From contig CAMKDV010000009.1 of assembly GCA_946411385.1 (NCBI GenBank), positions 62,001 through 126,000 on the forward strand: a stretch of 64,000 bases of DNA. The letters run 5' to 3'. The stretch is from an uncultured Bacteroidales bacterium. Its GTDB lineage: Bacteria; Bacteroidota; Bacteroidia; Bacteroidales; Paludibacteraceae. Below the pieces are notes generated by a model that searched no databases, was not told where the DNA came from, and worked only from the letters and a program-made list of their open reading frames with translations. Of the stretch, positions 1 through 64,000 are shown piece after piece (the first letter of the stretch is position 1; the number at the start of each line of letters is the position of its first letter). Position numbers and translations under genes: made by a program.

Positions 1-90
1 GGGCTGATAAAGGACGATATGCAGCGCGGCAGAGCCTTTTTGGAGAAACTGCAATCAACCGAAAATCAACTGAAGGACTGCCTAAATTAA
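1..90 (+). CDS. C-terminal end of an unknown protein (partial)
   Basis: An open frame runs in from the left edge and stops with TAA at 88-90, leaving 29 residues that end in KDCLN. The fragment is charged, Leu/Gln-rich and probably helical. No family can be recognised from it. A strong promoter follows at 150-181, so this gene closes a transcription unit and the methyltransferase at 218 opens the next one. Confidence 0.5.
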   Translation, partial: GLIKDDMQRGRAFLEKLQSTENQLKDCLN

Positions 91-149
91 CAATAAAGGT
101 TACAATTTAAGCAAAAACATAATTACAATACGAAAAAGTTATATAAATA

Positions 150-181
150 TTTGCATTTTTCAAATAATTGTATTACCTTTG
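150..181 (+). promoter_or_regulatory. Early promoter of the methyltransferase operon
   Basis: TTTG at 150-153 and TACCTTTG at 174-181, with a 20-bp spacer, match the Bacteroidetes -33/-7 promoter form. The extended -33 sequence TTTGCATTTTTCAAA recurs, with small changes, at the promoters at 8610 and 39984 and on the minus strand at 39795. Confidence 0.8.
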
Positions 182-189
182 CATTGCGA

Positions 190-210
190 AATTAAAAAAC
201 AACATTAACC
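190..210 (+). promoter_or_regulatory. Degenerate early operator
   Basis: The left arm AATTAAA (190-196) begins 9 bases after the final G of the -7 box. This is the same position as in the perfect inverted repeats at 8650-8670 and 39735-39755. The right arm here is only ATTAACC. It is inferred to be a weaker binding site for the same regulator. Confidence 0.4.
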
Positions 211-217
211 AAACGAC

Positions 218-1933
218 ATGACGCAGTTATTGTACATAGATTTGTTCTGCGGTGCAGGCGGTACGAGTACCGGCGTTGAACGCGCCCGACTTAATGGCGA
301 GAAGTGTGCTCGGGTTATTGCATGTGTCAACCATGATCCGAACGCCATCAAGTCGCATGCCGCCAACCATCCCGACACGCTCCATTTTACTGAAGATATA
401 CGTACGCTCGACATGCGCCCTCTGGAGGCTATTACGAACAAAGAGCGCGAAAAGAACCCGGGCGCAAAGGTCGTGCTATGGGCTTCCCTTGAATGTACGA
501 ATTTCAGCAAGGCGAAAGGCGGTCAGCCGCGAGACGCTGACAGCCGGACGCTGGCTGAACACCTGTTCCGCTACATCGAAGCACTCAAACCCGACTATAT
601 CTATATTGAGAACGTCGAAGAGTTCATGTATTGGGGGGATCTCGATGAGAACGGCAAGCCTGTGAGCAGGGACGCAGGCAGACTGTACATGCGCTGGGTA
701 CGCAATGTCTGCAAGTACGGTTATGATTTCTCCCACCGTCTGCTCAATGCAGCGGACTATGGCGCACGCACGTCGCGTACACGTTTCTTCGGTATATTTG
801 CAAAACACGGTCTGCCTACTGTCTTCCCCGAGCCAACTCACTGTAAGGGTGGACGAGAAGCGGATATGTTCGGCAACGGACTGAAGAAATGGAATGCTGT
901 GCGCGATGTGCTCGACCTGCAAGATGAGGGTGCAAGTATCTTTGAGCGTAAAAAGCCTCTGACGGATCGAACGCTTGCACGTATATACGCCGGACTGATC
1001 AAGTTTGTGGCAGGCGGCAAAGACGCGTTTATGGTCAAGTGGAACTCATGGAGCAAGGACGGCAAGTATGTAGCCCCGAGTGTTGATGACCCGTGCCCAG
1101 TCGTGGCAACACAGAACCGCCTCGGCGTTGCAAAGGTACATTTCCTATCCAAGCAGTTCGGCGGTGATCCGGCTGGCAAGAACATAAGTATTGAAGAGCC
1201 TGCCGGCACGGTTACATGCGTTGACCACCATGCCCTTGCTACTGCGCAGTTCCTTGCCGATTACAACTACAAAGACACGGCACGCGCGATAGACGCTCCA
1301 GCGCCTACCCTGCTCACGCATGACAAGCTGGCATTGGTACATGCAAGTTTCATTGATGCGTACTACGGCAACGGACACGAGCACTCCCTTGATGATCCTG
1401 CACCAGTTGTTCGCACCGTGGGTCACCTCGCATTGGTCACATCGCACTTCATGGATATGCAGTACGGCAAGAGTAAGCCCGTAAGCATTGATGAGCCGTC
1501 GCAGACCGTGACAGCTGTGCCGAAGATGAAACTTGTCTCGGTGGAGCAGCCGCAGTTCCTGATGAACCCAGCCTATCAGTCAAAAGGCGGTGACATCAAC
1601 AAACCATGTTTCACACTCATAGCGCGGATGGATAAAACCCCTCCGTATATAGTGACGGCCAAGCATGGCGAGCAGGGCATGCCTGCCATCATCATCTACG
1701 AGGATGATACGGAGGCTATGTGCATGATTAAGGAGTTCATGGCTATGTACGGCATCACGGACATCCGCATGCGTATGCTCAACATCCCGGAACTCAAGCG
1801 CATCATGGGCTTTGGCACAGACTACACATTGGTCGGCACGCAGACAGAGCAGAAGAAATACATCGGGAACGCTGTCGAGGTGCACATGAGCCAGGCACTG
1901 TGCGAAGCATTAGCGGCCGCGTTGAATGAGTAA
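218..1933 (+). CDS. DNA (cytosine-5) methyltransferase with internal repeats
   Basis: A 571-residue C5-type DNA methyltransferase. Motif I is DLFCGAGG near residue 8. The catalytic-loop cysteine lies in ASLECTNFS (C93), a variant of the usual PCQ motif. ENV at 131-133 is motif VI, TSRTRFFGIF near 190 is motif VIII, and a C-terminal KKYIGNAVEVHMSQAL segment is motif X. Between about residues 285 and 480, where target recognition normally lies, there are five or six degenerate repeats of ~33 residues built on (I/L)(D/E)xPAxTV-x5-LALV-x-F. It is the first gene after an early promoter. In a temperate phage such enzymes usually protect phage DNA from host restriction; no cognate nuclease is visible, so it looks like an orphan enzyme. 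Specificity cannot be read from sequence. Confidence 0.9.
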   Translation: MTQLLYIDLFCGAGGTSTGVERARLNGEKCARVIACVNHDPNAIKSHAANHPDTLHFTEDIRTLDMRPLEAITNKEREKNPGAKVVLWASLECTNFSKAKGGQPRDADSRTLAEHLFRYIEALKPDYIYIENVEEFMYWGDLDENGKPVSRDAGRLYMRWVRNVCKYGYDFSHRLLNAADYGARTSRTRFFGIFAKHGLPTVFPEPTHCKGGREADMFGNGLKKWNAVRDVLDLQDEGASIFERKKPLTDRTLARIYAGLIKFVAGGKDAFMVKWNSWSKDGKYVAPSVDDPCPVVATQNRLGVAKVHFLSKQFGGDPAGKNISIEEPAGTVTCVDHHALATAQFLADYNYKDTARAIDAPAPTLLTHDKLALVHASFIDAYYGNGHEHSLDDPAPVVRTVGHLALVTSHFMDMQYGKSKPVSIDEPSQTVTAVPKMKLVSVEQPQFLMNPAYQSKGGDINKPCFTLIARMDKTPPYIVTAKHGEQGMPAIIIYEDDTEAMCMIKEFMAMYGITDIRMRMLNIPELKRIMGFGTDYTLVGTQTEQKKYIGNAVEVHMSQALCEALAAALNE

Positions 1934-2028
1934 CACCCTATCCTAAGCGCTACGACGAGACAGACCGCGAAACCCTTGACAAAGTCCGCGCCAAACTAAT
2001 ATAACAATATGGAGGAGGAAAATAGAGT

Positions 2029-2367
2029 ATGGAAGTTCAAGTATTAAGCCAAAGCCATCCAACGGCAAGAAAAGAGCATCGCTGTATGTATTGCGGTGGA
2101 GTGATTCACAAAGGCGAGAAGTACCAACGCTCGACCAATCTCTATAACGGCACGGTCTATGACTGGGTAACGCACGACAAATGCGAGGAAATCGCCGAGT
2201 TGTTAGACATGTACAGACGGACTTGGGACGATGGTCTGACGGCTGACGGATTCGGTGAGTTCGTATGGGATGCCATCTGCGACTTCTTCCCGGATAGCGA
2301 TGAAGCCTGCGACATGAGCACCGAGGAGCGAGTGGACTGGCTGCTTGCACACAAAGATAAATTATGA
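2029..2367 (+). CDS. Small zinc-finger-like phage protein
   Basis: 112 residues. An N-terminal CMYCGG motif followed about 30 residues later by HDKC suggests a CxxC...HxxC metal-binding knuckle. The rest is acidic and helical. GGAGGAGG at 2010-2017 is a good ribosome binding site for this ATG. It overlaps the next gene by an ATGA junction. Function unknown; adaptor-like or nucleic-acid-binding roles are possible. Confidence 0.75.
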   Translation: MEVQVLSQSHPTARKEHRCMYCGGVIHKGEKYQRSTNLYNGTVYDWVTHDKCEEIAELLDMYRRTWDDGLTADGFGEFVWDAICDFFPDSDEACDMSTEERVDWLLAHKDKL

Positions 2368-2546
2368 GCCAAAAGACGTTAATAGCAAGATCGGCTGTGC
2401 CGGATATAAGAAGGCGGCAGGACGAAGCGGACTACTTCAACCCATTAGTAGGAATGACCAACGGCGAGTATTGGGCAAAAGAACGTGAGAAATGCCGGAA
2501 CAATTTCAGATATTGGTATGAGAAGTACGTGAGAGCCGCCAACTAA
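2364..2546 (+). CDS. Small basic hypothetical protein
   Basis: 60 residues, rich in Arg, Tyr and Glu, with the segment GEYWAKEREKCRNNFRYWYEKY. Its ATG overlaps the preceding stop (ATGA), so it is probably translationally coupled. No recognised domain. It is followed by the CCCCCGGGG repeat array. Confidence 0.6.
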   Translation: MSQKTLIARSAVPDIRRRQDEADYFNPLVGMTNGEYWAKEREKCRNNFRYWYEKYVRAAN

Positions 2547-2562
2547 CCCTATTTTGATACCC

Positions 2563-2617
2563 CCCCCGGGGGAAAGCACCCCAAACCCCCGGGGAAAAGT
2601 ACCCATAACCCCCGGGG
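2563..2617. repeat. Tandem 23-bp repeat centred on CCCCCGGGG
   Basis: Palindromic cores CCCCCGGGG are centred at 2567/2568, 2590/2591 and 2613/2614, exactly 23 bp apart. The two complete units read approximately CCCCCGGGG(G/A)AAAG(C/T)ACCC. The array fills the gap before the methyltransferase start codon at 2636. It may be an operator or a 5' UTR element; each core contains the palindrome CCCGGG. Confidence 0.85.
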
Positions 2618-2635
2618 ATAACAATATACCAATAA

Positions 2636-3442
2636 ATGAAGATAGAACTCGATACCATATACAACATGGACTGCTTACAAGGAATGCAGGCTATCCCGGA
2701 CGGGTCTATCGACGCGATTATCTGCGACCTGCCGTATGAGGTGCTGCACAAGAGCAATGAACTCGTGCAATGGGACAGGCTGATACCGTTCGAGCCGCTA
2801 TGGGAGCAATACCTGCGTGTAGCCAAGCCCAATGCCGCCATCGTCTTGTTCTGCCAAGGTATGTTCACCGCCCAGCTGATGATGTCGCAACCAAAGCTAT
2901 GGAAGTACAATCTGATATGGGAGAAAGGGCGTGCAACGGGTTTCCTCAATGCGAACCGTATGCCGATGCGCAGCCACGAGGACATAGCTGTGTTCTACCG
3001 CAGCCAGCCGACATATAACCCGCAGATGAGACAGGGCGACAGGCACTCACGCGGCAAAGGAACACACAAGCAGACCAACCAATGCTACGGCGCACACAAA
3101 GAGATCAAGCAGAAAGTGGGAGCGACATACGACTACGCACACATCAAGGTCGTTGAGCCAACAGGCGAGTGTTTCCCGATGAGCGTGCTGCATTTCAACA
3201 AAGAGCACAGCGATGAGACATGGCATCCTACGCAAAAGCCTGTTGACCTCCTGCGGTGGCTGATACGCACCTATACCAACGAGGGCGAGACGGTCTTGGA
3301 CAACTGCATGGGCTCGGGCACGACTGCAGTAGCGTGTATCAAGGAAAAGCGGCATTTTATCGGCTTTGAGACGAACGAGGAGTATTATGACAAGGCATGT
3401 AAGCGCATAGATATAATCAAACGTCAACCTACATTATTCTAA
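2636..3442 (+). CDS. Site-specific amino-methyltransferase (N6-A or N4-C)
   Basis: 268 residues. The catalytic motif IV is DLPY (residues ~31-34, in IICDLPYEVL). The SAM-binding motif is near the C-terminus (DNCMGSGTTAVAC, then IGFE). This motif order, and the HPTQKP segment just before the SAM-binding part, are typical of beta-class exocyclic amino methyltransferases. It lies in the same block as the C5 enzyme at 218. Probable role: modification of phage DNA against host restriction. DLPY rather than DPPY or SPPY leaves adenine versus cytosine as the target undecided. Confidence 0.9.
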   Translation: MKIELDTIYNMDCLQGMQAIPDGSIDAIICDLPYEVLHKSNELVQWDRLIPFEPLWEQYLRVAKPNAAIVLFCQGMFTAQLMMSQPKLWKYNLIWEKGRATGFLNANRMPMRSHEDIAVFYRSQPTYNPQMRQGDRHSRGKGTHKQTNQCYGAHKEIKQKVGATYDYAHIKVVEPTGECFPMSVLHFNKEHSDETWHPTQKPVDLLRWLIRTYTNEGETVLDNCMGSGTTAVACIKEKRHFIGFETNEEYYDKACKRIDIIKRQPTLF

Positions 3443-3447
3443 ACACT

Positions 3448-3861
3448 ATGGCAACGAAGAAATACACCATCACTTGCACGGAGGAGCAGCTGCGGCTTAT
3501 AGCAAATGCTGTCGAGGACTACAGCCTGTTTATTGCAGGCGATTGCAGGATGTTCCACGCCACATCGCTGGTTAAGCCATCGGAAGCTGTGTGCGAGGTA
3601 AGAAATATACTTGACAGAATGGTCAAGCCGCTCATCACCCCCGATCTACATTTCGGGAGCACATACGACTGGGCGGGCTGCCATTGCCCGGACGAAGCAC
3701 AACGCAAAGCCATAGCGATGTCGTACGGCATCTATCGGCAAATCCTGCATCACTTTGCCTTGCAGCATCCCGAGAACACATGGAACACGTATCTGTCCCC
3801 CACCCTTACATGCCCCGAGCAAGGCGGACTGATACAGATAGAAGAAAGAAAAGAAGAATGA
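3448..3861 (+). CDS. Hypothetical phage protein
   Basis: 137 residues, beginning with a beta/helical segment (KKYTITCTEEQLRLIANAVE) and ending with a charged tail. Cysteines and histidines are scattered (CHC, HHF, LTCPE). It follows the methyltransferase after a 5-bp gap. No domain is recognised; it belongs to the conserved small-protein content of Bacteroidales phages by context only. Confidence 0.7.
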   Translation: MATKKYTITCTEEQLRLIANAVEDYSLFIAGDCRMFHATSLVKPSEAVCEVRNILDRMVKPLITPDLHFGSTYDWAGCHCPDEAQRKAIAMSYGIYRQILHHFALQHPENTWNTYLSPTLTCPEQGGLIQIEERKEE

Positions 3862-3870
3862 AAAATAGCC

Positions 3871-3902
3871 AGCCGAATCCATCACGGCTTTGTGTTGATG
3901 GA
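3871..3902 (+). promoter_or_regulatory. H-type pseudoknot, copy 1
   Basis: Stem 1 is AGCCG (3871-3875) with CGGCT (3885-3889). Stem 2 is TCCATCA (3878-3884) with TGATGGA (3896-3902). Loops are AA and TTGTGT. The second copy at 48455 keeps stem 1 and the TTGTGT loop but has TCCCCA/TGGGGA as stem 2, a compensatory change. It ends 27 bases before the start of the secreted-protein gene. Its function is unknown: a translational control element or a ligand-binding RNA are both possible. Confidence 0.65.
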
Positions 3903-3929
3903 AAGTGTCATCTATAAATTTATAGCGAT

Positions 3930-4292
3930 ATGCGAAAATTTATGATCCTTGCGGTGGGCATCCTGATGTTCCTTGCCGCAGACGCTGCTCCAACCTATGA
4001 CGTAGGACAGCAGCAGACCGACCAAGTGCTGCTCATGCAACAGGAGGACGGTCAGATGATGACGGTGGACTTCGTATATGCGGACTATTCCGTATCTACG
4101 ATTGCGACCGCTGCCGGAACGGAGTACATCACCTTTGAGGCTATGCCGATAGAGGTTCGTACCCAAGTGTTTGACCTTACGATGCCGGTGTTCCGATTAT
4201 GCATCCATAAGGCGAATGCGTTTAAGTCTAATCTTTACACTGGATGGCGTGGAGTGAATAGTAATCCACCGAGTCAATACGATAGGGCTTAA
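3930..4292 (+). CDS. Small secreted protein, copy 1 of 2
   Basis: 120 residues with a clear signal peptide (MRKFMILAVGILMFLAADA, then APTYD); it lacks a lipobox. A near-identical paralogue lies at 48515-48877, with the same length, signal peptide and ending (TGWRGVNSNPPSQYDRA). The last 62 nucleotides plus stop region of both genes are identical, including synonymous positions, whereas the middle has diverged. Both copies are preceded by a pseudoknot and followed by a hairpin with a TTGACC loop. Probable location is the periplasm or outside the cell; function unknown. The Gln-rich mature N-terminus (QQQTDQVLLMQQ) and a Cys near residue 90 are the only other visible landmarks. Confidence 0.85.
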   Translation: MRKFMILAVGILMFLAADAAPTYDVGQQQTDQVLLMQQEDGQMMTVDFVYADYSVSTIATAAGTEYITFEAMPIEVRTQVFDLTMPVFRLCIHKANAFKSNLYTGWRGVNSNPPSQYDRA

Positions 4293-4300
4293 ATCATAGA

Positions 4301-4326
4301 GCTTGCGGGCTTGACCGCCCGCAGGC
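4301..4326 (+). other. 3' hairpin with TTGACC loop, copy 1
   Basis: GCTTGCGGGC (4301-4310) pairs with GCCCGCAGGC (4317-4326) with one G-U pair, closing a TTGACC loop. No T-run follows. The hairpin after the second gene copy has a different stem but the same loop sequence, which suggests the structure and loop are selected. Confidence 0.7.
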
Positions 4327-4372
4327 TTACAAGACAAAACCGACATAATAAACGATATAAAAAATAGAGACT

Positions 4373-4741
4373 ATGCGAGCATGTGAACTGATGGTAGGCG
4401 ATTACGTGAAGCAATGTCATTGTGGCAGGATCATCCGCGTGGCGGAAGTTGTTCCTCCGTTCGTGCGTGACGATACATTGGTAGGGCAGTATCACGAGGA
4501 CACTATTGAGCCGATAACTATCACCGAGGGATTCCTTGAAACAAACGGATTCTCCACGCCGTATATCAACGGTGACCTGTTTGTGTGCAAAGGTGAGAAT
4601 GCCGGTGTGCCATATAGTTTGGAGCACAAGATAAGCACAAAAGCCCTGTTCCTCAATCTCGCGCTCATTCCCGAACCGATTTGTAACGTCCATCAGTTGC
4701 AACATTTCTGTGACATCATTCATAAGGAGATAACGCTATGA
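4373..4741 (+). CDS. LMVGDW/HELQH family protein (plus-strand member)
   Basis: 122 residues. It starts MRACELMVGDYV, has a central PITITEGFLETNGF, and ends VHQLQHFCDIIHKEITL. The same three blocks (LM(V/I)GDW, (I/L)T(P/A)EILExxGF, (V/I)HELQxxxKxCxxxKEIV) occur in four minus-strand genes (32856, 34973, 36124, 36546). This is the most divergent member. Function unknown; all copies are in short overlapping phage operons. Confidence 0.75.
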   Translation: MRACELMVGDYVKQCHCGRIIRVAEVVPPFVRDDTLVGQYHEDTIEPITITEGFLETNGFSTPYINGDLFVCKGENAGVPYSLEHKISTKALFLNLALIPEPICNVHQLQHFCDIIHKEITL

Positions 4742-5076
4742 ACAACCAACAGAACACCCTCAATCCGCAGCAGATACAGGAAGCTATCAAAAGCGGGAAC
4801 GTGACGGACGTGACGCGAGGATATGCCAATTATCCCGAAGAGCGCGAGGATTACGACTTCAATATTAACGGCGAACATTACCGTGTCCGGGATGGGAAGA
4901 TATTCGTGCAGTACGATTTTGAATTAGATAAATCACTCCTGCGCAAGTTGCATATCATCAACCTGAAAGAATGCATCAAACGGCAGCAACAAGAGACTTC
5001 AGAAAAGCTCCAATTGTTAGCCGAACTGCAAGTAGAGGAAGAAAACGAAGAAAAGAATAATCAAAAGTTGGAATAG
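4738..5076 (+). CDS. Hypothetical phage protein, acidic coiled-coil tail
   Basis: 112 residues. The middle contains the segment YDFNINGEHYRVRDGKIFVQYDF, likely a small beta unit. The C-terminus (residues ~75-112) is a Glu/Gln/Lys-rich predicted coiled coil. It overlaps the preceding gene by 4 bp and ends one base before the RtcB start, so it is coupled to both. No known family recognised. Confidence 0.7.
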   Translation: MNNQQNTLNPQQIQEAIKSGNVTDVTRGYANYPEEREDYDFNINGEHYRVRDGKIFVQYDFELDKSLLRKLHIINLKECIKRQQQETSEKLQLLAELQVEEENEEKNNQKLE

Positions 5077-5077
5077 T

Positions 5078-6280
5078 ATGGATAAGCTTAAGATTTATGC
5101 AAGGACTATCGAAGATGAAGCCGTGCAGCAGATTAACAAAATGAACGAGAGTGCGGCGTACAAGGATTGCATAGTACGCATCATGCCTGACTGCCATGCA
5201 GGAGCGGGATGCACCATCGGCACAGTCATATCCATCAAAGACCGTATCGTTCCGAACACCGTAGGCGTGGATATAGGTTGTGGTATGTACGTTGTTCCTT
5301 TGGGGAAAAAGGACATTGACCTTGCTCGCCTTGATGATGTGATCCGCAGTTATGTCCCTTCGGGTTTCAATATACACAACGCCACTCTCGAGGATGCAAT
5401 ATCTTTCTCATTTAACTTTGACGAGTTTCTATGCCGCGAGGTCATAGACGAAGATTTTGCCGCTCGCTCCCTCGGCTCGCTCGGCGGTGGTAATCACTTT
5501 ATCGAGGTAGATGTGGATGAAGATGGCTACAAGTACCTCGTTATTCACTCCGGCAGTCGTAACCTTGGTGTTCGTGTTTGCAAGTATTACCAGGATAAGG
5601 CAGTCAAGTATTGCAAAGGTATGTCGTATGATGAGCGTGCAGTCGTAGAACGGCTTAAAGCAGAGGGACGCGAGAAAGAGATAAGCGCCGCAATAGCCGA
5701 TGCGAAAAAGAGCCGCACTCCTATTGATCCGAAACTCGCATATCTTGAAGGAAAGGATATGAAAGACTACCTCCACGATATGCTTTTGTGTCAGCAGTAT
5801 GCAACACTCAACCGTTATACGATGGCTAAAATAATAAGCGATAATATGCCCGAACTTGGGATGAGCAGGATATTACCTACCAGATTGCCTTTCCACACTA
5901 TACACAACTACATAGACATCGAACATAATATACTCCGCAAAGGTGCAGTTAGCGCATTGAATGGCGAGCGTCTTATTGTTCCTATGAATATGCGTGACGG
6001 CTCGTTATTATGTCGTGGAAGGGGAAATATCGACTGGCTTTATTCTGCGCCACATGGTGCAGGCAGGCTCATGTCGCGCAAGAAAGCGAAAGAGATTTTA
6101 GACTTGGAGGATTACAAGCAGCAGATGTCCGGCATATATACCACCTCTGTTAGTGCAGACACGATAGATGAAGCGCCAATGGTGTATAAGCCCATTGATG
6201 AGATCATGGAATGTGTCAAAGATACGGTAGAGATAGAGACTGTTATAAAACCTATTTACAACTTCAAAGCAGCAGAATAA
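5078..6280 (+). CDS. rtcB: RtcB-family RNA ligase
   Basis: 400 residues, the length of compact RtcB proteins. All signature blocks are present in order: MPDCHAG (near 36), VDIGCGM with the metal-binding Cys (near 66), LGGGNHFIEV (near 137), HSGSRNLG (near 156), IEHNILRKGA (near 281) and the nucleotidylated histidine in APHGAGR (near 325). RtcB joins 2',3'-cyclic phosphate or 3'-phosphate ends to 5'-OH ends using GTP and Mn2+. In a phage the likely job is repair of tRNAs cut by host anticodon nucleases, or another RNA break. It is co-directional and almost contiguous with 4738 and 6282. No archease gene is seen nearby. Confidence 0.92.
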   Translation: MDKLKIYARTIEDEAVQQINKMNESAAYKDCIVRIMPDCHAGAGCTIGTVISIKDRIVPNTVGVDIGCGMYVVPLGKKDIDLARLDDVIRSYVPSGFNIHNATLEDAISFSFNFDEFLCREVIDEDFAARSLGSLGGGNHFIEVDVDEDGYKYLVIHSGSRNLGVRVCKYYQDKAVKYCKGMSYDERAVVERLKAEGREKEISAAIADAKKSRTPIDPKLAYLEGKDMKDYLHDMLLCQQYATLNRYTMAKIISDNMPELGMSRILPTRLPFHTIHNYIDIEHNILRKGAVSALNGERLIVPMNMRDGSLLCRGRGNIDWLYSAPHGAGRLMSRKKAKEILDLEDYKQQMSGIYTTSVSADTIDEAPMVYKPIDEIMECVKDTVEIETVIKPIYNFKAAE

Positions 6281-6281
6281 C

Positions 6282-6710
6282 ATGATACCCGAATTTGTCA
6301 AAGCGTGGGACGCTAATAAGAACAAACTGAAGTTGCACCTCGCCACCACCCCTATGAAACAATATCAGGAATACGAGGATTTGGTGCATCTGCTGTTTGA
6401 GAAAGTAATCAACCCCTATCTGTCCGAGCAAAATATGCCTGTTTACGACATTACAAAAATGCATGTGATAGACGATGACTATGTACAAGGAACAAGACTC
6501 TTTGCCATCCCGGTTGACACATCTTACCACGAGGTGTATGATTACGTCTTCACGCATAACGCATACGGATCATGCTCCGGCTGTGATACGCTGATGGGTA
6601 TTCAGCATTACGAAGAAGGGATGCCGGACATAGAGCAGTTAAACGAACACATGACACTATGCCTGCACCTATTGCAACGGTGTCAGCGATTGAATGATGA
6701 TAAGAATTAA
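6282..6710 (+). CDS. Hypothetical protein coupled to RtcB
   Basis: 142 residues, starting 2 bp after the RtcB stop. It is mixed alpha/beta with a CSGCDTL motif near residue 102 and a helical C-terminus (MTLCLHLLQRCQRLN). The tight spacing suggests a linked role in RNA repair, but this is inference. No known domain recognised. Confidence 0.7.
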   Translation: MIPEFVKAWDANKNKLKLHLATTPMKQYQEYEDLVHLLFEKVINPYLSEQNMPVYDITKMHVIDDDYVQGTRLFAIPVDTSYHEVYDYVFTHNAYGSCSGCDTLMGIQHYEEGMPDIEQLNEHMTLCLHLLQRCQRLNDDKN

Positions 6711-6726
6711 ACACGGAGATCATATT

Positions 6727-6963
6727 ATGACAGCAACAGATGAACAAAGAGAGGCAGGACTGAAGATTGCCGATATTGTGCTCGGACTGAAACCCATAGA
6801 TGCTATGGCTGTGCTCGTCAAGAGCGCGTACATCATCCTGCGCACGATAACCGTTCCTGACGAGAGCGGAAACAAGACGGAAAGGATGCGCAAGATCTTG
6901 GCTGACATCTTTGACGCAACGATGCGAGACGTTGAAGGAGGTGACAGCCATGAGCAAGTTTGA
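6727..6963 (+). CDS. Small helical hypothetical protein
   Basis: 78 residues from the ATG at 6727, which has GGAG at 6716-6719; an in-frame ATG at 6694 would add 11 residues and overlap the previous gene. Mostly helical (IADIVLGLKPIDAMAVLVKSAYIIL). Its end overlaps the next gene by 14 bp. Function unknown. Confidence 0.6.
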   Translation: MTATDEQREAGLKIADIVLGLKPIDAMAVLVKSAYIILRTITVPDESGNKTERMRKILADIFDATMRDVEGGDSHEQV

Positions 6964-7357
6964 TTTTCAAGCAAAAGCATCGGCCGCAACAGCGTCGCAA
7001 GGCAAGCCAAAGCGTCCGAACTACCACCGGCTATACGACAAGGAGAAACAACGTGCGGATTTCTTCGAGGAACAGTACCACGAAGCCGTGAAAGAGGTGC
7101 AGAAGATCACCGAATCATGCAAATCGACATGGCGCAGGATGGATGCCTACAGGCAGTCGGCAAACTGGCTGCTCGAACGTGCTCCGTGGCTCAAGAAAGC
7201 CTATGAGAAGAAATGGGGAACGGAAACCGCTCCGTGGATGACGAGGAATATCCTTCTGCTCAATGAAGAGATAAAGAAACAGAAAGCCGCAGAGCAAAAG
7301 CAGCTCCCCTGGTATGCACGGTTCTGGACATGGCTATGCAACGCACAAGGAAAGTGA
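6950..7357 (+). CDS. Basic coiled-coil hypothetical protein
   Basis: 135 residues. The start at 6950 is chosen because GGAGGTGA lies at 6937-6944, a rare near-perfect Shine-Dalgarno for this window; an upstream ATG at 6911 lacks one. The protein is Lys/Arg-rich and helical, with a Trp-rich end (LPWYARFWTWLC) that could contact membrane or protein partners. No family recognised. Confidence 0.65.
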   Translation: MSKFDFQAKASAATASQGKPKRPNYHRLYDKEKQRADFFEEQYHEAVKEVQKITESCKSTWRRMDAYRQSANWLLERAPWLKKAYEKKWGTETAPWMTRNILLLNEEIKKQKAAEQKQLPWYARFWTWLCNAQGK

Positions 7358-7404
7358 TGCTTTACAGCACACACCATTTATAAACAATTAACTCTAACAA
7401 GCTT

Positions 7405-7821
7405 ATGAATCTGTATGAAATCAAAGTGAGGTATCTCCGTCAGACTGGCGAGGATACCCCCGGTGCAGTCACCGAGACCTACATCGTAGAGGGACTGACA
7501 CCTTCCGATGCCGAGAAACGCATCATGGACGAACTCAAGCCGTTCATCTTCGGGGAGTTCAACGTGCAGGTAATCCGCACGCGCCGATTCCACGACATAG
7601 TCGGAACAGGCAGCGGCGATGTATGGCACGAGGGCAAGGTGGAAATGATCACGGTGGATGATAATGGTGCAGAGAAACGTCATGCTGTGACGATCTTGGT
7701 TGAAGCGCCGGATATAACCGAAGCGCTCCACTCTCTCAAGAACTACCTTGCATCGCTGGATAACGAGATTATCGCCATCCGCAAATCAGCTATCCTTGAC
7801 ATATACCGCGCTACGGTATAG
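7405..7821 (+). CDS. DUF4494 family phage protein
   Basis: 138 residues with the DUF4494 pattern: N-terminal KVRYLRQTGEDTPGAVTETYIVEGLT, then a PFIFGEFNVQVIR block, then a second beta unit ending SAILDIYRA. The family is common in Bacteroidales mobile elements and has no established function. It is the last plus-strand gene before a bidirectional terminator shared with the convergent repressor gene. Confidence 0.8.
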   Translation: MNLYEIKVRYLRQTGEDTPGAVTETYIVEGLTPSDAEKRIMDELKPFIFGEFNVQVIRTRRFHDIVGTGSGDVWHEGKVEMITVDDNGAEKRHAVTILVEAPDITEALHSLKNYLASLDNEIIAIRKSAILDIYRATV

Positions 7822-7834
7822 TCGGGCAGCTGAA

Positions 7835-7877
7835 CAAAGAAAAGCACTCAACCTCTTATGGCTGGGTGCTTTCTTTG
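7835..7877. terminator. Bidirectional rho-independent terminator
   Basis: The arms CAAAGAAAAGCACTCA (7835-7850) and TGGGTGCTTTCTTTG (7863-7877) pair, with a small bulge. Runs of A and T at the two ends serve both strands. It sits between the convergent genes 7405 (plus) and 7897 (minus). Confidence 0.75.
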
Positions 7878-7896
7878 TGCTTACAGGCATGACTTG

Positions 7897-8358
7897 TCAT
7901 TTCTTGCGTCTGCCTTTCTTCGGTTTCTCCACTTCAAAGAACAGGTCTGTCACCTGCACGCCGAGGGCTTTTGCCACATCGCACATGCGGGAGTAGGTCG
8001 GGTTGCCGTTCTTGACCATCACGGACATAGCGACATCGGATATTCCTATCTTCTTGGCTATGTCGCGCTGCGGTATGCCGCTTTGTATGATAGCCTTTTT
8101 CAAATCAAGCACCATCTCGCCTTTCTCCGGCGGCGGTATGATAACGCCGTTCTTTGTTACAGGCTCGTCAGCAAGGAACTCGCTTACATGGCATCCAATC
8201 ACGTCAGCGATGGCGCGCAGCGTTGCGACGGTAAAGCTGTTCGTCGTTGAACGGCTCTTGGCTATCATTACATCCAGCGTTCTCTCGTGCTTGCCTAACG
8301 CACGGCTCACCTCTCTCACGGTGTAGCCATACTTGTGTATAACGTCTGCAATATTCAT
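7897..8358 (-). CDS. Double-HTH transcription regulator, probable phage repressor
   Basis: 153 residues from the ATG at 8358; a longer open frame reads through the promoter and is rejected. It carries two helix-turn-helix units of the XRE type: residues ~1-55 (YTVREVSRALGKHERTLDVMIAKS) and ~90-145 (GIPQRDIAKKIGISDVAMSVMV), ending in a basic KKGRRKK tail. It is transcribed divergently from the amidoligase operon, the usual place for a lysogeny repressor. Inverted repeats at the start of the early transcripts are the obvious candidate operators, by inference only. No peptidase domain is present, so induction would not be by RecA-driven self-cleavage. Confidence 0.85.
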   Translation of the reverse strand: MNIADVIHKYGYTVREVSRALGKHERTLDVMIAKSRSTTNSFTVATLRAIADVIGCHVSEFLADEPVTKNGVIIPPPEKGEMVLDLKKAIIQSGIPQRDIAKKIGISDVAMSVMVKNGNPTYSRMCDVAKALGVQVTDLFFEVEKPKKGRRKK

Positions 8359-8386
8359 AATCGAATAGTTTTTGTCAAATCGTGTG

Positions 8387-8418
8387 CAAAGATACAAAAA
8401 ATATATGAAATATGCAAA
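8387..8418 (-). promoter_or_regulatory. Repressor promoter
   Basis: On the minus strand TTTG (8418-8415) and TATCTTTG (8394-8387) are spaced by 20 bp. Transcription would start near 8380, about 22 nt before the repressor ATG, giving a short leader. Confidence 0.75.
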
Positions 8419-8609
8419 TAAATACATAAAAAAATATAACATTTCGTGCATTTTTCTTTATATTGCTTTTGCTAAATTACAGCCTATTTTGCAATGTACA
8501 GATGCAAATTGCACTTTTACGCATTTTTTTGTTATATGTATAAACAAAACAAAATCAACACAATATTGCAAAAGCATTAAATTTGCACTTAAAAAAAGTT
8601 ATCAAAAAA

Positions 8610-8641
8610 TTTGCATATATCAAAAAAAAGTATTACCTTTG
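8610..8641 (+). promoter_or_regulatory. Early promoter of the amidoligase operon
   Basis: TTTG at 8610-8613 and TACCTTTG at 8634-8641 with a 20-bp spacer. The 356-bp gap 8359-8714 is very AT-rich and holds this promoter, the divergent repressor promoter and the operator at 8650. I see no credible gene in it; the open frame at 8372-8668 is an AT-rich artefact. Confidence 0.8.
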
Positions 8642-8649
8642 CATCGTCA

Positions 8650-8670
8650 AATTAAAAAAGCACTTTAATT
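8650..8670. promoter_or_regulatory. Early operator, perfect inverted repeat
   Basis: AATTAAA (8650-8656), a 7-base spacer and TTTAATT (8664-8670). It begins 9 bases after the last base of the -7 box. The minus-strand early promoter at 39764 has the same repeat at the same distance. A repressor bound here would block early elongation or initiation. Confidence 0.6.
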
Positions 8671-8714
8671 CGACACAATCAAACACAATGTTAAACTACT
8701 AAAAACACAATGTT

Positions 8715-9665
8715 ATGAAAACTCTCAATGATCAAATCAACGACGTTCTGAAAAGTCAGAAATCTGCAAGCGAAAAGCGTAGCGAACTCGTAAAGCTCGG
8801 CTTACGTGACATCGACGTTTCAATTCTCTTCAAGATCAACGCTGACCTCGTTGGCACACACAGACGCGAGGCGCACGACACGCTCGCACGCATAATCAGT
8901 AGATATACGTTCGGTGTAGAAATCGAGTGCTACAATGCACCCCGCACTGACCTCGCGAACGCACTGGCATCTAATCACCTTAGCGTGAACAATGTAACAG
9001 AGTATCGCAACGCACACACGGGCTCGTACCGCAACGCGTACCGCCTTGTGCCTGACGGCTCAATCTATGGTGTGAACCCCGTAGAGTGCGTGACACCTAT
9101 ATTAAGAGGCTCAAGTCGCGGTTTCAACAGCCTGCAATCATGCTGCAACGCGCTCAACGCCATCGGCGCAAAGGTGAACAAGTCAACCGGGCTGCACATT
9201 CACGTAGGCGGCGAAATCACCGAGGCGCAGTATATCAATACTTTCGTCAATTACTACTACCTCGAAAGCGTCATCGACACCTTTATGGCTGCAAGCCGCC
9301 GCGACAATCCCTATGCAAAGAGCTGCCATGATACCACGCACGGCACGAAAGTGAACGCCGCCCAACTGCTCAACGCGCAGAGTGTCGCAGACGTGTACGA
9401 CGCTTTTCACGGCGACCGCTACTATAAAATCAATGTCTGCTCTTGGCATCGTCACAGCACCATCGAGTTTCGCCAACACAGCGGCTCGACCAATTACGAG
9501 AAAATTCGCATGTGGGCGCTATTCTGCCTCAAGCTGACGGCTTGGTCTGCTGACAACCGCCTGACGGCTGACATTACGACCATCGACGCTATACCGTTCT
9601 TAACGGCTGCTGAAAAGCGTTTCTTCAAACAACGCGCAACCGAACTTGCAGGGGCTGACGAATAA
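8715..9665 (+). CDS. Amidoligase family enzyme
   Basis: 316 residues. Conserved amidoligase blocks are visible: FGVEIECY (near 66, the metal/ATP-binding Glu pair), VPDGSI with NPVECVTPIL (near 115), GLHIHVGG (near 159) and TIEFRQHSGS (near 249). The first ~60 residues are a helical extension. The family has a glutamine synthetase-like fold and forms amide bonds between an amine and a carboxylate using ATP. The next gene encodes a class II glutamine amidotransferase that could supply ammonia. In phages this pair has been proposed to modify peptides or cell-wall material; the substrate cannot be told from sequence. A three-codon open frame (8710-8718) overlaps the start codon. Confidence 0.88.
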   Translation: MKTLNDQINDVLKSQKSASEKRSELVKLGLRDIDVSILFKINADLVGTHRREAHDTLARIISRYTFGVEIECYNAPRTDLANALASNHLSVNNVTEYRNAHTGSYRNAYRLVPDGSIYGVNPVECVTPILRGSSRGFNSLQSCCNALNAIGAKVNKSTGLHIHVGGEITEAQYINTFVNYYYLESVIDTFMAASRRDNPYAKSCHDTTHGTKVNAAQLLNAQSVADVYDAFHGDRYYKINVCSWHRHSTIEFRQHSGSTNYEKIRMWALFCLKLTAWSADNRLTADITTIDAIPFLTAAEKRFFKQRATELAGADE

Positions 9666-9676
9666 GCCCTTGCAAG
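9645..9676 (+). other. Hairpin over the amidoligase stop codon
   Basis: CTTGCAGGGGCT (9645-9656) pairs with AGCCCTTGCAAG (9665-9676), 12 bp with one G-U, across the loop that contains the stop codon. No T-run follows. It may set relative expression or RNA stability of the two enzyme genes. Confidence 0.6.
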
Positions 9677-9720
9677 ACACAACAAACATCAATCGTATAA
9701 CATCATAAAATCATACTACT

Positions 9721-10236
9721 ATGTGTTGCATATTACATAAACCCGCAGGCGTAGCAATGCCTTCGATCCATATACTTGAGCAAATGTTTCTTCACAACCA
9801 TGACGGCATAGGTTTCTGCACCTCGTCCGGGCAGTCCTGGCACGGCATGAGTTTTTACAAGTTCTTGGCTGAACTTGGTAAGACTGACGATAAAGACGAG
9901 ATCATCATACACATGCGCTGGGCTACTCACGGCTCGGTGTCGGCAAAGAACTGCCACCCGTTCTATGACGAAAAGCATGATATATGGTTTGCGCACAACG
10001 GCGTGCTGCCTATACGATCAACGCATGACCGCACGGACAGCGAGATATTCTTCAGAGAGCATTTCCTGCCGATGCTTGAATCACACCCGTACAACAGCCG
10101 CGTGCTATGGGACTGGGTGAACGTAGAGAGGGGCATGAGCCGTTTCATCTTCATGCACAAAGGCAAGGTCAAACGACTTGGCGCATGGTATCCTTTTGCC
10201 GGTTGCTATTTCTCAAACATGCACTGGCAATTCTAA
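9721..10236 (+). CDS. Class II glutamine amidotransferase
   Basis: 171 residues. Met is followed at once by Cys (MCCILHKPAG), the N-terminal nucleophile of class II (Ntn) amidotransferases. Further hallmarks are MRWATHGSVS (near 66), AHNGVLP (near 92) and TDSEIFF (near 104). It carries only the glutaminase domain, so ammonia must be passed to a partner, most simply the amidoligase 55 bp upstream. It is about 170 residues, a compact stand-alone form. It is followed by a hairpin and a terminator, so it ends the operon. Confidence 0.88.
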   Translation: MCCILHKPAGVAMPSIHILEQMFLHNHDGIGFCTSSGQSWHGMSFYKFLAELGKTDDKDEIIIHMRWATHGSVSAKNCHPFYDEKHDIWFAHNGVLPIRSTHDRTDSEIFFREHFLPMLESHPYNSRVLWDWVNVERGMSRFIFMHKGKVKRLGAWYPFAGCYFSNMHWQF

Positions 10237-10308
10237 ACCCCGGACGGGGACATGCTGACAGTCCCCACGAGTCTCTTTCATAACAAGTCAGTTAAATATT
10301 GTGTTTGG

Positions 10309-10340
10309 GCGTACGTCTGCAAGGGCGTGCGCTTTTTCTT
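10309..10340 (+). terminator. Terminator of the amidoligase operon
   Basis: GCGTACG (10309-10315) pairs with CGTGCGC (10326-10332) followed by TTTTTCTTTG. A smaller hairpin GGGGAC/GTCCCC lies at 10246-10266, and a second terminator-like pair AAAACGGC/GCCGTTTGTTTT at 10411-10448. The 314-bp gap 10237-10550 holds these and the late promoter. No gene is seen in it. Confidence 0.7.
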
Positions 10341-10444
10341 TGTGTGCACATTTCTCTATGCCGGACTATGCCATACACACCAACGCAGCGTAAACGCCGC
10401 AGATCAAAAGAAAACGGCTATTTTGGGCATGTTTTTGCCGTTTG

Positions 10445-10519
10445 TTTTGGGATTAAGAAAAATCGCAAGCAATAGCGCGCGTTTTATTGTGAAGTGTTTA
10501 ATTAAAGTTTGTACCTTTG
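10445..10519 (+). promoter_or_regulatory. Late promoter 1 (capsid and tail module)
   Basis: TTTTGGGATTA (10445-10455), ATCGCAA (10462-10468), AGTGTTtATTA (10493 on) and the -7 box TACCTTTG (10512-10519). The same boxes occur at 40254-40328 at offsets of 0, 17, 48 and 67 bases, identical in both. No clear TTTG -33 box is present, which suggests a phage activator or altered sigma use. Confidence 0.7.
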
Positions 10520-10550
10520 CGCTGAAATTTCAAACAAAGCAAATTCTTCT

Positions 10551-11315
10551 ATGAAAACAAAGATTTTTCAAGCCCTAAAACAAGAGTACCCACAACTTGG
10601 GTTAGGTGATGAGGTTTTGCAGGCACGAGCCGAAGCCCTCGCAGCAACGGGTCTCGTTACTGATGACAACCTAAAAACAGTGGTAGCCTCACAGAAAGCC
10701 AATCTTGAGGCGTTACAGAAGTCGAATGACAAACGCGTGACCGACGCTATTGCCAAAGCCAAGAAAGAGGCGGAGGAGGCAGCTGCAAAAGCCAGCACCG
10801 AACATGCCGCAGCGATCAAGGCCGAGCAGGACAAACTCGCGGCTCTGCAAAAGGAGTACGAGGAGTTCAAAGCCAAGCAAGTGCAGCAGCCCGGCGGTGG
10901 TGGTCAAGCGACCGAAGAGGTGGAGAAGCGTCTGAACGAGGCTTTTGACGCAAAGCTCGCAGCAATCAACAAAACCATTGAGGAGTTGAACAAAGCGAAC
11001 AAGGGCTATGCCGACAAGCTCAAGACACTGGAGGACGAGAAAGAAGCAGCAGCGAAAGCCGCAGCAGCCGCCGCCCGACAGGAGATGATTCTCGCCAAGG
11101 CAAAAGAGGTAGGTATTCCTGAATGGCGTATCAAGCAGGGTTTCAGCTTTGCCGATGACATGGATGAAGCCAAGATCACCGAGACGCTGACGGGTTATGC
11201 CACCGACATCAAGGCGCAAATGCTCCCCGGACGTTCGCAGTTCCAAGCAGGCGGTGACACCGCATTGAGCAACGAGGAGGTGAAAGGTCTGGTCAAGGAC
11301 ATCATGCGCAGGTAA
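10551..11315 (+). CDS. Probable capsid scaffolding protein
   Basis: 254 residues from the ATG at 10551. Residues ~45-190 are an almost continuous Lys/Glu/Ala coiled coil, interrupted by a flexible QQPGGGGQ. The C-terminus is a small mixed region ending LVKDIMRR. Composition, length and position directly before decoration and major capsid genes fit a scaffolding protein, which guides procapsid assembly and is then lost. It is the first gene after late promoter 1. No protease gene is visible nearby. The call rests on context and composition rather than a recognised family. Confidence 0.7.
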   Translation: MKTKIFQALKQEYPQLGLGDEVLQARAEALAATGLVTDDNLKTVVASQKANLEALQKSNDKRVTDAIAKAKKEAEEAAAKASTEHAAAIKAEQDKLAALQKEYEEFKAKQVQQPGGGGQATEEVEKRLNEAFDAKLAAINKTIEELNKANKGYADKLKTLEDEKEAAAKAAAAAARQEMILAKAKEVGIPEWRIKQGFSFADDMDEAKITETLTGYATDIKAQMLPGRSQFQAGGDTALSNEEVKGLVKDIMRR

Positions 11316-11349
11316 CAACGAAGTTTAACCAAAAGTTTCTACTACTATT

Positions 11350-11808
11350 ATGGGTAACGTAAACTTGACAGACGAGCGTAAGGCAGTCATCTTCGGTAAG
11401 GATGACGTTATCGTTCCCAAGTATATCGCAGGCATCGCCGGCGGTCGTGGCTTGGACGTAACTGGTATCTCCGATGAAGTGCTGCACGCAGGTCACATCA
11501 TCATCACTGATGGTGCAGGTAACTACAAGCCGCTGGCTTATACCACCACCCTTGGTGTGAAAGCCTATGGCGAAAAGCCTGGCGGCTGGAGTTACGCAGG
11601 TGTGCTGTATCGCAGCATACTGAAGAAGAAACCGTCCGCAGCGATTATGATCTCGGGCGTAGTCAACGATGCTGCCGTGGAGATTCCGTACGGAGCTCAC
11701 AAGACGGCTCTGAAGTCGGCTATCCCGACCATCATGTTCGTTAAGGACGAGGTAGCGGATTCGACCGCACCTGTTGAGGAAAGCGAGAGCAGCAGCTCCG
11801 CTAATTAA
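11350..11808 (+). CDS. Probable head decoration protein
   Basis: 152 residues. A Gly-rich beta protein (VPKYIAGIAGGRGLDVTGI, HIIITDGAGNYKPLAY) that resembles capsid decoration proteins in size and position, next to the major capsid gene. It ends with an acidic Ser-rich tail VEESESSSSAN, like several other structural proteins here. It probably coats the mature head. Confidence 0.6.
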   Translation: MGNVNLTDERKAVIFGKDDVIVPKYIAGIAGGRGLDVTGISDEVLHAGHIIITDGAGNYKPLAYTTTLGVKAYGEKPGGWSYAGVLYRSILKKKPSAAIMISGVVNDAAVEIPYGAHKTALKSAIPTIMFVKDEVADSTAPVEESESSSSAN

Positions 11809-11830
11809 AAACAAGAAGGAGGATTAAGTT

Positions 11831-12913
11831 ATGGACAAATCATTGTATTTTCAACTGACGGAGAGATATCTCCCGCAGTTCGTAACCGCCGCCGTAGAAC
11901 TGTTGAACGATAAGAACGGCGATGCGCCGCGCAATTATCTGTTCCGTTCTATGCTCCGTCCTTCTTTCTCTGCTGACGGTCGCTGGACGAGTCTGCTCGG
12001 CAAGTACACACGTGTCAAGGCTGACATCGTCGCTCTTGACGCTGAACTGCCTATCAAGAGCCGCGACTCGCTGGAGCGCATCAACGGCGATCTCCCCAAG
12101 CTGGGCTTAAAGCTCTACTTGTCGGAGAAGCAGATGAAGGACATCGACAACATGCTTGCCAACGCGAGCATTGAGGAGCGTACCATCGTCGCCAAGATCT
12201 TCGAGGACGTACCTCACGTTATTGAGGCTATCTATGAGGAGCTGGAGGACTTGTTCCTCACCGAGCTTTCCACGGGTGTAGGTCTCTCTCACAACAACGT
12301 GGGTCAGGGCGTCCGTCTCGACATGGGCTTCTACGCAGCGAACAAGTTCGGCGTGAAAGCCAGCTGGGAGAATGCCAGTTCGGATGTCCTTGCCGACATC
12401 AAGAAGGTGTTCGACAAGGCAAAGCTTGACCGCAACCGCATCACCGACATCTACGTCGATGACAAGTGGCTCGACAACTTCTGCAAGAACAACGGTGTTC
12501 GTGCATTGTTCGGCTTCCAGCAGAGCTTTGCCGGTGCTACCGTTCCTGTTCTGGACGAAGAGCAGGCAGCTGCCGTCATCAAGCGTAAGTGGAAAGCCAA
12601 CCTGCACCTCGTTGACATGGCTCAACGTTCGGAGGCTAACGGCGAGCAGACCACTTTCCTCGGTTGGGCGGAGGGTGTTGCCGCATTCGTTTGCAGCGAC
12701 ATCGTAGGCGACCTTGTATGGACGACCGTAGCAGAGGCAACCCGCCCTGTTGCAGGCGTAACCTATCAGACCGCCGACGAGTACATCCTCGTGAGCGAGT
12801 ATTCGCAGAACGATCCGCTGCGTGAGTTCACCTCATCGCAGGCTATGGTTGCTCCCGTTCTCAACAACGTGGACAAGATTTATCTGTTGAACTCCACAGA
12901 GATTGTGGCTTAA
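11831..12913 (+). CDS. Major capsid protein
   Basis: 360 residues, preceded by AGAAGGAGG. The layout fits the HK97-like capsid fold: an N-terminal helix, a long acidic spine-like helix (IEAIYEELEDLFLTELSTG), a central domain with DIYVDDKWLDNFCKNNGVRALFGF, and a late NDPLREFTSSQAMVAPVL block. It lies between the decoration protein and connector genes. The codon choice is strongly biased to C-ending codons, as expected for a highly expressed virion protein. No N-terminal pro-sequence is evident. Confidence 0.85.
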   Translation: MDKSLYFQLTERYLPQFVTAAVELLNDKNGDAPRNYLFRSMLRPSFSADGRWTSLLGKYTRVKADIVALDAELPIKSRDSLERINGDLPKLGLKLYLSEKQMKDIDNMLANASIEERTIVAKIFEDVPHVIEAIYEELEDLFLTELSTGVGLSHNNVGQGVRLDMGFYAANKFGVKASWENASSDVLADIKKVFDKAKLDRNRITDIYVDDKWLDNFCKNNGVRALFGFQQSFAGATVPVLDEEQAAAVIKRKWKANLHLVDMAQRSEANGEQTTFLGWAEGVAAFVCSDIVGDLVWTTVAEATRPVAGVTYQTADEYILVSEYSQNDPLREFTSSQAMVAPVLNNVDKIYLLNSTEIVA

Positions 12914-12928
12914 AAACCCTATTTCGAG

Positions 12929-13375
12929 ATGAAACAGATAAAGGTGCTCAACAAGTTCCGTGACAAGAACGACTACACGCATATCTACCATGTCGGTGAG
13001 GTTGTCGCCTTTGACGATGCCCGTGCCGCCGACATCGTAGAGCGCGGGTTGGGCGAGATTGTCATGCCTGCCAAACCCGAACCTACTCCGGCACCTGCAC
13101 CCGCACCTGCTGCCCCCGCCGAGACCGCTCCTGCGGACGGTGAGGGCGCAGACGGTGGCAAGACCGAAGACGCGGACGGCGTACAGGTAGCGGACGAGAA
13201 CAAGGACGGCGGTACAGATGCCAATGATAACGACGAATCCGAAAGTGCAGCACAGCCTGCTACCGAGGAGAAACAGACATCAGAGGCAGAGACTGCCAAG
13301 CCCGAGAACGAAAAGCCTGCTGACTCCGCTCCCGAAAAGGCGAAAGGCGGCAAGGCGAAAAAGACGGCTGAATAA
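12929..13375 (+). CDS. Structural protein with disordered acidic tail
   Basis: 148 residues. A folded N-terminal unit (~45 residues, KVLNKFRDKNDYTHIYHVGEV) similar in size to small head-associated phage proteins is followed by a PAPAPA linker and ~90 residues of Asp/Glu/Ala-rich disorder ending in Lys. It could be a head fibre or surface protein. It overlaps the next start by one base. Confidence 0.6.
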   Translation: MKQIKVLNKFRDKNDYTHIYHVGEVVAFDDARAADIVERGLGEIVMPAKPEPTPAPAPAPAAPAETAPADGEGADGGKTEDADGVQVADENKDGGTDANDNDESESAAQPATEEKQTSEAETAKPENEKPADSAPEKAKGGKAKKTAE

Positions 13376-13713
13376 TGGAAATGACTAATCTTCAAGCGTT
13401 GAAGGCGCGCGTCAACTACCCGCTCACGGACATCCAAGCCGCAGAGAAACTCATGGGGCGCGGGATAGACGAGAGTGCGGACTTTGACAAGGAGGTAGCG
13501 GATAGCAAGGCGTTCCAACTCGCCTACGCCGACACCCTGCGTTTTGTGATCACGATGGTCAACCTGTCACAAGGTGGCAGCATCACCGCGCAGAACGTGG
13601 CGGGCATACGCGGCACGGCTAACGCTATCTACAAGAAGTACGGTGAAGACCTCATCGGAGAGAAAGGCGATGACCTTTCAACGATTGAAGACATGTCAGA
13701 CTCTTGGACGTAA
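13375..13713 (+). CDS. Probable head-tail connector (adaptor) protein
   Basis: 112 residues, helical, beginning with an LKARVNYPLTDIQAAEKLM segment and ending with SDSWT. Size, helical content and position right after the capsid genes fit the small adaptor proteins that join portal to neck. No sequence family is recognised with certainty. Confidence 0.6.
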   Translation: MEMTNLQALKARVNYPLTDIQAAEKLMGRGIDESADFDKEVADSKAFQLAYADTLRFVITMVNLSQGGSITAQNVAGIRGTANAIYKKYGEDLIGEKGDDLSTIEDMSDSWT

Positions 13714-13716
13714 GCC

Positions 13717-14052
13717 ATGCAGATCTTCCCCAACGGCACATTGCGCTATCCGTCTGCCACCTCCGGCGGTGACCTGGACGAGCAAGGCAACCCCATTCCT
13801 GCTATCAACGCAGACATGAACGAGGTTGAATGTACCATCACAGCATCGCAGGAGAGCCGCAGCGGGACATACGATGCCGGACAATACAAGAAAGCATCGT
13901 ACAGCGTGACGTGCGACTTGGAGAAGGTTGGCGATACGTTCAATCCGACAACTGTTCAGCTGGTTCACGAGTTCAAAGGAAATCTCGGAGATTTTCAAGT
14001 CCAGCGCATCGAATACTACAAACTGACCGGGACGGTTGAGATATGGGTGTAA
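13717..14052 (+). CDS. Probable head-closure protein
   Basis: 111 residues, mostly beta (VECTITASQESRSGTYD, YSVTCDLEKVG, RIEYYKLTGTVEIWV). In siphovirus gene order the position after the adaptor is that of the stopper/head-closure protein. It overlaps the next gene by 10 bp. The call is by order and fold type only. Confidence 0.55.
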   Translation: MQIFPNGTLRYPSATSGGDLDEQGNPIPAINADMNEVECTITASQESRSGTYDAGQYKKASYSVTCDLEKVGDTFNPTTVQLVHEFKGNLGDFQVQRIEYYKLTGTVEIWV

Positions 14053-14471
14053 AACACAACTGCAAGGAGGTCATCAAACTCCTTTCGGCTTTTCCCGAGA
14101 AGATAGAGCGCAATCTGCTGCCCGTCCTTGACCAAGCAGGAGAGCGCGCCGTTGAAATAGCCAAAGCCAGCAAAACCTACAAAGACCAGACGGGTAATCT
14201 TACCGCCAGTATCGGTTACGGGGTCGTAGTCGGAGGTCAAGTAGTGAGTAGCGGCGGGTTCGGTTCGGGTGAGGGCGGTGACACAGGTCGCGCAGTCCTT
14301 GCCGAACGAGCCACGGCAATCGGGCGAGGTCAGTACGGTCTGATCATCGTGGCAGGCATGGAGTACGCCTCGTATGTCGAACGTACAGGTCATGTAGTAT
14401 TGGATGGAGCGAAACTAAGCCTTGAAGATATAGTGAACGAACTACTATCGCAGATGCACATCGTGCTATGA
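14043..14471 (+). CDS. HK97 gp10-like neck/tail-completion protein
   Basis: 142 residues. It shows the hallmark YASYVERTGHVVLDGA block of HK97-gp10-type proteins, and a preceding AKASKTYKDQTGNLTASI that is also typical of that group. It is an alpha/beta protein that connects the head neck to the tail tube. It overlaps both neighbours. Confidence 0.8.
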   Translation: MGVKHNCKEVIKLLSAFPEKIERNLLPVLDQAGERAVEIAKASKTYKDQTGNLTASIGYGVVVGGQVVSSGGFGSGEGGDTGRAVLAERATAIGRGQYGLIIVAGMEYASYVERTGHVVLDGAKLSLEDIVNELLSQMHIVL

Positions 14472-14884
14472 CATGTGACGAACTTGAAACATTGCTTTAT
14501 GATCGCGTAGTCGCGGCCAACCTGCCTATCTCGGGCAAGGTGTACTACCGTGGTACGCGTCCCCTTCAGAACGAGAACGACGAGCACAAGGAAGATTGTA
14601 CCGTCTGCGTCCTGAAAGGCACAGGCAGCGAGTTGGCGAAAGGCACATGTGTGGTGAACGTGTACGTCCCGGACGTGCGCACAGCCAGCGGTACGTATAT
14701 GAAGAATATATTACGGTGTAAGCAGATCAGCGGAATGCTTGATGTTTTGCCCATGACACTTCGCAAAGGCGGCATCGTGTATTTCTCCCGCTCCGAGATG
14801 ATAACGACAGAACAAGAGCCGGACTTGAAAGAGCATTTTGTTTCACTCAAGATGGATTTCAAGTTCATACAGACAGATTATTAA
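14468..14884 (+). CDS. Probable tail terminator protein
   Basis: 138 residues; starts with the ATGA overlap. An N-terminal helix (DELETLLYDRVVAANLP) is followed by beta strands and a final LKEHFVSLKMDFKFIQ strand, the pattern of tail terminator/completion proteins. It lies directly before the major tail protein gene. Confidence 0.6.
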   Translation: MTCDELETLLYDRVVAANLPISGKVYYRGTRPLQNENDEHKEDCTVCVLKGTGSELAKGTCVVNVYVPDVRTASGTYMKNILRCKQISGMLDVLPMTLRKGGIVYFSRSEMITTEQEPDLKEHFVSLKMDFKFIQTDY

Positions 14885-14904
14885 CACTCTAAATTGTAAC
14901 AGAT

Positions 14905-15417
14905 ATGGCTGAAGTAACAGGATTATCGTGGGGCGCTATCAAAGGATATTTCTCCAAGTATGGCGCAAACGGTGCAGAGGGTGCATGGACTAAACTCCCT
15001 AACATCGTTGAGGGCACTCTGGCCTTGAACACCGAGAAAGGTGACAAGATGGAGGCTCCTATCGAGGGTGGTCAAAACGAGTACGTACAGTACAAGAAGT
15101 CCACGTTCACGATGGAGTTCGAGATTCGTGCCGCTGTGGAAACGGGTGGATTGCGCGAGAAGCCGATCAAGGACATCGACGGTGTGGTTGACGGTGTATA
15201 TGCCTTCAAGTTCATCCCGGAAAGTGAGGGCAGTCGCGGTATCTACGTTAAGCGTTGTGCAGTCAGCGTTGAGGAAACCTACTCTTCGGAGGATGGTATC
15301 CGCTGGAAGTACACGTTGGACGTACTTGCATCGAGCGACACCACCAAGTCCTCTATCGAGTACGAGCACTACACCGACCCGACCGACGAATCTTCGTCAA
15401 GCGCACCTGCTGCGTAA
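14905..15417 (+). CDS. Major tail (tube) protein
   Basis: 170 residues. A beta-rich protein with LNTEKGDKMEAPIEGG and YKKSTFTMEFEIRAA blocks; the C-terminus is DESSSSAPAA, an acidic Ser tail like that of the decoration protein. Position between terminator and chaperone/tape-measure genes identifies it. A rho-independent terminator follows at once, a common way to keep tube protein expression above that of later genes. Confidence 0.8.
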   Translation: MAEVTGLSWGAIKGYFSKYGANGAEGAWTKLPNIVEGTLALNTEKGDKMEAPIEGGQNEYVQYKKSTFTMEFEIRAAVETGGLREKPIKDIDGVVDGVYAFKFIPESEGSRGIYVKRCAVSVEETYSSEDGIRWKYTLDVLASSDTTKSSIEYEHYTDPTDESSSSAPAA

Positions 15418-15427
15418 CTATCCGAGT

Positions 15428-15456
15428 AGGCGGAGTAACTGCCGCCTGCTCTTTTA
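15428..15456 (+). terminator. Terminator or attenuator after the major tail gene
   Basis: AGGCGG (15428-15433) pairs with CCGCCT (15442-15447), followed by GCTCTTTTAT. It ends one base before the tRNA gene, so read-through transcripts would carry the tRNA and the downstream tail genes. Confidence 0.7.
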
Positions 15457-15457
15457 T

Positions 15458-15530
15458 CGCGGGATGGAGGAGCGGTTAACTCATTGGGTCCATGTCCCAA
15501 AGAACGCAAGTTCGAATCTTGCTCCCGCAA
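15458..15530 (+). tRNA. Initiator-type tRNA-Met (CAT), phage-encoded
   Basis: 73 nt cloverleaf with acceptor, D, anticodon and T arms. It has the three hallmarks of bacterial initiator tRNA: an unpaired C1 x A72 at the acceptor end (CGCGGGA against TCCCGCA), A11:T24 in the D stem, and three G:C pairs next to the anticodon loop (TTGGG/CCCAA). T8, G18G19, TTC at 54-56, A58 and G15/C48 are conserved. The loop TCCATGT gives anticodon CAT but has C33 instead of the almost universal T33. CCA is not encoded. It lies between tail genes in the late operon. Confidence 0.85.
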
Positions 15531-15547
15531 CAATCATTTCAAATACA

Positions 15548-16291
15548 ATGGGTGCAAAAGTAAAGAAGATAGAGGAAGCGCCGAGAGATGTAAATGCAGA
15601 CATAACTAACGCGCTGCTTGAAATGCCCACTTACTACAACGTTCGTGGGCAAATTTTTTATGTCTATCCTCCGTCGCTCGGCGTGCAGTTGCTCATCGGT
15701 GAGAGAATGAAGAAGTACAAGTTCTACGAGAACACGGAGAAAGCCGGTACAATAGGACTATTCAAGACGTTCAAAGAGCACAAGGAGGCTATGGTGTCAA
15801 TCCTGGCACTCTGCTCATTTGAGAACCGCAAGGATGCGACCAAGCAACACCTGCTCGCCGAAAGGGAAAAAGCATTGGAGAATATAGACCCGAAAGAGGG
15901 GCTTGCACTCGTTACGCGCATACTCAACTACGCCAGCGAGGTGCAGACGTTCATCAAGCACTTTGAGATAGACAAGGAGCAGAAACAGAAAAAACGCGTC
16001 TTTGAGTTAAAGAACAAGGATAGCAGTTCAATCACATTCGGCGGCAAAAGTGTATGGGGAGCGGTGGTTGACTCGGTTTGCGAGCGGTACGGATGGACTG
16101 TTGAATATGCGCTTTGGGGCGTGTCCTCCACCAACCTGAACATGCTCACGGCCGACGCGGTAACAAGCGTATTCCTTACTGACAAAGAGCGTAAGAAACT
16201 CCACCTGCCTGCCAACGGTAGAGTTATCAAGGCGGATGATCCGCAGAACGAAGCATTGGTTGAAGCATTCATAAAGAAAATCAAGATATGA
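15548..16291 (+). CDS. Probable tail assembly chaperone
   Basis: 247 residues from the ATG at 15548; the same frame is open further upstream, but only by reading across the tRNA. Helical and charged, with a C-terminal half (SSITFGGKSVWGAVVDSVCERYGWTVEYALWG) that resembles chaperone-like proteins preceding tape measures. It overlaps the tape-measure gene by ATGA. I see no obvious slippery site for the frameshift that many phages use here. Confidence 0.6.
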   Translation: MGAKVKKIEEAPRDVNADITNALLEMPTYYNVRGQIFYVYPPSLGVQLLIGERMKKYKFYENTEKAGTIGLFKTFKEHKEAMVSILALCSFENRKDATKQHLLAEREKALENIDPKEGLALVTRILNYASEVQTFIKHFEIDKEQKQKKRVFELKNKDSSSITFGGKSVWGAVVDSVCERYGWTVEYALWGVSSTNLNMLTADAVTSVFLTDKERKKLHLPANGRVIKADDPQNEALVEAFIKKIKI

Positions 16292-19200
16292 ATTTAGATA
16301 TTATCGGTACTTGCGATTTCACCGACGTTAACAAGGAGATTGAGTCAGTAACCCAAAAGATTGAGGGGATAGAAAAGGCTCTCTCTGACCTCAATTACGA
16401 AGAGTTAGGCAACAAGTTGTCTGATGCTTTGGATGTTGACATTGATGCGTCTAATATATCCGATTTGACGAGCGGCTACAAGGAACTTGAGAACAACCTA
16501 ACCGACCTTCAGGCGGTGAGTGAAAAGTATTCCGAAGCCGTATCATCATACACTACCCTAACAGAAGATTTGCTGCACAAGCAGGCTGCTCTTAATGAGG
16601 AGTTTGCCCGTGCTGCATCCGTGCAGGATGGCGATACGATGGTTAAGTGCAGTCAAGAGTTGCAGGATTTAGAGGAGGCGACGCAGAATGCTTTCGACAA
16701 GATGGAGGAATACTCATCACTTCAAGATGAGGTACAGGCGAAGATTGCAGCCACTACCGAACGTCTTGCACAAATGAAGAGTGCTGCATCGTCTGATAGC
16801 GCCATAACCGTGACTGTGCAAGACAACGGTGTTGCCGGTGTTACGCAAAACCTTCAGGAGTTGAGTGTAGGGTTAGAGGATTTACGCACAAAGATAGCAA
16901 GCGCGAAAGATGGGACAACAATAGACCTATCCGGCGCAAGTGAACAATTGAACAAGATTGGTGATGCGTTGCGTAACGTTGCACCGAGTGCGCAAGAGGC
17001 AGGTCAGTCAATGTCGGAACTCGAAACGCTGATAAACTCTGCACAAGGCATGTACAAGCAGTTGCAAGACGCACTTGCAAACTTGCAGGTAGGCGACACC
17101 AGCCAAATAACTCAATACGGGCAGGAGTTGGAAACACTCAAGAATGTCATTGATCAGATTAACCTGTTAGCCAACGACTCTATCCTCGTTAAGGGTATAA
17201 CAGACATCAGCGCATCTGTGCCAAAAGGAGAAGGATATGGCGTACTTGAAAACAACCCGGATGTAAAATTCGAGATCGGCAATACGCCCGACCAAATGCC
17301 ATACAATGCAGAGCAGATCAACGAAACGAATGCAGCGCAGGAAACCGCACTTGAACAATGGCAGAGGATGAAAGATGCCATTCAGGCATCACGCGAAGAG
17401 TACGAAAGGTTCAAGGAGTATGAGGTCACAGGTGAAGATGATTCAGCGCAAAGGCTTGCGAATAACAATGACATGCTTGATAGCATTCAAGCACACCAAG
17501 AGGCTACTTCCAAGGAATATGAGAAAACCATTGATGTATTTAGGGCAATAGAGGGGCAGATTAAGGCGCTTGAAGATAAAAACAAGGATCTGCAAGCGGA
17601 GTGTGCGAGATTAAAAGAAGCCGGAATCACTGCCGGAGATGAGGTTATGGCAATGGGTGGCGAAAATGGGCAAGCAGTAGCCGCCCTGATGAAAAGCCCT
17701 CTCCCTGCCATTGAGCAATCAATAAGTGATAACGATGCAGCCATAAAGAGCCTTACTGACACCCTTTTGGAAATTGCCAAACGCAGGCAGGAGATTGAGA
17801 AAGAGAGCCAGGTACTTGGCGAGAAAGCAGATGACATAAAACGCGAGAGTGCCGACATCCGAATAGCCTTAAAAAACGCAAGCGCTGCCCCAAAAGAAGC
17901 AGATGCAGCAGCAGAGCAGACCGTAGAGCCAACAGTTGAGCGGTTCGGCAAACTGAAGGAAACGATGGCGGAACTCGGTGGCGGGTTCGGGCAGGTTTTG
18001 GGTGGCTTTAAGAAACTCAAGAGCGGTGGCGCTGGCGCGGTGCAGGGCATTGAGATGATCACAGCCGGATTCAAGCAGATGGGTGCGGCGTTCCTTGCTA
18101 ACCCCATCGGTGCAGTAATTGCGCTTATCGTTGTGGCATTCAAGCAGCTCGTAGATGCGTTCAAGCGCAACGAGGACGCTATGGGGGCTCTCCGTGCCGT
18201 GGCTGCACCGTTCAAGGCTGTTTGGCAGAGCATACAACGTTTGTTCGATGACATAGTAAAGACCATCACGAAAGTCATCAATAACTTCCGCGAAACGGCA
18301 GGCGCGTCAAAATTCTTTCAGGCATCACTTACTCCTATTGCGAATCTAATAGCCAAACTGCGCACCGGGCTGGCTATATTAGGCACGCTATTGGTTGACA
18401 TATCGAAAGCCATCCGCGTTGTGGTAAACGGATTTGTAGCGTTCAAGAACTCAATCGCGAATCTGATTGCAGGCACACGGTTCGGGCAATGGGTACAAGG
18501 CATCAAGGATAGCATACAAGATCTGTTCAACTCCTTCTTCTCATGGGTAGAACGGCTTGCAAACTCAAAATTGGGTAAGAAACTCGGATTGGATGAGTTG
18601 TACAATCAGATAAAGGAGATAAGAGGTGCGCAGGATGAGTTGTCCGAAAAGAACAAAGAGATTTCCGACCGCGAGCTGGCTTTAAGCAAGCGTAAGCGCG
18701 AAAGTATGGTGAAAGAGGCTGAACTCCAAGCGGAGATAGCCAAACTCAACAAACAGTATCAGGACGCTGCCGGCGACACCAAAAAGCAGGCGGAGATAGC
18801 CAAACAGATCACCGAGAAAGAAAAGGCGATAAAGAAAGAGAACCTCGACATTGCCAAAGAGGAATATGAACTTATCAAGATGCGTAACTCGCTCATCCAA
18901 GCTACACCATCGCAGAAAGATGAAGAGGCGCGCGCACAGGCAGACGTTATACGCAAGCAGTCAGAGTATGACAATACCATGTCATCGCAGGAGTCCGGCA
19001 TCAAACGCCGCTCAAAGAATGAGGAGTTCCAGGAGAACAAGCGTCAGTTGGAAGCCGAACGTGACCAGCGTCTTGAGGCGTTCAAGCAGCAGAAGATTGA
19101 CGCGCGTGACAACCGGGACGAGTTGCAACGCATAGATGATGAGGAGTTCAAGTACAAGCAGGAAATCCAAAAGAAGATTCTTGCTCTCCAGTTGCAATAC

Positions 19201-21726
19201 CATAAGATACAGCAGAGTGAGTACGATACACATCTTGCCAAACTTGTTTCCGAGGAGGAAACGCACCGCAAGCAGGTTGCCAGCGGTAACTATGACTATT
19301 TCAAGAACGCACGCCGCTCGCTTGAATATGGCGTGACGCAGCAGGGCAAACAAGAGACGCACAACATGGAAATCTCCGCCCTGCAGACGCAGCTGAAATA
19401 CGAAAAGGACACCGGCAAGCAGTTGGAGATACAGGAGCAGATACGAAAAAAGAACCTCGATTGGACTATCCAGCAGATTGAGTTGGAAAAGAAAAAGAAG
19501 ATCCTTGAGGTATATAAGGACGAGGGGTTGCGTCAGTACGAGAAAGGCACGCTCAACGATGTGGCTGGTGTTACCACCGAGTACGATGCTCGTATCGCAC
19601 AAGCAACGCAGAAATCCGAGACCGAAGACACGCGGGAACGCCTGCAAACACAGTTATCCAACTTCGAGCACTATATGCAAGAGCGTCTGCGTATAGTTAA
19701 CGAGTACAACCAAAAGGTTGCAAGCGTCCGCAATGACATGAACCTGTCGCCCGGTCAGCAGCAGGAGCAGATAGCACTCGCCGATGAGACAAAGAACAAC
19801 CAGATGGCTCGTCTCAATCAACAGTTCAGCGGTGTTACTGATGAACAAAAGGCATTGGTGGAGCAGATCGTCCAACTGCGTACCAACGTGACTATGGGGG
19901 CGCTGCAAGAGGCTGATAACCTTTATAGCCAACTAATCAAGGAACTCAAAGACTCCATCGCCGAGATTGATGCCGAGATAAATGCCGACAAGCTTGCTAT
20001 CAAAGATCTTAACACGCAAGAATCAGATATTGACAGCCAACTTGAAAGGGGAACAAAGACCGTCTATGACGAGGACGGAAACGCCCAAGAGGTTACATTG
20101 ACAGAAGACGAACGCAATGTATTGTTACAGCAACGCAATGAGATTGTAGCTGCTCGTCTGGAGCTGGAGAATGAGATCAACGCCGCTTTGATGGCTCGCC
20201 AAGAACAGGATGATGTCCTGCAACAGACAGAGACCGCAAAGGCGGAGGTGGCACAGCAGAAACTTGACCAAGCGGCAAGAACGGATGCTCTGAAGGTGGC
20301 AAGCTGGGGAGCGGCATCCAAGTCAATGGATGCGGTAAGCAAGTCAGCCAACGCCATACAGAACATCTTCGGCGGTCGTATGTCTGCATCCGCAAAGAAG
20401 ACCGTAGCGGCCATTGCCGGTATAGCCGATGCTACCAAACAGGGAATAGACGGACTGGCTCCTCTTGCGCAGAAACTCGGCAAGATGTTTGAGAAAACCG
20501 CCGAGCAAGGTGCAACGGCAGCAGCAGCAACAGCCACGAGCAATACAGGAGCGCAAGCGACTATGGTTGGCACATCGGTTGTGAGTGCAGCAACGGTTGA
20601 GACTGTATCGACTACGACCACAACTGCTATCAAAGCCGTAGAGAGTGCATCAGTTATTCTTGCAATCATCAGCGTGGCGATACAGGTTATACAAGCCATC
20701 GTAGAGGCTCTGCGTCAGGTCATCAAGACCGATGCGGAGGTTATACAGGAGAGCATAGACAAGCACAAAGAGAACGTCGAAGAACTCAAATACCAGAACG
20801 AGCAGTTGAAACGTTCGTACAAGGATGAGGTAGGCGTGGAGTATTACGAGCACATGACCGCTGCCGTGAAAGATTCGCGCCGTGCTATTGATGAGCAGAA
20901 AAAAGCCGTAGAGGATGCCCGTAAGCTGTATGAAATGCAGAAGGACAAGCACGGTGAAGACAGCGACAAAGCCAAGGATGCACGCGACCAGTACCGCGAA
21001 CTGCAGGGCGAGTTGAACGAAATGGAGGATGATTATAGCGACGAGATGAAAGATCTTTTCGACACGTTGCTGACAACCGACCTGCATAGTTTTTCAGCCA
21101 GCCTCGCCGACAGCCTTGTAGAGGGATTTGAGAACGGGAAAGACGGCATAGAGCAGAGTTGGGACGATATGCTTGACAACCTCCTGCGTGATATGATGAA
21201 GCAACAGTTGGCACTCGCGCTCGAAAAGCAGTTTGAAGATGTGTTCAAGCACATGAATGACCTTGTTGCCGATGATGGCAAGTTATCCATGCAGGATATA
21301 GCCGCCATCCAAGCCGAGATGGAAGTGGCAGGAGAGGGGGCAAAGCAGATCGCAGAGGGCTTTTATGACATGATGGATAGCATGAACCTCCTGCAAGATG
21401 CCGATGTAGAGGCGGACAAAGGCGGATTCCAATCCATGTCGCAGGACACGGCTGACGAACTGAATGCCAGGTTTACCGCCTTGCAGATCGAGGGAGCGAA
21501 CGTTGTCGAGTCCACCAATGCCATGCTTGAAACAATAGCGATCATGCAAGGTAACTCCGACAGGCAGGTTGCACTCCTGCAGAGCATAGAGACCTACCAG
21601 CTGTCAGCCTACCAACAGGCAGAGGAGCGCATCGACGTTATCCGCGCTATCCGCGATAACATTGAGTTGATCGTTACGAACACCAACCGACTGAGCGCAA
21701 TCGAGCAAAACACCAGCAGATTATGA
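16288..21726 (+). CDS. Tape measure protein
   Basis: 1812 residues, almost wholly helical coiled coil. Two hydrophobic, membrane-like segments lie near residues 595-640 (FLANPIGAVIALIVVAFKQLV) and 1450-1480 (ASVILAIISVAIQVIQAIVEAL), with small-residue stretches of Ala and Thr. Length sets the tail length; at about 0.15 nm per residue a long, flexible siphovirus tail of roughly 250-270 nm is expected. The two hydrophobic regions would insert into the cell envelope at DNA entry. Confidence 0.92.
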   Translation: MNLDIIGTCDFTDVNKEIESVTQKIEGIEKALSDLNYEELGNKLSDALDVDIDASNISDLTSGYKELENNLTDLQAVSEKYSEAVSSYTTLTEDLLHKQAALNEEFARAASVQDGDTMVKCSQELQDLEEATQNAFDKMEEYSSLQDEVQAKIAATTERLAQMKSAASSDSAITVTVQDNGVAGVTQNLQELSVGLEDLRTKIASAKDGTTIDLSGASEQLNKIGDALRNVAPSAQEAGQSMSELETLINSAQGMYKQLQDALANLQVGDTSQITQYGQELETLKNVIDQINLLANDSILVKGITDISASVPKGEGYGVLENNPDVKFEIGNTPDQMPYNAEQINETNAAQETALEQWQRMKDAIQASREEYERFKEYEVTGEDDSAQRLANNNDMLDSIQAHQEATSKEYEKTIDVFRAIEGQIKALEDKNKDLQAECARLKEAGITAGDEVMAMGGENGQAVAALMKSPLPAIEQSISDNDAAIKSLTDTLLEIAKRRQEIEKESQVLGEKADDIKRESADIRIALKNASAAPKEADAAAEQTVEPTVERFGKLKETMAELGGGFGQVLGGFKKLKSGGAGAVQGIEMITAGFKQMGAAFLANPIGAVIALIVVAFKQLVDAFKRNEDAMGALRAVAAPFKAVWQSIQRLFDDIVKTITKVINNFRETAGASKFFQASLTPIANLIAKLRTGLAILGTLLVDISKAIRVVVNGFVAFKNSIANLIAGTRFGQWVQGIKDSIQDLFNSFFSWVERLANSKLGKKLGLDELYNQIKEIRGAQDELSEKNKEISDRELALSKRKRESMVKEAELQAEIAKLNKQYQDAAGDTKKQAEIAKQITEKEKAIKKENLDIAKEEYELIKMRNSLIQATPSQKDEEARAQADVIRKQSEYDNTMSSQESGIKRRSKNEEFQENKRQLEAERDQRLEAFKQQKIDARDNRDELQRIDDEEFKYKQEIQKKILALQLQYHKIQQSEYDTHLAKLVSEEETHRKQVASGNYDYFKNARRSLEYGVTQQGKQETHNMEISALQTQLKYEKDTGKQLEIQEQIRKKNLDWTIQQIELEKKKKILEVYKDEGLRQYEKGTLNDVAGVTTEYDARIAQATQKSETEDTRERLQTQLSNFEHYMQERLRIVNEYNQKVASVRNDMNLSPGQQQEQIALADETKNNQMARLNQQFSGVTDEQKALVEQIVQLRTNVTMGALQEADNLYSQLIKELKDSIAEIDAEINADKLAIKDLNTQESDIDSQLERGTKTVYDEDGNAQEVTLTEDERNVLLQQRNEIVAARLELENEINAALMARQEQDDVLQQTETAKAEVAQQKLDQAARTDALKVASWGAASKSMDAVSKSANAIQNIFGGRMSASAKKTVAAIAGIADATKQGIDGLAPLAQKLGKMFEKTAEQGATAAAATATSNTGAQATMVGTSVVSAATVETVSTTTTTAIKAVESASVILAIISVAIQVIQAIVEALRQVIKTDAEVIQESIDKHKENVEELKYQNEQLKRSYKDEVGVEYYEHMTAAVKDSRRAIDEQKKAVEDARKLYEMQKDKHGEDSDKAKDARDQYRELQGELNEMEDDYSDEMKDLFDTLLTTDLHSFSASLADSLVEGFENGKDGIEQSWDDMLDNLLRDMMKQQLALALEKQFEDVFKHMNDLVADDGKLSMQDIAAIQAEMEVAGEGAKQIAEGFYDMMDSMNLLQDADVEADKGGFQSMSQDTADELNARFTALQIEGANVVESTNAMLETIAIMQGNSDRQVALLQSIETYQLSAYQQAEERIDVIRAIRDNIELIVTNTNRLSAIEQNTSRL

Positions 21727-22190
21727 CACAAGAGCAATTTACAGCCTGCAAGAGCAACTTTCTTGCCACGTATGGGGAAATCCTTTGCGAAGACAGTTTG
21801 TCGGCTATTGAAAAAGCCAATACGCCGCAGGCGTTTATCATGCTGCTGCATGAGTTTGCAACGTTCCTGCGCTACAAGGTTCTGCCTTCTGCAGAATGGG
21901 CACGGAAATGGTTCGGCAGTGATGTCGAGACGCTGAACGAGTGCGGTGTGTATCTTGACCAGACACTCGCTTTGGAAGACCCGCAATGCCAATCGCTTGT
22001 ACTGCTCGGCACGTCAGACGTTATGGTTACGCTTAACAAAGGCGTACACAACATAACGCTGCAAGACGAAAGCAACGTGCGACTGATAGTGTTCGGAGTG
22101 GCGCGCTGCACCGTCCGGGAGAAAGGAAAGGGACACGCAACCGAGGTTTACTGCGAGAACCCGAAAGACATAAAGATTCATAAAATATAG
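21723..22190 (+). CDS. Hypothetical tail-associated protein
   Basis: 155 residues, overlapping the tape-measure stop by ATGA. Helical first half (EEQFTACKSNFLATYGEIL-like) and a C-terminal beta half with short repeats (SLVLLGTSDVMVTLNKGVHNITLQ) suggesting a small beta-helix or jelly roll. Its place between tape measure and distal tail protein implies a tail role. No family recognised. Confidence 0.65.
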   Translation: MTQEQFTACKSNFLATYGEILCEDSLSAIEKANTPQAFIMLLHEFATFLRYKVLPSAEWARKWFGSDVETLNECGVYLDQTLALEDPQCQSLVLLGTSDVMVTLNKGVHNITLQDESNVRLIVFGVARCTVREKGKGHATEVYCENPKDIKIHKI

Positions 22191-22195
22191 CGACT

Positions 22196-22651
22196 ATGGC
22201 AAATCCAACGATGAAACTTAACGGCAGGGATATATCCTACTATAATCTCACGTACATGGAGGGTACTATCGCTGCCATACTCAAGCCTTCACCATACAAA
22301 AAGTTAGTTACCAACGAAAGCTCGTTCATTCACGGCACTCGGGCGATAACCACACCGTCCAGCAGGAGAAAGGACAAGCAAGACCTGTCGCTTACTTTCT
22401 TTCTGCAAGCAGCATCCATGTCCGCACTGCAAACCAAGTTGCAGACATTGGAGCAGACGTTGATTAACGGGGAGAGTGCGAACAGCTCCTATACAGGTGT
22501 CAACACAATCACACTTGCCGATTATGGGATATGCCTGCGCCTTGTGTTCCTGCAAATATCCAAGGTTACGCCGTGGTTTCCAAATGGCAGAGCGGTCATA
22601 CAGATCAAGTTCACAGAGCCAAACCCGAACAATCGGAGCGTGCCAAGTTGA
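22196..22651 (+). CDS. Probable distal tail protein
   Basis: 151 residues. It begins with KLNGRDISYYNLTYMEGTI and has the KKLVTNESSFIHGTR and RKDKQDLSLTFFLQ blocks typical of a Dit-like N-terminal domain, which forms the ring at the tail tip. It is followed directly by the large tail-tip gene. Confidence 0.65.
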   Translation: MANPTMKLNGRDISYYNLTYMEGTIAAILKPSPYKKLVTNESSFIHGTRAITTPSSRRKDKQDLSLTFFLQAASMSALQTKLQTLEQTLINGESANSSYTGVNTITLADYGICLRLVFLQISKVTPWFPNGRAVIQIKFTEPNPNNRSVPS

Positions 22652-22681
22652 TTGGTGGTATAACAGACAAACACATCACTT

Positions 22682-25600
22682 ATGATAACAGCAATAGAAA
22701 ACATTGAGATTTTCGACCCTGCCGGAGGTAGCCTCGGTCTTTTCCCTGTAACCGACAAGTGCGAGCGTTCGGCAAAGTTGATGGGAGAGGATTACGTCAA
22801 ACTTTCGTTCAACATGACGCAGCGGGTAATATTCGCGGCGTTCTCGTATATCATTTATGACGGTCAATACTTCTTCCTCAAAGAGGTGTACCGCCCCACC
22901 CCTCAAGGATCACACTACCAATACGAGTTCAAGTTCAGCAGCATAGCCAATATGCTGTCAAAGAGCCTTTTCTTCCGTTACTATCAGATACCTGAAGGCA
23001 ACGGCTACCGCGATGTGCAGCCGGAGCCTAACTTCGACATGAACGGCTCGATTGACGAACTGGCGACTATTGCTATACGCTCTATCCAAGGAGCAGCCAC
23101 GCGTGTGCCGAAGTTCAACGGCAGCACAAACAAGTACGCACAACTGATTGCCGGCATACAGAAAGGCGAGATACTGACCGACACCCGGTTGAACACATAC
23201 AGCTTTGAGAGCAATTACATAGCCGATGCGCTTACGATGATTGCCGAGTCTTACGACACCGAGTGGTGGATCAAAGAGGACGGCAATACATTGCACCTCC
23301 AACTGTGCAAGTGCGAGAAGAAAGTAACGGTCAACAATCAGACCGTGCTTGAAACGCCTGTTGAGTTGTCGGACATAGAAACATATCACCCAAACGGATT
23401 GCACGCATACACCAGCAACGGATTAAAGTCATGCGAGTATGCCCAGGAATGGAGCAACATACCGCAACACATACTGCCGTATGGATCGGAGAGGAACATC
23501 GTCCGCAAACAGGCTCTTGACAACTTGAACGACAAGGATGTATATGTGTCTTACGGCAAACGCCTCCGACTTTCTCCGAACACGACCTATACCGTCAAGG
23601 ACAAAAACGGCAATAACGTCAGTCTGATAACTGACTCTCTCGGTGCTGTCAACAATGACGGAGTGACATCCGGCATAGAGAAGACGGAGATATTCGACGA
23701 CATCTATCCGCAGGGGCACTTCATAGTGACGGCAGTCGAGCAGAACAACAGCGGCATATTCACGATAACGGCGCAGGCAGTCAAGCCTAATGCCGATGGA
23801 ACACCGATGAAGGACGGCAATGATTACGTGCTGTACAGTGCAACCGAAGCCGTAACCTATCACATCCTTCCCATAGAGAACAAAGAGCAGACCGAAGACC
23901 TCACCATCATCTTTGAGAGCGGTTATCTCAACGGTCGCGAGTTCGGCATCGCGCGCAAGCAAGAGCCTATCTATACGGGCAACACACTTACATCATGCGT
24001 GTTCAAGTGTCAGATTGTTCCTGATGCAGGCGATGACGATTCGCTGAAACTGCCGCAAGGGAACTTCATACCCAAAGTAGGTGACATGTTCGCCATCTTC
24101 AACATGGATATGCCGGATGGTTATGTTACGATGGCCGAGCAGCGGTTGGCACAGGCTACGTATGAGAAACTGCAGGAGTACCAGGCATCGCGTCCTGATG
24201 TCAAGTGCAAAGCCGACCCCGAATATTTCATGTCACAAGAGGTGAAGATTGGCAAGCGGTTCTCTGTATATTCCGAACTGTTCGGCACGTTGCAGTTCAC
24301 AGACGGTTCGACATACAGCATAAACGCGCAGGACACGCACACCCTTGCAGACATCGACCGCAACAACAGCACGGTATTCACCAGCCGTGTAACAGCCTTC
24401 TCCCACACGCTCACCAAGCCGGATGAAGTGCAGTTCACTCTTGCCAGCGGCACAGTGGCAGGCACACTCGCCGCGATGCAGGCGGCCATAGGAGAGCAGA
24501 CGAGTGACATCCGGGGATTAGAGCAGAAACAGATTAACCTGTCGATGCGCGGATGGCATGATGCCAACGAGATGAAGGACATGTTGCAGACACTTGTAGC
24601 GGAAATGATGCTTGTCGGGAACGAGAAGTATCAGTTTGCTTTCACAATGGGCATCCAATGCGAGGATTACGCCGTAGGAGAATCCGGCAATACTCGTGGG
24701 ATAGTATGCTTCAAAGAGTTGTACATCACAGCAGGTACAATCAAGCACACGCAAAAGCCTTATACCGACTACTCTAACGGTGGCGAGTGGACTGCGCCCG
24801 AGGTGCATTTAAGCCGCGACGCGAACAACGTTGTCCTTGATCCTGAAAAGGCGTACTACCTCTATGCCGTTTGTTCGGACGGAGTGGATAGGCTGAACAC
24901 CACCGACTTCAAGCTGATTGCGAAAGACGACAGCGTGAACGACCCTACGCAACGCGAGGAGTACACCAATCCAGAATACGTCAACTACATGCTGCTTGGC
25001 ATCTTGAGTTCGGAGTTTTTTGAGACGTTGAACGGTGTGTCAACAAGCAAACGTGTCTTCAACCGCAGCAACGGGTACACGCAGATTACAGGCGGTACGA
25101 TAACCACGGAGCAGATACAAGACCCCACCCGCTCACTCATCATCGACTTTGCGAGCAACCCGCCGAGGATAATAGCCAAGAACGGCGCGAAGATCATCGG
25201 CAATATCGAGTTTGAACTGGCGAACGATGCTAACTACCAGCAGACGTTGCAACGGTTGGGGCTGGTGGAAGAGTTTGCGGACAACCTCACCATCGGAGGG
25301 CGCAACCTGCTCCGGGACACCGCGTTCATCAAGAAAGGTGCAAATCTTGTCGGATGGGTATATGCCGGACCAAGCGGAGGTTCGATAAAGACGCATGCAG
25401 ATGAAAATGCGATAGATGATGGTGCTGTTAGGGTTGTGCTGGCTAATGGTGGTATTTTGCAGCTATCACATACAGGTGCAACAGGTGCGATAAAGGTAGG
25501 AGACATATATACGTTTTCAGCCCAAGTAAAGGCTGACGCAAGCAGAACGATGACGTTTAGCCCGTACGGCGGTCAAGGCTCTGCTTCTGTATCTGTCGGG

Positions 25601-28600
25601 ACATCATACAAAAGCATTAAGCTGACGTGCGAGGTAACAAGAGTGAGTAACAACTTATTCTCCATCTCCTGTGGCATGACGGGAACACTCTATATCAAGA
25701 ATGCTATGCTTGAGAATGGAAACGTTGCGACATCATGGACGCAAGCACCCGAAGATATAGCGGAAGAGGTGATAGAGAACAAAAACTACGTTGATAATGT
25801 CGTGGGCAGCTTGGAGACGGACTTGCAACATCAGATAGACGGCGCGGTTGAGTCCTTCTTCCTGCCCGGTGTGCCGACGATGAGCAATACACCTGTCAGC
25901 GACTGGGAGGCAAGCGACTATGATAGGCACAAGGGTGATACCTACACGAACATACGCAAGCACAACACCGAGAGCGACAAACTGCTTGACGTGGCGAACT
26001 GGGAGCAAGGGCGCGTGTGGTACGGTACGAATTATATCAACAAGACATTCGAGCAATGCAAGTCCGCATCCGGCGATGCGCACCAGCAAGGCGTGCGGTA
26101 TAACGGATTGCTGAAGTATGAGAGTGGTGACACATTATGGCTGAATACCAACGGCGGCGAGTATGACATTCTTATAACCTACTTTGCGGTAGAAGGTAGC
26201 AATACCGTGCAGAAAGCGTCAACGTACTACAGCGGCTCAAGCAACACTACCGCCAAGGAAATTGTGCTGAACGCGTCTTACACCCTTTGCAACATCTCCA
26301 TACGCAAAAACACAACAGTCACGACGGACATCGTGACTGGCAAGGAGATAGCTATTAACCCCAAGGCTGGTCACTCGTGGCGTTTCTGCAACTCGGAGGG
26401 GGCATGGCATTGGCACGAGATAGCCGACAGCGATGCAGTTCTCGCCTTGCAGAAAGCAGCAGAGGCACAAGACACAGCAGACGGCAAGCGCAGAGTGTTC
26501 AGCACGGCAGACGACGTCCTGCCTAAACCGCCGTACGATGCAGGTGACCTGTGGGCAAATGCAAAGTATGCTCCTTATGATGACGTTCTGCTCAAGTGTG
26601 TCAAGTCCCGAGCAAAAGACGAAACCCCGCTCATCGCAGACTGGGTTGACAGCAGCCGGGCAATAACAGCGGCAGACAACGCACGCATAGCAGCCGATGA
26701 TGCCATGCAGAAAGCGCAGGATATAGCCAACGATGGCATAATCAGTGGCGGCACGGAAAAGGCAACGCTCAAAAAAGAGTGGATGGAGATCGCAGGTTCA
26801 AACTTGAACGGAACGGGAAACGGCTCATACTATAAGGCATGCCAACAAGCCCGGGCATACAACCTAAATTCTGATGCGACCTATCAGGATCTCACCCAAA
26901 AAGTGAATGCCTTATATTCAGCGATGAATACCATCCTCACGAATATGAATGCAGACACTTACCTCAAGGGAGTGAATGCCCCGACCGGTGCAAGCAAACT
27001 GAACTACACACGTGACGAGTTCAACGCTCTGTGGCGCAACTACTACGATGCCGAGATTGCCCTGCTCAACAAAGTTCAGGACGTTGTCGATGGTCACGCA
27101 GGAGCAGCTGCACAAGCTGCAGCGGACGCAGCGGCAGATGCGGAAGCTTCATTGCAGGTGCTTGGAGATATGGCGGCGGACAGCAAACTCACACCGCAGG
27201 AGAAAGTGAATGTCAAACGTGAGTGGGATGAGATTGCGGCAGAGTATGACATAAACACGGCACAAGCGGCAAAATATGGTGTGGCAACGGGGACGTACAC
27301 AAATAAGAAAGAAGAGTTGCGGATATACCTGTTAGGAACATACACCAAATCCGGCGATGTGACAACCGCAGGTCTGCTTGTTGACATGTCACGCACGGAG
27401 ACCATCAACCCGACTACGTTCAAAGATAAGTTCAAGGCTTACTACAAATCGAACATCGACCTGCTGAACGCCATATCCGATGCGATCAATGCCAACGGCG
27501 GCGAGACTGGAGAGAACCTTATCGGTGAGGCGAACCCGTACAAGATAGATGTAAGCTCTACATCGAACTATAACTGGAAGCCATTGGTGGGAGCATATCC
27601 GTCACAAAAAGCCATCAATCAAAATTGGCTCGAAAATGGCAAGAAGTACACGTTCTGCGTGGATAAAGTAACTAACTTTGGTTTTTCTGCAACGCAGTTC
27701 TCGGTTGGATTGTATAACGGATCAACTACGCAGTTGGTTACTCTTGACATTAAAGACGGCAGACAGACACACACGTTCACCGTTCCTGATGATGGTGCAA
27801 ACTGGGGATTGATTATCTATCCTGCCGTGGCTGGTTCAACACAATACAAAGGTGCGAACTTCTACAACCTTGCATTGTACGAGGGGGAGAAAGCGTCGAA
27901 CTACTACAAGTCGTATGTCAAGCACCTGACGGACGCGATGAAAGGCACGACGGATGTAGCAGGCGGTCTTGTCATGACCAACGTCATGATGCTCAAGGAC
28001 GAGCAAGGAAACGTACAGGCTGGCATGAGCGGATTGGTGGAGGATGATGAGAACGTGGCAATGTGGGCTGGTGGCACGTATCTGCAAGCATTGGAGGCAG
28101 CAGGTGGTACAGATAATGCCCTGCCCGTCCTACTGACAAAAAATGGACTGAAGAGCCGTATCGGTTGTTTCCGTGTGGTTGACAAGGACACTGTATCAGT
28201 CAAGACGGACAATAACGAGATATTCATCTCAAACAAAGGTCTTTCCACTATCGCGCCTATAACGACATCGCAGAGCGGTAGCGCATCTATCTCCTACAAT
28301 TCCGGCAATATATATCCAATCGGAAGTGGCACGTCGGGAACTAAGTCAGCAGATATAAGTCAGACCTTTGTTGCATTAAACAAATCATTCACAAAGGGCA
28401 ATTATCAAGTGACATCAGCAGCCGTTACCTTTATCATAAAGCTGTATAGTCAAGCCGTGAGAGGATCAAGTAATAACTGGATTCGAACCGCCGGAGGATT
28501 ATCGTCGGTTGAAATGTATGTCAAGGTGGCGGGTGTTGAGGTAGGACATGTTACGTTAGCCAGCAACAAGACAAGCGATAGCACAGCATACGCAAGCGCA

Positions 28601-29017
28601 CAAGCTTATGGAACAAACACAACGAGCATAGATGTTCCTCTTACGTCTAAAACTATTTCATTCTCCTGCGATAAGACTTCAACCGTCGTGGTTGGATTCC
28701 GATTGACGGGTAGTTACACTATGACAGCAGGCGGAAGTGGTAGCTCATACGGAAGAATGTATATCGACAGCACTTCGGTAACGGTATCATCCAAGCAGAC
28801 GGATAAATACGTTGTGCTTGCCAAGGACGGTATAGCCATTATCAACAGCAGCGATGCGGCGTTCTATGTTAAGAACAGCAACGGAAGTCTTGATGTAAGG
28901 GCAACGGGATTACCAACATCAGAGCCTTCAAATCCGGGGCAGTTATGGAAAAAAACAATTTATTACAAAAATGCAAGCGGAAATACAGAGAACTCAACGG
29001 TTGTTTGCATCAAGTAG
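22682..29017 (+). CDS. Giant tail-tip/baseplate protein with lectin-like domains
   Basis: 2111 residues. The first ~600 residues resemble the Tal/baseplate hub part of siphovirus tips. A jelly-roll, carbohydrate-binding-like domain starts near 872 (NLLRDTAFIKKG to TSWTQAPED). A second similar domain starts near 1609 (ENLIGEANPYKI to EKASNYYKS). Between them helical, Ala-rich connectors carry DGIISGGTEKATLKKEW and a diverged repeat LTPQEKVNVKREW. The end is a beta-rich fibre with EPSNPGQLW. It probably forms the central tip and first host contact. The last 24 bp overlap the convergent lipoprotein gene. Confidence 0.85.
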   Translation: MITAIENIEIFDPAGGSLGLFPVTDKCERSAKLMGEDYVKLSFNMTQRVIFAAFSYIIYDGQYFFLKEVYRPTPQGSHYQYEFKFSSIANMLSKSLFFRYYQIPEGNGYRDVQPEPNFDMNGSIDELATIAIRSIQGAATRVPKFNGSTNKYAQLIAGIQKGEILTDTRLNTYSFESNYIADALTMIAESYDTEWWIKEDGNTLHLQLCKCEKKVTVNNQTVLETPVELSDIETYHPNGLHAYTSNGLKSCEYAQEWSNIPQHILPYGSERNIVRKQALDNLNDKDVYVSYGKRLRLSPNTTYTVKDKNGNNVSLITDSLGAVNNDGVTSGIEKTEIFDDIYPQGHFIVTAVEQNNSGIFTITAQAVKPNADGTPMKDGNDYVLYSATEAVTYHILPIENKEQTEDLTIIFESGYLNGREFGIARKQEPIYTGNTLTSCVFKCQIVPDAGDDDSLKLPQGNFIPKVGDMFAIFNMDMPDGYVTMAEQRLAQATYEKLQEYQASRPDVKCKADPEYFMSQEVKIGKRFSVYSELFGTLQFTDGSTYSINAQDTHTLADIDRNNSTVFTSRVTAFSHTLTKPDEVQFTLASGTVAGTLAAMQAAIGEQTSDIRGLEQKQINLSMRGWHDANEMKDMLQTLVAEMMLVGNEKYQFAFTMGIQCEDYAVGESGNTRGIVCFKELYITAGTIKHTQKPYTDYSNGGEWTAPEVHLSRDANNVVLDPEKAYYLYAVCSDGVDRLNTTDFKLIAKDDSVNDPTQREEYTNPEYVNYMLLGILSSEFFETLNGVSTSKRVFNRSNGYTQITGGTITTEQIQDPTRSLIIDFASNPPRIIAKNGAKIIGNIEFELANDANYQQTLQRLGLVEEFADNLTIGGRNLLRDTAFIKKGANLVGWVYAGPSGGSIKTHADENAIDDGAVRVVLANGGILQLSHTGATGAIKVGDIYTFSAQVKADASRTMTFSPYGGQGSASVSVGTSYKSIKLTCEVTRVSNNLFSISCGMTGTLYIKNAMLENGNVATSWTQAPEDIAEEVIENKNYVDNVVGSLETDLQHQIDGAVESFFLPGVPTMSNTPVSDWEASDYDRHKGDTYTNIRKHNTESDKLLDVANWEQGRVWYGTNYINKTFEQCKSASGDAHQQGVRYNGLLKYESGDTLWLNTNGGEYDILITYFAVEGSNTVQKASTYYSGSSNTTAKEIVLNASYTLCNISIRKNTTVTTDIVTGKEIAINPKAGHSWRFCNSEGAWHWHEIADSDAVLALQKAAEAQDTADGKRRVFSTADDVLPKPPYDAGDLWANAKYAPYDDVLLKCVKSRAKDETPLIADWVDSSRAITAADNARIAADDAMQKAQDIANDGIISGGTEKATLKKEWMEIAGSNLNGTGNGSYYKACQQARAYNLNSDATYQDLTQKVNALYSAMNTILTNMNADTYLKGVNAPTGASKLNYTRDEFNALWRNYYDAEIALLNKVQDVVDGHAGAAAQAAADAAADAEASLQVLGDMAADSKLTPQEKVNVKREWDEIAAEYDINTAQAAKYGVATGTYTNKKEELRIYLLGTYTKSGDVTTAGLLVDMSRTETINPTTFKDKFKAYYKSNIDLLNAISDAINANGGETGENLIGEANPYKIDVSSTSNYNWKPLVGAYPSQKAINQNWLENGKKYTFCVDKVTNFGFSATQFSVGLYNGSTTQLVTLDIKDGRQTHTFTVPDDGANWGLIIYPAVAGSTQYKGANFYNLALYEGEKASNYYKSYVKHLTDAMKGTTDVAGGLVMTNVMMLKDEQGNVQAGMSGLVEDDENVAMWAGGTYLQALEAAGGTDNALPVLLTKNGLKSRIGCFRVVDKDTVSVKTDNNEIFISNKGLSTIAPITTSQSGSASISYNSGNIYPIGSGTSGTKSADISQTFVALNKSFTKGNYQVTSAAVTFIIKLYSQAVRGSSNNWIRTAGGLSSVEMYVKVAGVEVGHVTLASNKTSDSTAYASAQAYGTNTTSIDVPLTSKTISFSCDKTSTVVVGFRLTGSYTMTAGGSGSSYGRMYIDSTSVTVSSKQTDKYVVLAKDGIAIINSSDAAFYVKNSNGSLDVRATGLPTSEPSNPGQLWKKTIYYKNASGNTENSTVVCIK

Positions 29018-29449
29018 TGAATAATCTCCCGCTTGGCTTGTTACGCAGGAAAGCGTTAACGTATCCTTGAATATGTATTCGTCTTTGTCGATGCCAAATA
29101 TAAGAGTTAAATTCGGATAATTTAATTGATAGCGAGCCTCGTTGTAGTAATCCTCCATCGGCGTAAGGTCAGCGTGAATAGTACCATACCAAACAGCATG
29201 AATGTCATCTTGGAAAGTAATAACCTCCCAGAACTCCTCGTAGTCGTAGGCGTTGTTCCCCACTCCAGACCTGTCGCGTACGTATGTCTTGCCCTCGGGT
29301 GACCATGTGGCGGGATCGGCGGGCTGGTTGGTTTCAACTTCGGTGGTTTCACCGCCGCGTTTCTGCTCATCGGGGGTGTTGCTCTCGCAACCTGTTTCTG
29401 TTAGCATAATGGCAAATAGAATTAAAAGGATTGATGCATACTTTTTCAT
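28994..29449 (-). CDS. Prophage lipoprotein
   Basis: 151 residues from the ATG at 29449. The signal peptide MKKYASILLILFAIMLTETGC ends in a lipobox with Cys20/21, then a Ser/Thr/Glu/Pro-rich tether (~30 residues) and a compact alpha/beta domain. It has its own promoter close upstream and lies head-on against the tail-tip gene. An individually controlled lipoprotein gene in a prophage often alters surface properties or blocks superinfection; this is inference. Confidence 0.75.
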   Translation of the reverse strand: MKKYASILLILFAIMLTETGCESNTPDEQKRGGETTEVETNQPADPATWSPEGKTYVRDRSGVGNNAYDYEEFWEVITFQDDIHAVWYGTIHADLTPMEDYYNEARYQLNYPNLTLIFGIDKDEYIFKDTLTLSCVTSQAGDYSLLDANNR

Positions 29450-29479
29450 ATCGTAGAGGGTTAGAGGGTTAAACTGGTG

Positions 29480-29511
29480 CAAAGGTACAAAAATATTTCC
29501 ATTTTTGCAAA
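29480..29511 (-). promoter_or_regulatory. Promoter of the prophage lipoprotein
   Basis: On the minus strand TTTG (29511-29508) and TACCTTTG (29487-29480) at the standard 20-bp spacing. It lacks the AATTAAA/TTTAATT operator seen at the early promoters, so it may be active in the lysogen. Confidence 0.75.
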
Positions 29512-29594
29512 TAAATCATGCTATCCGATACACGATTATGCCAAAATTGTGCAGATTTTCATCTTTACCGCCCAATTCACCCCTTCTACTGCGT

Positions 29595-30008
29595 TCAATC
29601 CCCACCCTTCAATGAGGTACATGGTTGATCCTTCAACGCGTTGAAGTGTTCGCGCAGTCCGTCGGCGCTTTTCCGTTTGCCCTCCTCGGTGCGTTGTCCG
29701 CGTTGCCGCAGCGGTATGCCGAGAGCCTTGCAGGTGTGGCGTAGGCAGCTCTCCGACACGCAGAACAACGCAGCCAGCCGTTTGCGCGGCATGGTGGCGT
29801 AGTTGGCACGGAGGAACATCTTCTGATCTTCCGTCAGTTTGCCCGCCAACCCGCTGCCGCGTCCGACACGCTGCCGGAACAGGAAATCCTCGCATGCTAT
29901 GCGGTCGATGGTGACAGGATGGAAATGCCTGTCGCAAAACCCTTGGTTGAGACACACGCCGTTGATGAACCGGCATTGTCCGCATCGCGTATCAGAATGT
30001 TGCTTCAT
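29595..30008 (-). CDS. Cys-rich HTH protein, possible regulator
   Basis: 137 residues from the ATG at 30008. The N-terminus has a Cys/His cluster (CGQCRF, CLNQGFCDRHFH) that could bind zinc. The central part PRKRLAALFCVSESCLRHTCKALGI reads like a helix-turn-helix of the homeodomain-like type. It is the last gene of the 10-kb minus-strand operon and overlaps the next gene upstream by 17 bp. A late regulator is possible but unproven. Confidence 0.65.
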   Translation of the reverse strand: MKQHSDTRCGQCRFINGVCLNQGFCDRHFHPVTIDRIACEDFLFRQRVGRGSGLAGKLTEDQKMFLRANYATMPRKRLAALFCVSESCLRHTCKALGIPLRQRGQRTEEGKRKSADGLREHFNALKDQPCTSLKGGD

Positions 30009-30312
30009 TGTTAGATGGGTTTTCGTCCCGAAGTTCGGGCGGTATAATGTCGCCTGTAGTATAGCCGTTCTCATAGCGTGGTGCAGGGTTGACCTTATCC
30101 GTCTCAAGAAAGACGGACACGCCGAGTTTTCGGAGTTCCAGGATGTAGCGTTGTGCATCGGCTTGTGGCTGGTAGTTGCCGCCACGCGGCACAAAGCACC
30201 GCATGACCTGCCACCATCCGTCAAAGTACGCCTTGACGAACACAGTGCCTACAGGGACACGTGCAGTCATACCATCGTAAAGGCGTATGTCTTGTAGTTC
30301 GGGAGTGTTCAT
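29992..30312 (-). CDS. Hypothetical phage protein
   Basis: 106 residues, with a central beta/Trp-rich block (VGTVFVKAYFDGWWQVMRCFVPRGG) and an ending NPSNNEATF. It overlaps the next gene. No domain recognised. Confidence 0.65.
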   Translation of the reverse strand: MNTPELQDIRLYDGMTARVPVGTVFVKAYFDGWWQVMRCFVPRGGNYQPQADAQRYILELRKLGVSVFLETDKVNPAPRYENGYTTGDIIPPELRDENPSNNEATF

Positions 30313-30342
30313 AATGAGTGTGTAGTATTTCTATGAGGAAAG

Positions 30343-30522
30343 TTATAGTCTTCCTGCCCTGTGCTGGTTTTCCTGCTGTATCTGCCACCGCGTGGTGATG
30401 TTCTTGACGCGGTTATTGGAGTGCAGTCCGTTCTGCGCGGCGCAGCCCGTGAGCAAGCTCGCCATGAGTACGACGAGTATGCTCAAGAGCAGCGCTATGA
30501 TGATGTCTAATCTTCTGTGCAT
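30343..30522 (-). CDS. Small lipoprotein
   Basis: 59 residues. The N-terminus is basic then strongly hydrophobic (RRLDIIIALLLSILVVLMASLLTGC), ending in a good lipobox; a ~33-residue polar tail follows (NNRVKNITTRWQIQQENQHRAGRL). It starts 2 bp after the stop of the preceding gene in the operon, which supports it being real. Size and layout are like small phage lysis lipoproteins (outer spanin subunits), but no partner is adjacent. Confidence 0.7.
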   Translation of the reverse strand: MHRRLDIIIALLLSILVVLMASLLTGCAAQNGLHSNNRVKNITTRWQIQQENQHRAGRL

Positions 30523-30524
30523 GG

Positions 30525-31154
30525 TTACAGGTCTTCCTTTGGGTCGTTGGTCGTTCCTACAAGGTTCTCGTTACCCTCGTAGGGTATGCAAAATTCCGTA
30601 ATTCTACGCCCCATTGTAATATATCTATTGTGCTCATAGTCGTAATGGGAGAAGAAAGTAATGTCCCAAACGGCAGCTTCGCAGTTCCTCACCAGCACCT
30701 TGTCGTACGGCCTGAACTCATACGCAGGCTTGGCGATTGGAAGATCGAGGTAGATAGCCTGTGTGTTGTCGTTAGGCTCATCTGTGTTTGCGCCTTGGCG
30801 GTCGTGCATGGTGGCATAGTTCCTGCCCTCAACGGTGACGATAATACGGTCGTCCTTGGTCTCGCCAATGATCGTCACGGGCTTGCCTTCAAAGGTAACG
30901 ATGCGTCCATCGGCTTTGCCTTGATTGATAGCTACGGCGGTGTCGTACTGGAACGGCACACGCTTGAATGATTTGTTTTTGCTCATGTTGTTTTTGTTTT
31001 GGTTGTTGTTCTCGCTGCATCTATCTGCCACGTCGAGGATAGCCTTCAGCAGATCTCTTTGTGCGAGGAATGTCATCATCTCAACCTCTCCGCGAGTGAA
31101 CTTGTGTCCGATACCGTGTTGGATGACGCGGTAACTGAAATTTCCTTTTCCCAT
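30525..31154 (-). CDS. Hypothetical phage protein, KVLVRN/CIPYEGNE type
   Basis: 209 residues from the ATG at 31154, 3 bp after the upstream stop; an internal ATG at 30986 would give 153 residues. The C-terminal half has RPYDKVLVRNCEAAVWDITFF and FCIPYEGNENLVGT, a pattern I associate with a common Bacteroidales phage small-protein family of unknown role. The N-terminal 55 residues are a separate helical unit joined by an Asn-rich linker, possibly a fusion. Confidence 0.65.
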   Translation of the reverse strand: MGKGNFSYRVIQHGIGHKFTRGEVEMMTFLAQRDLLKAILDVADRCSENNNQNKNNMSKNKSFKRVPFQYDTAVAINQGKADGRIVTFEGKPVTIIGETKDDRIIVTVEGRNYATMHDRQGANTDEPNDNTQAIYLDLPIAKPAYEFRPYDKVLVRNCEAAVWDITFFSHYDYEHNRYITMGRRITEFCIPYEGNENLVGTTNDPKEDL

Positions 31155-31157
31155 ACT

Positions 31158-31976
31158 TTATTTCTTATTAAACAGATTATAGTCTGCTCCGACGCAGAAC
31201 CAATGGTCGAAACACTTGTCCGTGCGCTCAATCTTCAGGAACTCCGGCACACTGTCTTTCCAATAGACTTTGACTTCCTCTTTGCTGAAGAAGTTGTGAC
31301 GGTGAATCATGTCGTTCACGTTACAAACGAACTGCCACACCTCTTCCGGCGTGTAGTTACGTTTGCCCGTCAGCAGCCCTATCTTGTAGAGGTCGCAGTG
31401 TCCGATCGTCTTGGCTATCATGTCGTAACTCTTGCCAAGGTCAATCACCGGCTCAATACTTGCAAAAGTCTTGAAGCCTCGGTGGTAGAGTTCTTTCATT
31501 TTGAATATGCGTTCGGCGTTGGTGCTGGCGAGCGGTTCTTTGTCGTCGCAGCCGGTTAGCGTGAAACCGAAGGCTATACTGTCGCGGTGTATGTCATAAT
31601 AGGAACTCACATCGAAGTCTGCACGCTTGGTGAGTATCTTCACAGGCACGTCTTCGTCTATACAGATGTCTATGGCGGCGAACGTAAGCCCTTGAGTCTC
31701 CGGCAGCATCGGATCGGAGGTAAAGGTGAAGAATAGTCCATGCTTGCGCAGTTCGGACAGGTTAGCCATCAGTTCACGTCCGAAGGTCTCGATGGCATCG
31801 TCTTCATCCTTGAAGCACTTCTTGAGAGTTGCTTTCGGTGCTCCCATCGCATGTCCGAGGATGCCACGTTTGCAGTAGCAGTAGGCGCAGTCGTTGGAAC
31901 ATCCGACATAGAAGTTACAGGCATATTTGGCATATTCGCCTGCCTTGCCTTTGGGCATGTAGATTGCTTTACTCAT
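31158..31976 (-). CDS. Radical SAM protein
   Basis: 272 residues. The cluster-binding motif CSNDCAYC (CX3CX2C) is near residue 26, inside a NFYVGCSNDCAYCYCKRG context like that of the SPL/Rv2578c-type radical SAM proteins. FTFTSDPMLPETQG, KILTKRAD, FTLTGCDDKE and SIEPVIDLGKSY give the remaining barrel motifs. It would bind a [4Fe-4S] cluster and SAM to start radical chemistry. The substrate is unknown; nucleic-acid repair or modification is plausible given its phage setting. It lies in the accessory operon after a GNAT gene. Confidence 0.85.
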   Translation of the reverse strand: MSKAIYMPKGKAGEYAKYACNFYVGCSNDCAYCYCKRGILGHAMGAPKATLKKCFKDEDDAIETFGRELMANLSELRKHGLFFTFTSDPMLPETQGLTFAAIDICIDEDVPVKILTKRADFDVSSYYDIHRDSIAFGFTLTGCDDKEPLASTNAERIFKMKELYHRGFKTFASIEPVIDLGKSYDMIAKTIGHCDLYKIGLLTGKRNYTPEEVWQFVCNVNDMIHRHNFFSKEEVKVYWKDSVPEFLKIERTDKCFDHWFCVGADYNLFNKK

Positions 31977-31980
31977 AGAC

Positions 31981-32313
31981 TTAATTGTTTGATTGAATTA
32001 TATAACCTCTTTTCTGGTACATCTGACGCACATAGTCAGGTGCCCAACTATCTACATATACAAGGATGTGTTCGCGAATATGACGGAATCGCATCTCCAT
32101 ATAATCGAGCATAGCATGACAATAACCGCGTTCTCTGAATATGGAATCGACATAGACATTAGACAGGATCATCACATTCTCGTTCGGATAGAATGACAGA
32201 CGGCAATGCGAATAGCCGTGTTCCTCCATTATCTCGATATGGTTTGCGGATGTGTTACCATCCTTATCGCGCCAAGTCTCCTGGCACACGATAAATTTAA
32301 GTTCTTTTCTCAT
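31981..32313 (-). CDS. GNAT-family acetyltransferase
   Basis: 110 residues from the ATG at 32313, which overlaps the preceding stop as ATGA; an ATG at 32319 is an alternative. MILSNVYVDSIFRERGYCHAMLDYME matches the acetyl-CoA-binding core (V-x-x-x-xRxxG-x-x-x-xL), and VRQMYQKRGY the closing strand of the fold. It is a short form of the family. The substrate is unknown; phage GNATs can act on host or phage proteins. Confidence 0.75.
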   Translation of the reverse strand: MRKELKFIVCQETWRDKDGNTSANHIEIMEEHGYSHCRLSFYPNENVMILSNVYVDSIFRERGYCHAMLDYMEMRFRHIREHILVYVDSWAPDYVRQMYQKRGYIIQSNN

Positions 32314-32744
32314 ACCCATTGCTTTACTTTATTGATGTATGTCGGCGGCACATAGAAATTGATATTGCCATTCTCCAGAGCGTCTATCTCTTTCGTCAGC
32401 GCGTCAATCTTCTTTTGCCGGTCTTCCTCTCCGAATCCGAAAAGGTCACCAGCCGCAGCCTCTCTCTGGCTCTTTCTCAATGCGCCTCGCTTGTGCTTGA
32501 GCAGAGAGATGGTCTTTTCCGTGATATAGTCTTCGCCACACTTGACATCCTGCCTTCCGATGAACAGAATGACATGCCTGCGAGGATGTTTCACCTTGAC
32601 AAGCGCGGCCAGATACTCAAAGTACCATTTCCACCGGATGGCGAAATCGACCGACATCTTGTAGCGGTAGTATATCACATCCTCGATAATGTGGCTGTCA
32701 GGATAAGACACCGAGATTTTTATAGCCGTGCTTTCTTCTGTCAT
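32310..32744 (-). CDS. Hypothetical phage protein
   Basis: 144 residues; the ATG at 32744 is chosen because GGAGAG lies 5 bases upstream. Alpha/beta N-terminal part (VIYYRYKMSVDFAIRWKWYFEYLAALVKV) then a Lys/Glu-rich coiled coil. It overlaps the GNAT gene by 4 bp. No recognised family. Confidence 0.65.
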   Translation of the reverse strand: MTEESTAIKISVSYPDSHIIEDVIYYRYKMSVDFAIRWKWYFEYLAALVKVKHPRRHVILFIGRQDVKCGEDYITEKTISLLKHKRGALRKSQREAAAGDLFGFGEEDRQKKIDALTKEIDALENGNINFYVPPTYINKVKQWV

Positions 32745-32760
32745 ATCTCTCCTTTCCGGG

Positions 32761-32859
32761 CTAATCGGCGTGCCAGTTGGCTGCTGCCTGCGCCCATTGA
32801 TTAAACTGCCGTTTCCGTATGTACATCGCCATACGCACAATCAAATACATCGTTATCAT
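32761..32859 (-). CDS. Very small hydrophobic/basic peptide
   Basis: 32 residues (MITMYLIVRMAMYIRKRQ..., ending NWHAD). The ATG overlaps the stop of the preceding operon gene as ATGA, and the next gene follows 16 bp later, so it fits the operon pattern. A short membrane-associated peptide is possible; composition alone could not separate it from chance. Confidence 0.4.
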   Translation of the reverse strand: MITMYLIVRMAMYIRKRQFNQWAQAAANWHAD

Positions 32860-33320
32860 GCTTTGCGTACTACGATCTTGTGTTCAACCTCACATTGCTT
32901 CATTGCGTTCTGCAACTCGTGAACATATTGACATGCCCCGTCGTATCTCTTAAACCCACCTGCTTTCGTCTCGTAATTGATAGAGATGCCGATATAATCA
33001 GAGATTGTCACATACACCGTTTTTAGTGGATGTGGCCTGTAGCCGGGAGAGCAAGGAGTGTATAAGATATACTGACATTTAGCAAAAGTCACCTCCTCGC
33101 GAACGAATCCACTTTCCTCAAGTATCTCTGGAGTGAGTTTAAGCGGAACCACAGAGTAAATCTGATTGCCAAGTTCACCGGCTTCTTCCAGTTCTATTAC
33201 ACCATGCGACAAGCTACTAACTCGCATAGGTATCTGTTTATACACAGGATGATTATCCACATCATCCACTTGGATTTCAACGGCAACCCAGTTGCCTACC
33301 ATTAAGTCTTCGGCTTTCAT
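32856..33320 (-). CDS. LMVGDW/HELQH family protein
   Basis: 154 residues. Blocks: KAEDLMVGNWV at the start, PLKLTPEILEESGF in the middle, CQYVHELQNAMKQCEVEHKIVV at the end. One of five family members in the window. The region between the last two blocks is the most variable and may hold the specific binding surface. Function unknown. Confidence 0.75.
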   Translation of the reverse strand: MKAEDLMVGNWVAVEIQVDDVDNHPVYKQIPMRVSSLSHGVIELEEAGELGNQIYSVVPLKLTPEILEESGFVREEVTFAKCQYILYTPCSPGYRPHPLKTVYVTISDYIGISINYETKAGGFKRYDGACQYVHELQNAMKQCEVEHKIVVRKA

Positions 33321-33323
33321 ATA

Positions 33324-33980
33324 TCATTCATTCAATTTAGAAAAGTCATTTACATATTCGAATGTGTACGCATATACGAGGGGGTTGCTCTCCCATGTTC
33401 CTTTGCCGGACACTTTGTCAATGAGGGCAGCAAAAGCCTTGCGTGGAGTGTCAAACCACTTCCTCTTTTTGTGGGTGTCAAGCGTTGAGTCATACGCATA
33501 TCCTTTCATTTTAGGATTTGCTGGAATGGGATTATGCTCGTAGATACCCTCACGCAGACAATCCTCCTCGCTGATGTCTTGCAGGTACTCGACTTTTAAT
33601 CCGGTCATACGGATGTGATGTGGCATGTACTCCGGCTTGACGAACATCTTATTGCTCATACCGGCTCTGTCTTCTAATCCAAACGAGAACCCTCTACCAT
33701 ATCCTTTTGACCACTCTTCTATAACATCCTTATAGCTCTGTGCAATTGCTACAACCTCTCCGACCTTGTATGGCGGATTGAATATGTGCTCACATGTTAC
33801 CATGTTAAGCACGGCATCTTGGACGGAAATACGTTCAAGCGAACCTTCGTAATACTCCTGCTGGAACGCTTTCACTTTGTCTGTAATTTTCTTTGGAACC
33901 AGCCTGCGTGTCATGGTCTTGCGTCCATCTAACACGGCTTGTGTCAGTCCGTACTTGTCATTGAACATTATTTTTTTCAT
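33324..33980 (-). CDS. ASCH-domain-like phage protein
   Basis: 218 residues from the ATG at 33980 with GAGGAGGAC just upstream. It starts MKKIMFNDKYGLTQAVLDGRKTMTRR, the pattern of phage ASCH-domain proteins, and has PPYKVGEVVAIAQSY (the beta-barrel core) and DISEEDCLREGIY. ASCH domains resemble the PUA fold and may bind RNA or modified nucleobases. Its role in the phage is unknown. Confidence 0.75.
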   Translation of the reverse strand: MKKIMFNDKYGLTQAVLDGRKTMTRRLVPKKITDKVKAFQQEYYEGSLERISVQDAVLNMVTCEHIFNPPYKVGEVVAIAQSYKDVIEEWSKGYGRGFSFGLEDRAGMSNKMFVKPEYMPHHIRMTGLKVEYLQDISEEDCLREGIYEHNPIPANPKMKGYAYDSTLDTHKKRKWFDTPRKAFAALIDKVSGKGTWESNPLVYAYTFEYVNDFSKLNE

Positions 33981-33981
33981 G

Positions 33982-34152
33982 TTAGTCCTCCTCGTTAGTT
34001 TCAAACACATTCTCAATTTCAGCGTTCGATGCTAATGTTTGTACGTTGGAATATGAATAACGCTCTTTTTCGGCTATTTCGTATGCCTCTTCTTCATCTT
34101 TCGCATCTACGACGAACGAAAGATAACTATGTAAATCTACCCGAAACTTCAT
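33982..34152 (-). CDS. Small acidic hypothetical protein
   Basis: 56 residues starting MKFRVDLHSYLSFVVDAKDEEEAYEIAEKE and ending ETNEED. The stop lies one base before the next gene's ATG, and the upstream gene ends 12 bp before it. The FVVDAKDEEEAYEIA stretch is typical of small DpnD/PcfM-like phage proteins, though that assignment is tentative. Confidence 0.65.
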   Translation of the reverse strand: MKFRVDLHSYLSFVVDAKDEEEAYEIAEKERYSYSNVQTLASNAEIENVFETNEED

Positions 34153-34164
34153 TTTCTTCTCCTT

Positions 34165-34566
34165 TTATCGTTCTGCGTTGTTGTGTGTGTTGCCGACAAC
34201 CTCTATTTTCTCTTTCCAATGCTCAAGTCCGGCGTAGGAGCTGCTGCCAATCTGCTTGCCGATAAAGCCCGTGTCATGCCAAACGACAATGTATCGAATA
34301 TTCGGGTCACCCATGTGGTAGATGTCGCCATCATAGATGTCTGTGCCGTTCTTGTCTTGCAAACCTGTGAACTCGCAAACCGTGTCAAGGTCGATAGGGG
34401 CAACGGTGTCATACTGGCTGTGGATGTGCGGATGAGCACAGCGTGTGTGCAGGTCTCCCTCTATCCATTGCCCATTGTGCATGTGATGTTTAATACGATG
34501 CAAACTGTAAGCTCTCGGGTCATCCTCCGGGAACTTGATTTTTGCTTTGAATTTGATTTGTCTCAT
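34165..34566 (-). CDS. YopX family protein
   Basis: 133 residues with the YopX signature CEFTGLQDKNGTDIYDGDIY, followed by YIVVWHDTGFIG, and an N-terminal RQIKFKAKIKF. YopX proteins are common in phages of Firmicutes and Bacteroidetes; they are beta-barrel proteins of unknown function. It overlaps the preceding gene as ATGA. Confidence 0.88.
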   Translation of the reverse strand: MRQIKFKAKIKFPEDDPRAYSLHRIKHHMHNGQWIEGDLHTRCAHPHIHSQYDTVAPIDLDTVCEFTGLQDKNGTDIYDGDIYHMGDPNIRYIVVWHDTGFIGKQIGSSSYAGLEHWKEKIEVVGNTHNNAER

Positions 34567-34976
34567 AATTGTACTGTTTTCGTTGTTTTATCTCTGATGG
34601 TTATATATCCTCTTCGCTCCAAGCCTTCAAGCAACTCGCTCAAATGCGCGCCAAGTTGAGTGAGGTTGTGCAACTCTGCGACTGTTACTTCGTGCCCTTG
34701 CTTGCGCAGTTTGTTGCAGATCATGATCATTGTCAGCAGCCCTTTCTCCTCCAGCGTCAGGCATCGGTCGAAAATATGGATGTGATTGGCATCTTCCTGC
34801 GTCAGCACGCAAAGGTGGTATGGATGTTCGTACACATACTCTATACCTTTGAGAACAGCCTGTTCGATTTGGTCGTAGTCGTAGATTTCTTCGCCCCCTA
34901 CTCCGCCATCAGTACGCACGGCGTGCTCATCGGCGTATTCTTCGGCAAACTTCTTTTGGTCATCGGTGAATTTCAT
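34563..34976 (-). CDS. Winged-helix-like hypothetical protein
   Basis: 137 residues from the ATG at 34976 with AAGGAG upstream. The C-terminal third (EVTVAELHNLTQLGAHLSELLEGLERRGYITIRDKTT) reads as a winged helix with its beta-hairpin wing. The N-terminal part is acidic and helical. Possible DNA- or protein-binding factor. Confidence 0.6.
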   Translation of the reverse strand: MKFTDDQKKFAEEYADEHAVRTDGGVGGEEIYDYDQIEQAVLKGIEYVYEHPYHLCVLTQEDANHIHIFDRCLTLEEKGLLTMIMICNKLRKQGHEVTVAELHNLTQLGAHLSELLEGLERRGYITIRDKTTKTVQL

Positions 34977-35410
34977 AATACAATCTCCTTTGTTATTCCG
35001 CACAACTTGAAAGCGTGCTGAAGTTCGTGAATATATGATATTATGCCATTGAACGATTGGCGGTGGTTGGTCTCTATCCGTAGAAGCCATTCGCCTTTAT
35101 ACAGCCGCAACGATATATAAAACACATATCCGAAGTCGCCCTCATCGAGTTCTTCGCATAGCTTCCAATTCCTTGCTTTGGTCAATGGCTTGCCCCATGC
35201 GTCCGTGCGGATGTCTTCCTCAAAACCGTTGTGCTCTAATATCTCGGGCGTGATGGGGATCGGTTGAATTTCTTTATCAACTTCTCGCCAGCATCGCTCT
35301 CCGATCTCTACTACGCCATCGCTCCAAGCCGTTTTGATTTGCCCTGATGCTCTACCGTGCATGACGGGATAAGTCATCCAATCACCGACCATCAAATCTG
35401 TTGCTTTCAT
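34973..35410 (-). CDS. LMVGDW/HELQH family protein
   Basis: 145 residues from the ATG at 35410, chosen to match the family start (MKATDLMVGDWM). Middle block PIPITPEILEHNGF, end block SYIHELQHAFKLCGITKEIVL. Overlaps the next gene as ATGA. Confidence 0.75.
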   Translation of the reverse strand: MKATDLMVGDWMTYPVMHGRASGQIKTAWSDGVVEIGERCWREVDKEIQPIPITPEILEHNGFEEDIRTDAWGKPLTKARNWKLCEELDEGDFGYVFYISLRLYKGEWLLRIETNHRQSFNGIISYIHELQHAFKLCGITKEIVL

Positions 35411-35420
35411 CTTTGTCTTT

Positions 35421-35948
35421 TTATTCAGATTTCTTTGATAATTCTTTAAGCGCCTTGACATACCATGTGCTGTTGATGTCGGCATCGGTGATGTCCTTCA
35501 GTTGGTCTTCGCTTTCGATGGCATACCACCACGATTCGCAGCCGAAGATAATCTTGCGTAGTTCCGGCACATATATGGCAGGGTTGTTGAGCGTATCGAC
35601 CGTCAGGATGCCGCTTTCTCGGTTGAACTTGATGTATGAGCCTTTGGGTAGGTCTCCGAGATAGATGCCAAGATAGGTCTTGTCCTTGTACCTTTTGCCG
35701 CACGGACGGATGCCGACCAGCGAACCCATCGGATGCTGCCACGGCTTGTTGTACTTGATTTTTTCCGTCTTGATGCCGTTGATGGTCAGCGGATATTCGA
35801 TGTACCGGGACTTGAAGAGTTTGCACTTGGCGCATTTGTCTTTGTCGGTCGGTACTACTTGGTCGTCGTCCCATCCGGCTTGTACGCAAATGTACTTGCC
35901 GCCGAGGTTGTAGTGCGAGAAGGCGCATCGTCTGATTTTTGGCTTCAT
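35421..35948 (-). CDS. Cys-containing hypothetical phage protein
   Basis: 175 residues from the ATG at 35948. The N-terminal region has RRCAF, YICVQ and CAKCKLF, a possible metal site. The rest is alpha/beta with IRPCGKRYKDKTYLGIYLGDLP. No domain recognised. It follows a small gene by 2 bp. Confidence 0.65.
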   Translation of the reverse strand: MKPKIRRCAFSHYNLGGKYICVQAGWDDDQVVPTDKDKCAKCKLFKSRYIEYPLTINGIKTEKIKYNKPWQHPMGSLVGIRPCGKRYKDKTYLGIYLGDLPKGSYIKFNRESGILTVDTLNNPAIYVPELRKIIFGCESWWYAIESEDQLKDITDADINSTWYVKALKELSKKSE

Positions 35949-35950
35949 AA

Positions 35951-36127
35951 TCAACGCTCTTTAAGGTTCTCAATATCCACAACCGAGGAAAGTATGTCTA
36001 TCTTGCAACATACCGTGCCGCACATTTCATACGGCTCGCTTGTGATGGTCGCCTCTTTTCGTTCGCTACCGCCAAGTATAGGGTAGTACCAAACTTTCTT
36101 TCCTTTTACAATTTCGCTCTTTTTCAT
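35951..36127 (-). CDS. Small hypothetical protein
   Basis: 58 residues (starts MKKSEIVKGKKVWYYPIL, ends VVDIENLKER). Its ATG overlaps the upstream stop as ATGA and its stop is 2 bp before the next gene's start. A beta-barrel-like KGKKVWYYP motif suggests a small SH3-like fold. Operon context supports it. Confidence 0.65.
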   Translation of the reverse strand: MKKSEIVKGKKVWYYPILGGSERKEATITSEPYEMCGTVCCKIDILSSVVDIENLKER

Positions 36128-36549
36128 AATACAATCTCCTTTTCAATGCCACAGAGTTTTAGCATGCGCTGCAACTCGTGGACGTAACTTATTTCAATGG
36201 TTGCCATGGTGCGCATATCCTCCGTGTCGATATGCACAAACCACTTGTTAAAACTGTTGATGTTTCGGCTGGCGTTGTTCACCGTAACGCGGTGGTCGTG
36301 GCTGATCATAACGCAGCTATCCGAGGTAGCTCCTTCTGCTTGCAAAGCCTTCTCCGCTAAAATGTCATGCTTGTAACCAATCTTTTCAAGTATCTCGGCA
36401 GTAAGCGGGATAGGCTTGTACTCATCACTTCTCAAAGGGCTGACTACATTTGTTTCTATCAGTCCGTCATGGATGCCGGTCACTTTAACTTTCTTGTCTC
36501 GGAAATTGATTTGCACCCAATCACCAATCATTAGTTCCTTTGCGTTCAT
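36124..36549 (-). CDS. LMVGDW/HELQH family protein
   Basis: 141 residues from the ATG at 36549, preceded by AAAGGAGGTGG. Blocks: NAKELMIGDWVQI, PIPLTAEILEKIGY, SYVHELQRMLKLCGIEKEIVL. It overlaps the adjacent paralogue as ATGA, so these two are a tandem pair. Confidence 0.78.
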   Translation of the reverse strand: MNAKELMIGDWVQINFRDKKVKVTGIHDGLIETNVVSPLRSDEYKPIPLTAEILEKIGYKHDILAEKALQAEGATSDSCVMISHDHRVTVNNASRNINSFNKWFVHIDTEDMRTMATIEISYVHELQRMLKLCGIEKEIVL

Positions 36550-36950
36550 AACACCACCTCCTTTTTTACGCCGCACATCTTCAGTGCATGTTGTAGTTCG
36601 TGGACATAGAAACAATGGCATTGGAAGGAGATTTCGGTCTTCTCCGCGTGGTTGTCTCTCTCGTCAATGCCGCGCCAAACCTTGCGCAAGCGGTGTTCTG
36701 GAAAGTAATACTCAAGATGGGTCTCGCTGTCAATGTTCAATACGGCATAACCGTCAATCTTGAACCCGTTTATGAACAAGATATGAGCTGTGAGCGTGAT
36801 GCCCTCAAATTCAGTACCGAGTATCATTTCTCCGGCGTTTGCTCCATCCAAATTTTCAATAGTGATGACATCTGCAAGATAGCGAACAACGCAAGTGTTG
36901 CCGAACTCGTCATGCAGATAGTCTCCAATCATCAGGTCGTCTGCTTTCAT
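36546..36950 (-). CDS. LMVGDW/HELQH family protein
   Basis: 134 residues from the ATG at 36950 (family-consistent start MKADDLMIGDYL; another ATG lies at 36983). End block FYVHELQHALKMCGVKKEVVL; the middle block ITLTAHILFINGF is altered. Tandem partner of 36124. Confidence 0.78.
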   Translation of the reverse strand: MKADDLMIGDYLHDEFGNTCVVRYLADVITIENLDGANAGEMILGTEFEGITLTAHILFINGFKIDGYAVLNIDSETHLEYYFPEHRLRKVWRGIDERDNHAEKTEISFQCHCFYVHELQHALKMCGVKKEVVL

Positions 36951-37052
36951 GTTATTTGCCCTTTCTTTTTTGAAATCTTGCATATAAAACAGGTTTTACC
37001 AAAGGCGGCTCTAACCGCTCAAAATGATGTCGCCATGTAAGTTTTATTCGTT

Positions 37053-37262
37053 TTAGAATAATGATAACTGCGGATCGGCGGTGGGGATGATGTTTGCCAG
37101 CATCCCGCGCCCCGGACAATACTTGCCTAAACATGAGCCTCGGCGTTTGGCATCCAACGCGCAGAAGATGATAGGGCTTTCCTCTGCGGAGAGAATGACA
37201 CCTGCATTGCTGCAATGTTTGCCGTCCTCGGTCGCGAAGTCGGGACAATACACCTTGCTCAT
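37053..37262 (-). CDS. Small Cys-rich hypothetical protein
   Basis: 69 residues with six cysteines (VYCPDF, KHCSNAG, IFCALD, GSCLGKYCPGRG), suggesting a metal-binding fold. It starts 3 bp after the preceding stop. No family recognised. Confidence 0.65.
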   Translation of the reverse strand: MSKVYCPDFATEDGKHCSNAGVILSAEESPIIFCALDAKRRGSCLGKYCPGRGMLANIIPTADPQLSLF

Positions 37263-37265
37263 ATC

Positions 37266-37478
37266 CTATCCGTTTGTTGGTCTGTCTTTCAATACGTTCT
37301 CGGCGAACTCGTCAGGAACGCTGTCTAAATCCGTATATCCGGCACTGATGGCTTTGCGCACCACAATGCGCACCTCTGCGGCTGTCAGATACCGACCGTT
37401 CAGCTGTATAAGATGGCTGATCTTCTTGTCGGAGCGGAAATGTGCGCTCTCAACAAATCCTTGCAAGTCAATGTTCAT
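37266..37478 (-). CDS. Small hypothetical protein
   Basis: 70 residues, alpha/beta (DKKISHLIQLNGRYLTAAEVRIVVRKAISAGY). It begins 3 bp after the preceding gene's stop. Function unknown. Confidence 0.65.
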   Translation of the reverse strand: MNIDLQGFVESAHFRSDKKISHLIQLNGRYLTAAEVRIVVRKAISAGYTDLDSVPDEFAENVLKDRPTNG

Positions 37479-37481
37479 AAC

Positions 37482-38321
37482 TCATTCGCCTTTGTAGATT
37501 CGCACACTACCCAGCTCATCGCGTGTCAGTCGGAAACGCTTGTCGTTTATGGAAAACTTTACCTCAATGTCGTTTGCCAACGCACTCGCCAACTTAAGGT
37601 CGGAGATATGCCGGTAATAGCGTTTGCGGTGCGGTTGCCACTCGTTTTGCCACATCTTCAGCAGGCGTATGCCTTTGCAAAGGGCTGCATATCTGCGGCG
37701 CAGGGATTTGTCATGTAGCTCGGTAAGGAGTTCGCGACGAAGGCGGTCGTTGAGATCAATAGTGAACGTGTACGTCATCGGTTCTAAATCGACGTGCAGA
37801 AGGTGGATCCTGTTCGGGTCTTGCAGCACTGGCATACCGTACGTACCGGCATGTGATAGGTCTAATCCTGCCTCTTTGCGTGTCCCATCCGGGAACTTGA
37901 CAAAAAACTTACTCTTTCCATCTTGCTTGTCTTCTTTATTCTTTTCAACGGTCATCGAAATGCACTCCTGTATCTGACCGAACATCTGCAACTTGCTCTC
38001 ATCGTCCAAGGTCTGCGCATACTCGCACATCTCAAGGAGTTTTTCAAACATCTTGTTGTCGCATGTCATGATCGTCTGCTGAAGGCTTATCTCGTTTTTC
38101 AGCCCCTCAACCAACTGGTCGTATTTCTCAATCAGCATGGCGTGTCTGCTCTCGCGGAGTATAAACCCGACAATATATACTGTCAACATAAAGATGATGC
38201 CGGAAAACATCGCCTGCTCTATCCGTCCGCAAATCAAATCATATATGGTCGAGGCTACGTAAACCAATGCCATACACACCCACATCCATACTTGGAAATC
38301 TCTTAACTTGTCTTCGTTCAT
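37482..38321 (-). CDS. Membrane-anchored phage protein
   Basis: 279 residues. Two transmembrane helices at the N-terminus (residues ~10-30, VWMWVCMALVYVASTIYDLI, and ~38-55, MFSGIIFMLTVYIVGFIL), a coiled coil (~65-130) and a soluble C-terminal alpha/beta domain. The topology places the C-terminal part probably in the cytoplasm. An inner-membrane sensor or superinfection-exclusion role is possible; no family recognised. Confidence 0.65.
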   Translation of the reverse strand: MNEDKLRDFQVWMWVCMALVYVASTIYDLICGRIEQAMFSGIIFMLTVYIVGFILRESRHAMLIEKYDQLVEGLKNEISLQQTIMTCDNKMFEKLLEMCEYAQTLDDESKLQMFGQIQECISMTVEKNKEDKQDGKSKFFVKFPDGTRKEAGLDLSHAGTYGMPVLQDPNRIHLLHVDLEPMTYTFTIDLNDRLRRELLTELHDKSLRRRYAALCKGIRLLKMWQNEWQPHRKRYYRHISDLKLASALANDIEVKFSINDKRFRLTRDELGSVRIYKGE

Positions 38322-38330
38322 ATCGCAAAG

Positions 38331-38615
38331 TTATTTAGTGGCAGGAGTGTGCCACATAGCCTGCAATTTGCCTATAGCTGCCAGGCTCTGCACACTCACT
38401 GTCATGTTGTTCTTAATCAGTGCCATCAAGTCCGATGCCAGCACAAAGCCGACAGGTATGAGCGAGGTGTCTTTCGGAGCAATGTCCCCAAAGATCGGTG
38501 TGTCGTCCACGCGCATCAGGCTAATCACAAAGGAGTTGTTGCCCTCTTTTGCGTACAGCCCGTAGATGTAGCGGTTTCGGGGTATCTTCTCGTTAGGTAG
38601 ATAAACGCGTATCAT
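38331..38615 (-). CDS. Hypothetical phage protein
   Basis: 94 residues, beta-rich first half (RVYLPNEKIPRNRYIYGLYAKE) and a helical second half. No domain recognised. It follows the 38620 gene by 4 bp. Confidence 0.65.
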   Translation of the reverse strand: MIRVYLPNEKIPRNRYIYGLYAKEGNNSFVISLMRVDDTPIFGDIAPKDTSLIPVGFVLASDLMALIKNNMTVSVQSLAAIGKLQAMWHTPATK

Positions 38616-38619
38616 GGCG

Positions 38620-39300
38620 TTATTGGGCTAACAGTTCTGCATAGTGCTCACGGATATACGCCTCGTCCTCGTCTTTGACGGTGTAGGCTTTCTTGAGGAA
38701 ACGCATCGCAATCTCGGTGTCGTTCTCGGCGATGGGGAGATATTCAAACGCAAACATATTTGTCAACATAATGCGATGTCCAATTGTGTGGCGCGCCTCT
38801 AACAGGCGTGCATCAATCGGATCAAGCACCTTGGATGCCTCGTCTAACCGCTTGCTATACTCTTTGCATGCCTCGTCAAACACGCGCTCGCTATCCGTAT
38901 TGCGGTTTCTGATTTCGCGATAAGCCTTATAAGCATCCTCGGAGTACGCCTCAATAGGCTCAACGGCTAACATGTTTTTCTGCCCGTCAAAGGTCTTGCC
39001 GTATCCTGGTTTGAAACACGGCACGCCGTAACCGTCCAGCAAGCCTGCCGTGGAGCAGCTGTTCAAGGCTTCTAATACATCTTCTGCATCGCACTTGCGC
39101 GCAAACGCCAAGCGAAACGTAGCGCACGCGATGGTGTAAACAACCATGTTCGGTGCGGGTTCGGGTTCAAGAACAGGCTTAACCGGCTCAACGGGGAACT
39201 TGATGCCGGCTTCGGCTAACGCGATCTTTTTGTAGGTCTCAATCTGCTCGGGGGAGAGGTTATAAATCTCCAAATCCGAAAGTTCAAAGAAATTCTTCAT
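38620..39300 (-). CDS. Hypothetical phage protein with Pro-rich linker
   Basis: 226 residues: an N-terminal helical unit (~35 residues), a VEPVKPVLEPEPAP linker, then a mixed domain containing an internal charged helix (EACKEYSKRLDEASKVLDPIDARL). No recognised family. Confidence 0.65.
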   Translation of the reverse strand: MKNFFELSDLEIYNLSPEQIETYKKIALAEAGIKFPVEPVKPVLEPEPAPNMVVYTIACATFRLAFARKCDAEDVLEALNSCSTAGLLDGYGVPCFKPGYGKTFDGQKNMLAVEPIEAYSEDAYKAYREIRNRNTDSERVFDEACKEYSKRLDEASKVLDPIDARLLEARHTIGHRIMLTNMFAFEYLPIAENDTEIAMRFLKKAYTVKDEDEAYIREHYAELLAQ

Positions 39301-39324
39301 ACGTGTATCTTTTTAGAGTTAGTA

Positions 39325-39690
39325 TTATTCGGGTATTCTCATTGTTGCCCATCCCTTTAATTCGCTGTCATCAAGCAGCAGTTGCTTGAGCAGAAACTCG
39401 CACGTGCCGACTATCTGCACCTTGTAATGTTCGCCGCTGGGTTCTGCCCCGAACGTGCGCCCTTTGTAGATGATGTCATTCGTTCTGCCCGGGTCGGCTT
39501 GGTAGTATTCAAACACCTGCTGAATAGTTGCCTCGCGATTGAACAGCTTGTGCGTGTCGCAGAAGTAACCATAGCCTTCTTCTCTCGCGCCCGTGGCGTG
39601 TACAATATATTGCAGTTTGTCCTTGCTCACAAACGTAGGTCGGTTGTGGTGGTCTATGCCTGCAAATTCAATCTCAATAACCTTTGCCAT
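39325..39690 (-). CDS. Hypothetical protein, first gene of minus operon
   Basis: 121 residues, beta-rich start (AKVIEIEFAGIDHHNRPTFVSKD) and a central GYGYFCDTHKLFNREA block. It is the promoter-proximal gene of the 10-kb operon, so it would be made earliest and most strongly. Function unknown. Confidence 0.7.
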   Translation of the reverse strand: MAKVIEIEFAGIDHHNRPTFVSKDKLQYIVHATGAREEGYGYFCDTHKLFNREATIQQVFEYYQADPGRTNDIIYKGRTFGAEPSGEHYKVQIVGTCEFLLKQLLLDDSELKGWATMRIPE

Positions 39691-39734
39691 AACATCGTGT
39701 TTTTAATCAATTCAACATTGCTTTTTCTTTGCTT

Positions 39735-39755
39735 AATTAAAGCGTCCATTTAATT
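39735..39755. promoter_or_regulatory. Early operator, perfect inverted repeat
   Basis: AATTAAA (39735-39741), 7-base spacer, TTTAATT (39749-39755). Counting from the minus-strand -7 box it lies at exactly the same distance as the repeat at 8650-8670. Confidence 0.6.
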
Positions 39756-39763
39756 TGACGGTG

Positions 39764-39795
39764 CAAAGGTAATAAAAATTTTTGATATTTGCAAA
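39764..39795 (-). promoter_or_regulatory. Early promoter of the minus-strand accessory operon
   Basis: Minus strand TTTG (39795-39792) and TACCTTTG (39771-39764), 20-bp spacer, with the extended box TTTGCAAATATCAAA. It is the only promoter I can see for the 24 genes down to 29595. Confidence 0.8.
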
Positions 39796-39983
39796 TTTTT
39801 TGATAACTTTTTTACATATTTTTTAATTATTTTTTTAATTATCTGCATAAAACACTGACAACGTGCACTTTCGCAAAAATGTGCAATTTGAAGAAATTTT
39901 GTGAAAATTTGCTAATCTGAAGGCATTGTGACAAAAAACGGCGGTAAGATGCGCAGAATCAGGCGTGCGTAGTTGGGGCAAAA

Positions 39984-40015
39984 TTTGCATATTTCAAATA
40001 AAAATATTACCTTTG
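39984..40015 (+). promoter_or_regulatory. Early-type promoter of a short transcript
   Basis: TTTG at 39984-39987 and TACCTTTG at 40008-40015 with 20-bp spacing, divergent to the minus operon promoter. Its leader has only a loose version of the operator. Transcription would start near 40022 and meet a terminator at 40236. Confidence 0.78.
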
Positions 40016-40021
40016 CAGAAG

Positions 40022-40236
40022 AAAACTTAAAACCCCGCTTAAATCGCGGGTAAGATCCAGCACAATGTTATATCGGAGAAAGAGCACAATGTACATGACG
40101 GTTAATCGCGAACTGGCATCCGTATCGTCACGCGTGTATAGCACGGCTCTTATGTCCGGCAACGCGTAAGCACCCAGCACGGGTGACAACATGATCGTAC
40201 TCTGCCATGTTTGCGGCGGAGTACCTTGATTTTTTG
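40022..40236 (+). ncRNA. Candidate small RNA (or leader-peptide) transcript
   Basis: A self-contained unit of ~215 nt between an early-type promoter and a terminator, in a 673-bp region (39691-40363) with no substantial gene. It contains a hairpin CCCGC/GCGGG (40034-40050), two AGCACAATGT repeats (40059 and 40083) and a hairpin CACCC/GGGTG (40171-40185). A 34-codon frame (40065-40169, MLYRRKSTMYMTV...) could be translated, so a peptide-coding mRNA is the alternative. It lies between divergent early and late control signals, which suggests a regulatory role. Confidence 0.5.
40197..40236 (+). terminator. Rho-independent terminator of the short transcript
   Basis: GTACTCTGCC (40197-40206) pairs with GGCGGAGTAC (40215-40224), 10 bp with one G-U, followed by CTTGATTTTTTG. 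It insulates the late promoter at 40254 from upstream transcription. Confidence 0.8.
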
Positions 40237-40253
40237 TGCCTGTACGCCTCTAT

Positions 40254-40328
40254 TTTTGGGATTAGGGAATATCGCAAAGATTATAACGGCAAACATAGCG
40301 GAGTGTTCATTATAAAGCAGTAATTTTG
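40254..40328 (+). promoter_or_regulatory. Late promoter 2 (lysis and fibre module)
   Basis: TTTTGGGATTA (40254-40264), ATCGCAA (40271-40277), AGTGTTcATTA (40302 on) and -7 box TAATTTTG (40321-40328). Spacing is identical to late promoter 1. A TTTG -33 box is missing. Transcription would begin about 30 nt before the holin gene. Confidence 0.7.
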
Positions 40329-40363
40329 TACGGCAAAACAAAGAACGCTAAAATTCATACAAA

Positions 40364-40894
40364 ATGAACTGGGATATTATATACGAACACTTTATAGTTA
40401 AACTCAAGGAGTTGCTACAGACTATGTGGGGATGGTTATTGGTTTTGTGCGGTTTTATTGCTGATTTCATCGGCGGTTATGAGATGGCTATCACGAGCGT
40501 GATAGTCGTTGTTATACTCGATGCTTTTTGGGGTATATGGGCAGCTGTCAAGCAGGGCAAGTACGCCCGCTCCGAGCTCGCACGAGACAGCATGAGCAAG
40601 ATTGCCGCCTACGGCAGTGCGTTGCTCATCTTGATATTGATTGAACAGAACGTCCAATGGGATAGCGCCCTCCTCACAAGCGTCATCGCGTCATTGATTT
40701 GCGCAACGGAGCTGTGGAGCATAAGCGGCAATATCCTCATCGTGAACCCGAACGCCGTATTCTTCAAACTGCTGCGACCGGCACTCAAGGGAGAGATAGC
40801 ACGGAAACTCGGCATAGGAGAGGATAAGGTGGACGAGGTGCTGGACGGAAAAAACAAGGAGGACAACAACAATGCCAAAACTACTGACGAGTGA
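40364..40894 (+). CDS. Phage holin (toxin-secretion/phage-lysis holin family)
   Basis: 176 residues. About four hydrophobic segments: ~20-38 (MWGWLLVLCGFIADFIGG), ~43-62 (ITSVIVVVILDAFWGIWAAV), ~83-97 (AAYGSALLILILIEQ) and ~103-120. DAFWGIWAAVKQGKYARSELARDSMSKI is the typical core of the phage_holin_4-type proteins. The C-terminus is charged. It would form membrane lesions that release the endolysin encoded 430 bp downstream. It is the first gene after late promoter 2. Confidence 0.85.
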   Translation: MNWDIIYEHFIVKLKELLQTMWGWLLVLCGFIADFIGGYEMAITSVIVVVILDAFWGIWAAVKQGKYARSELARDSMSKIAAYGSALLILILIEQNVQWDSALLTSVIASLICATELWSISGNILIVNPNAVFFKLLRPALKGEIARKLGIGEDKVDEVLDGKNKEDNNNAKTTDE

Positions 40895-41033
40895 AGAAAA
40901 ACGCATCATCTGGGAGAACCGTTACAAGTTGAGCGCACGCAAGATCGCGTTGCTCATCGGTCGGACACCTGTAACAATCATTAAGTACCTTCGCGAATGC
41001 GGAGTGACAATACACAGCAGCAACAGACAATAA
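40872..41033 (+). CDS. Small HTH protein
   Basis: 53 residues overlapping the holin end by 23 bp. TSEEKRIIWENRYKLSARKIALLIGRTPVTIIKYLRECGV is a clear helix-turn-helix (homeodomain-like). GGAGGA at 40858-40863 is a good ribosome binding site. It could be a small regulator of the late operon. Confidence 0.7.
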   Translation: MPKLLTSEEKRIIWENRYKLSARKIALLIGRTPVTIIKYLRECGVTIHSSNRQ

Positions 41034-41044
41034 CACACACGGAT

Positions 41045-41179
41045 ATGCTACACAAGATCAGACAAACATTCCTGAAAGGGTTAGCAGTTGTGCTGACCAT
41101 AATAACCGCGCCAGTTGGTATGCTCGCCCTGTTGATGGCGACCATAATAGATATACTGCAGGAGATTGCAGAGGAATAG
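41045..41179 (+). CDS. Small single-span membrane protein
   Basis: 44 residues with one hydrophobic helix (GLAVVLTIITAPVGMLALLMATIIDIL) between a basic start and an acidic end. In a holin-endolysin cluster a second small membrane protein may be an antiholin or accessory holin. Context-based. Confidence 0.55.
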   Translation: MLHKIRQTFLKGLAVVLTIITAPVGMLALLMATIIDILQEIAEE

Positions 41180-41245
41180 CCACGCTGTGAGAGCGTTGCG
41201 AAAGTTTTTCATGGTATTTTAGATTAGTGTTTAACGGACGAGTAG

Positions 41246-41296
41246 CCTGCCGGAGGACAGCCTTTATAGAGGGTTAAGGTTGCGTCCTCCCGCAGG
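41246..41296 (+). other. Long hairpin in the endolysin leader
   Basis: CCTGC (41246-41250) and GGAGGAC (41252-41258) pair with GTCCTCC (41284-41290) and GCAGG (41292-41296), with a single C-C mismatch. The structure ends 25 bases before the endolysin ATG and has no T-run, so it is more likely an RNA control or processing site than a terminator. The 142-bp gap 41180-41321 has no gene. Confidence 0.65.
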
Positions 41297-41321
41297 TGAA
41301 AGTTATTAAAAAACGGAAATT

Positions 41322-41843
41322 ATGCAACGAATTATCAAGTTTGATGATGAGAATATCGCAGAGATTACCAAAGCGATAGCCGAACTGCAAGATTTGCGGC
41401 TGCGCAATATCGTTATACTCGAACTCAAAAAGTATTTCTCCGTCAAAGAGCTGGTTTGCAATCACACCTACGACAAGTGGAAAGAGCAGTCGTGGCAGTT
41501 CCTCGATACGAACTTCCTGCATTGCCTGCTTATCATCAGGCGTGACATACTGAAGTCCGGCATGGTTTGCAACACGAAATCTGCCACGCAGCGCGGTTTG
41601 AGGTGCAACATGTGCGAGATGGTCAAACAGAAAACAAAGAACTATCTCTCCTCGCATATATTCGGCAAGGCAGGTGATTTTACCGTATCCGGCATGACTG
41701 CCGAGGAGGCGCGTCAGAAGATCAAGGAAAATGCCCACCTGCTGCCGTGCAACATCCGATTGGAAAAGGATGTGACTTGGCTGCACTTTGATGTACTGCC
41801 GCAGTACGACGTGACGGACAAAGTGTATTTTTTCAAAGGCTAA
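41322..41843 (+). CDS. Endolysin, M15-type peptidase
   Basis: 173 residues. FSVKELVCNHTYDKW opens the domain; SSHIFGKAGDF (near 112) supplies the SxHxxGxAxD zinc ligands; TWLHFDV (near 153) supplies the last His-Asp. This is the D-Ala-D-Ala carboxypeptidase-like M15 arrangement common in Bacteroidales phages, cutting peptidoglycan cross-bridges or stems. The N-terminus has no signal peptide, so it depends on the holin. It acts together with the likely u-spanin at 51756. Confidence 0.85.
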   Translation: MQRIIKFDDENIAEITKAIAELQDLRLRNIVILELKKYFSVKELVCNHTYDKWKEQSWQFLDTNFLHCLLIIRRDILKSGMVCNTKSATQRGLRCNMCEMVKQKTKNYLSSHIFGKAGDFTVSGMTAEEARQKIKENAHLLPCNIRLEKDVTWLHFDVLPQYDVTDKVYFFKG

Positions 41844-41855
41844 CAACACACGATC

Positions 41856-42149
41856 ATGGCACACTTCATACTGAACAGACATATAGATTTCGGAGTAGCC
41901 ATCAAGGGGCTACCTCTGTCAAAGGTTTACACGGCTGCTTTGTACAACAAGGTAGCCGGTAAACGTAAGCGTTTCCCCGGAGTATTGGAGGGTGAGCGGC
42001 ATGTGTTCACGCTCACAGCCGACGAGACACGCCTGCTGCCCGAGGGTAATTACGCGTTGGAGATTTACGCGGATGATCAGTCGCTTATGGGCTTTGTGAC
42101 GGATTTCGTATATGCCCGCAAGACGAACTTTGATGCAGAGGATATTTAA
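41856..42149 (+). CDS. Probable fibre/baseplate accessory protein
   Basis: 97 residues, beta-rich (RHIDFGVAIKGLPLSKVYTAALY, FTLTADETRLLPEGNYALEIYADD). Looks like a small immunoglobulin-like or baseplate-upper-type domain. It starts the adhesin part of the operon. Confidence 0.6.
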   Translation: MAHFILNRHIDFGVAIKGLPLSKVYTAALYNKVAGKRKRFPGVLEGERHVFTLTADETRLLPEGNYALEIYADDQSLMGFVTDFVYARKTNFDAEDI

Positions 42150-42161
42150 CACGTTACGACT

Positions 42162-42578
42162 ATGGCACAGAAGATACAGATAACCGCTACGGACGGTTCG
42201 CAACTTGAGATAGAGGTGATGGGCGTACTCTCGCAGGGCGACCTTGAAGACGAGCGCGAGGCTCTTGCTCTTGCACGCATGGAAGCGGAGCAGGCCAAGC
42301 TGAAGTACGAATCGGCTATGGCCAGCGCACTTGACCTCACGGCGCTCACCATTCAATTGGAGATTGCCAAGAACGAGATACTTGACGCTATGCCCAAGGA
42401 ATGCACAGACGAGGACATCCAAAGCATCTTCGACGATAGTGAGAGTGTGAGTGTAAGCGAAAGCATCATCAGCGAGTTGGAGGATAGCGAAAGCGTCAGT
42501 GTAAGCGAAAGCGTGAGTGAGAGTGCAAGCGAGAGTGCAAGCGAGAGCGTGGCATCGCCACAGGAAGAGCAACGGTAA
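42162..42578 (+). CDS. Structural protein with Ser-Glu repeat tail
   Basis: 138 residues. The first 90 form a helical unit with a coiled coil (LEDEREALALARMEAEQAKLK). Residues ~92-132 are an alternating Ser/Glu/Val/Ala repeat (SESVSVSES, SESASESA), encoded by a degenerate 6-bp repeat at about 42437-42555. The tail resembles those on decoration and tail proteins of this phage. Confidence 0.65.
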   Translation: MAQKIQITATDGSQLEIEVMGVLSQGDLEDEREALALARMEAEQAKLKYESAMASALDLTALTIQLEIAKNEILDAMPKECTDEDIQSIFDDSESVSVSESIISELEDSESVSVSESVSESASESASESVASPQEEQR

Positions 42579-42596
42579 GCACAGGAGGAGAGAATT

Positions 42597-43508
42597 ATGG
42601 CATTGAACGATTTTGTAACAGTACGCAAGATGAAAGGCTTTTGGCAGGAGGTCAAAGCCTACATCAGAGAGAACGCGGTCAGCAAGTTCAAGACACCGTT
42701 CACGACGAACGTTGCCGTAGGAGCTGTAGATGCTGGTACGGAGATTGCCGCAGGGACGGACGTGGTAAGCATTGTCAAGAACATGCTTGTCAAACTCAAA
42801 TATGCAACCGTCTTTAACACACCGTCTGTGACATTGAGGAACAACGGCACGGCGTTCGGAGAGTATGAGGTCGGGACAAACGCCCTACCCTCTTTCAACA
42901 GCACGTACACCGACGGGCGGTTCACGACCTACACATCCCCCAGCGAGACAACGACCATCATAGCCGGGTGCGCCAAGGGAACAACAACGTACTATCGTGG
43001 CAATACAGCCCTTGAAGGCAACACGGACGATTATATCCTACCGCTCGGCACAACAACATACCGCGTTGAACAGGCTTATGATGAAAGTACAACCACCCCG
43101 AAGAACTCCGATGGCAATAACAGCAGCGTCAGCATTGACAGCGGCGTATGTGAAGCATCAGGAGTTTACCGCGCTTATCTGCGGCTGTTTACAGGTGTGT
43201 TTGCCGGAACGAGTGCCCTGCCCACATCCAACTACCGCCAGCACTTGTCATCTGGTGCGTTGGTCAAGGCTGCACCGAGCATGTCAGTGAACTTCAGCAA
43301 CAAGGTCATTGCTGTTGCTGTGCCGGACACGTACACACTCGTATCGGCTATCGAGCCGCAGACAGGAGAGGATGAGACCCCGTACCTCATCAAGAACGGC
43401 GAGAGCATACAGATAGCCGACGTGAACGGCAGTATGCACGATTATAAGCTCTATGTGTTTGCGTACGACGCTGCATTAGGGAAGAGTGTTAACCTTGTAT
43501 TCAGTTAA
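42597..43508 (+). CDS. Tail fibre-like structural protein
   Basis: 303 residues. An N-terminal helix (NDFVTVRKMKGFWQEVKAYIREN) is followed by a long beta-rich Thr/Ser region (VTLRNNGTAFGEYEVGT, TYRVEQAYDESTTTP) and a C-terminal TYTLVSAIEPQTGEDETPYLI. Probable shaft or attachment segment of a fibre. No enzyme motif. Confidence 0.65.
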   Translation: MALNDFVTVRKMKGFWQEVKAYIRENAVSKFKTPFTTNVAVGAVDAGTEIAAGTDVVSIVKNMLVKLKYATVFNTPSVTLRNNGTAFGEYEVGTNALPSFNSTYTDGRFTTYTSPSETTTIIAGCAKGTTTYYRGNTALEGNTDDYILPLGTTTYRVEQAYDESTTTPKNSDGNNSSVSIDSGVCEASGVYRAYLRLFTGVFAGTSALPTSNYRQHLSSGALVKAAPSMSVNFSNKVIAVAVPDTYTLVSAIEPQTGEDETPYLIKNGESIQIADVNGSMHDYKLYVFAYDAALGKSVNLVFS

Positions 43509-43513
43509 GCATC

Positions 43514-45121
43514 ATGGCAGACTACAGGACAAAAGGACAATATAAGTTGGGCGGTCAGGTCAAGGTCGTCAACAGAAACAGCAACGTCGATTACGACTAC
43601 GGCATTTACGAGTCGTTGCAGGACGTTCCCGCCTCGTTGATGGACACCGTACAGGTCGGCAAGACCATCGGTGTATTGACTGCAAGCGGCGAGGTGAAGG
43701 AGTATTGGTGGCAGCCGACGGGTAACAACACATTCGGTTGGGTTTCCAAGGGCGTGAGCGAGGAGGAAATGGCTACAGCACTTGGTCAGAAAGCCGAAAA
43801 AGCGAGTAACCCGACGGCTGGTAACATCGCTATCTTGGACGAGAACGGCAACCCCGTTGACAGCGGCAGCAAGGTGGACGATTTTGCTCCAGCCGGACAC
43901 ACCCACCAGGCAACACACGAGGTGGAGGACAGAGCCGCAGCCGACAGGCTCATCATTACTATAGGCGGTGTTCGTTATGCCGTCAAGCGGGATATACTAA
44001 TCACACCCGCCACGCCCGTCATCAAACACGGCGGAGCAGCTACAGGTGCAGATGCGATCAACGTCATCACCACCACGCAGGGCATCACCCTTACGTGCAG
44101 CACCGAGGGGGCAACCATCTATTACACCACAGACGGCAGCGACCCGACAGCATCGAGCAACGTCTATTCGTCCGCCCTGACGTTCGGACAGGACGAAAAC
44201 TCGGACGGGAAAGTTCGGACGGTTACACTCAAAGCCATCGCCATCAAGAACGGCGAGAGCTCGCAGGTCGCAACCGCTACATTCAACATCACCCGCAAGG
44301 TCGCCAACCCGGTCATCACTTATAGCGCACTGGCTAACGACACCGTGACGCGCACCATCACCATCACATGCGCCACTGGCAAAGGAGAGAGCATCTACTA
44401 CACCTTGGACGGTTCTGATCCGTCAGACATGGGGAACGCCGGACGGCAGCTGTACAACGTCAACAGCAAGCCTACCGTTACGGCATCGACCACGATCAAG
44501 GCTTATGCCACCATAGACAACACATGGGAGGCATCCTCCAACACAACAGTTGACATTGTTGACACGGTAGCCGCACCGACCATCAGCGTTGACAGCACCG
44601 ACAAGTACGCCGCCAGCCATACCGTGACCATCACATGCGGCACGGCAGGAGCAGCCATCTTCTACACCACCGACGGCAGTACGCCTGTACCGTCCGAGGC
44701 AGACCAGCAAGGCAAGGCTACCAAGACCTACGCATCCGCCATCACACTCTCCACAACCGGCACGCACACCGTCAAGGCTGTTGCCACCAAGTCAGGATGG
44801 ACGGACAGCGCAACGGCAAGCAAGACGGGCATAGTGGTAGGTGCAAAGAAGAGCTACATCGGCGGAGGCGGTGCAACGCTCTCTTCACTCTCCGGCTTGA
44901 CCGCAGTTAAAGCAGACTCATTGGCAGGAAGCCGATCTACAACGCTGGCGGAAAGCGCATATATATGGTTCGTAGTTCCAAGCACAAGTTCCATATCCTC
45001 TATCCTATCCGGCAAGACGGAAGTGCCGTACTCGCTCATCGAGAACTCCGTGAGCGGATATAAGTGCTATCGTACTGTCTTTGAAATTAACGCAGGTACT
45101 CACACCTTTAACATCGCATAA
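43514..45121 (+). CDS. Adhesin with three chitobiase C-terminal-type repeats
   Basis: 535 residues. An N-terminal attachment region (~1-150; ESLQDVPASLMDTVQVGKT is typical of Bacteroidales tail fibres) is followed by three ~90-residue CHB_HEX_C-like Ig-fold repeats, each with the (I/F)(Y/F)YT(T/L)DGSxP motif near residues 215, 300 and 380. The last ~85 residues form a distinct tip. These repeats are usually stalk or carbohydrate-contact modules. Confidence 0.78.
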   Translation: MADYRTKGQYKLGGQVKVVNRNSNVDYDYGIYESLQDVPASLMDTVQVGKTIGVLTASGEVKEYWWQPTGNNTFGWVSKGVSEEEMATALGQKAEKASNPTAGNIAILDENGNPVDSGSKVDDFAPAGHTHQATHEVEDRAAADRLIITIGGVRYAVKRDILITPATPVIKHGGAATGADAINVITTTQGITLTCSTEGATIYYTTDGSDPTASSNVYSSALTFGQDENSDGKVRTVTLKAIAIKNGESSQVATATFNITRKVANPVITYSALANDTVTRTITITCATGKGESIYYTLDGSDPSDMGNAGRQLYNVNSKPTVTASTTIKAYATIDNTWEASSNTTVDIVDTVAAPTISVDSTDKYAASHTVTITCGTAGAAIFYTTDGSTPVPSEADQQGKATKTYASAITLSTTGTHTVKAVATKSGWTDSATASKTGIVVGAKKSYIGGGGATLSSLSGLTAVKADSLAGSRSTTLAESAYIWFVVPSTSSISSILSGKTEVPYSLIENSVSGYKCYRTVFEINAGTHTFNIA

Positions 45122-45123
45122 CT

Positions 45124-45288
45124 ATGGCAGCAGCAGGAGAAATACCCGTATATGGCAAGTTCGTGAACGAAACGACCAACCACGTCCTTGCGGGAACAGA
45201 CCAGATAAAGGACGAGGCAATGGATAAGTTCCAATCGGACATCAACAAGCAGTTATTCGACATGGCGGCAGTTGCCATGGTTCTATAA
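45124..45288 (+). CDS. Small fibre-associated protein
   Basis: 54 residues (starts MAAAGEIPVYGKFVN, ends FDMAAVAMVL), one base-pair gap after the adhesin and 12 bp before the next gene. The DQIKDEAMDKFQSDINKQLFD stretch is a helical motif seen in fibre-attachment segments. Too short for further assignment. Confidence 0.65.
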   Translation: MAAAGEIPVYGKFVNETTNHVLAGTDQIKDEAMDKFQSDINKQLFDMAAVAMVL

Positions 45289-45300
45289 ATCGCAATCAGT

Positions 45301-46116
45301 ATGAAAGAGTATTTTTTTCACATAACCCAGCAGACGGCGGGTAAGGTTGTTACCATCCCGGATGTGCCGGAGCAGATGGCGGCAAAAAACGTGTTGGCTG
45401 TGATCAACACGACATCCAAGGAAACGCTAATCTCCCCTATGCACCAGCAAAACCTCTCGTCTGTTGAGTATAGCAGCAACACGCTGACCGTAACGCTCTC
45501 GTCTGTTGCTCCGTCTATAGCGGCAGGAGATAAGTTGCTTGTCAAATGCTACACAGACACCGACGCTGTAGCTGCGGCGCAGACAGCCATCATCAACGCC
45601 ATGCCCAGCACCACGGCTCTTGCCAAGGAAGCCACGCTCGGAACAACGAGCGACAGCACTGTGGCGACAACCATCTTCGGGTGGCTCGGAGCGATATGGA
45701 ACAAGCTCGTTGGCATCGTCACCACCTACCCATACGCCAAGCAAAGCACACTCGAAAGCGTAGCCACGGACGCAGCAAGCGCAGCATCCGATGCAGCGGC
45801 AGCCAAGACGGCAGCGCAGGCTATCACCGGCTACGCAACGGAGAGCAACGCCACAACGAACAAAAACGCCATCCTCGCCAAGTTCCCCGAACTGCTCAAC
45901 GCCATCAAGGACTACCTCGGCATAGCCAACACCGATGACGGAGAAGGCGGCTCGTTTGACGCGCTTACAGCCACCGAGGTGAAGACAGCGGCAGCAGAGG
46001 TGTGGGCATCCGTATGGGGAGAGGTGCTGCATACCGCATCAGAAGACCTGCCGCTCGATCCATACGGCAACATCATTGAAGAGGAGGAAAGCGAAAGCAG
46101 CTCCGAAAGTGTTTAA
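45301..46116 (+). CDS. Fibre or chaperone-like structural protein
   Basis: 271 residues: beta-rich start, then an Ala-rich coiled coil (residues ~155-175, DAASAASDAAAAKTAAQAI), then LTATEVKTAAAEVWASVWGE and an acidic-Ser end EEEESESSSESV. Fits a trimeric fibre stalk. Confidence 0.65.
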   Translation: MKEYFFHITQQTAGKVVTIPDVPEQMAAKNVLAVINTTSKETLISPMHQQNLSSVEYSSNTLTVTLSSVAPSIAAGDKLLVKCYTDTDAVAAAQTAIINAMPSTTALAKEATLGTTSDSTVATTIFGWLGAIWNKLVGIVTTYPYAKQSTLESVATDAASAASDAAAAKTAAQAITGYATESNATTNKNAILAKFPELLNAIKDYLGIANTDDGEGGSFDALTATEVKTAAAEVWASVWGEVLHTASEDLPLDPYGNIIEEEESESSSESV

Positions 46117-46137
46117 CAACGTAAATTCTTTTTTACT

Positions 46138-46929
46138 ATGTCAGTTTTATCAAATATCGTAAACAAGGTTCTGACCTACTCCGGCATGCGTGTGCTCTAC
46201 GCCTGGACATCCGTCGAACTCAAGAAAATCTGGGACAACACCAAATCCACCTTCGTCAATGCCTTGACGCAATCCGCGTGGGCGGCGAATAACTCGGTGG
46301 ATGTCGGCATGACCGAGACAGCCGAAGTGCTCAATGCGATGCTCGCAGAACCCGGCACAGAGCAGATCTACACCACGCAGCCCGCTTGGGACTTCAACGA
46401 GGAGCAGAGCTATCGCCTTGGCTCCTACGTGGACATCGACGCCGAGGGGAACACAGACACCCCAATCTATGATGACGGGTGGTCTGATCCTGCGGAGGGC
46501 TACACTCGCTATCCCATCCCCTCGCTCATCTACGACACCGACGGCAATGCGCACGTCGTCTTCCCCGTCTGGTCATGGCTCGCGGCGGACGGTTTCCGCT
46601 TCCGGCCGATGGACATGCCGTTCCGTCACAACTGCAACTACCTCGGCGGCGGGTTGGACGGTTTCCAGTGGCAGGAGGTGAGCCTGACCAGCGGTTCGTC
46701 GGTGACGGTCAGCGGCACGGCGCAAACAGGCTTCACGGCTTCGGTGCCCACCACGGCCACGGTGGCAGTCGGCACATGGGTTCGGCTGACCTACACGGAG
46801 TCCGGCGCAAGCAAGACGGCGTATGGTTATGTGTCGGCAGTCGGCGAGGGCAATGTGACGGTGACGGTGGTCGGTGCATGTGGCACGACCGTGACGAAGG
46901 TTGAACTTTATAAACCGGTGGGACAATGA
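46138..46929 (+). CDS. Phage adhesin-type structural protein
   Basis: 263 residues, Trp- and Tyr-rich (WDFNEEQSYRLGSYVDID, FPVWSWLAADGFRFRPMDMPF), C-terminal beta sandwich with two Thr/Val repeats. It overlaps the next gene by ATGA. Possible receptor-binding component. Confidence 0.6.
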   Translation: MSVLSNIVNKVLTYSGMRVLYAWTSVELKKIWDNTKSTFVNALTQSAWAANNSVDVGMTETAEVLNAMLAEPGTEQIYTTQPAWDFNEEQSYRLGSYVDIDAEGNTDTPIYDDGWSDPAEGYTRYPIPSLIYDTDGNAHVVFPVWSWLAADGFRFRPMDMPFRHNCNYLGGGLDGFQWQEVSLTSGSSVTVSGTAQTGFTASVPTTATVAVGTWVRLTYTESGASKTAYGYVSAVGEGNVTVTVVGACGTTVTKVELYKPVGQ

Positions 46930-47765
46930 TTGGATTAGGTTCAAACAGATTGAGTGTGTGTCGTCGGGGCGGGATGTCGGTGACGCAAGCCGGTCGAGGC
47001 GGCATGGAGTGGCTGGCAGGTGGCCGTGTGCCCGATTGGGTAACTCCTTATTCGGCTCAGGCGACGGCAGCGTTGAAGGCACAGTTCCCGACCCAATGGC
47101 CGACGATACGGGATTATGGCTTTGCGCATCCGGAGATAGTGGGTTACATGAATGCCTATGCCCCGGAAGATGCCAAGATTGCGTATAGTTTGGTCGAGGG
47201 GATTGGAACGAGGTGGCTGCTTGGTGGTCCGAATATGCACATTAACCTTGGGATTACACCCGATGCAACGACTATATTGGAAGCACATATGTCACCCAAA
47301 GAGGATGGAACATATTCGTCATTAGGGTGCCGTGTTAGTTACAATGACAGAGCATTCACAATCCATGCTGTATCTCCGAATAGCAGTAGTAGAGAATGTC
47401 AGTTTAACTTTAGCAACTACGGTTCATTCTTAACGGGGAAGACAGTTCCTATCACAACACCATCTTATTTCAAGTTGGATGCTGGTGCGAAAAAAGGAAC
47501 TATTAACGATACAAGCTGGGATATAAGTGCATCTTCATTTACCGGGAATAATCTTCCGATATGGCTTTTTGCAAATAACAACAATGGAGCGGAACATAAT
47601 CCGGGTAAGGCAGGATATGTAGATGCCGCAATAACAAAGGCAGGAGTAAGGCATTGGTTTATCCCATTCAAGCGGAACAATGTGATGTATATGCTTGATT
47701 TAGCAACGGGGAATCTCGGAACTAACGTCGGCACTTTCACCGAACTAATCGAATCCCCCTCCTAA
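46926..47765 (+). CDS. Probable receptor-binding/lectin-like protein
   Basis: 279 residues. The N-terminal part includes a short Gly/Arg-rich segment (CRRGGMSVTQAGRGGM), then a ~200-residue beta-rich domain (LLGGPNMHINLGITPDATT, SWDISASSFTGNNLPIWLFANNN) like phage receptor-binding and laminin-G-like folds. Its AT content rises in the second half, suggesting domain exchange. Confidence 0.6.
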   Translation: MIGLGSNRLSVCRRGGMSVTQAGRGGMEWLAGGRVPDWVTPYSAQATAALKAQFPTQWPTIRDYGFAHPEIVGYMNAYAPEDAKIAYSLVEGIGTRWLLGGPNMHINLGITPDATTILEAHMSPKEDGTYSSLGCRVSYNDRAFTIHAVSPNSSSRECQFNFSNYGSFLTGKTVPITTPSYFKLDAGAKKGTINDTSWDISASSFTGNNLPIWLFANNNNGAEHNPGKAGYVDAAITKAGVRHWFIPFKRNNVMYMLDLATGNLGTNVGTFTELIESPS

Positions 47766-47778
47766 CCCCCACCCACGC

Positions 47779-47839
47779 AAAACTACTACTTTTGCCGACA
47801 TAAAAGTACTACTTTTACCCGCGCAAAACTACTACTTTA
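47779..47839. repeat. Three 23-bp-spaced AAAACTACTACTTTT repeats
   Basis: AAAACTACTACTTTT (47779-47793), AAAAGTACTACTTTT (47802-47816) and AAAACTACTACTTTA (47825-47839) start exactly 23 bp apart, with CGC before copies 1 and 3. The array lies in the leader of the HU-like gene and may be an operator bound by its product. Copy 1 also contains a -7-like TACTTTTG. Confidence 0.85.
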
Positions 47840-47872
47840 TAAATCATATTGTTTAACAAAAAAATCACTAAC

Positions 47873-48448
47873 ATGGGAAAGAAAGTTCCTTATTCAGTAG
47901 AAGACTTCAACCCGACGCCGGCACAGGCTGCCAAGGGTATGAAGCACAGTGTGTACGCAGTGGCACGCACGAAAACGACCCTCTCCATCTACGACCTCGC
48001 CGAGAAGATGGCAGACGGCACGACCTACACGAAAGGCGAGATTCTGGGTATGCTCGACCGCCTCGACACCGTCATGCGTCAGGAGTTGCTGGAGGGTAAC
48101 GCTTGTCAGCTTGGCAATGTCAAGGGTGAGGTGCTGACCACGCTCAAAGCATCCGTCAAGGGTTCTGTCAGCGATGCCGAGATTGAGGCTATCACGACGG
48201 CCGCTCATGCACAGGACGCATCGGTGGCAATCCGCACGGTGGCTGAGAAGAGCGACCTCAAGCCCGACAAACTGAGCGTGACGGTCAAGGCGCTCATCGG
48301 TAAGAACTTCGGCGAGTGGTTCCGCCAGAACAAATCTTTGGAGCGTGTGAAATCGCAAGGTTTCTATGTCCCCGATGACGACGAGAACCCTGCCAACCAA
48401 GGCGGCAACGGCGGAGGTTCCGATCCCGACGACGGGACGTTAGGGTAA
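47873..48448 (+). CDS. HU-like DNA-binding protein
   Basis: 191 residues from the ATG at 47873. An HU-type unit of ~100 residues begins with KHSVYAVARTKTTLSIYDLAEKMADGTTYTKGEILGMLDRL; it is the extended Bacteroidetes HU-like class. The C-terminus is Gly/Asn/Asp-rich and disordered (QGGNGGGSDPDDG). It probably bends phage or host DNA. It is followed at once by the duplicated secreted-protein cassette. Confidence 0.8.
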   Translation: MGKKVPYSVEDFNPTPAQAAKGMKHSVYAVARTKTTLSIYDLAEKMADGTTYTKGEILGMLDRLDTVMRQELLEGNACQLGNVKGEVLTTLKASVKGSVSDAEIEAITTAAHAQDASVAIRTVAEKSDLKPDKLSVTVKALIGKNFGEWFRQNKSLERVKSQGFYVPDDDENPANQGGNGGGSDPDDGTLG

Positions 48449-48454
48449 TTGATT

Positions 48455-48485
48455 AGCCGAAGTCCCCACGGCTTTGTGTTGGGGA
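48455..48485 (+). promoter_or_regulatory. H-type pseudoknot, copy 2
   Basis: Stem 1 AGCCG (48455-48459) with CGGCT (48469-48473); stem 2 TCCCCA (48463-48468) with TGGGGA (48480-48485); loops AAG and TTGTGT. Stem 2 differs from copy 1 on both strands yet remains paired. Confidence 0.65.
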
Positions 48486-48514
48486 TTAGTTGCAACTAAC
48501 AAATTTAAGTAGCA

Positions 48515-48877
48515 ATGAGAAAATTTCTTGTTCTTGCGGTAGGACTGTTGATGTTCCTTGCCGCAGACGCTGCCCCTACCTATGATGTAGGTCAGCAGCA
48601 GACCGACCAAGTTCTGCTCATGCAGCAGACGGACGGTTCGCAGATGGTTGTGGACTTCGTTTACGCGGACAACACCGTGGTAACGATTGCGACTACGACC
48701 GAAACGGAGTACGTTATCTATCAGGCAGACTTTGCCGAGGTACGCACCCAAGTATTCGACCTTACGCTGCCGGTATTCCGATTATGCAGCCATAGAGCGA
48801 ATGCGTTTAAGTCCAACCTTTACACTGGATGGCGTGGAGTGAATAGTAATCCACCGAGTCAATACGATAGGGCTTAA
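48515..48877 (+). CDS. Small secreted protein, copy 2 of 2
   Basis: 120 residues with the signal peptide MRKFLVLAVGLLMFLAADA. Paralogue of 3930-4292: same length, about three quarters identical, with an identical C-terminal segment. This copy lies between the HU-like gene and an LRR-like protein in the late operon, whereas copy 1 is in the early block, so the two are likely made at different times. Confidence 0.85.
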   Translation: MRKFLVLAVGLLMFLAADAAPTYDVGQQQTDQVLLMQQTDGSQMVVDFVYADNTVVTIATTTETEYVIYQADFAEVRTQVFDLTLPVFRLCSHRANAFKSNLYTGWRGVNSNPPSQYDRA

Positions 48878-48887
48878 ATTACTGGTT

Positions 48888-48909
48888 TAGGGAGTTTGAC
48901 CGCTCCCTA
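48888..48909 (+). other. 3' hairpin with TTGACC loop, copy 2
   Basis: TAGGGAG (48888-48894) pairs with CTCCCTA (48903-48909) around TTTGACCG. The stem sequence is unlike that of copy 1 at 4301, but the TTGACC core of the loop is the same. Confidence 0.7.
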
Positions 48910-48930
48910 TTCCCCAAAACTTGAAACGAT

Positions 48931-50148
48931 ATGAAAGACTTAGAGAAAATAAAATCCGAGGACTTGGGCTGTCAGGTTCAGGACGCGAACCCCGGTAACT
49001 TCGCCATCGAGCAGGAGGTGGCTCAGCTCGTGGGTGCGACAGTCCCTGCGCCGACCGAACCGAGTGCCGACGATGCCCGTGAGTTAGGCGCACAAATCCT
49101 GGTGTTCCTCCGCCGCGCATTGACGCCTATCCAGTTAGCCCTGCTCACAGATCTTGCCGCCATCTACGCCCACCTCGATAGCCGCTGCACCGACTACACC
49201 CCTGCCGCATATGCCCCTTATCAGCCCCGTCCCTATGACCCGATGCGACCCTTGATCCCTCGTACATTGCCGAACCTCCTGCAAGCCATCACCGCCTTTT
49301 CCGCCCGCAAAATCTCCAACGGCTCCGCCCCGAACGACGGCATCCCCGATGGCACGTCCTTTGCCCATATCATAGGCTCTCGCTCTATGGTCACTAAATT
49401 AGACGACACCAACGAAGGCTGGGTCTGCGATTCGGTGATGCCTAACTTCCCGAACTTAGGAGACGCAACGCTCCGTATGGGAAGCATCACGGTAGCCAAT
49501 GCGCTGAATAATCTCGGAGCAAGCGGAGTGGTAAGATTGGAAGGAACAAAGGCCATCACCTCCGGCGCAATTCAGTACAACGACCCGATGCCGCTGAACG
49601 CTACCGAGATATACGCTGACGATGTGGAGACATCCGATGCTATATTCTCGCAGAAAGCATATCCGAACTTGCAGAAGGTGTCTATGAAGAAAGTGCGCAG
49701 CCTCAATGGTCGGTCGTTCTATGACCTACAAGCAGAAGGACCGCTCAAAGAAGTATATCTGCCCGAACTAAGGACTTACGATACATGGGCATTCCTGCTT
49801 GATTACGGCGGCGAGAAAGACAAGTATTTGAGCCTTATTCTTTTGGAAATAGGAAGCGATGTGTCTTGCAATATATCGAACTGGAACCCTACCAACGCCC
49901 TAAGCAGTAGTGCATCGGACTTGGTAGCAGACCCAACGGCTCATCCGACTTGGAATAACCTTGACCAGTTCCTCCAGAACTTCCGCGAGCACATCGCCCT
50001 TCGCCTGACCGCCAACGGCAGCGGCAAGACCTTGACCCTCTCGCAGGCAGTCCGAGATGCCATTCACGCCGCCGAAGCAACATACGGCATTGAAGCCATT
50101 ATTGTCACACAAAAAGGCTGGACACTCAGCCCAGCTCCAACCGCATAA
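48931..50148 (+). CDS. LRR-like (BspA-type) phage adhesin
   Basis: 405 residues. The N-terminal ~80 residues are helical. Residues ~190-330 show spaced hydrophobic strands of the leucine-rich, BspA-like kind (GVVRLEGTKAITSGAIQY, NLQKVSMKKVRSLNGRSFYD, LKEVYLPELRTYDTWAF). The C-terminal part is helical. Probably a surface-binding virion protein or a secreted accessory protein; no signal peptide is seen, which favours a virion part. Confidence 0.65.
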   Translation: MKDLEKIKSEDLGCQVQDANPGNFAIEQEVAQLVGATVPAPTEPSADDARELGAQILVFLRRALTPIQLALLTDLAAIYAHLDSRCTDYTPAAYAPYQPRPYDPMRPLIPRTLPNLLQAITAFSARKISNGSAPNDGIPDGTSFAHIIGSRSMVTKLDDTNEGWVCDSVMPNFPNLGDATLRMGSITVANALNNLGASGVVRLEGTKAITSGAIQYNDPMPLNATEIYADDVETSDAIFSQKAYPNLQKVSMKKVRSLNGRSFYDLQAEGPLKEVYLPELRTYDTWAFLLDYGGEKDKYLSLILLEIGSDVSCNISNWNPTNALSSSASDLVADPTAHPTWNNLDQFLQNFREHIALRLTANGSGKTLTLSQAVRDAIHAAEATYGIEAIIVTQKGWTLSPAPTA

Positions 50149-50152
50149 GATT

Positions 50153-50410
50153 ATGAGAAAGATTATTGATTTGTACCCGGAAGCCCCGAACGAGTGGGTG
50201 TACCGTGACCACGACGACGACCTGCTGCCCGATGGCACTGCCCGCCGTCAGTTTGAACCATCCGTGACCATTCCTTTGTCCGACCTCGACCTCTGGCACG
50301 AGTGTACCGACCAGCAACGCCGCGACTGGGAAGAACAACATCTGCCGGAAGAGAGCGGCGAGAGTTCAGAAGGTGACGACGATGACCGTCCGGCGGACGT
50401 AGAGGCCTAA
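50153..50410 (+). CDS. Small structural protein with acidic tail
   Basis: 85 residues from the ATG at 50153. It is acidic (DHDDDLLPDG; end SGESSEGDDDDRPADVEA). Last gene of the fibre operon; its end overlaps the convergent lipoprotein gene by 45 bp. Confidence 0.6.
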   Translation: MRKIIDLYPEAPNEWVYRDHDDDLLPDGTARRQFEPSVTIPLSDLDLWHECTDQQRRDWEEQHLPEESGESSEGDDDDRPADVEA

Positions 50411-50791
50411 GACGCTGTATTTGGTCTTCTGCCCCGCCTTAGAGACGCTGGAGGATGGCATGCCGAACGTATATCCATCCGAGGTAATGAAGCGTTCCTG
50501 TGAGGGCATTTGGAGCGTTTTGAGCGTACTTGCCTCCTCACGTGAAGGAATATGCCACGGCGATGGCAAAACCATCGCCACGGCATCAGAATAAAGTAAG
50601 TGTTCTTTGAAGATCTTAACCCGCCACTCGGAGGTGTCCGTCACCAGCACCACCATTTCGTTGGCGTCAACAAATTGCTCCGCCTCTGGTGTTGGCTCGT
50701 CAGTCCTGCCACTGCACGCCGACAGACACAGAGAAAGTGACAGCAGTAACGCTGGCCAGTAGCAGACGTTGTGGCAAGAGCGGCTCGACAT
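50366..50791 (-). CDS. Lipoprotein partnered with a fimbrillin-like protein
   Basis: 141 residues. Signal peptide with lipobox LSAC (WPALLLSLSLCLSAC), then a beta/alpha domain with a NEMVVLVTDTSEWRVKIF opening and a Met/Ser-rich centre. It lies 12 bp after the fimbrillin-like gene and shares its promoter. Outer-membrane anchoring is expected. Confidence 0.7.
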   Translation of the reverse strand: MSSRSCHNVCYWPALLLSLSLCLSACSGRTDEPTPEAEQFVDANEMVVLVTDTSEWRVKIFKEHLLYSDAVAMVLPSPWHIPSREEASTLKTLQMPSQERFITSDGYTFGMPSSSVSKAGQKTKYSVLGLYVRRTVIVVTF

Positions 50792-50803
50792 GGGTGCAGG
50801 GAC

Positions 50804-51649
50804 TTACCAGGTGCCGACGATGCTTGTGTTCCATGATGTGTTGACGCTGACGGATGCAGACGGAGAGGTGAACAGGTTGCCGGAAATCATCGTTTTGGTG
50901 TTCGAGGCGAAACGCACATCCTCGATGGTGACGCTGTAGATGACCGCGCTGGAGGAGTTGTAGATGTTAAGGGTCAGGTCGGCGGTGTACTCGTCTGTCA
51001 GGCTCGGCAGGATGGTGTGGAAATTGTAGCTCACGCCGGATTGTCCGACCTTGCCGGTGCAGGACACTTTCTGCGACCACTCCGCGCCGTTCACGCCGAG
51101 CAGGTTGGCGACGTTGAGCTGGTTGTACTTGTTCGACAGGACGAACTCGATCTGGTTGGCGGCTGCAGGGAACTCGTCGTTGATGGTGATGTACAGTTGC
51201 CCGGATATGCGGTCAAGGGTGAGGTTCTGCGCCGGTGTGCTGGCCGAGACGTTCAGGGCAAGGACTTTGCCGAAGGTGGGACGGATGGAGTTGAACGCCA
51301 TGACACCCTCCGAGACGCTGATGCCGGTGGAACGTGTGAGGATGAACGAGAGGCTGTGCTGGCCGTGTGCGAGGTTGAGGGTGACGGTGCCGAAATCGTC
51401 CTGGTCGTTGGTCTGATGAGCGAGTTGGCTTGTGCCGTCGAAGATATACAGGTCGGTGAGTGCCGTGCCGTTTTCGTCGTCAAGTATGGTGGATTGCGGA
51501 GCGCGACGAGGACTACCCATCGGTTCGGATGTCTGATAGAATGTGGCTACGTTGAATGTCACTTGGTGCTGCACCTTTTGAGGTTCGTTCTTGGCGGTGC
51601 AAGATACAAGAATAGCAGCGATGGCTGCAAAGAGATAGGCGTGTTTCAT
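50804..51649 (-). CDS. Fimbrillin-like lipoprotein
   Basis: 281 residues. Lipobox LVSC after a short signal peptide (MKHAYLFAAIAAILVSC). Blocks expected in FimA/Mfa-type proteins are present: TVTLNLAHGQHSLSFIL, a DLYIFDGTSQL strand near 65 and KTMISGNLFTSP near the end. In Bacteroidales such proteins build or anchor fimbriae by donated strands. Here it lies inside a prophage on the strand opposite to the virion genes with its own promoter: a likely lysogenic-conversion gene that alters the host surface. Confidence 0.78.
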   Translation of the reverse strand: MKHAYLFAAIAAILVSCTAKNEPQKVQHQVTFNVATFYQTSEPMGSPRRAPQSTILDDENGTALTDLYIFDGTSQLAHQTNDQDDFGTVTLNLAHGQHSLSFILTRSTGISVSEGVMAFNSIRPTFGKVLALNVSASTPAQNLTLDRISGQLYITINDEFPAAANQIEFVLSNKYNQLNVANLLGVNGAEWSQKVSCTGKVGQSGVSYNFHTILPSLTDEYTADLTLNIYNSSSAVIYSVTIEDVRFASNTKTMISGNLFTSPSASVSVNTSWNTSIVGTW

Positions 51650-51678
51650 TGTTGTAGAGGGTTTAATAAATTACGCTA

Positions 51679-51710
51679 CAAAGGTACGCAAAAAACACGA
51701 ATTATGCAAA
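51679..51710 (-). promoter_or_regulatory. Promoter of the fimbrillin-like operon
   Basis: Minus strand TTTG (51710-51707) and TACCTTTG (51686-51679), 20-bp spacer. No early operator follows, in keeping with expression in the lysogen. Confidence 0.75.
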
Positions 51711-51755
51711 TAAAACGCAAGGAATTTGCAAAAATCATACAAAACTTATAGCATT

Positions 51756-52337
51756 ATGGCAAATAAAGTGTATCATTTAGCCCTATTATTGGCATTTTGT
51801 GCGACTATGATCAGTTGCAAGAGTATGCAGTCCGTTGAGAAGATCAACTACCGCGACAGCGTGATAACGCAGATCGTTTACGACACCACACGCATCACCA
51901 TCACCGACACGATACACGTCACGGCTTCCAGTGAGAGCGAAAGGGAAAGCGACACAGATATTCTGTTCGGTGCAGGTGGCGGCACATACAACACGCAGAC
52001 CGGCGAGGCTACGAACGTCATAGGTGTCAAGCAGTCGAAGAAAGAAAAGGAGTTGCAGCAGTTGGTAGTTGAGCAGAAGACCACCATTGACCAGCAGTCA
52101 GCCACTATAAGCGAACAGAGCACTTACATATCGCACTTGCAGAGCGAGTTGGAGGAGAAGCAGAACACAGCCGACATCAAGCCCAAGCGCAGCGGATATG
52201 ACCGTTTCTGTTCATGGTGGTTTTGGATCACTGCGATACTCTTGTTACTGCGTTTCCTGTGGTGGGTTGCCGACTATATCCCGCCCATCGCTCCCTACAA
52301 AAAGGCTATTCAGATCGCCATACCCTTTTTACGGTGA
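51756..52337 (+). CDS. Probable unimolecular spanin (u-spanin)
   Basis: 193 residues from the ATG at 51756. N-terminal lipoprotein signal (MANKVYHLALLLAFCATMISC), a periplasmic stretch with a coiled coil (~95-140, KEKELQQLVVEQKTTIDQQSA), and a C-terminal transmembrane helix (~155-178, WWFWITAILLLLRFLWW). This outer-membrane lipid anchor plus inner-membrane helix in one chain is the definition of a u-spanin, which fuses the two membranes at lysis. It lies ~10 kb from holin and endolysin. Confidence 0.72.
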   Translation: MANKVYHLALLLAFCATMISCKSMQSVEKINYRDSVITQIVYDTTRITITDTIHVTASSESERESDTDILFGAGGGTYNTQTGEATNVIGVKQSKKEKELQQLVVEQKTTIDQQSATISEQSTYISHLQSELEEKQNTADIKPKRSGYDRFCSWWFWITAILLLLRFLWWVADYIPPIAPYKKAIQIAIPFLR

Positions 52338-52431
52338 AATCTTAAACTGCGTACTAAAATTTTTGTCTCGCCCCGGGAATTTTTGATACCCAGCCGCGAA
52401 CAATCTTAAAAATAGAACATTTTAGCACCTT

Positions 52432-52557
52432 ATGAAAACTATACTTTTAACCCTATTATTCTGCTGCGGAGGTCGGCAGCATTGTGACCTATATGCCGAG
52501 AAACCTTGGCGCATCGCTTACCGCCATAACACGTACGTTTATGAACCTGTTTTCTGA
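52432..52557 (+). CDS. Very small exported or membrane peptide
   Basis: 41 residues: a short hydrophobic start (MKTILLTLLFCCGG) and a Tyr/Arg/His-rich tail (IAYRHNTYVYEPVF). No ribosome binding site stands out. The rest of 52338-52625 shows no gene. Could be chance. Confidence 0.35.
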   Translation: MKTILLTLLFCCGGRQHCDLYAEKPWRIAYRHNTYVYEPVF

Positions 52558-52625
52558 TGGAAAAATAAGCCTGTTTGAGCGTGCTTATTTGGCATACACC
52601 GCGTAAGCAACACAAAATAAGTTAC

Positions 52626-52760
52626 ATGCAAACGGAAAATAAGGGAAACACATGTTGCCGATGCGCCTTTTGGAATATGGCGTTTGACAACTCATGCAGC
52701 GAGCGCATACGGCTATACGGCGACTTCAGCAACCAGCCTGCCGACCAACCAGCGTGCTAA
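52626..52760 (+). CDS. Small Cys-rich protein
   Basis: 44 residues from the ATG at 52626 with CCRCAFW near the start and DNSCSER later. It looks like a small zinc knuckle. It is followed by a gene 20 bp downstream with a good AGGAG site. Confidence 0.5.
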   Translation: MQTENKGNTCCRCAFWNMAFDNSCSERIRLYGDFSNQPADQPAC

Positions 52761-52780
52761 CTATTTGACAAGGAGAAAGT

Positions 52781-53158
52781 ATGATCAGAGCAGTCAGAAC
52801 AATGTTTAAGTGTCACGCCATCCTATTTGTCAATGAGACATTAGATGCCGTGAAAGCATACATCAAGAAAGGAGAGTATGAACTGAACTTCCCAGATGAG
52901 TTCTACGAGCGCGTTGCCTTAGTCCGCAAGGGCGAGGTTGGCGGAGTGACAGGCTTTGGCACGTATGGCACGTGTTTCGTCTATGTCCGTTCTCTCAAAT
53001 ATATCCCCGTGATCTTTCACGAGATAGAGCACGCTGCATCGCACATCCTTTGGCGTGCCGGAGTGCATCATAACGACTACACGGATGAGGTGTATGCCTA
53101 CTTGCAGGAGTACATCATGGACGGTTTTCTTGACCCAGCAAACACGAAGAAAGAATGA
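52781..53158 (+). CDS. Small HExxH metallopeptidase-like protein
   Basis: 125 residues. IFHEIEHAASHIL (near 77-90) contains HEIEH, the zinc-peptidase HExxH motif, with a possible third ligand in DEVYAYLQEY. The N-terminal half is beta-rich. The family is not recognised; proteolysis is plausible but unproven at this size. It overlaps the phosphoribosyltransferase gene by 4 bp. Confidence 0.65.
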   Translation: MIRAVRTMFKCHAILFVNETLDAVKAYIKKGEYELNFPDEFYERVALVRKGEVGGVTGFGTYGTCFVYVRSLKYIPVIFHEIEHAASHILWRAGVHHNDYTDEVYAYLQEYIMDGFLDPANTKKE

Positions 53159-53973
53159 ACTACCGCAGTTTCGCAGATATGAACACCGCCATCGTGGCTA
53201 ACCTGCACAAGTTCCCGCATGATGTGGACTTGGTGGTAGGCGTGCCGCGTTCGGGTATGCTGCCTGCCAATATCCTCGCGCTATACCTCAACAAGCCGTT
53301 CACGAGCGTAGAGCAGTACCGCAACGGCGTAATCTATGCCAACGGCTCGCGTCTCATCGACCGCTCGGAGATACGCAAGATACTCGTCATTGACGATAGC
53401 GTTTCGTCCGGGTCTGCCATGACAGCAGCCAAAGAGTTGCTGAACGGTACGCCAGCGGAGAAAGTATATGCCGCCGTGTATGTAACGCCGAAAGGCAGTC
53501 GGCTCGTGGATATTTATTGCGAGGTGGTCAAGCAGCCGCGATTGTTCCAATGGAACGTGTTTAACACGCAACGTATAGAGGGCGCGATGTTCGACATGGA
53601 CGGCGTGCTGTGCGCTGACCCTGCCATAGATGATGACGGAGAGCAGTATATACGCGAGATAACGAACGCCCAGCCGCTCTATATACCCAAGTACACCATC
53701 GACACGATTGTTACATGCCGATTGGAAAAGTACCGCGCTATCACGGAGAAATGGCTGCAAGACCACGGCGTGCAATACAAGCACCTCGTCATGCTCGACC
53801 TGCCGACGAGAGCGGCACGGCTCAAATGGGGTCGGCATGGCAAGTGGAAAGGAGAGCGGTATGCGCAGAGTAGCAACACGCTTTTCTATGAGTCATCGCT
53901 GCACCAAGCACGACAGATAAAAACAGTTACCGACAAACCCGTATTCTGTACGGAGATAATGAATTTTGTATGA
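53155..53973 (+). CDS. Phosphoribosyltransferase-HAD fusion
   Basis: 272 residues. Residues ~1-135 form a type I phosphoribosyltransferase with VVGVPRSGMLPA and the PRPP loop KILVIDDSVSSGSAM. Residues ~140-272 begin with EGAMFDMDGVLCADP, a HAD-fold catalytic motif (DxDG). Such fusions occur in gene clusters for unusual nucleotide or sugar chemistry. It is coupled by overlaps to the metallopeptidase-like gene and to a glycosyltransferase. Confidence 0.8.
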   Translation: MNYRSFADMNTAIVANLHKFPHDVDLVVGVPRSGMLPANILALYLNKPFTSVEQYRNGVIYANGSRLIDRSEIRKILVIDDSVSSGSAMTAAKELLNGTPAEKVYAAVYVTPKGSRLVDIYCEVVKQPRLFQWNVFNTQRIEGAMFDMDGVLCADPAIDDDGEQYIREITNAQPLYIPKYTIDTIVTCRLEKYRAITEKWLQDHGVQYKHLVMLDLPTRAARLKWGRHGKWKGERYAQSSNTLFYESSLHQARQIKTVTDKPVFCTEIMNFV

Positions 53974-55193
53974 ACGAGCAGATAATAGTCGCGCTGACAT
54001 CATGGCGCAAACGCATCACCAACCTGCCAACCATCCTCGATACCATCTGGGCGCAGACCATGCCGCCGGACAAGGTGGTGCTGACGCTTGCATCGGAGGA
54101 GTTTCCGAAACATGTGCTGCCTGCTGAAGTACAGGCGTACATCGACAGCCACGACAGGCTGCAAGTATGCTGGGTGAAACATGACACCCGCGTGTGGAAA
54201 AAGTTCCTCTTTGCCGCCAAGCTCTACCCCGATGCGCTCATCGTGCCGATAGATGACGATATGTTATACCCGCAGGGAATGATAGAGGACTTGTTCAAGA
54301 CGCACCAGCTGCACCCGGACGCTCCCATCAGCGGCAATCACTACACCTTCAGAGGGCAAAAGTGTCACTGCGGATGCGCTTCGATGGTGCAGGCAAAGCA
54401 CTTCGATGGCTGGGAGAGGTACTACCGTCACCGCTACCGCATAGAGATGCCGTCCTCGGATATATTCTACACCATGCTTGCTGCCACCAACGGCTATTTC
54501 TATGTGCCGTCGGAGGTCGATTATCAGGCGACGGCGGTCAATTACAACGAGACAGAACCGTATAGCCGGACAGGCGTAAAGAACAAGATACGCAAGACCC
54601 ATGATTTCTGCTGCCGGTTGTTCGGGCAGAAAGTGCTGCGGCTGTTCGGAGAGGATGACCACCGCCCCTTTTGCGTGCTTGGCTCGGCACAGACCGAGCT
54701 GGGAAAAGCTATCGAGCAAGAACTACTGGCGTGGCTTACTCCGCACTTTAATGTCTATCTTGTCCAGCATGACGGTCGCACATTTGAGTACGCCGCTCTT
54801 CGTTTCCTCCAAGAGGTGATGAGCCGGACAGATGCCCCGTGTTTCTATGTGCATACCAAAGGCGCGTACAATGTCCGCAAGGTAGCGCACCGCGTACGCA
54901 ACATGTGGCGGAGTGAGTTTGTCGGCCGACAGGCTGAATACCTGCAAGCGGTCGATGGCGAGAGACCCGTCATGGCGTGCCCCTACACGGGAGAGACGCA
55001 TGTCCCCTGGTATAACGGCTGGGTGGCGAACGCTGCGGCTATACGTCTCATGCCTATCATTCAGACGGAAGACCGATTCTATTATGAGCACCATCTGTTT
55101 GAGCAAGCGGAGGCGGTAGGACTGCGCATGAATGATGTTGTGCTGGAGAACCGCAAACCCATGCACGACGATTTGAAACTAAATTTTGATTGA
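53970..55193 (+). CDS. Glycosyltransferase (GT-A type), two-domain
   Basis: 407 residues. The first ~215 residues are GT-A-like with the metal-binding DDD in VPIDDDMLYPQG and an acceptor region GNHYTFRGQKCHCGC. The second domain (~225-407) has FYVHTKGAYNVRK and a PYTGETHVPWYNG block found in some polysaccharide enzymes. It overlaps the preceding gene (ATGA). Likely target: a surface glycan, virion protein or DNA base; not decidable. Confidence 0.75.
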   Translation: MNEQIIVALTSWRKRITNLPTILDTIWAQTMPPDKVVLTLASEEFPKHVLPAEVQAYIDSHDRLQVCWVKHDTRVWKKFLFAAKLYPDALIVPIDDDMLYPQGMIEDLFKTHQLHPDAPISGNHYTFRGQKCHCGCASMVQAKHFDGWERYYRHRYRIEMPSSDIFYTMLAATNGYFYVPSEVDYQATAVNYNETEPYSRTGVKNKIRKTHDFCCRLFGQKVLRLFGEDDHRPFCVLGSAQTELGKAIEQELLAWLTPHFNVYLVQHDGRTFEYAALRFLQEVMSRTDAPCFYVHTKGAYNVRKVAHRVRNMWRSEFVGRQAEYLQAVDGERPVMACPYTGETHVPWYNGWVANAAAIRLMPIIQTEDRFYYEHHLFEQAEAVGLRMNDVVLENRKPMHDDLKLNFD

Positions 55194-55194
55194 T

Positions 55195-55929
55195 ATGGAT
55201 ATATTGTATGTAGTAGGCACAGGAAGCCACTGGGAAAACAACGAACTGCGATACTCCCTGCGATCCATCGCAAAGAACGCCCGTAATGTAGGGCGCGTCT
55301 TCATCGTCGGGCACAAACCCGATTTCGTGAGCGACATCGTGACGCATATACCGTACGAGGACACCAAGAACCGCAAGCACAAGAACATCATGCTCAAGGT
55401 GGCGTACGCAGCGGAGCACAGCGACATCGCACCGCATTTCCTCATATCGTCCGATGACCATTTCTATGTGCGTGAGGTGGACTTTGACAACTACCCTGTC
55501 TATTACCAAGACAAGGTGATAGCACCGCACCCGACAGCGGAGCAGCTGAAAAACAACTACTACAAGAGCCTCGTCCAGACACGCGAGTTGCTGACCAAAT
55601 GGGGACTGCCGCATTTTCAGACCAACCCGCATTGCAATACGCATTTCGATACGGAGCTATACCGGCGTTTCTATCCGCTGTTCACCGAGGCTGTCAACCT
55701 CGAATACGGCGGTGAGGTCAACTGCATCATGGGCAACCTGCTCGCGGAGCAAGGCATCCAACCCAAGCAGTTCATCGACAAGAAGATTTCAGAGTTCGAC
55801 ACCATAGCCGACCTTGAGCAGCAGATAGGACAAACGGAGTGTTTCTCTATCGGTGACAACGCAATCAAGTGCGGTGTAGATGCGTACCTGCAACAGCTGT
55901 TCCCCTATAAATGTATCTACGAGAAATGA
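55195..55929 (+). CDS. Stealth-like glycan transferase
   Basis: 244 residues from the ATG at 55195. NNELRYSLRSIAKNARNVGRVFIVG fits the start of Stealth/capsular phosphotransferase proteins, and HFLISSDDHFYVREVDF matches their catalytic DD region. It follows the glycosyltransferase by 1 bp and overlaps the nuclease start, so the three form one unit. Confidence 0.65.
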   Translation: MDILYVVGTGSHWENNELRYSLRSIAKNARNVGRVFIVGHKPDFVSDIVTHIPYEDTKNRKHKNIMLKVAYAAEHSDIAPHFLISSDDHFYVREVDFDNYPVYYQDKVIAPHPTAEQLKNNYYKSLVQTRELLTKWGLPHFQTNPHCNTHFDTELYRRFYPLFTEAVNLEYGGEVNCIMGNLLAEQGIQPKQFIDKKISEFDTIADLEQQIGQTECFSIGDNAIKCGVDAYLQQLFPYKCIYEK

Positions 55930-56336
55930 CGCGAGAAGAAGCATTAGCCATCATCAACGGCGAGCGAACGGAGAAAGCCCCGCGCCGACCGCCTGTGCAA
56001 CGCGAACACAACCTGCAAACGGCTTGCATCCGCTGGGCACGCTACCAGTTTCCAAAGCTAACCATCTTCGCCATACCTAACGGCGCATGGTGCGGCTATA
56101 AGCAAGGGCGCAAACTCGTTGCGGAGGGGATGCTGAAGGGCGTGCCGGACATCTTTGTCGCTCTCGCACGCAAAGGCTACCACGGGCTGTTCATCGAAAT
56201 GAAAGCGGGCAAGAAAGGCGTAGTGCGCGACGAGCAGAGCGAGATGCTCATCAAACTGCAAAGCGAGGGCTACCAGTGTGCCGTCTGCCGGACATTCGAG
56301 CAGTTCCAGCAGATCATCATAGACTACATCAGGTAG
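55926..56336 (+). CDS. VRR-NUC domain nuclease
   Basis: 136 residues, ATGA overlap with the preceding gene. The nuclease core GVPDIFVALARKGYHGLFIEMKAGKKG gives the PD...ExK metal site; RDEQSEMLIKLQSEGYQCAVC is the typical follow-up helix. Stand-alone VRR-NUC proteins are common near phage replication genes and act as structure-specific endonucleases, including on Holliday junctions. Here it is the last gene before the integrase. Confidence 0.85.
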   Translation: MTREEALAIINGERTEKAPRRPPVQREHNLQTACIRWARYQFPKLTIFAIPNGAWCGYKQGRKLVAEGMLKGVPDIFVALARKGYHGLFIEMKAGKKGVVRDEQSEMLIKLQSEGYQCAVCRTFEQFQQIIIDYIR

Positions 56337-56366
56337 TCATTTTGTGTTTCTCATTGTTTTTTTCAA

Positions 56367-56399
56367 GGCTAACTCCCCGCAGTAATTGCGGGGATAGCC
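56367..56399. other. Hairpin between nuclease and integrase genes
   Basis: GGCT and TCCCCGC (56367-56380) pair with GCGGGGA and AGCC (56388-56399). It separates two convergent genes. There is no strong T-run after it, so it may be only a weak terminator. Confidence 0.5.
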
Positions 56400-56404
56400 G
56401 TTCC

Positions 56405-57625
56405 TTAACCTACCGATTTCGGTGGGTTTAACACATAGTCGATTACTTTCCTGTTAGCCTCGGCTGTCTTGATCCATTTGTATTCGACGTAGTGCCGTGT
56501 GTTGATTGTTTTATCCACATGTCCCATGCTTTTGTTGATTACCAGTTCGGGAACGTCTAATTCGCCTGCAATCGTCGCCCATGTTCTGCGTATCTTTGCC
56601 ATAGTGATGTCTATTCCTAATGTCTTACTGATAGCTCGCAGATGCAGCGTTGTGCGGCGTTGGAACGTCTCGTATGATGCACATTCGTCCTTGAAAGAAA
56701 GCAATGTTTCCGTGCCTTTGTATTTGTTAAGGAGTGCCTGTAATTCATCTTCTATCCGCACATGTACCTCGCGCATGTTCACGCGCTGCGTCTTGTGCCG
56801 GACATAAACCACTTCGCCATTCACAGGAGCATCCATCTCGTACAAATCGAGCAGGTTTACGCCGCAAAGATAGAACGACATGAGGGCTATATCGCGTGCG
56901 CGCTCATTATTTAAGGAATATAACCGGGCAGATGCCAGAGCACGCATCTCATCAGCTGTCAGCGTCTCTATGTCTTTCTGCGGAACAGGAGCAATGGAAT
57001 AGTCGAAATACGGATCCTTGTCTCGGGGGATGATATGCCTTTTCTCCGCCTCTTTGTATGCTGCTCTCACGTAGCACTCAATCATGTGCCTGGTGCTCTC
57101 CCCTCTCCGTGTGTCGCGTAGCCAGCGGGCGAACTTTGTCAGGAACGGGTAGTTTACATCATCAAAACGTATGTGCCGCAGTTTCTTCTCTGCGCAATAA
57201 TCTCGCAGCACACCTTCAGCATACGCATAACTCATGCGCGTCTTTGGCGTGTTGCGGCTCTCCCCGTATTCTTTGAAGAAAGCAATAAAATCGGTGCTCT
57301 GCGCTTCATCTTTCTGATAGTTGCCGGCTGCATACTCACGGATTTCTGCGGCGGTCATCTTCCGCAGTTTGTTCTGTTTGTCGAGATCAAGGATAGCATC
57401 GCAGTATTTGCAATAGAGGGAATAGATTGTCTGATTGACTGTCTTGGCGTTGGGAACAGAGCGGTGTATCGCCTGTGCCGGATCACCCGAGAACAAACGA
57501 GGCATCGTGAATATGCCTGTTGAGATGGTTGTGGTACTTGTTCCGTTTGAGATGAGGAACTTGACGGGGAACATCCCTTGCGTGTTCGCCTTTCGCTGGT
57601 CGAGTAATAGTGTTAGTTTTGCCAT
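56405..57625 (-). CDS. int: Tyrosine recombinase (prophage integrase)
   Basis: 406 residues from the ATG at 57625, which matches the family start MAKLTLLLDQRKANTQGMFPVKF; the open frame continues upstream into repeat DNA. Arm/core-binding and SAM-like region to ~210. Catalytic residues: Arg in NNERARDIALMSFYLCG, Lys in VRHKTQR, Arg in KIRRTWATIAG, His in MGHVDKT and the nucleophile Tyr in NTRHYVEY. The usual box II His (HxxR) is replaced, as in many Bacteroidetes relatives. It faces the 3' end of tRNA-Lys 250 bp away, so that gene is the likely attachment site. Confidence 0.9.
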   Translation of the reverse strand: MAKLTLLLDQRKANTQGMFPVKFLISNGTSTTTISTGIFTMPRLFSGDPAQAIHRSVPNAKTVNQTIYSLYCKYCDAILDLDKQNKLRKMTAAEIREYAAGNYQKDEAQSTDFIAFFKEYGESRNTPKTRMSYAYAEGVLRDYCAEKKLRHIRFDDVNYPFLTKFARWLRDTRRGESTRHMIECYVRAAYKEAEKRHIIPRDKDPYFDYSIAPVPQKDIETLTADEMRALASARLYSLNNERARDIALMSFYLCGVNLLDLYEMDAPVNGEVVYVRHKTQRVNMREVHVRIEDELQALLNKYKGTETLLSFKDECASYETFQRRTTLHLRAISKTLGIDITMAKIRRTWATIAGELDVPELVINKSMGHVDKTINTRHYVEYKWIKTAEANRKVIDYVLNPPKSVG

Positions 57626-57637
57626 GATTGTTGTTTG

Positions 57638-57710
57638 TTGCAAAGTTTTTTGCAATTTTTTTGCCCCATTTTGCGGAGTTGCAAAGTTGTTGCAAAGTTG
57701 TTGCAAAGTT
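57638..57710. repeat. 11-bp TTGCAAAGTT(G) repeats upstream of integrase
   Basis: TTGCAAAGTT occurs at 57638-57647 and three more times at 57679, 57690 and 57701, spaced 11 bp, i.e. on one helical face. The array lies between the integrase start and the attachment tRNA, where arm-type integrase or excisionase sites are expected. Confidence 0.8.
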
Positions 57711-57818
57711 TTTGGTTGTTTCAAATAGTGGTTCGTTAGTGGCGAAATGGTGGTATTTTCGCACTTTTTCACCTTTCCCCGACCTATTTTCTTTGCTTAT
57801 TTGCAATCATAACGCAAA

Positions 57819-57849
57819 GAAAGTCAGACGTTTCAATCGTCTAACTTTC
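57819..57849 (-). terminator. Terminator of tRNA-Lys
   Basis: GAAAGTCAGACG (57819-57830) pairs with CGTCTAACTTTC (57838-57849), 12 bp with one mismatch. On the minus strand the stem is followed by TTTG. It lies 27 bp beyond the tRNA 3' end, inside the phage side of the presumed attachment junction, so it may be phage-borne. Confidence 0.65.
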
Positions 57850-57875
57850 TCATATTCAACACCTTTTTTTTGTAG

Positions 57876-57948
57876 TGTCCCCCGAGGGACTCGAACCCTC
57901 GACCCACTGATTAAGAGTCAGTTGCTCTACCAACTGAGCTAGGGAGAC
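57876..57948 (-). tRNA. tRNA-Lys (CTT); presumed prophage attachment site
   Basis: 73 nt, complete cloverleaf: acceptor GTCTCCC/GGGGGAC, D arm, anticodon arm ACTGA-CTCTTAA-TCAGT (anticodon CTT), T arm GAGGG-TTCGAGT-CCCTC, discriminator A, no encoded CCA. Its 3' end faces the integrase, the classical arrangement in which a phage recombines in the 3' half of a tRNA gene and restores it. The left copy of the attachment sequence would lie outside the window. Confidence 0.92.
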
Positions 57949-57999
57949 ATGCTTTACAGAAAACCTGCGACCAGCGTCGCGTTTAGCGCAAAGCGGATG

Positions 58000-58031
58000 C
58001 AAAGATACTACATTTTTTTCAGATTTCCAAA
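58000..58031 (-). promoter_or_regulatory. Promoter of tRNA-Lys
   Basis: Minus strand TTTG (58031-58028) and TATCTTTG (58007-58000), 20-bp spacer, ~50 bp before the tRNA. The sequence between (GAAATCTGAAAAAAATGTAG) is nearly the same as in the dnaA promoter. Confidence 0.78.
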
Positions 58032-58063
58032 TTTTAGCCCCTCAGCAGCGATTTTTCCGTAGG

Positions 58064-58540
58064 TTATTCGACATTATTGCCAAGTTCACCTTGCAATCGT
58101 TTGCAATAGATGCGTACGGCGGACTCCACCATCAAGAGGCACGGACGCTGCTTGTAGTACTCCGCAGTACGCGGATCGGGCGTAGGCGGCGTAGGTGCAT
58201 CGCGACGCAACTGCAGCAGTTCGCGGCATATATAAGAGCCGTTCTGACGCTTGAACTCCGTCATGAGTGCCTGCACATTCCTGTAGTTAGCCTGCTTGCC
58301 CTCCGCATCGGCAGCCACAGTGGCTCCCGAGTGCAGACCTTCGAGCATTGCCATGGCGGAACATGTACCGCATATCTCACGCAGCCGCCCTACTCCACCT
58401 CCGAACGATGCCGACAAGCGCAAGGCCATCTCGTCGGACAAACCATAGTCATCAGCAAACGTCAGAAAAACCGCTTGCGAACAATTGTACCCGGCGATGA
58501 ACAGGTCGCGGGCACGAGCCACTCGTTGTTCCGTAGTCAT
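58064..58540 (-). CDS. C_GCAxxG_C_C family protein
   Basis: 158 residues from the ATG at 58540. Family hallmarks are present in order: a Cys in GYNCSQAVFLTF, SFGGGVGRLREICGTCSAMAML (the C-G-x-C-S-A-x-x-x-G-like block), a Cys in SYICRELLQ and one in RPCLLMVESAVRIYC. The family is thought to bind metal or act in redox chemistry; role unknown. First chromosomal protein gene after the tRNA. Confidence 0.82.
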   Translation of the reverse strand: MTTEQRVARARDLFIAGYNCSQAVFLTFADDYGLSDEMALRLSASFGGGVGRLREICGTCSAMAMLEGLHSGATVAADAEGKQANYRNVQALMTEFKRQNGSYICRELLQLRRDAPTPPTPDPRTAEYYKQRPCLLMVESAVRIYCKRLQGELGNNVE

Positions 58541-58558
58541 AAGATATACAGTTATTAA

Positions 58559-58589
58559 CAAAAAAACCACCTTTCGTCATGAGAGGTGG
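58559..58589 (-). terminator. dnaA terminator
   Basis: On the minus strand CCACCTCTC pairs with GAAAGGTGG (58589-58567), followed by TTTTTTTG. It sits directly after the dnaA stop codon. Confidence 0.78.
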
Positions 58590-58591
58590 AA

Positions 58592-59965
58592 TCAACCGAT
58601 AAGCGATTGCCGGATGCGGGTGAGCTGCTGCCCGAGCTCCACATTGGTGCGCAACTCGTCGCTCATGCTGTCCACCGCATGAATAACCGTAGCGTGCGTA
58701 CGATGGTAGTACTGACCAATCTCGATATTCGACATGCGCGTCATCTGCTTAGCCAGATACATGCATATCTGACGCACCTTAGCCACTTCCTTCTGCCTGT
58801 TGCGCTCCATGAGCGAGGTAAAGGACACATTGTACGCCTCGCATACGGCATTGGATATCTGCTCCAGATCCACCTCGCGCGGCTTGAGCTCGACGATGCG
58901 GCCTACCACCTCGCGCGCCAGATCCATATCAATCTCCTTGTTCATGAGCGTGGAATAGACGAGCAGCGATGCCAGAACGCCTTCCAGGTCACGCACATTC
59001 TCCGTAACATTGGCAGCAATGAACTCCACGATAGGTTCGGGCAGCTTGACGCCGTCGCGGTACATCTTCTTGAGCAGGATATTCTTGCGCAACGCATAAT
59101 CCGGCTTCGTCATCTCGGCAGCCAAGCCCCACTTGAAGCGGCTGAGCAGACGCTCCTCCAGGTCGTGCAAATCTTTCGGCGCCTTGTCGGAAGTAAGGAT
59201 GATCTGCTTCTGCGACTGCTGCAGATAGTTGAAGATATGGAAGAAAGTGTCCTGCGTAGCGCGCTTGCCCATGATATACTGTATATCATCCACGATCAGC
59301 ACGTCAATAGTCTGGTAGAACAGCAGAAAATCGGGTATATGATTGTGCGCAGCAGCATCCTGGTACTGGAGCTGGAAGGTGTTGGCGGTAACGTACAGCA
59401 CACGCTTCTGGGGCATCAGGCGCTTCACCTCATTGCCTATGGCGTTGGCGAGGTGGGTCTTGCCCACTCCGCTGCCGCCATAGATGAACAAAGGATTGAA
59501 TATATTCTTACCGGGTTGCTTGGCGATAGCCATGCCGGCTGTACGCGCAAGCTTGTTGGGTTCGCCCTCCACGAACGAGTCGAAAGTATACGACGCATTC
59601 AATTGGCTGTCGAACTCCGGGTCTTCACGAAGCTCGCTACGCTGCGCCAACATCTGCGGCACCACCGTATGCGAGACATCGGAAGGGATATTAACCGCTG
59701 CATCGGTATGCGAATCCACCTGCACGCTGTACTCCAGCTGCGTTTGCGGACCAAAGAAGCGATACAGCACCTTGGAAAGCAAAGGCAGGTAGTTCTCCTC
59801 GATATAATCGACAATGAACTGCGATTTGACCTGCAATACGAGCGTATCATGCTCGTAGCTCAACGCACGTATAGGCGCGAACCACATAGCATACACCGAA
59901 GAGGTGAGGTTGTCCCTCAGCACCTTCTGGCATTCCGCCCATACTATGTTCACATCTTTGTTCAT
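58592..59965 (-). CDS. dnaA: Chromosomal replication initiator DnaA
   Basis: 457 residues, full length. N-terminal domain I (VWAECQKVLRDNLTSSVYAMWFAPI), a short linker, the AAA+ domain with Walker A GGSGVGKTHL (near 160) and Walker B VLIVDDIQY, sensor motifs, and the C-terminal DNA-binding signature RTHATVIHAVDSM. Binds DnaA boxes and opens the origin. Single-gene unit with promoter at 60063 and terminator at 58559. Confidence 0.96.
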   Translation of the reverse strand: MNKDVNIVWAECQKVLRDNLTSSVYAMWFAPIRALSYEHDTLVLQVKSQFIVDYIEENYLPLLSKVLYRFFGPQTQLEYSVQVDSHTDAAVNIPSDVSHTVVPQMLAQRSELREDPEFDSQLNASYTFDSFVEGEPNKLARTAGMAIAKQPGKNIFNPLFIYGGSGVGKTHLANAIGNEVKRLMPQKRVLYVTANTFQLQYQDAAAHNHIPDFLLFYQTIDVLIVDDIQYIMGKRATQDTFFHIFNYLQQSQKQIILTSDKAPKDLHDLEERLLSRFKWGLAAEMTKPDYALRKNILLKKMYRDGVKLPEPIVEFIAANVTENVRDLEGVLASLLVYSTLMNKEIDMDLAREVVGRIVELKPREVDLEQISNAVCEAYNVSFTSLMERNRQKEVAKVRQICMYLAKQMTRMSNIEIGQYYHRTHATVIHAVDSMSDELRTNVELGQQLTRIRQSLIG

Positions 59966-60062
59966 GCGTTGATGGTTTTCCTTCGTTTTTGCTTTCCTGA
60001 CCGCCCTACCTCATTCGCATAGGGCGCAAAAGAAATCGGAGGCATTTCTCCGAAATCGATTG

Positions 60063-60094
60063 CAAAGGTACTACATTTTTTTCAAATTTCCAAA
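60063..60094 (-). promoter_or_regulatory. dnaA: dnaA promoter
   Basis: Minus strand TTTG (60094-60091) and TACCTTTG (60070-60063). The 371-bp gap 59966-60336 is AT-rich with one DnaA-box-like TTATCAACA at 60348-60356; I see no cluster of boxes, so an origin is not called. Confidence 0.78.
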
Positions 60095-60336
60095 TTTGTC
60101 GCTTATGACGATTTTTGGCAATTTGTGCACCTTGTGTGTTTTCAACTATTTACACGATGCGACATGAAATTCAGTCTTCCTGCAGAACGGTTTGTCGCAA
60201 CTGATTGATTTGTACGATACGAATATTTTTGCGACTTGCAAACTGCAATTTTCAACCTCATCAACCCTCCGATTTTTAGCATATCTGCACCGCCATTCAC
60301 TTTTTTATTATTTATAATTTACCAAAATAGACCTAT

Positions 60337-60840
60337 TCAAACCCGAGTTATCAACAGGCACGCATCGCCCTCCAATGTCCAGTCAGGAAGTGTGCAAACC
60401 TGCTGAAAACCTGCATGTTGGAACGCACGGAGCGACGCCACATTGGTCTGACGAGTCACGGCATACAATAAGCGAAAATGCAGAATACGAGATACATACG
60501 AAACCAGCTCCATCAGCGCCATGCTTGCCACACCTTGATTTCTGCAAGCGGGAGCCACATAGATTGCCACCGCCGCCTTCCTGTTCCTTACATCCACATC
60601 GTACAGATCGACGCATCCTACAGGCTCGTCGGAGCAGGACGAACAGATGATGAGGCGCAACTGACCGTCGCGATAGATATCGCCCGTGGTCTGCATGATA
60701 TAGCTGCGCAGATCTTCGCGGGAGAGCGGATTATGAGTACTGCTGTCCGGCCATGCCTCGGCATCGTTCTCCCAGGCATAGAGCAGCGGCAGATCGTCCG
60801 GCTCCACCTTACGCAAGCGTATGTCCTGACCGCCCGTCAT
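60337..60840 (-). CDS. GNAT-family N-acetyltransferase
   Basis: 167 residues. RLRKVEPDDLPLLYAWEND start and VAIYVAPACRNQGVASMALMELVSYV acetyl-CoA site, then NVASLRAFQHAGFQQ. Resembles the RimJ/SpeG-like group. It overlaps the HAD gene by 4 bp. Confidence 0.85.
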   Translation of the reverse strand: MTGGQDIRLRKVEPDDLPLLYAWENDAEAWPDSSTHNPLSREDLRSYIMQTTGDIYRDGQLRLIICSSCSDEPVGCVDLYDVDVRNRKAAVAIYVAPACRNQGVASMALMELVSYVSRILHFRLLYAVTRQTNVASLRAFQHAGFQQVCTLPDWTLEGDACLLITRV

Positions 60841-61259
60841 GAGAACAGGCGCTCCAGGAATGACTTACGCGGTGCTTTCTGCTCATCGCCGAAGTTCTGC
60901 ACATGCGGCTGAAGCGGCTGACCGCTGTGGATCATCTGGTAGATCACGCCCCAATCGGGCAGGCCGCCCAGGTTATGATCGTCGATGAACACATCCGCAT
61001 CCAGTTTGCGAGAGATACGCATGTCGGGCGTCTCCTCGGGGAAAGCGGCATTCACGGCATAGAACTCCAGTCCGCGCTCCTTGCAATAGTTGACGGCATC
61101 CTCCAGCAACTGCCCTTCGCGACAGGTATAGAGGATGATCTGACACATGTCCTCACGCTGGAGTTTTTTCAGGGTCTCGATAGCAAACGGGATAGGTTTG
61201 CCTATGGCAGGATACGCATGCGTAACAATCGTGCCATCAAAATCTACGGCTATAGTCAT
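60837..61259 (-). CDS. HAD-like hydrolase (BT0820 type)
   Basis: 140 residues. N-terminal DFDGTIV nucleophile motif, LYTCREGQLLEDAVNYC, and DVFIDDHNLGG acidic motif. Small cap-less phosphatase type found in Bacteroidales next to recR-region genes. Substrate unknown. Confidence 0.82.
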   Translation of the reverse strand: MTIAVDFDGTIVTHAYPAIGKPIPFAIETLKKLQREDMCQIILYTCREGQLLEDAVNYCKERGLEFYAVNAAFPEETPDMRISRKLDADVFIDDHNLGGLPDWGVIYQMIHSGQPLQPHVQNFGDEQKAPRKSFLERLFS

Positions 61260-61262
61260 AAT

Positions 61263-61763
61263 TTAATAGGTTGAATCAGGGTCTTTCTTACTCAGGTCTT
61301 CCTCGGTCTTGCGGGGATTGGGCTTGCAGAACACAAACGCCACTGCAGCGATGGCAGCCAGCCACATCATAGGCTGATAGCCACCCATCAGGATGTACGC
61401 CAGCACGCTGAACAGCATAGCCGAAGCAATGGCACTCGCGCGCAAACGCGCGTACATATAATACTGCCTGTATTTCTCGTACCCCTCTTCCATCTCGCTC
61501 AGGCGGCGGCATTTGGATTTGAACCAATACAGCGCACCCGGAATGATGCAGAGCGTATACAGGATGACGCAGTACTGGATGGCCATGCCCGCTTTGGTCT
61601 GCGGGTCGAACAGGGCAAGCGGACTGCCCTCACCGGCTTGGACACTCGCATAATTGGCGTACCACATCACACCCAGCAGCACGATGATCAGCGCATAGAC
61701 AAGGTAAAAGAACATCGTGAGCTCTTTTTCCATTTGTTCTGGAGTTGGTTTTTGTTCAGTCAT
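61263..61763 (-). CDS. Inner-membrane protein, four helices
   Basis: 166 residues with hydrophobic segments near 15-33 (LVYALIIVLLGVMWYA), 58-78, 105-120 and 125-142. A charged N- and C-terminus lie in the cytoplasm. Lies between recR and the HAD gene, a conserved Bacteroidales arrangement. Function unknown. Confidence 0.75.
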   Translation of the reverse strand: MTEQKPTPEQMEKELTMFFYLVYALIIVLLGVMWYANYASVQAGEGSPLALFDPQTKAGMAIQYCVILYTLCIIPGALYWFKSKCRRLSEMEEGYEKYRQYYMYARLRASAIASAMLFSVLAYILMGGYQPMMWLAAIAAVAFVFCKPNPRKTEEDLSKKDPDSTY

Positions 61764-61769
61764 AGTATT

Positions 61770-62396
61770 TTATCCGTTAAAAACTGTTCTGTTCAGTATG
61801 GAGCGTCCGAGCGTGATCTCGTCGGTATACTCCAGTTCGTTGCCGATAGCTATGCCCCTGGCGATGAGCGAGACGGTCAGGTCGGTCGTTTCCATGCCTG
61901 CTTGCTCCATGGCGTTGAGCATACGGCGGTAGAGGTAGAAGTTCGTCGTATCGCCTTCCATCGTAGTAGGCAAGGCAAAGATCACCTCTTTCACCTGGCC
62001 GCTGAGCACCCTTTCCACCAGTTTGTCCACCTCTATATCTTTCGGCCCGATACCTTCTACGGGCGAGATGACGCCGCCAAGCACATGATAGACGCCATGG
62101 TACTGACCGGTATTCTCAATCGACATCACGTCGCGGATGTTCTCCACCACGCAAATCGTTGCGTGGTCACGCCGCGCATTGGCGCAGATAGGGCATATCT
62201 CGGTATCCGAAATGTTGCGGCACTCTTTGCAGTAGTGCACCTCCTTCTTGAGGCGCGTCAGGGCGTCAGCAAAATGCTGCACATCCGCTTCGGGCTGGCG
62301 CAACAGATGGAGCACCAGACGGAGAGATGTCTTCTTACCCAGCCCGGGCAAGGAGGCAAACGCATTAACCGCTTCATCGAGCAATCTACTCTCCAT
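61770..62396 (-). CDS. recR: Recombination mediator RecR
   Basis: 208 residues, normal length. Helix-hairpin-helix start ([24 protein letters not shown]), the zinc finger [16 protein letters not shown], the Toprim domain ([16 protein letters not shown]) and a C-terminal Walker-like [16 protein letters not shown]. Acts with RecO/RecF to load RecA at gaps. Confidence 0.95.
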
Positions 62397-62475
62397 CTTT
62401 TATCCTTTCACCTTTATCCTTTCAATTCTCACCTTTCAGTTTCCTTTCCCCTTTCAATTTTCACCTTTCATTTTC
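62397..62475. repeat. Purine-rich low-complexity repeat
   Basis: On the minus strand, imperfect GAAAGG(T)GAAAA/GAAAGGATAAA units tile the gap between the RelA/SpoT gene and recR and extend into the 3' end of the former (residues WKMKGEN). Slippage-prone simple sequence. Confidence 0.7.
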
Positions 62476-63896
62476 CATCTCGCGGGGATAACCCTGTACG
62501 GATATCTTTCGCGCATATTGATAGCATTGGGGCAGTCGCAATGGTGGATGCGTATACCTTTCGTCACGCTTACGAAGCCGAAGATCGGATCACCCGGCTG
62601 CGGATTGCAGCACTTGGAAAGCGCATAATCAACATTCTTTACATTGATATCCACCTCCAGCGCCAGGGCCGTATGGGTAACGGCCGGCACTATCTCACGC
62701 TGGGTGACGGGCGTATGCACGGCATCCAGGTCCATGTACAGCTCTTTGAGCCGCTGCACATCCTCCTTGCCGAGTGCCAGCTCCTGATAGAGGTCGGAAA
62801 CGGCTTTGTAGCCCAACTTGACCGCAAGGCGCGACACCTTGCTCTCGTCGTACTCTATCTTCCAGTTCTTGAAACGCCGCTCCAGCAGTTCTCTGCCTTC
62901 GGCAGCCTGCTTGTATTCAACCTCCTTGAGCGCCTGGCGTATCTTGTTCTTGGCGCGCGTGGATGCCACGAAGTTAAGCCAGTCGGGCGTAGGATGCTGG
63001 TTGGGCGAGGTACTGATCTCCACCTGATCGCCGTTAGCCAGTGCCTGACGTATACTGACATGCTGTCCGCGTATGCGTCCGCCCACGCAATGGCAGCCCA
63101 CTTCTGAGTGTATCGAGAATGCAAAATCCAGCACCGTGGCTCCCGCAGGCAGACGGCGCAAATCGCCCGTAGGCGTAAACACGTACACGCTCTGACGGTC
63201 GGTGTTCAGCCGGTTGCCGTCCACGCCCTTGTATGCCCAGTGAGCCGCCACACCTTTCTCCGCCACTTCGTCCATGCGCTTGGTACGAATCTGCACCTCC
63301 ACCCATTTGCCTTCAGGGCCGAGAACCGTGGTGTGCAGACTCTCGTAGCCGTTCTCCTTAGGTACGCTCAGCCAGTCGCGCAGACGCTTGGGGTTGGGCT
63401 GGTACATATCCGTAATGATCGAATACACCTGCCAGCAGTCCTGCTTCTCGCGCTCCAGAGGCGAGTCGAGGATGATACGGATGGCAAAAAGGTCGTAGAT
63501 GCGGTCGACATCACAATGCTGCACCTGCATCTTGTGGAAGATCGAGTGGATGGATTTAGGCCGACCTTTGATCGTAAAGACAAACCCTGCCTTGTGCAAC
63601 TTCTCCTCCAGCGGACCGATGAACGAGGCTATATACGCGTCACGCTCGGCTTTCTTGGCCGCCAACGAGTGGGCGATATACTTGTACTGAGTATAATTGG
63701 TGAACTTGAGCGCGAGATCTTCCATCTCGGTCTTGATCTGATACAAACCCAGCCGGTGAGCCAACGGAGCATGAAGCGCAGCGGTCTCGCTCGCAACATG
63801 CCTACGGCGGTCGCTATCACCCTCCTTGTCCAACTCACGAAGCAGAGACAACCGTTCGTTCAATATATCGTATAGAACCTTGTTACTATCTTCCAT
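62454..63896 (-). CDS. RelA/SpoT homologue lacking the HD and ACT domains
   Basis: 480 residues against ~730 for usual Bacteroidales Rel. It starts in the linker that follows the HD hydrolase domain (ASETAALHAPLAHRLGLYQIK). The synthetase domain is present (KGRPKSIHSIFHKM, IYDLFAIRIIL, EKNGYESLHTTVLG), then TGS (VYVFTPTGDLRRLPAGATVLDFAF), a helical part and a Cys-rich end (LSKCCNPQPGDPIFGF). A promoter lies just upstream and the sequence before the ATG is non-coding, so the short form looks genuine. It may make (p)ppGpp but not degrade it. Confidence 0.88.
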   Translation of the reverse strand: MEDSNKVLYDILNERLSLLRELDKEGDSDRRRHVASETAALHAPLAHRLGLYQIKTEMEDLALKFTNYTQYKYIAHSLAAKKAERDAYIASFIGPLEEKLHKAGFVFTIKGRPKSIHSIFHKMQVQHCDVDRIYDLFAIRIILDSPLEREKQDCWQVYSIITDMYQPNPKRLRDWLSVPKENGYESLHTTVLGPEGKWVEVQIRTKRMDEVAEKGVAAHWAYKGVDGNRLNTDRQSVYVFTPTGDLRRLPAGATVLDFAFSIHSEVGCHCVGGRIRGQHVSIRQALANGDQVEISTSPNQHPTPDWLNFVASTRAKNKIRQALKEVEYKQAAEGRELLERRFKNWKIEYDESKVSRLAVKLGYKAVSDLYQELALGKEDVQRLKELYMDLDAVHTPVTQREIVPAVTHTALALEVDINVKNVDYALSKCCNPQPGDPIFGFVSVTKGIRIHHCDCPNAINMRERYPYRVIPARWKMKGEN

Positions 63897-63968
63897 GTTT
63901 TACCTCCAAATAGTGCTCAAAAACTCGATTTTTTGTTAATTTCTGAAAATACCACTGCAAATTTTATG

Positions 63969-63999
63969 CAAAAGTAAAAAAAAATTTGCAAATATCAAA
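63969..63999 (-). promoter_or_regulatory. Promoter of the RelA/SpoT gene
   Basis: Minus strand TTTG (63999-63996) and TACTTTTG (63976-63969), about 73 bp before the start codon. The window ends here. Confidence 0.6.
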
Positions 64000-64000
64000 A

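Follow-up and report, generated by a model that had tools for sequence, protein, structure and literature searches.

The stretch of DNA analysed here (the window, 64 kb) looks like a Bacteroidales prophage. It contains two DNA methylase genes together with genes for an RtcB ligase, a major head protein and a tape-measure protein, and its integrase gene adjoins a tRNA-Lys. The left end of the prophage was not located, and no second copy of the tRNA end was detected in 84 kb of sequence. Within the window lie two copies of a small cassette (W1 and W2; loci from other genomes or contigs carry L numbers), each consisting of an H-type pseudoknot, a short leader, a gene and a hairpin behind the stop codon (Table 1).

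Table 1. Features of the two cassette copies and their surroundings, by position in the window (S1 and S2, knot stems; L1 and L3, knot loops)
Feature	Position	Strand	Remarks
Upstream ORF of copy 1, 137 aa	3448..3861	+	No family found; stop 9 nt before knot
5' H-type pseudoknot, copy 1, 5+7 bp	3871..3902	+	From sequence, geometry and covariation with relatives
S1, copy 1	3871-3875/3885-3889		
L1, copy 1	3876-3877		
S2, copy 1	3878-3884/3896-3902		
L3, copy 1	3890-3895		
Leader from knot to ATG, copy 1, 27 nt	3903..3929	+	Without GGAG or AGGA
Cassette gene, copy 1, 120 aa	3930..4292	+	N-terminal signal-like segment; no known family
62-nt run identical to copy 2	4233..4294	+	57 coding nt, stop codon, 2 nt
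3' hairpin, copy 1, 12 bp	4299..4328	+	Hexaloop TTGACC; begins 6 nt past stop codon
Upstream ORF of copy 2, 191 aa	47873..48448	+	HU-HIG DNA-binding family; stop 6 nt before knot
5' H-type pseudoknot, copy 2, at most 5+8 bp	48455..48487	+	From sequence and covariation with relatives
S1, copy 2	48455-48459/48469-48473		
S2, copy 2	up to 48461-48468/48480-48487		
L3, copy 2	48474-48479		
Leader from knot to ATG, copy 2	48488..48514	+	Without GGAG or AGGA
Cassette gene, copy 2, 120 aa	48515..48877	+	81% identical to copy 1
62-nt run identical to copy 1	48818..48879	+	
3' hairpin, copy 2, 8 bp, 2x2 internal loop, 2 bp	48884..48913	+	Hexaloop TTGACC; begins 6 nt past stop codon
Integrase	56405-57772	minus	Adjoins tRNA-Lys

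The gene is indeed duplicated, as an earlier note on this DNA had proposed, and its two products are each other's only matches in the genome. The description given there of the flanking structures also held. Stem 1 and the TTGTGT loop of the knot are identical in the two copies and stem 2 is swapped on both arms (AGCCG-AA-TCCATCA-CGGCT-TTGTGT-TGATGGA at 3871-3902 in copy 1, AGCCG-AAG-TCCCCA-CGGCT-TTGTGT-TGGGGA at 48455-48485 in copy 2, where stem 2 can be extended to 48487), and the two 3' hairpins have unrelated stems that present the same loop. The note had further read 62 identical nucleotides at the gene ends as coding sequence under selection as RNA; the run is real, but its last five nucleotides are the stop codon and two bases beyond it, and as evidence for RNA selection it is poor. 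At 3 of the 57 coding sites of the run the locus L005 departs from both copies, and over the rest of the gene it differs from W1 at 44 of 303 sites, compared with 65 of 303 for W2 against W1. L005 is thus closer to W1 in the body of the gene yet differs from it in the tail, which fits a recent exchange between W1 and W2; sliding windows likewise look mosaic, with W2 and L005 identical along one 60-nt stretch. Judged from these sequences, recent exchange between the copies would explain the identity more simply than RNA selection.

Protein searches returned 72 homologues of the cassette protein, none with a precomputed Pfam domain, and genomic context could be retrieved for 13 non-duplicate gene loci (W1, W2, L004 to L013 and L150/L154), which are partly dependent in that L008, L011 and L013 are nearly alike, L010 and L012 are close, and so are L006 and L007. 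Dropped as duplicates were the window copies L001 and L002; L003 and L030 (contig of L005); L151, L155 and L160 (contig of L004); L190 and L228 (contigs of L006 and L007); L041, L043, L052, L072, L097 and L123 (contigs of L012, L009, L010, L013, L008 and L011, respectively); and the repeats L163, L174, L176, L184, L358, L360, L376, L378, L380 and L381. Weak partial matches (L149, L152 and L153) were excluded from the gene count. In addition to the window's own genome, the full-length gene occurs in two of the 178 same-genus genomes, and another two gave partial matches (E about 1e-3); the same-genus genome G460 carries the same cassette. In the 393 genomes of the order the single match outside the window's own genome is partial and interrupted by a stop, and tblastn with the cassette protein found no match in 50,697 records of known phages. 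Neighbouring genes vary between groups of loci, and the unit has therefore moved between operons.

The pseudoknot is present at all 13 gene loci, with a stem 1 of 4-6 bp, a loop 1 of 1-3 nt, a stem 2 of 6-8 bp that abuts stem 1 directly, and a loop 3 of 4-6 nt. It also stands in front of two genes whose products we judge to be unrelated to the cassette protein, by eye and by their absence from the homologue list. The first, L169 in genome G530, encodes a 154-residue lipoprotein-like protein, with the knot AGCCG-AA-TGCGTCA-CGGCT-TAATGT-TGGCGCA lying 21 nt ahead of its start; the second, L357, lies on a viral contig and encodes a 260-residue protein with no evident signal peptide, the knot AGCCG-AAA-GCGGTGA-CGGCT-TTGTGT-TCATCGC lying 33 nt ahead of it. 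The two stems together make 12 bp in 12 of the 14 knots from the gene loci and L169, the exceptions being W2 with 13 and L006 with 11, and the L357 knot has 5+7 bp. The earlier suggestion that the structures travel with the gene therefore applies to the knot at every gene locus, but the knot is not confined to that gene. Because it fronts unrelated genes, a gene-specific riboswitch or autoregulation becomes less likely.

Covariation was assessed on 11 common pairs in 12 distinct knot sequences, L169 and L357 included. Paired cells make up 99.2% of the alignment, and all six stem 2 pairs show changes on both sides. Stem 1 (AGCCR/YGGCT) hardly varies, its single double change replacing G-C by A-U in the last pair; the two interleaved helices thus show the compensatory changes expected of an H-type pseudoknot. 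The covariation score was 0.653, compared with 0.179 in shuffles and 0.05-0.17 when the pairing was slid; none of 500 shuffles reached it, while 8 of 500 reached the 7 double-change pairs observed and 2 of 500 the observed pair types, and these counts are not probabilities because the sequences are related. Scanning the window blind to sequence gave no minus-strand site and three distinct plus-strand sites, of which two are the cassettes; the six order-1 Markov sequences scanned at window length gave 0, 0, 0, 1, 3 and 0 sites. When a descriptor without any sequence requirement was applied to the 80 nt upstream of 459 mechanically called ORFs (both strands of 16 sequences), its 13 matches were 12 of the 13 cassette genes and L357; the L006 cassette escaped it because of a 4-bp stem 1, and none of the other 445 ORFs had a knot-like structure in those 80 nt.

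The 3' hairpin was found at 11 of the 13 gene loci, beginning 5-10 nt past the stop codon, and in all 11 its stem comprises 12 bp or, as in W2, 12 layers. The hexaloop follows the pattern YUGRYY (UUGACC, UUGAUC, UUGAUU, CUGAUU, CUGAUC or UUGGUU), and the second base past the stem is C in every case. In an alignment of eight distinct sequences 97.9% of cells are paired and 9 of 12 pairs show double changes, with a covariation score that none of 500 shuffles reached. Across 445 kb (17 sequences, both strands) a YTGRYY loop caps 14 such stems, 11 of which are those of the cassettes, and six other equally degenerate loops cap between 0 and 5. An intrinsic terminator was considered and rejected, there being no run of four T within 8 nt past any of the 11 stems; the hairpin resembles such terminators in its stability and in its position soon past the stop codon, and departs from them in its fixed 12-layer stem and conserved hexaloop as well as in the missing T run. 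Selection on RNA structure, the central claim of the earlier note, is thus well supported in both elements: each covaries strongly among the relatives, and the control on upstream regions of ORFs was clean.

At L006 and L007 a tRNA-Ser called by ARAGORN replaces the hairpin, overlapping the gene end by 10 nt; Rfam places the L007 tRNA above its cut-off and matches that of L006 weakly (19.2 vs 29 bits). Both calls (L006:6384-6467 and L007:6384-6465) have an unusually long segment between the D and T arms (GTGGTGAACTTGATTGGAATCCAC) and no normal anticodon arm, and the TTGATT inside this segment is like the hairpin hexaloop of L009. At L169 the hairpin position holds a sub-threshold match to tRNA-Sec (23.3 vs 47 bits) that ARAGORN did not call, and by eye no YUGRYY hairpin was seen behind the gene at L357.

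Placement of the knot relative to the start codon is nearly fixed. Its 3' end lies 19-33 nt before the AUG in all 15 carriers (the 13 gene loci, L169 and L357). Relative to the upstream stop codon, the knot, counted from the five-base stem 1, begins 9 nt past it in W1, 6 nt in W2 and 1 nt in L005 and L150/L154; it follows immediately in L004, L010 and L012 and overlaps the stop by 1 nt in L009 and by 2 nt in L008, L011 and L013. Greater distances are seen in L006 (43 nt or more), L169 (about 75 nt) and L357 (28 nt), and in L007 a tRNA-Met ends 26 nt before the knot. The -7 promoter consensus of Bacteroides is TAnnTTTG. No such box occurs in any of the 15 carriers from 150 nt upstream of the knot through to the AUG, nor does GGAG or AGGA occur in any of their knot-to-AUG leaders.

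Wider scans with sequence patterns recovered few further candidates. On viral contigs, 7 of 116 matches (115 of 135 stretches) formed stem 2, all on contigs carrying the gene; a further scan gave 2 of 45, again both on gene contigs; among the matches listed in another set (81 in 80 viral stretches), a stem 2 of at least 6 bp was seen only in L253 and L306; and in one more scan one of seven stretches, L357, formed it. The corresponding counts were 5 of 18 matches, or 4 of 6 with a second pattern, in the 178 same-genus genomes and 2 of 9, both in the window, in the 393 genomes of the order. These patterns fix stem 1 together with part of loop 3 or stem 2, so that they would overlook members whose stem 1 differs. 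Relaxing the requirements over all collected loci (6.29 Mb, both strands) gave 30 sites, 13 in carriers and 17 elsewhere, and none of the latter, which include L253 and L306, has an ATG at 19-33 nt. The proteins of the L169 type were also considered as a second carrier family and set aside: their two best fetched relatives, L185 and L186, are without the knot, and no relatives of the L169 protein were found in the viral contigs searched.

The knots of L253 (5533, plus strand) and L306 (5791, reverse complement) have the same geometry, AGCCG-AT-GACCGGA-CGGCT-TT(A/T)TGT-T(C/T)CGGTC, and are followed by a hairpin-like sequence common to both, GGCGGGTTATGCCCGTC, and then by different ORFs; they have no Rfam match and are possibly a related or convergent leader. 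Judging by a back-translation made by hand from protein, without DNA, the N-terminal extensions of two homologues (P0026 and P0029) would resemble knot sequence read in frame. The longest contig for P0028, a homologue of the cassette protein, and that for P0083, a homologue of the L169 protein, are each 12,649 bases long, and the two may lie on one contig.

Rfam 15 returned only two tRNAs for the whole window, with no family at the knot or hairpin, and just two tRNAs, both in L007, for seven carrier or side loci; at E values up to 10, positions 3800-4400 of the window gave one weak match to a frameshift element at 4009-4057, away from the structures. No published description of the element was found in the part of the literature covered, with Rfam as the RNA collection compared. 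On this coverage the element itself appears new as a structured RNA, whereas its kind, the leader pseudoknot, is already known, and its absence from Rfam makes it of interest whatever its function.

The cassette protein has a signal-like N-terminus, a conserved VFRLC and a C-terminal NPPSQYDRA, with lowest entropy at residues 81-90 and 111-120 and a conserved PP near the C-terminus, and it has no match in Pfam, PHROGs, NCBIfam, PDB or PADLOC. AlphaFold modelled the signal helix only (pLDDT 46), a low confidence that may reflect disorder or a shallow alignment. The invariant RL of the FRLC motif (window 4191-4202 and 48776-48787) is encoded as CGA TTA at all 13 loci, although both are minority choices among their synonyms (about 14% and 11%) in the ORFs examined and neighbouring conserved residues vary in codon; this would suggest constraint at the nucleotide level. 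Structure throughout the gene was considered and rejected, RNAalifold windows on the codon alignment giving few pairs and z between -5.2 and +1.5. Nor do we claim a possible coding hairpin near the gene end (GNGGR/YCCNC), in which third-position changes keep the pairing at several loci but which is broken in L005.

Among the roles that the earlier note listed (riboswitch, translational control knot, packaging or processing signal), translational control seems the likeliest; nothing that was observed favours packaging. We tentatively propose, as a reading somewhat short of probable, that the cassette is a prophage gene whose covarying 5' H-type knot is a portable ribosome-docking leader and whose covarying 12-layer 3' hairpin seals the cistron. 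In this scheme the gene would be co-transcribed with the gene upstream, the knot would meet the upstream edge of the initiating 30S subunit and might bind 30S or protein S1, ribosomes that make no use of Shine-Dalgarno pairing could thereby translate the internal cistron, and the hairpin, or the tRNA in its place, would set or protect the 3' end. To our knowledge, little is known of cis elements that help internal starts in the operons and phage transcripts of Bacteroidia. Ribosomes of this class are described as not recognising Shine-Dalgarno sequences (PMC9976891). A role in initiation is favoured by that property of the host class together with the nearly constant distance between knot and AUG, the occurrence of the knot before three unrelated genes and the lack of a promoter box.

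There is precedent in the tisB mRNA of E. coli, where a leader pseudoknot is described as needed for binding of 30S and S1 and restoring stem 2 as restoring function (PMC7708055). The present knot is like that of tisB in being a pseudoknot in an mRNA leader, but the tisB standby site is said to act about 100 nt upstream of a sequestered ribosome-binding site (PMC7708055), whereas here the distance to the AUG is much shorter and no sequestering structure was found. Several facts count against docking: ribosomes terminating at the upstream stop would disrupt a knot that starts within 9 nt of it or overlaps it, as is the case at 11 of the 13 gene loci; the two unrelated carriers, L169 and L357, are single examples; the near-invariant stem 1 exceeds the sequence conservation that a purely structural dock needs; and the 3' hairpin is left unexplained. 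If the docking reading is true, the knot would offer a compact expression part for work in Bacteroides. Its broadest form, that a transferable 12-bp knot is the structural substitute of Bacteroidales phages for the Shine-Dalgarno sequence, docking 30S before any cistron, with one family adding a 12-bp hairpin replaceable by a tRNA, is more doubtful.

A processing site or a repressor-bound gate would fit the same facts of sequence. The main rival to docking, by virtue of the 12-bp helix at both ends and of the tRNA that can replace the hairpin, is that the two structures bracket a single-gene mRNA, their helices of about 12 bp being recognised by, or blocking, host RNases or tRNA-processing enzymes so that an end-protected message is excised from the operon transcript. 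This is on balance unlikely, although the regularity of the helices (12 of 14 knots, 11 of 11 hairpins), the tRNA-Ser of L006 and L007 and the tRNA-Met before the L007 knot, the absence of a T run behind any hairpin and the varying contexts all favour it; processing would not need a near-fixed distance from knot to AUG, the L357 knot lacks the hairpin behind its gene, Rfam supports the L006 tRNA weakly, and no enzyme was identified. Processing and docking could both be true. Distinctly less probable is a gate in which a phage or host protein bound to the knot shuts off translation, as gp32 does at gene 32 of T4. There, and in RB69, the phage leader is described as a folded pseudoknot of about 28 nt followed by less structured leader, with the 5' part of the T4 operator overlapping the upstream reading frame (PMC535899); the likeness is one of layout alone, the leader here being presumed less structured. 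A nearly invariant stem 1 would suit a recognised site. In gene 32, however, repression is described as nucleated by the gene's own single-stranded-DNA-binding product (PMC535899), whereas the proteins encoded behind the present knots are unrelated and the cassette product bears a signal-like segment, which makes simple autoregulation unlikely, and no candidate binder was found.

The protein itself might be the regulator, stalling its own ribosome near the C-terminus while the 3' hairpin couples the stall to the next gene. SecM, ApdA and ApdP are described as likewise short, with an export-type segment at the N-terminus, a conserved C-terminus and a hairpin behind it, and arrest peptides are reported outside the control of Sec and YidC (PMC10987492); the signal-like N-terminus, the conserved segments with their PP and the model without a fold are in keeping with such a role. 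We nevertheless regard it as improbable: no RAPP/RAGP-like motif occurs at the C-termini of the 72 homologues or in their alignment, the downstream genes vary and none was identified as sec or yidC, the knot fronts other genes too, and the low-confidence model possibly reflects just a shallow alignment. Very improbable is the view that both structures are terminal hairpins for a recombinase acting on single-stranded DNA rather than RNA signals. The homology of W1 and W2 begins at the knot and stops within the hairpin, and contexts vary, as a mobile unit would predict, but the cassette contains no recombinase, the distance from knot to AUG is kept before unrelated genes also, and the standard pairs include G-U. 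The sole indel comparison, in which L359 was tried as an empty site against L154, shows a difference of about 1 kb that includes an acetyltransferase gene, not the cassette alone. Small pseudoknots in leaders, such as preQ1-I, can be riboswitches, and the present knot shares with preQ1-I its small H-type fold and leader position. In the present knot, however, the 5' strand of stem 2 runs straight into the 3' strand of stem 1, its loop letters vary between groups, Rfam has no match at it, and the genes behind it have no evident common pathway, so binding of a small molecule is the least credible reading of all.

Other features of these loci were seen in passing. The gap at 52338-52780 of the window, behind a membrane-protein ORF, contains a small lipoprotein-like ORF (about 52431-52557), of which L154 seems to hold a remnant, and an inverted repeat, AAATAAGC...GCTTATTT, that is common to the window and L359. 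We also considered the cassette as the target of a diversity-generating retroelement and rejected this, the sole reverse transcriptase match of the window's genome being on another contig, C15. The cassette does have reverse transcriptase genes nearby at L154:6306-7791 and L010:3060-4394 (the L010 match is below the model cut-off), and in L154 an Asn-rich frame just ahead of the gene invites comparison with the template repeats of diversity-generating retroelements.
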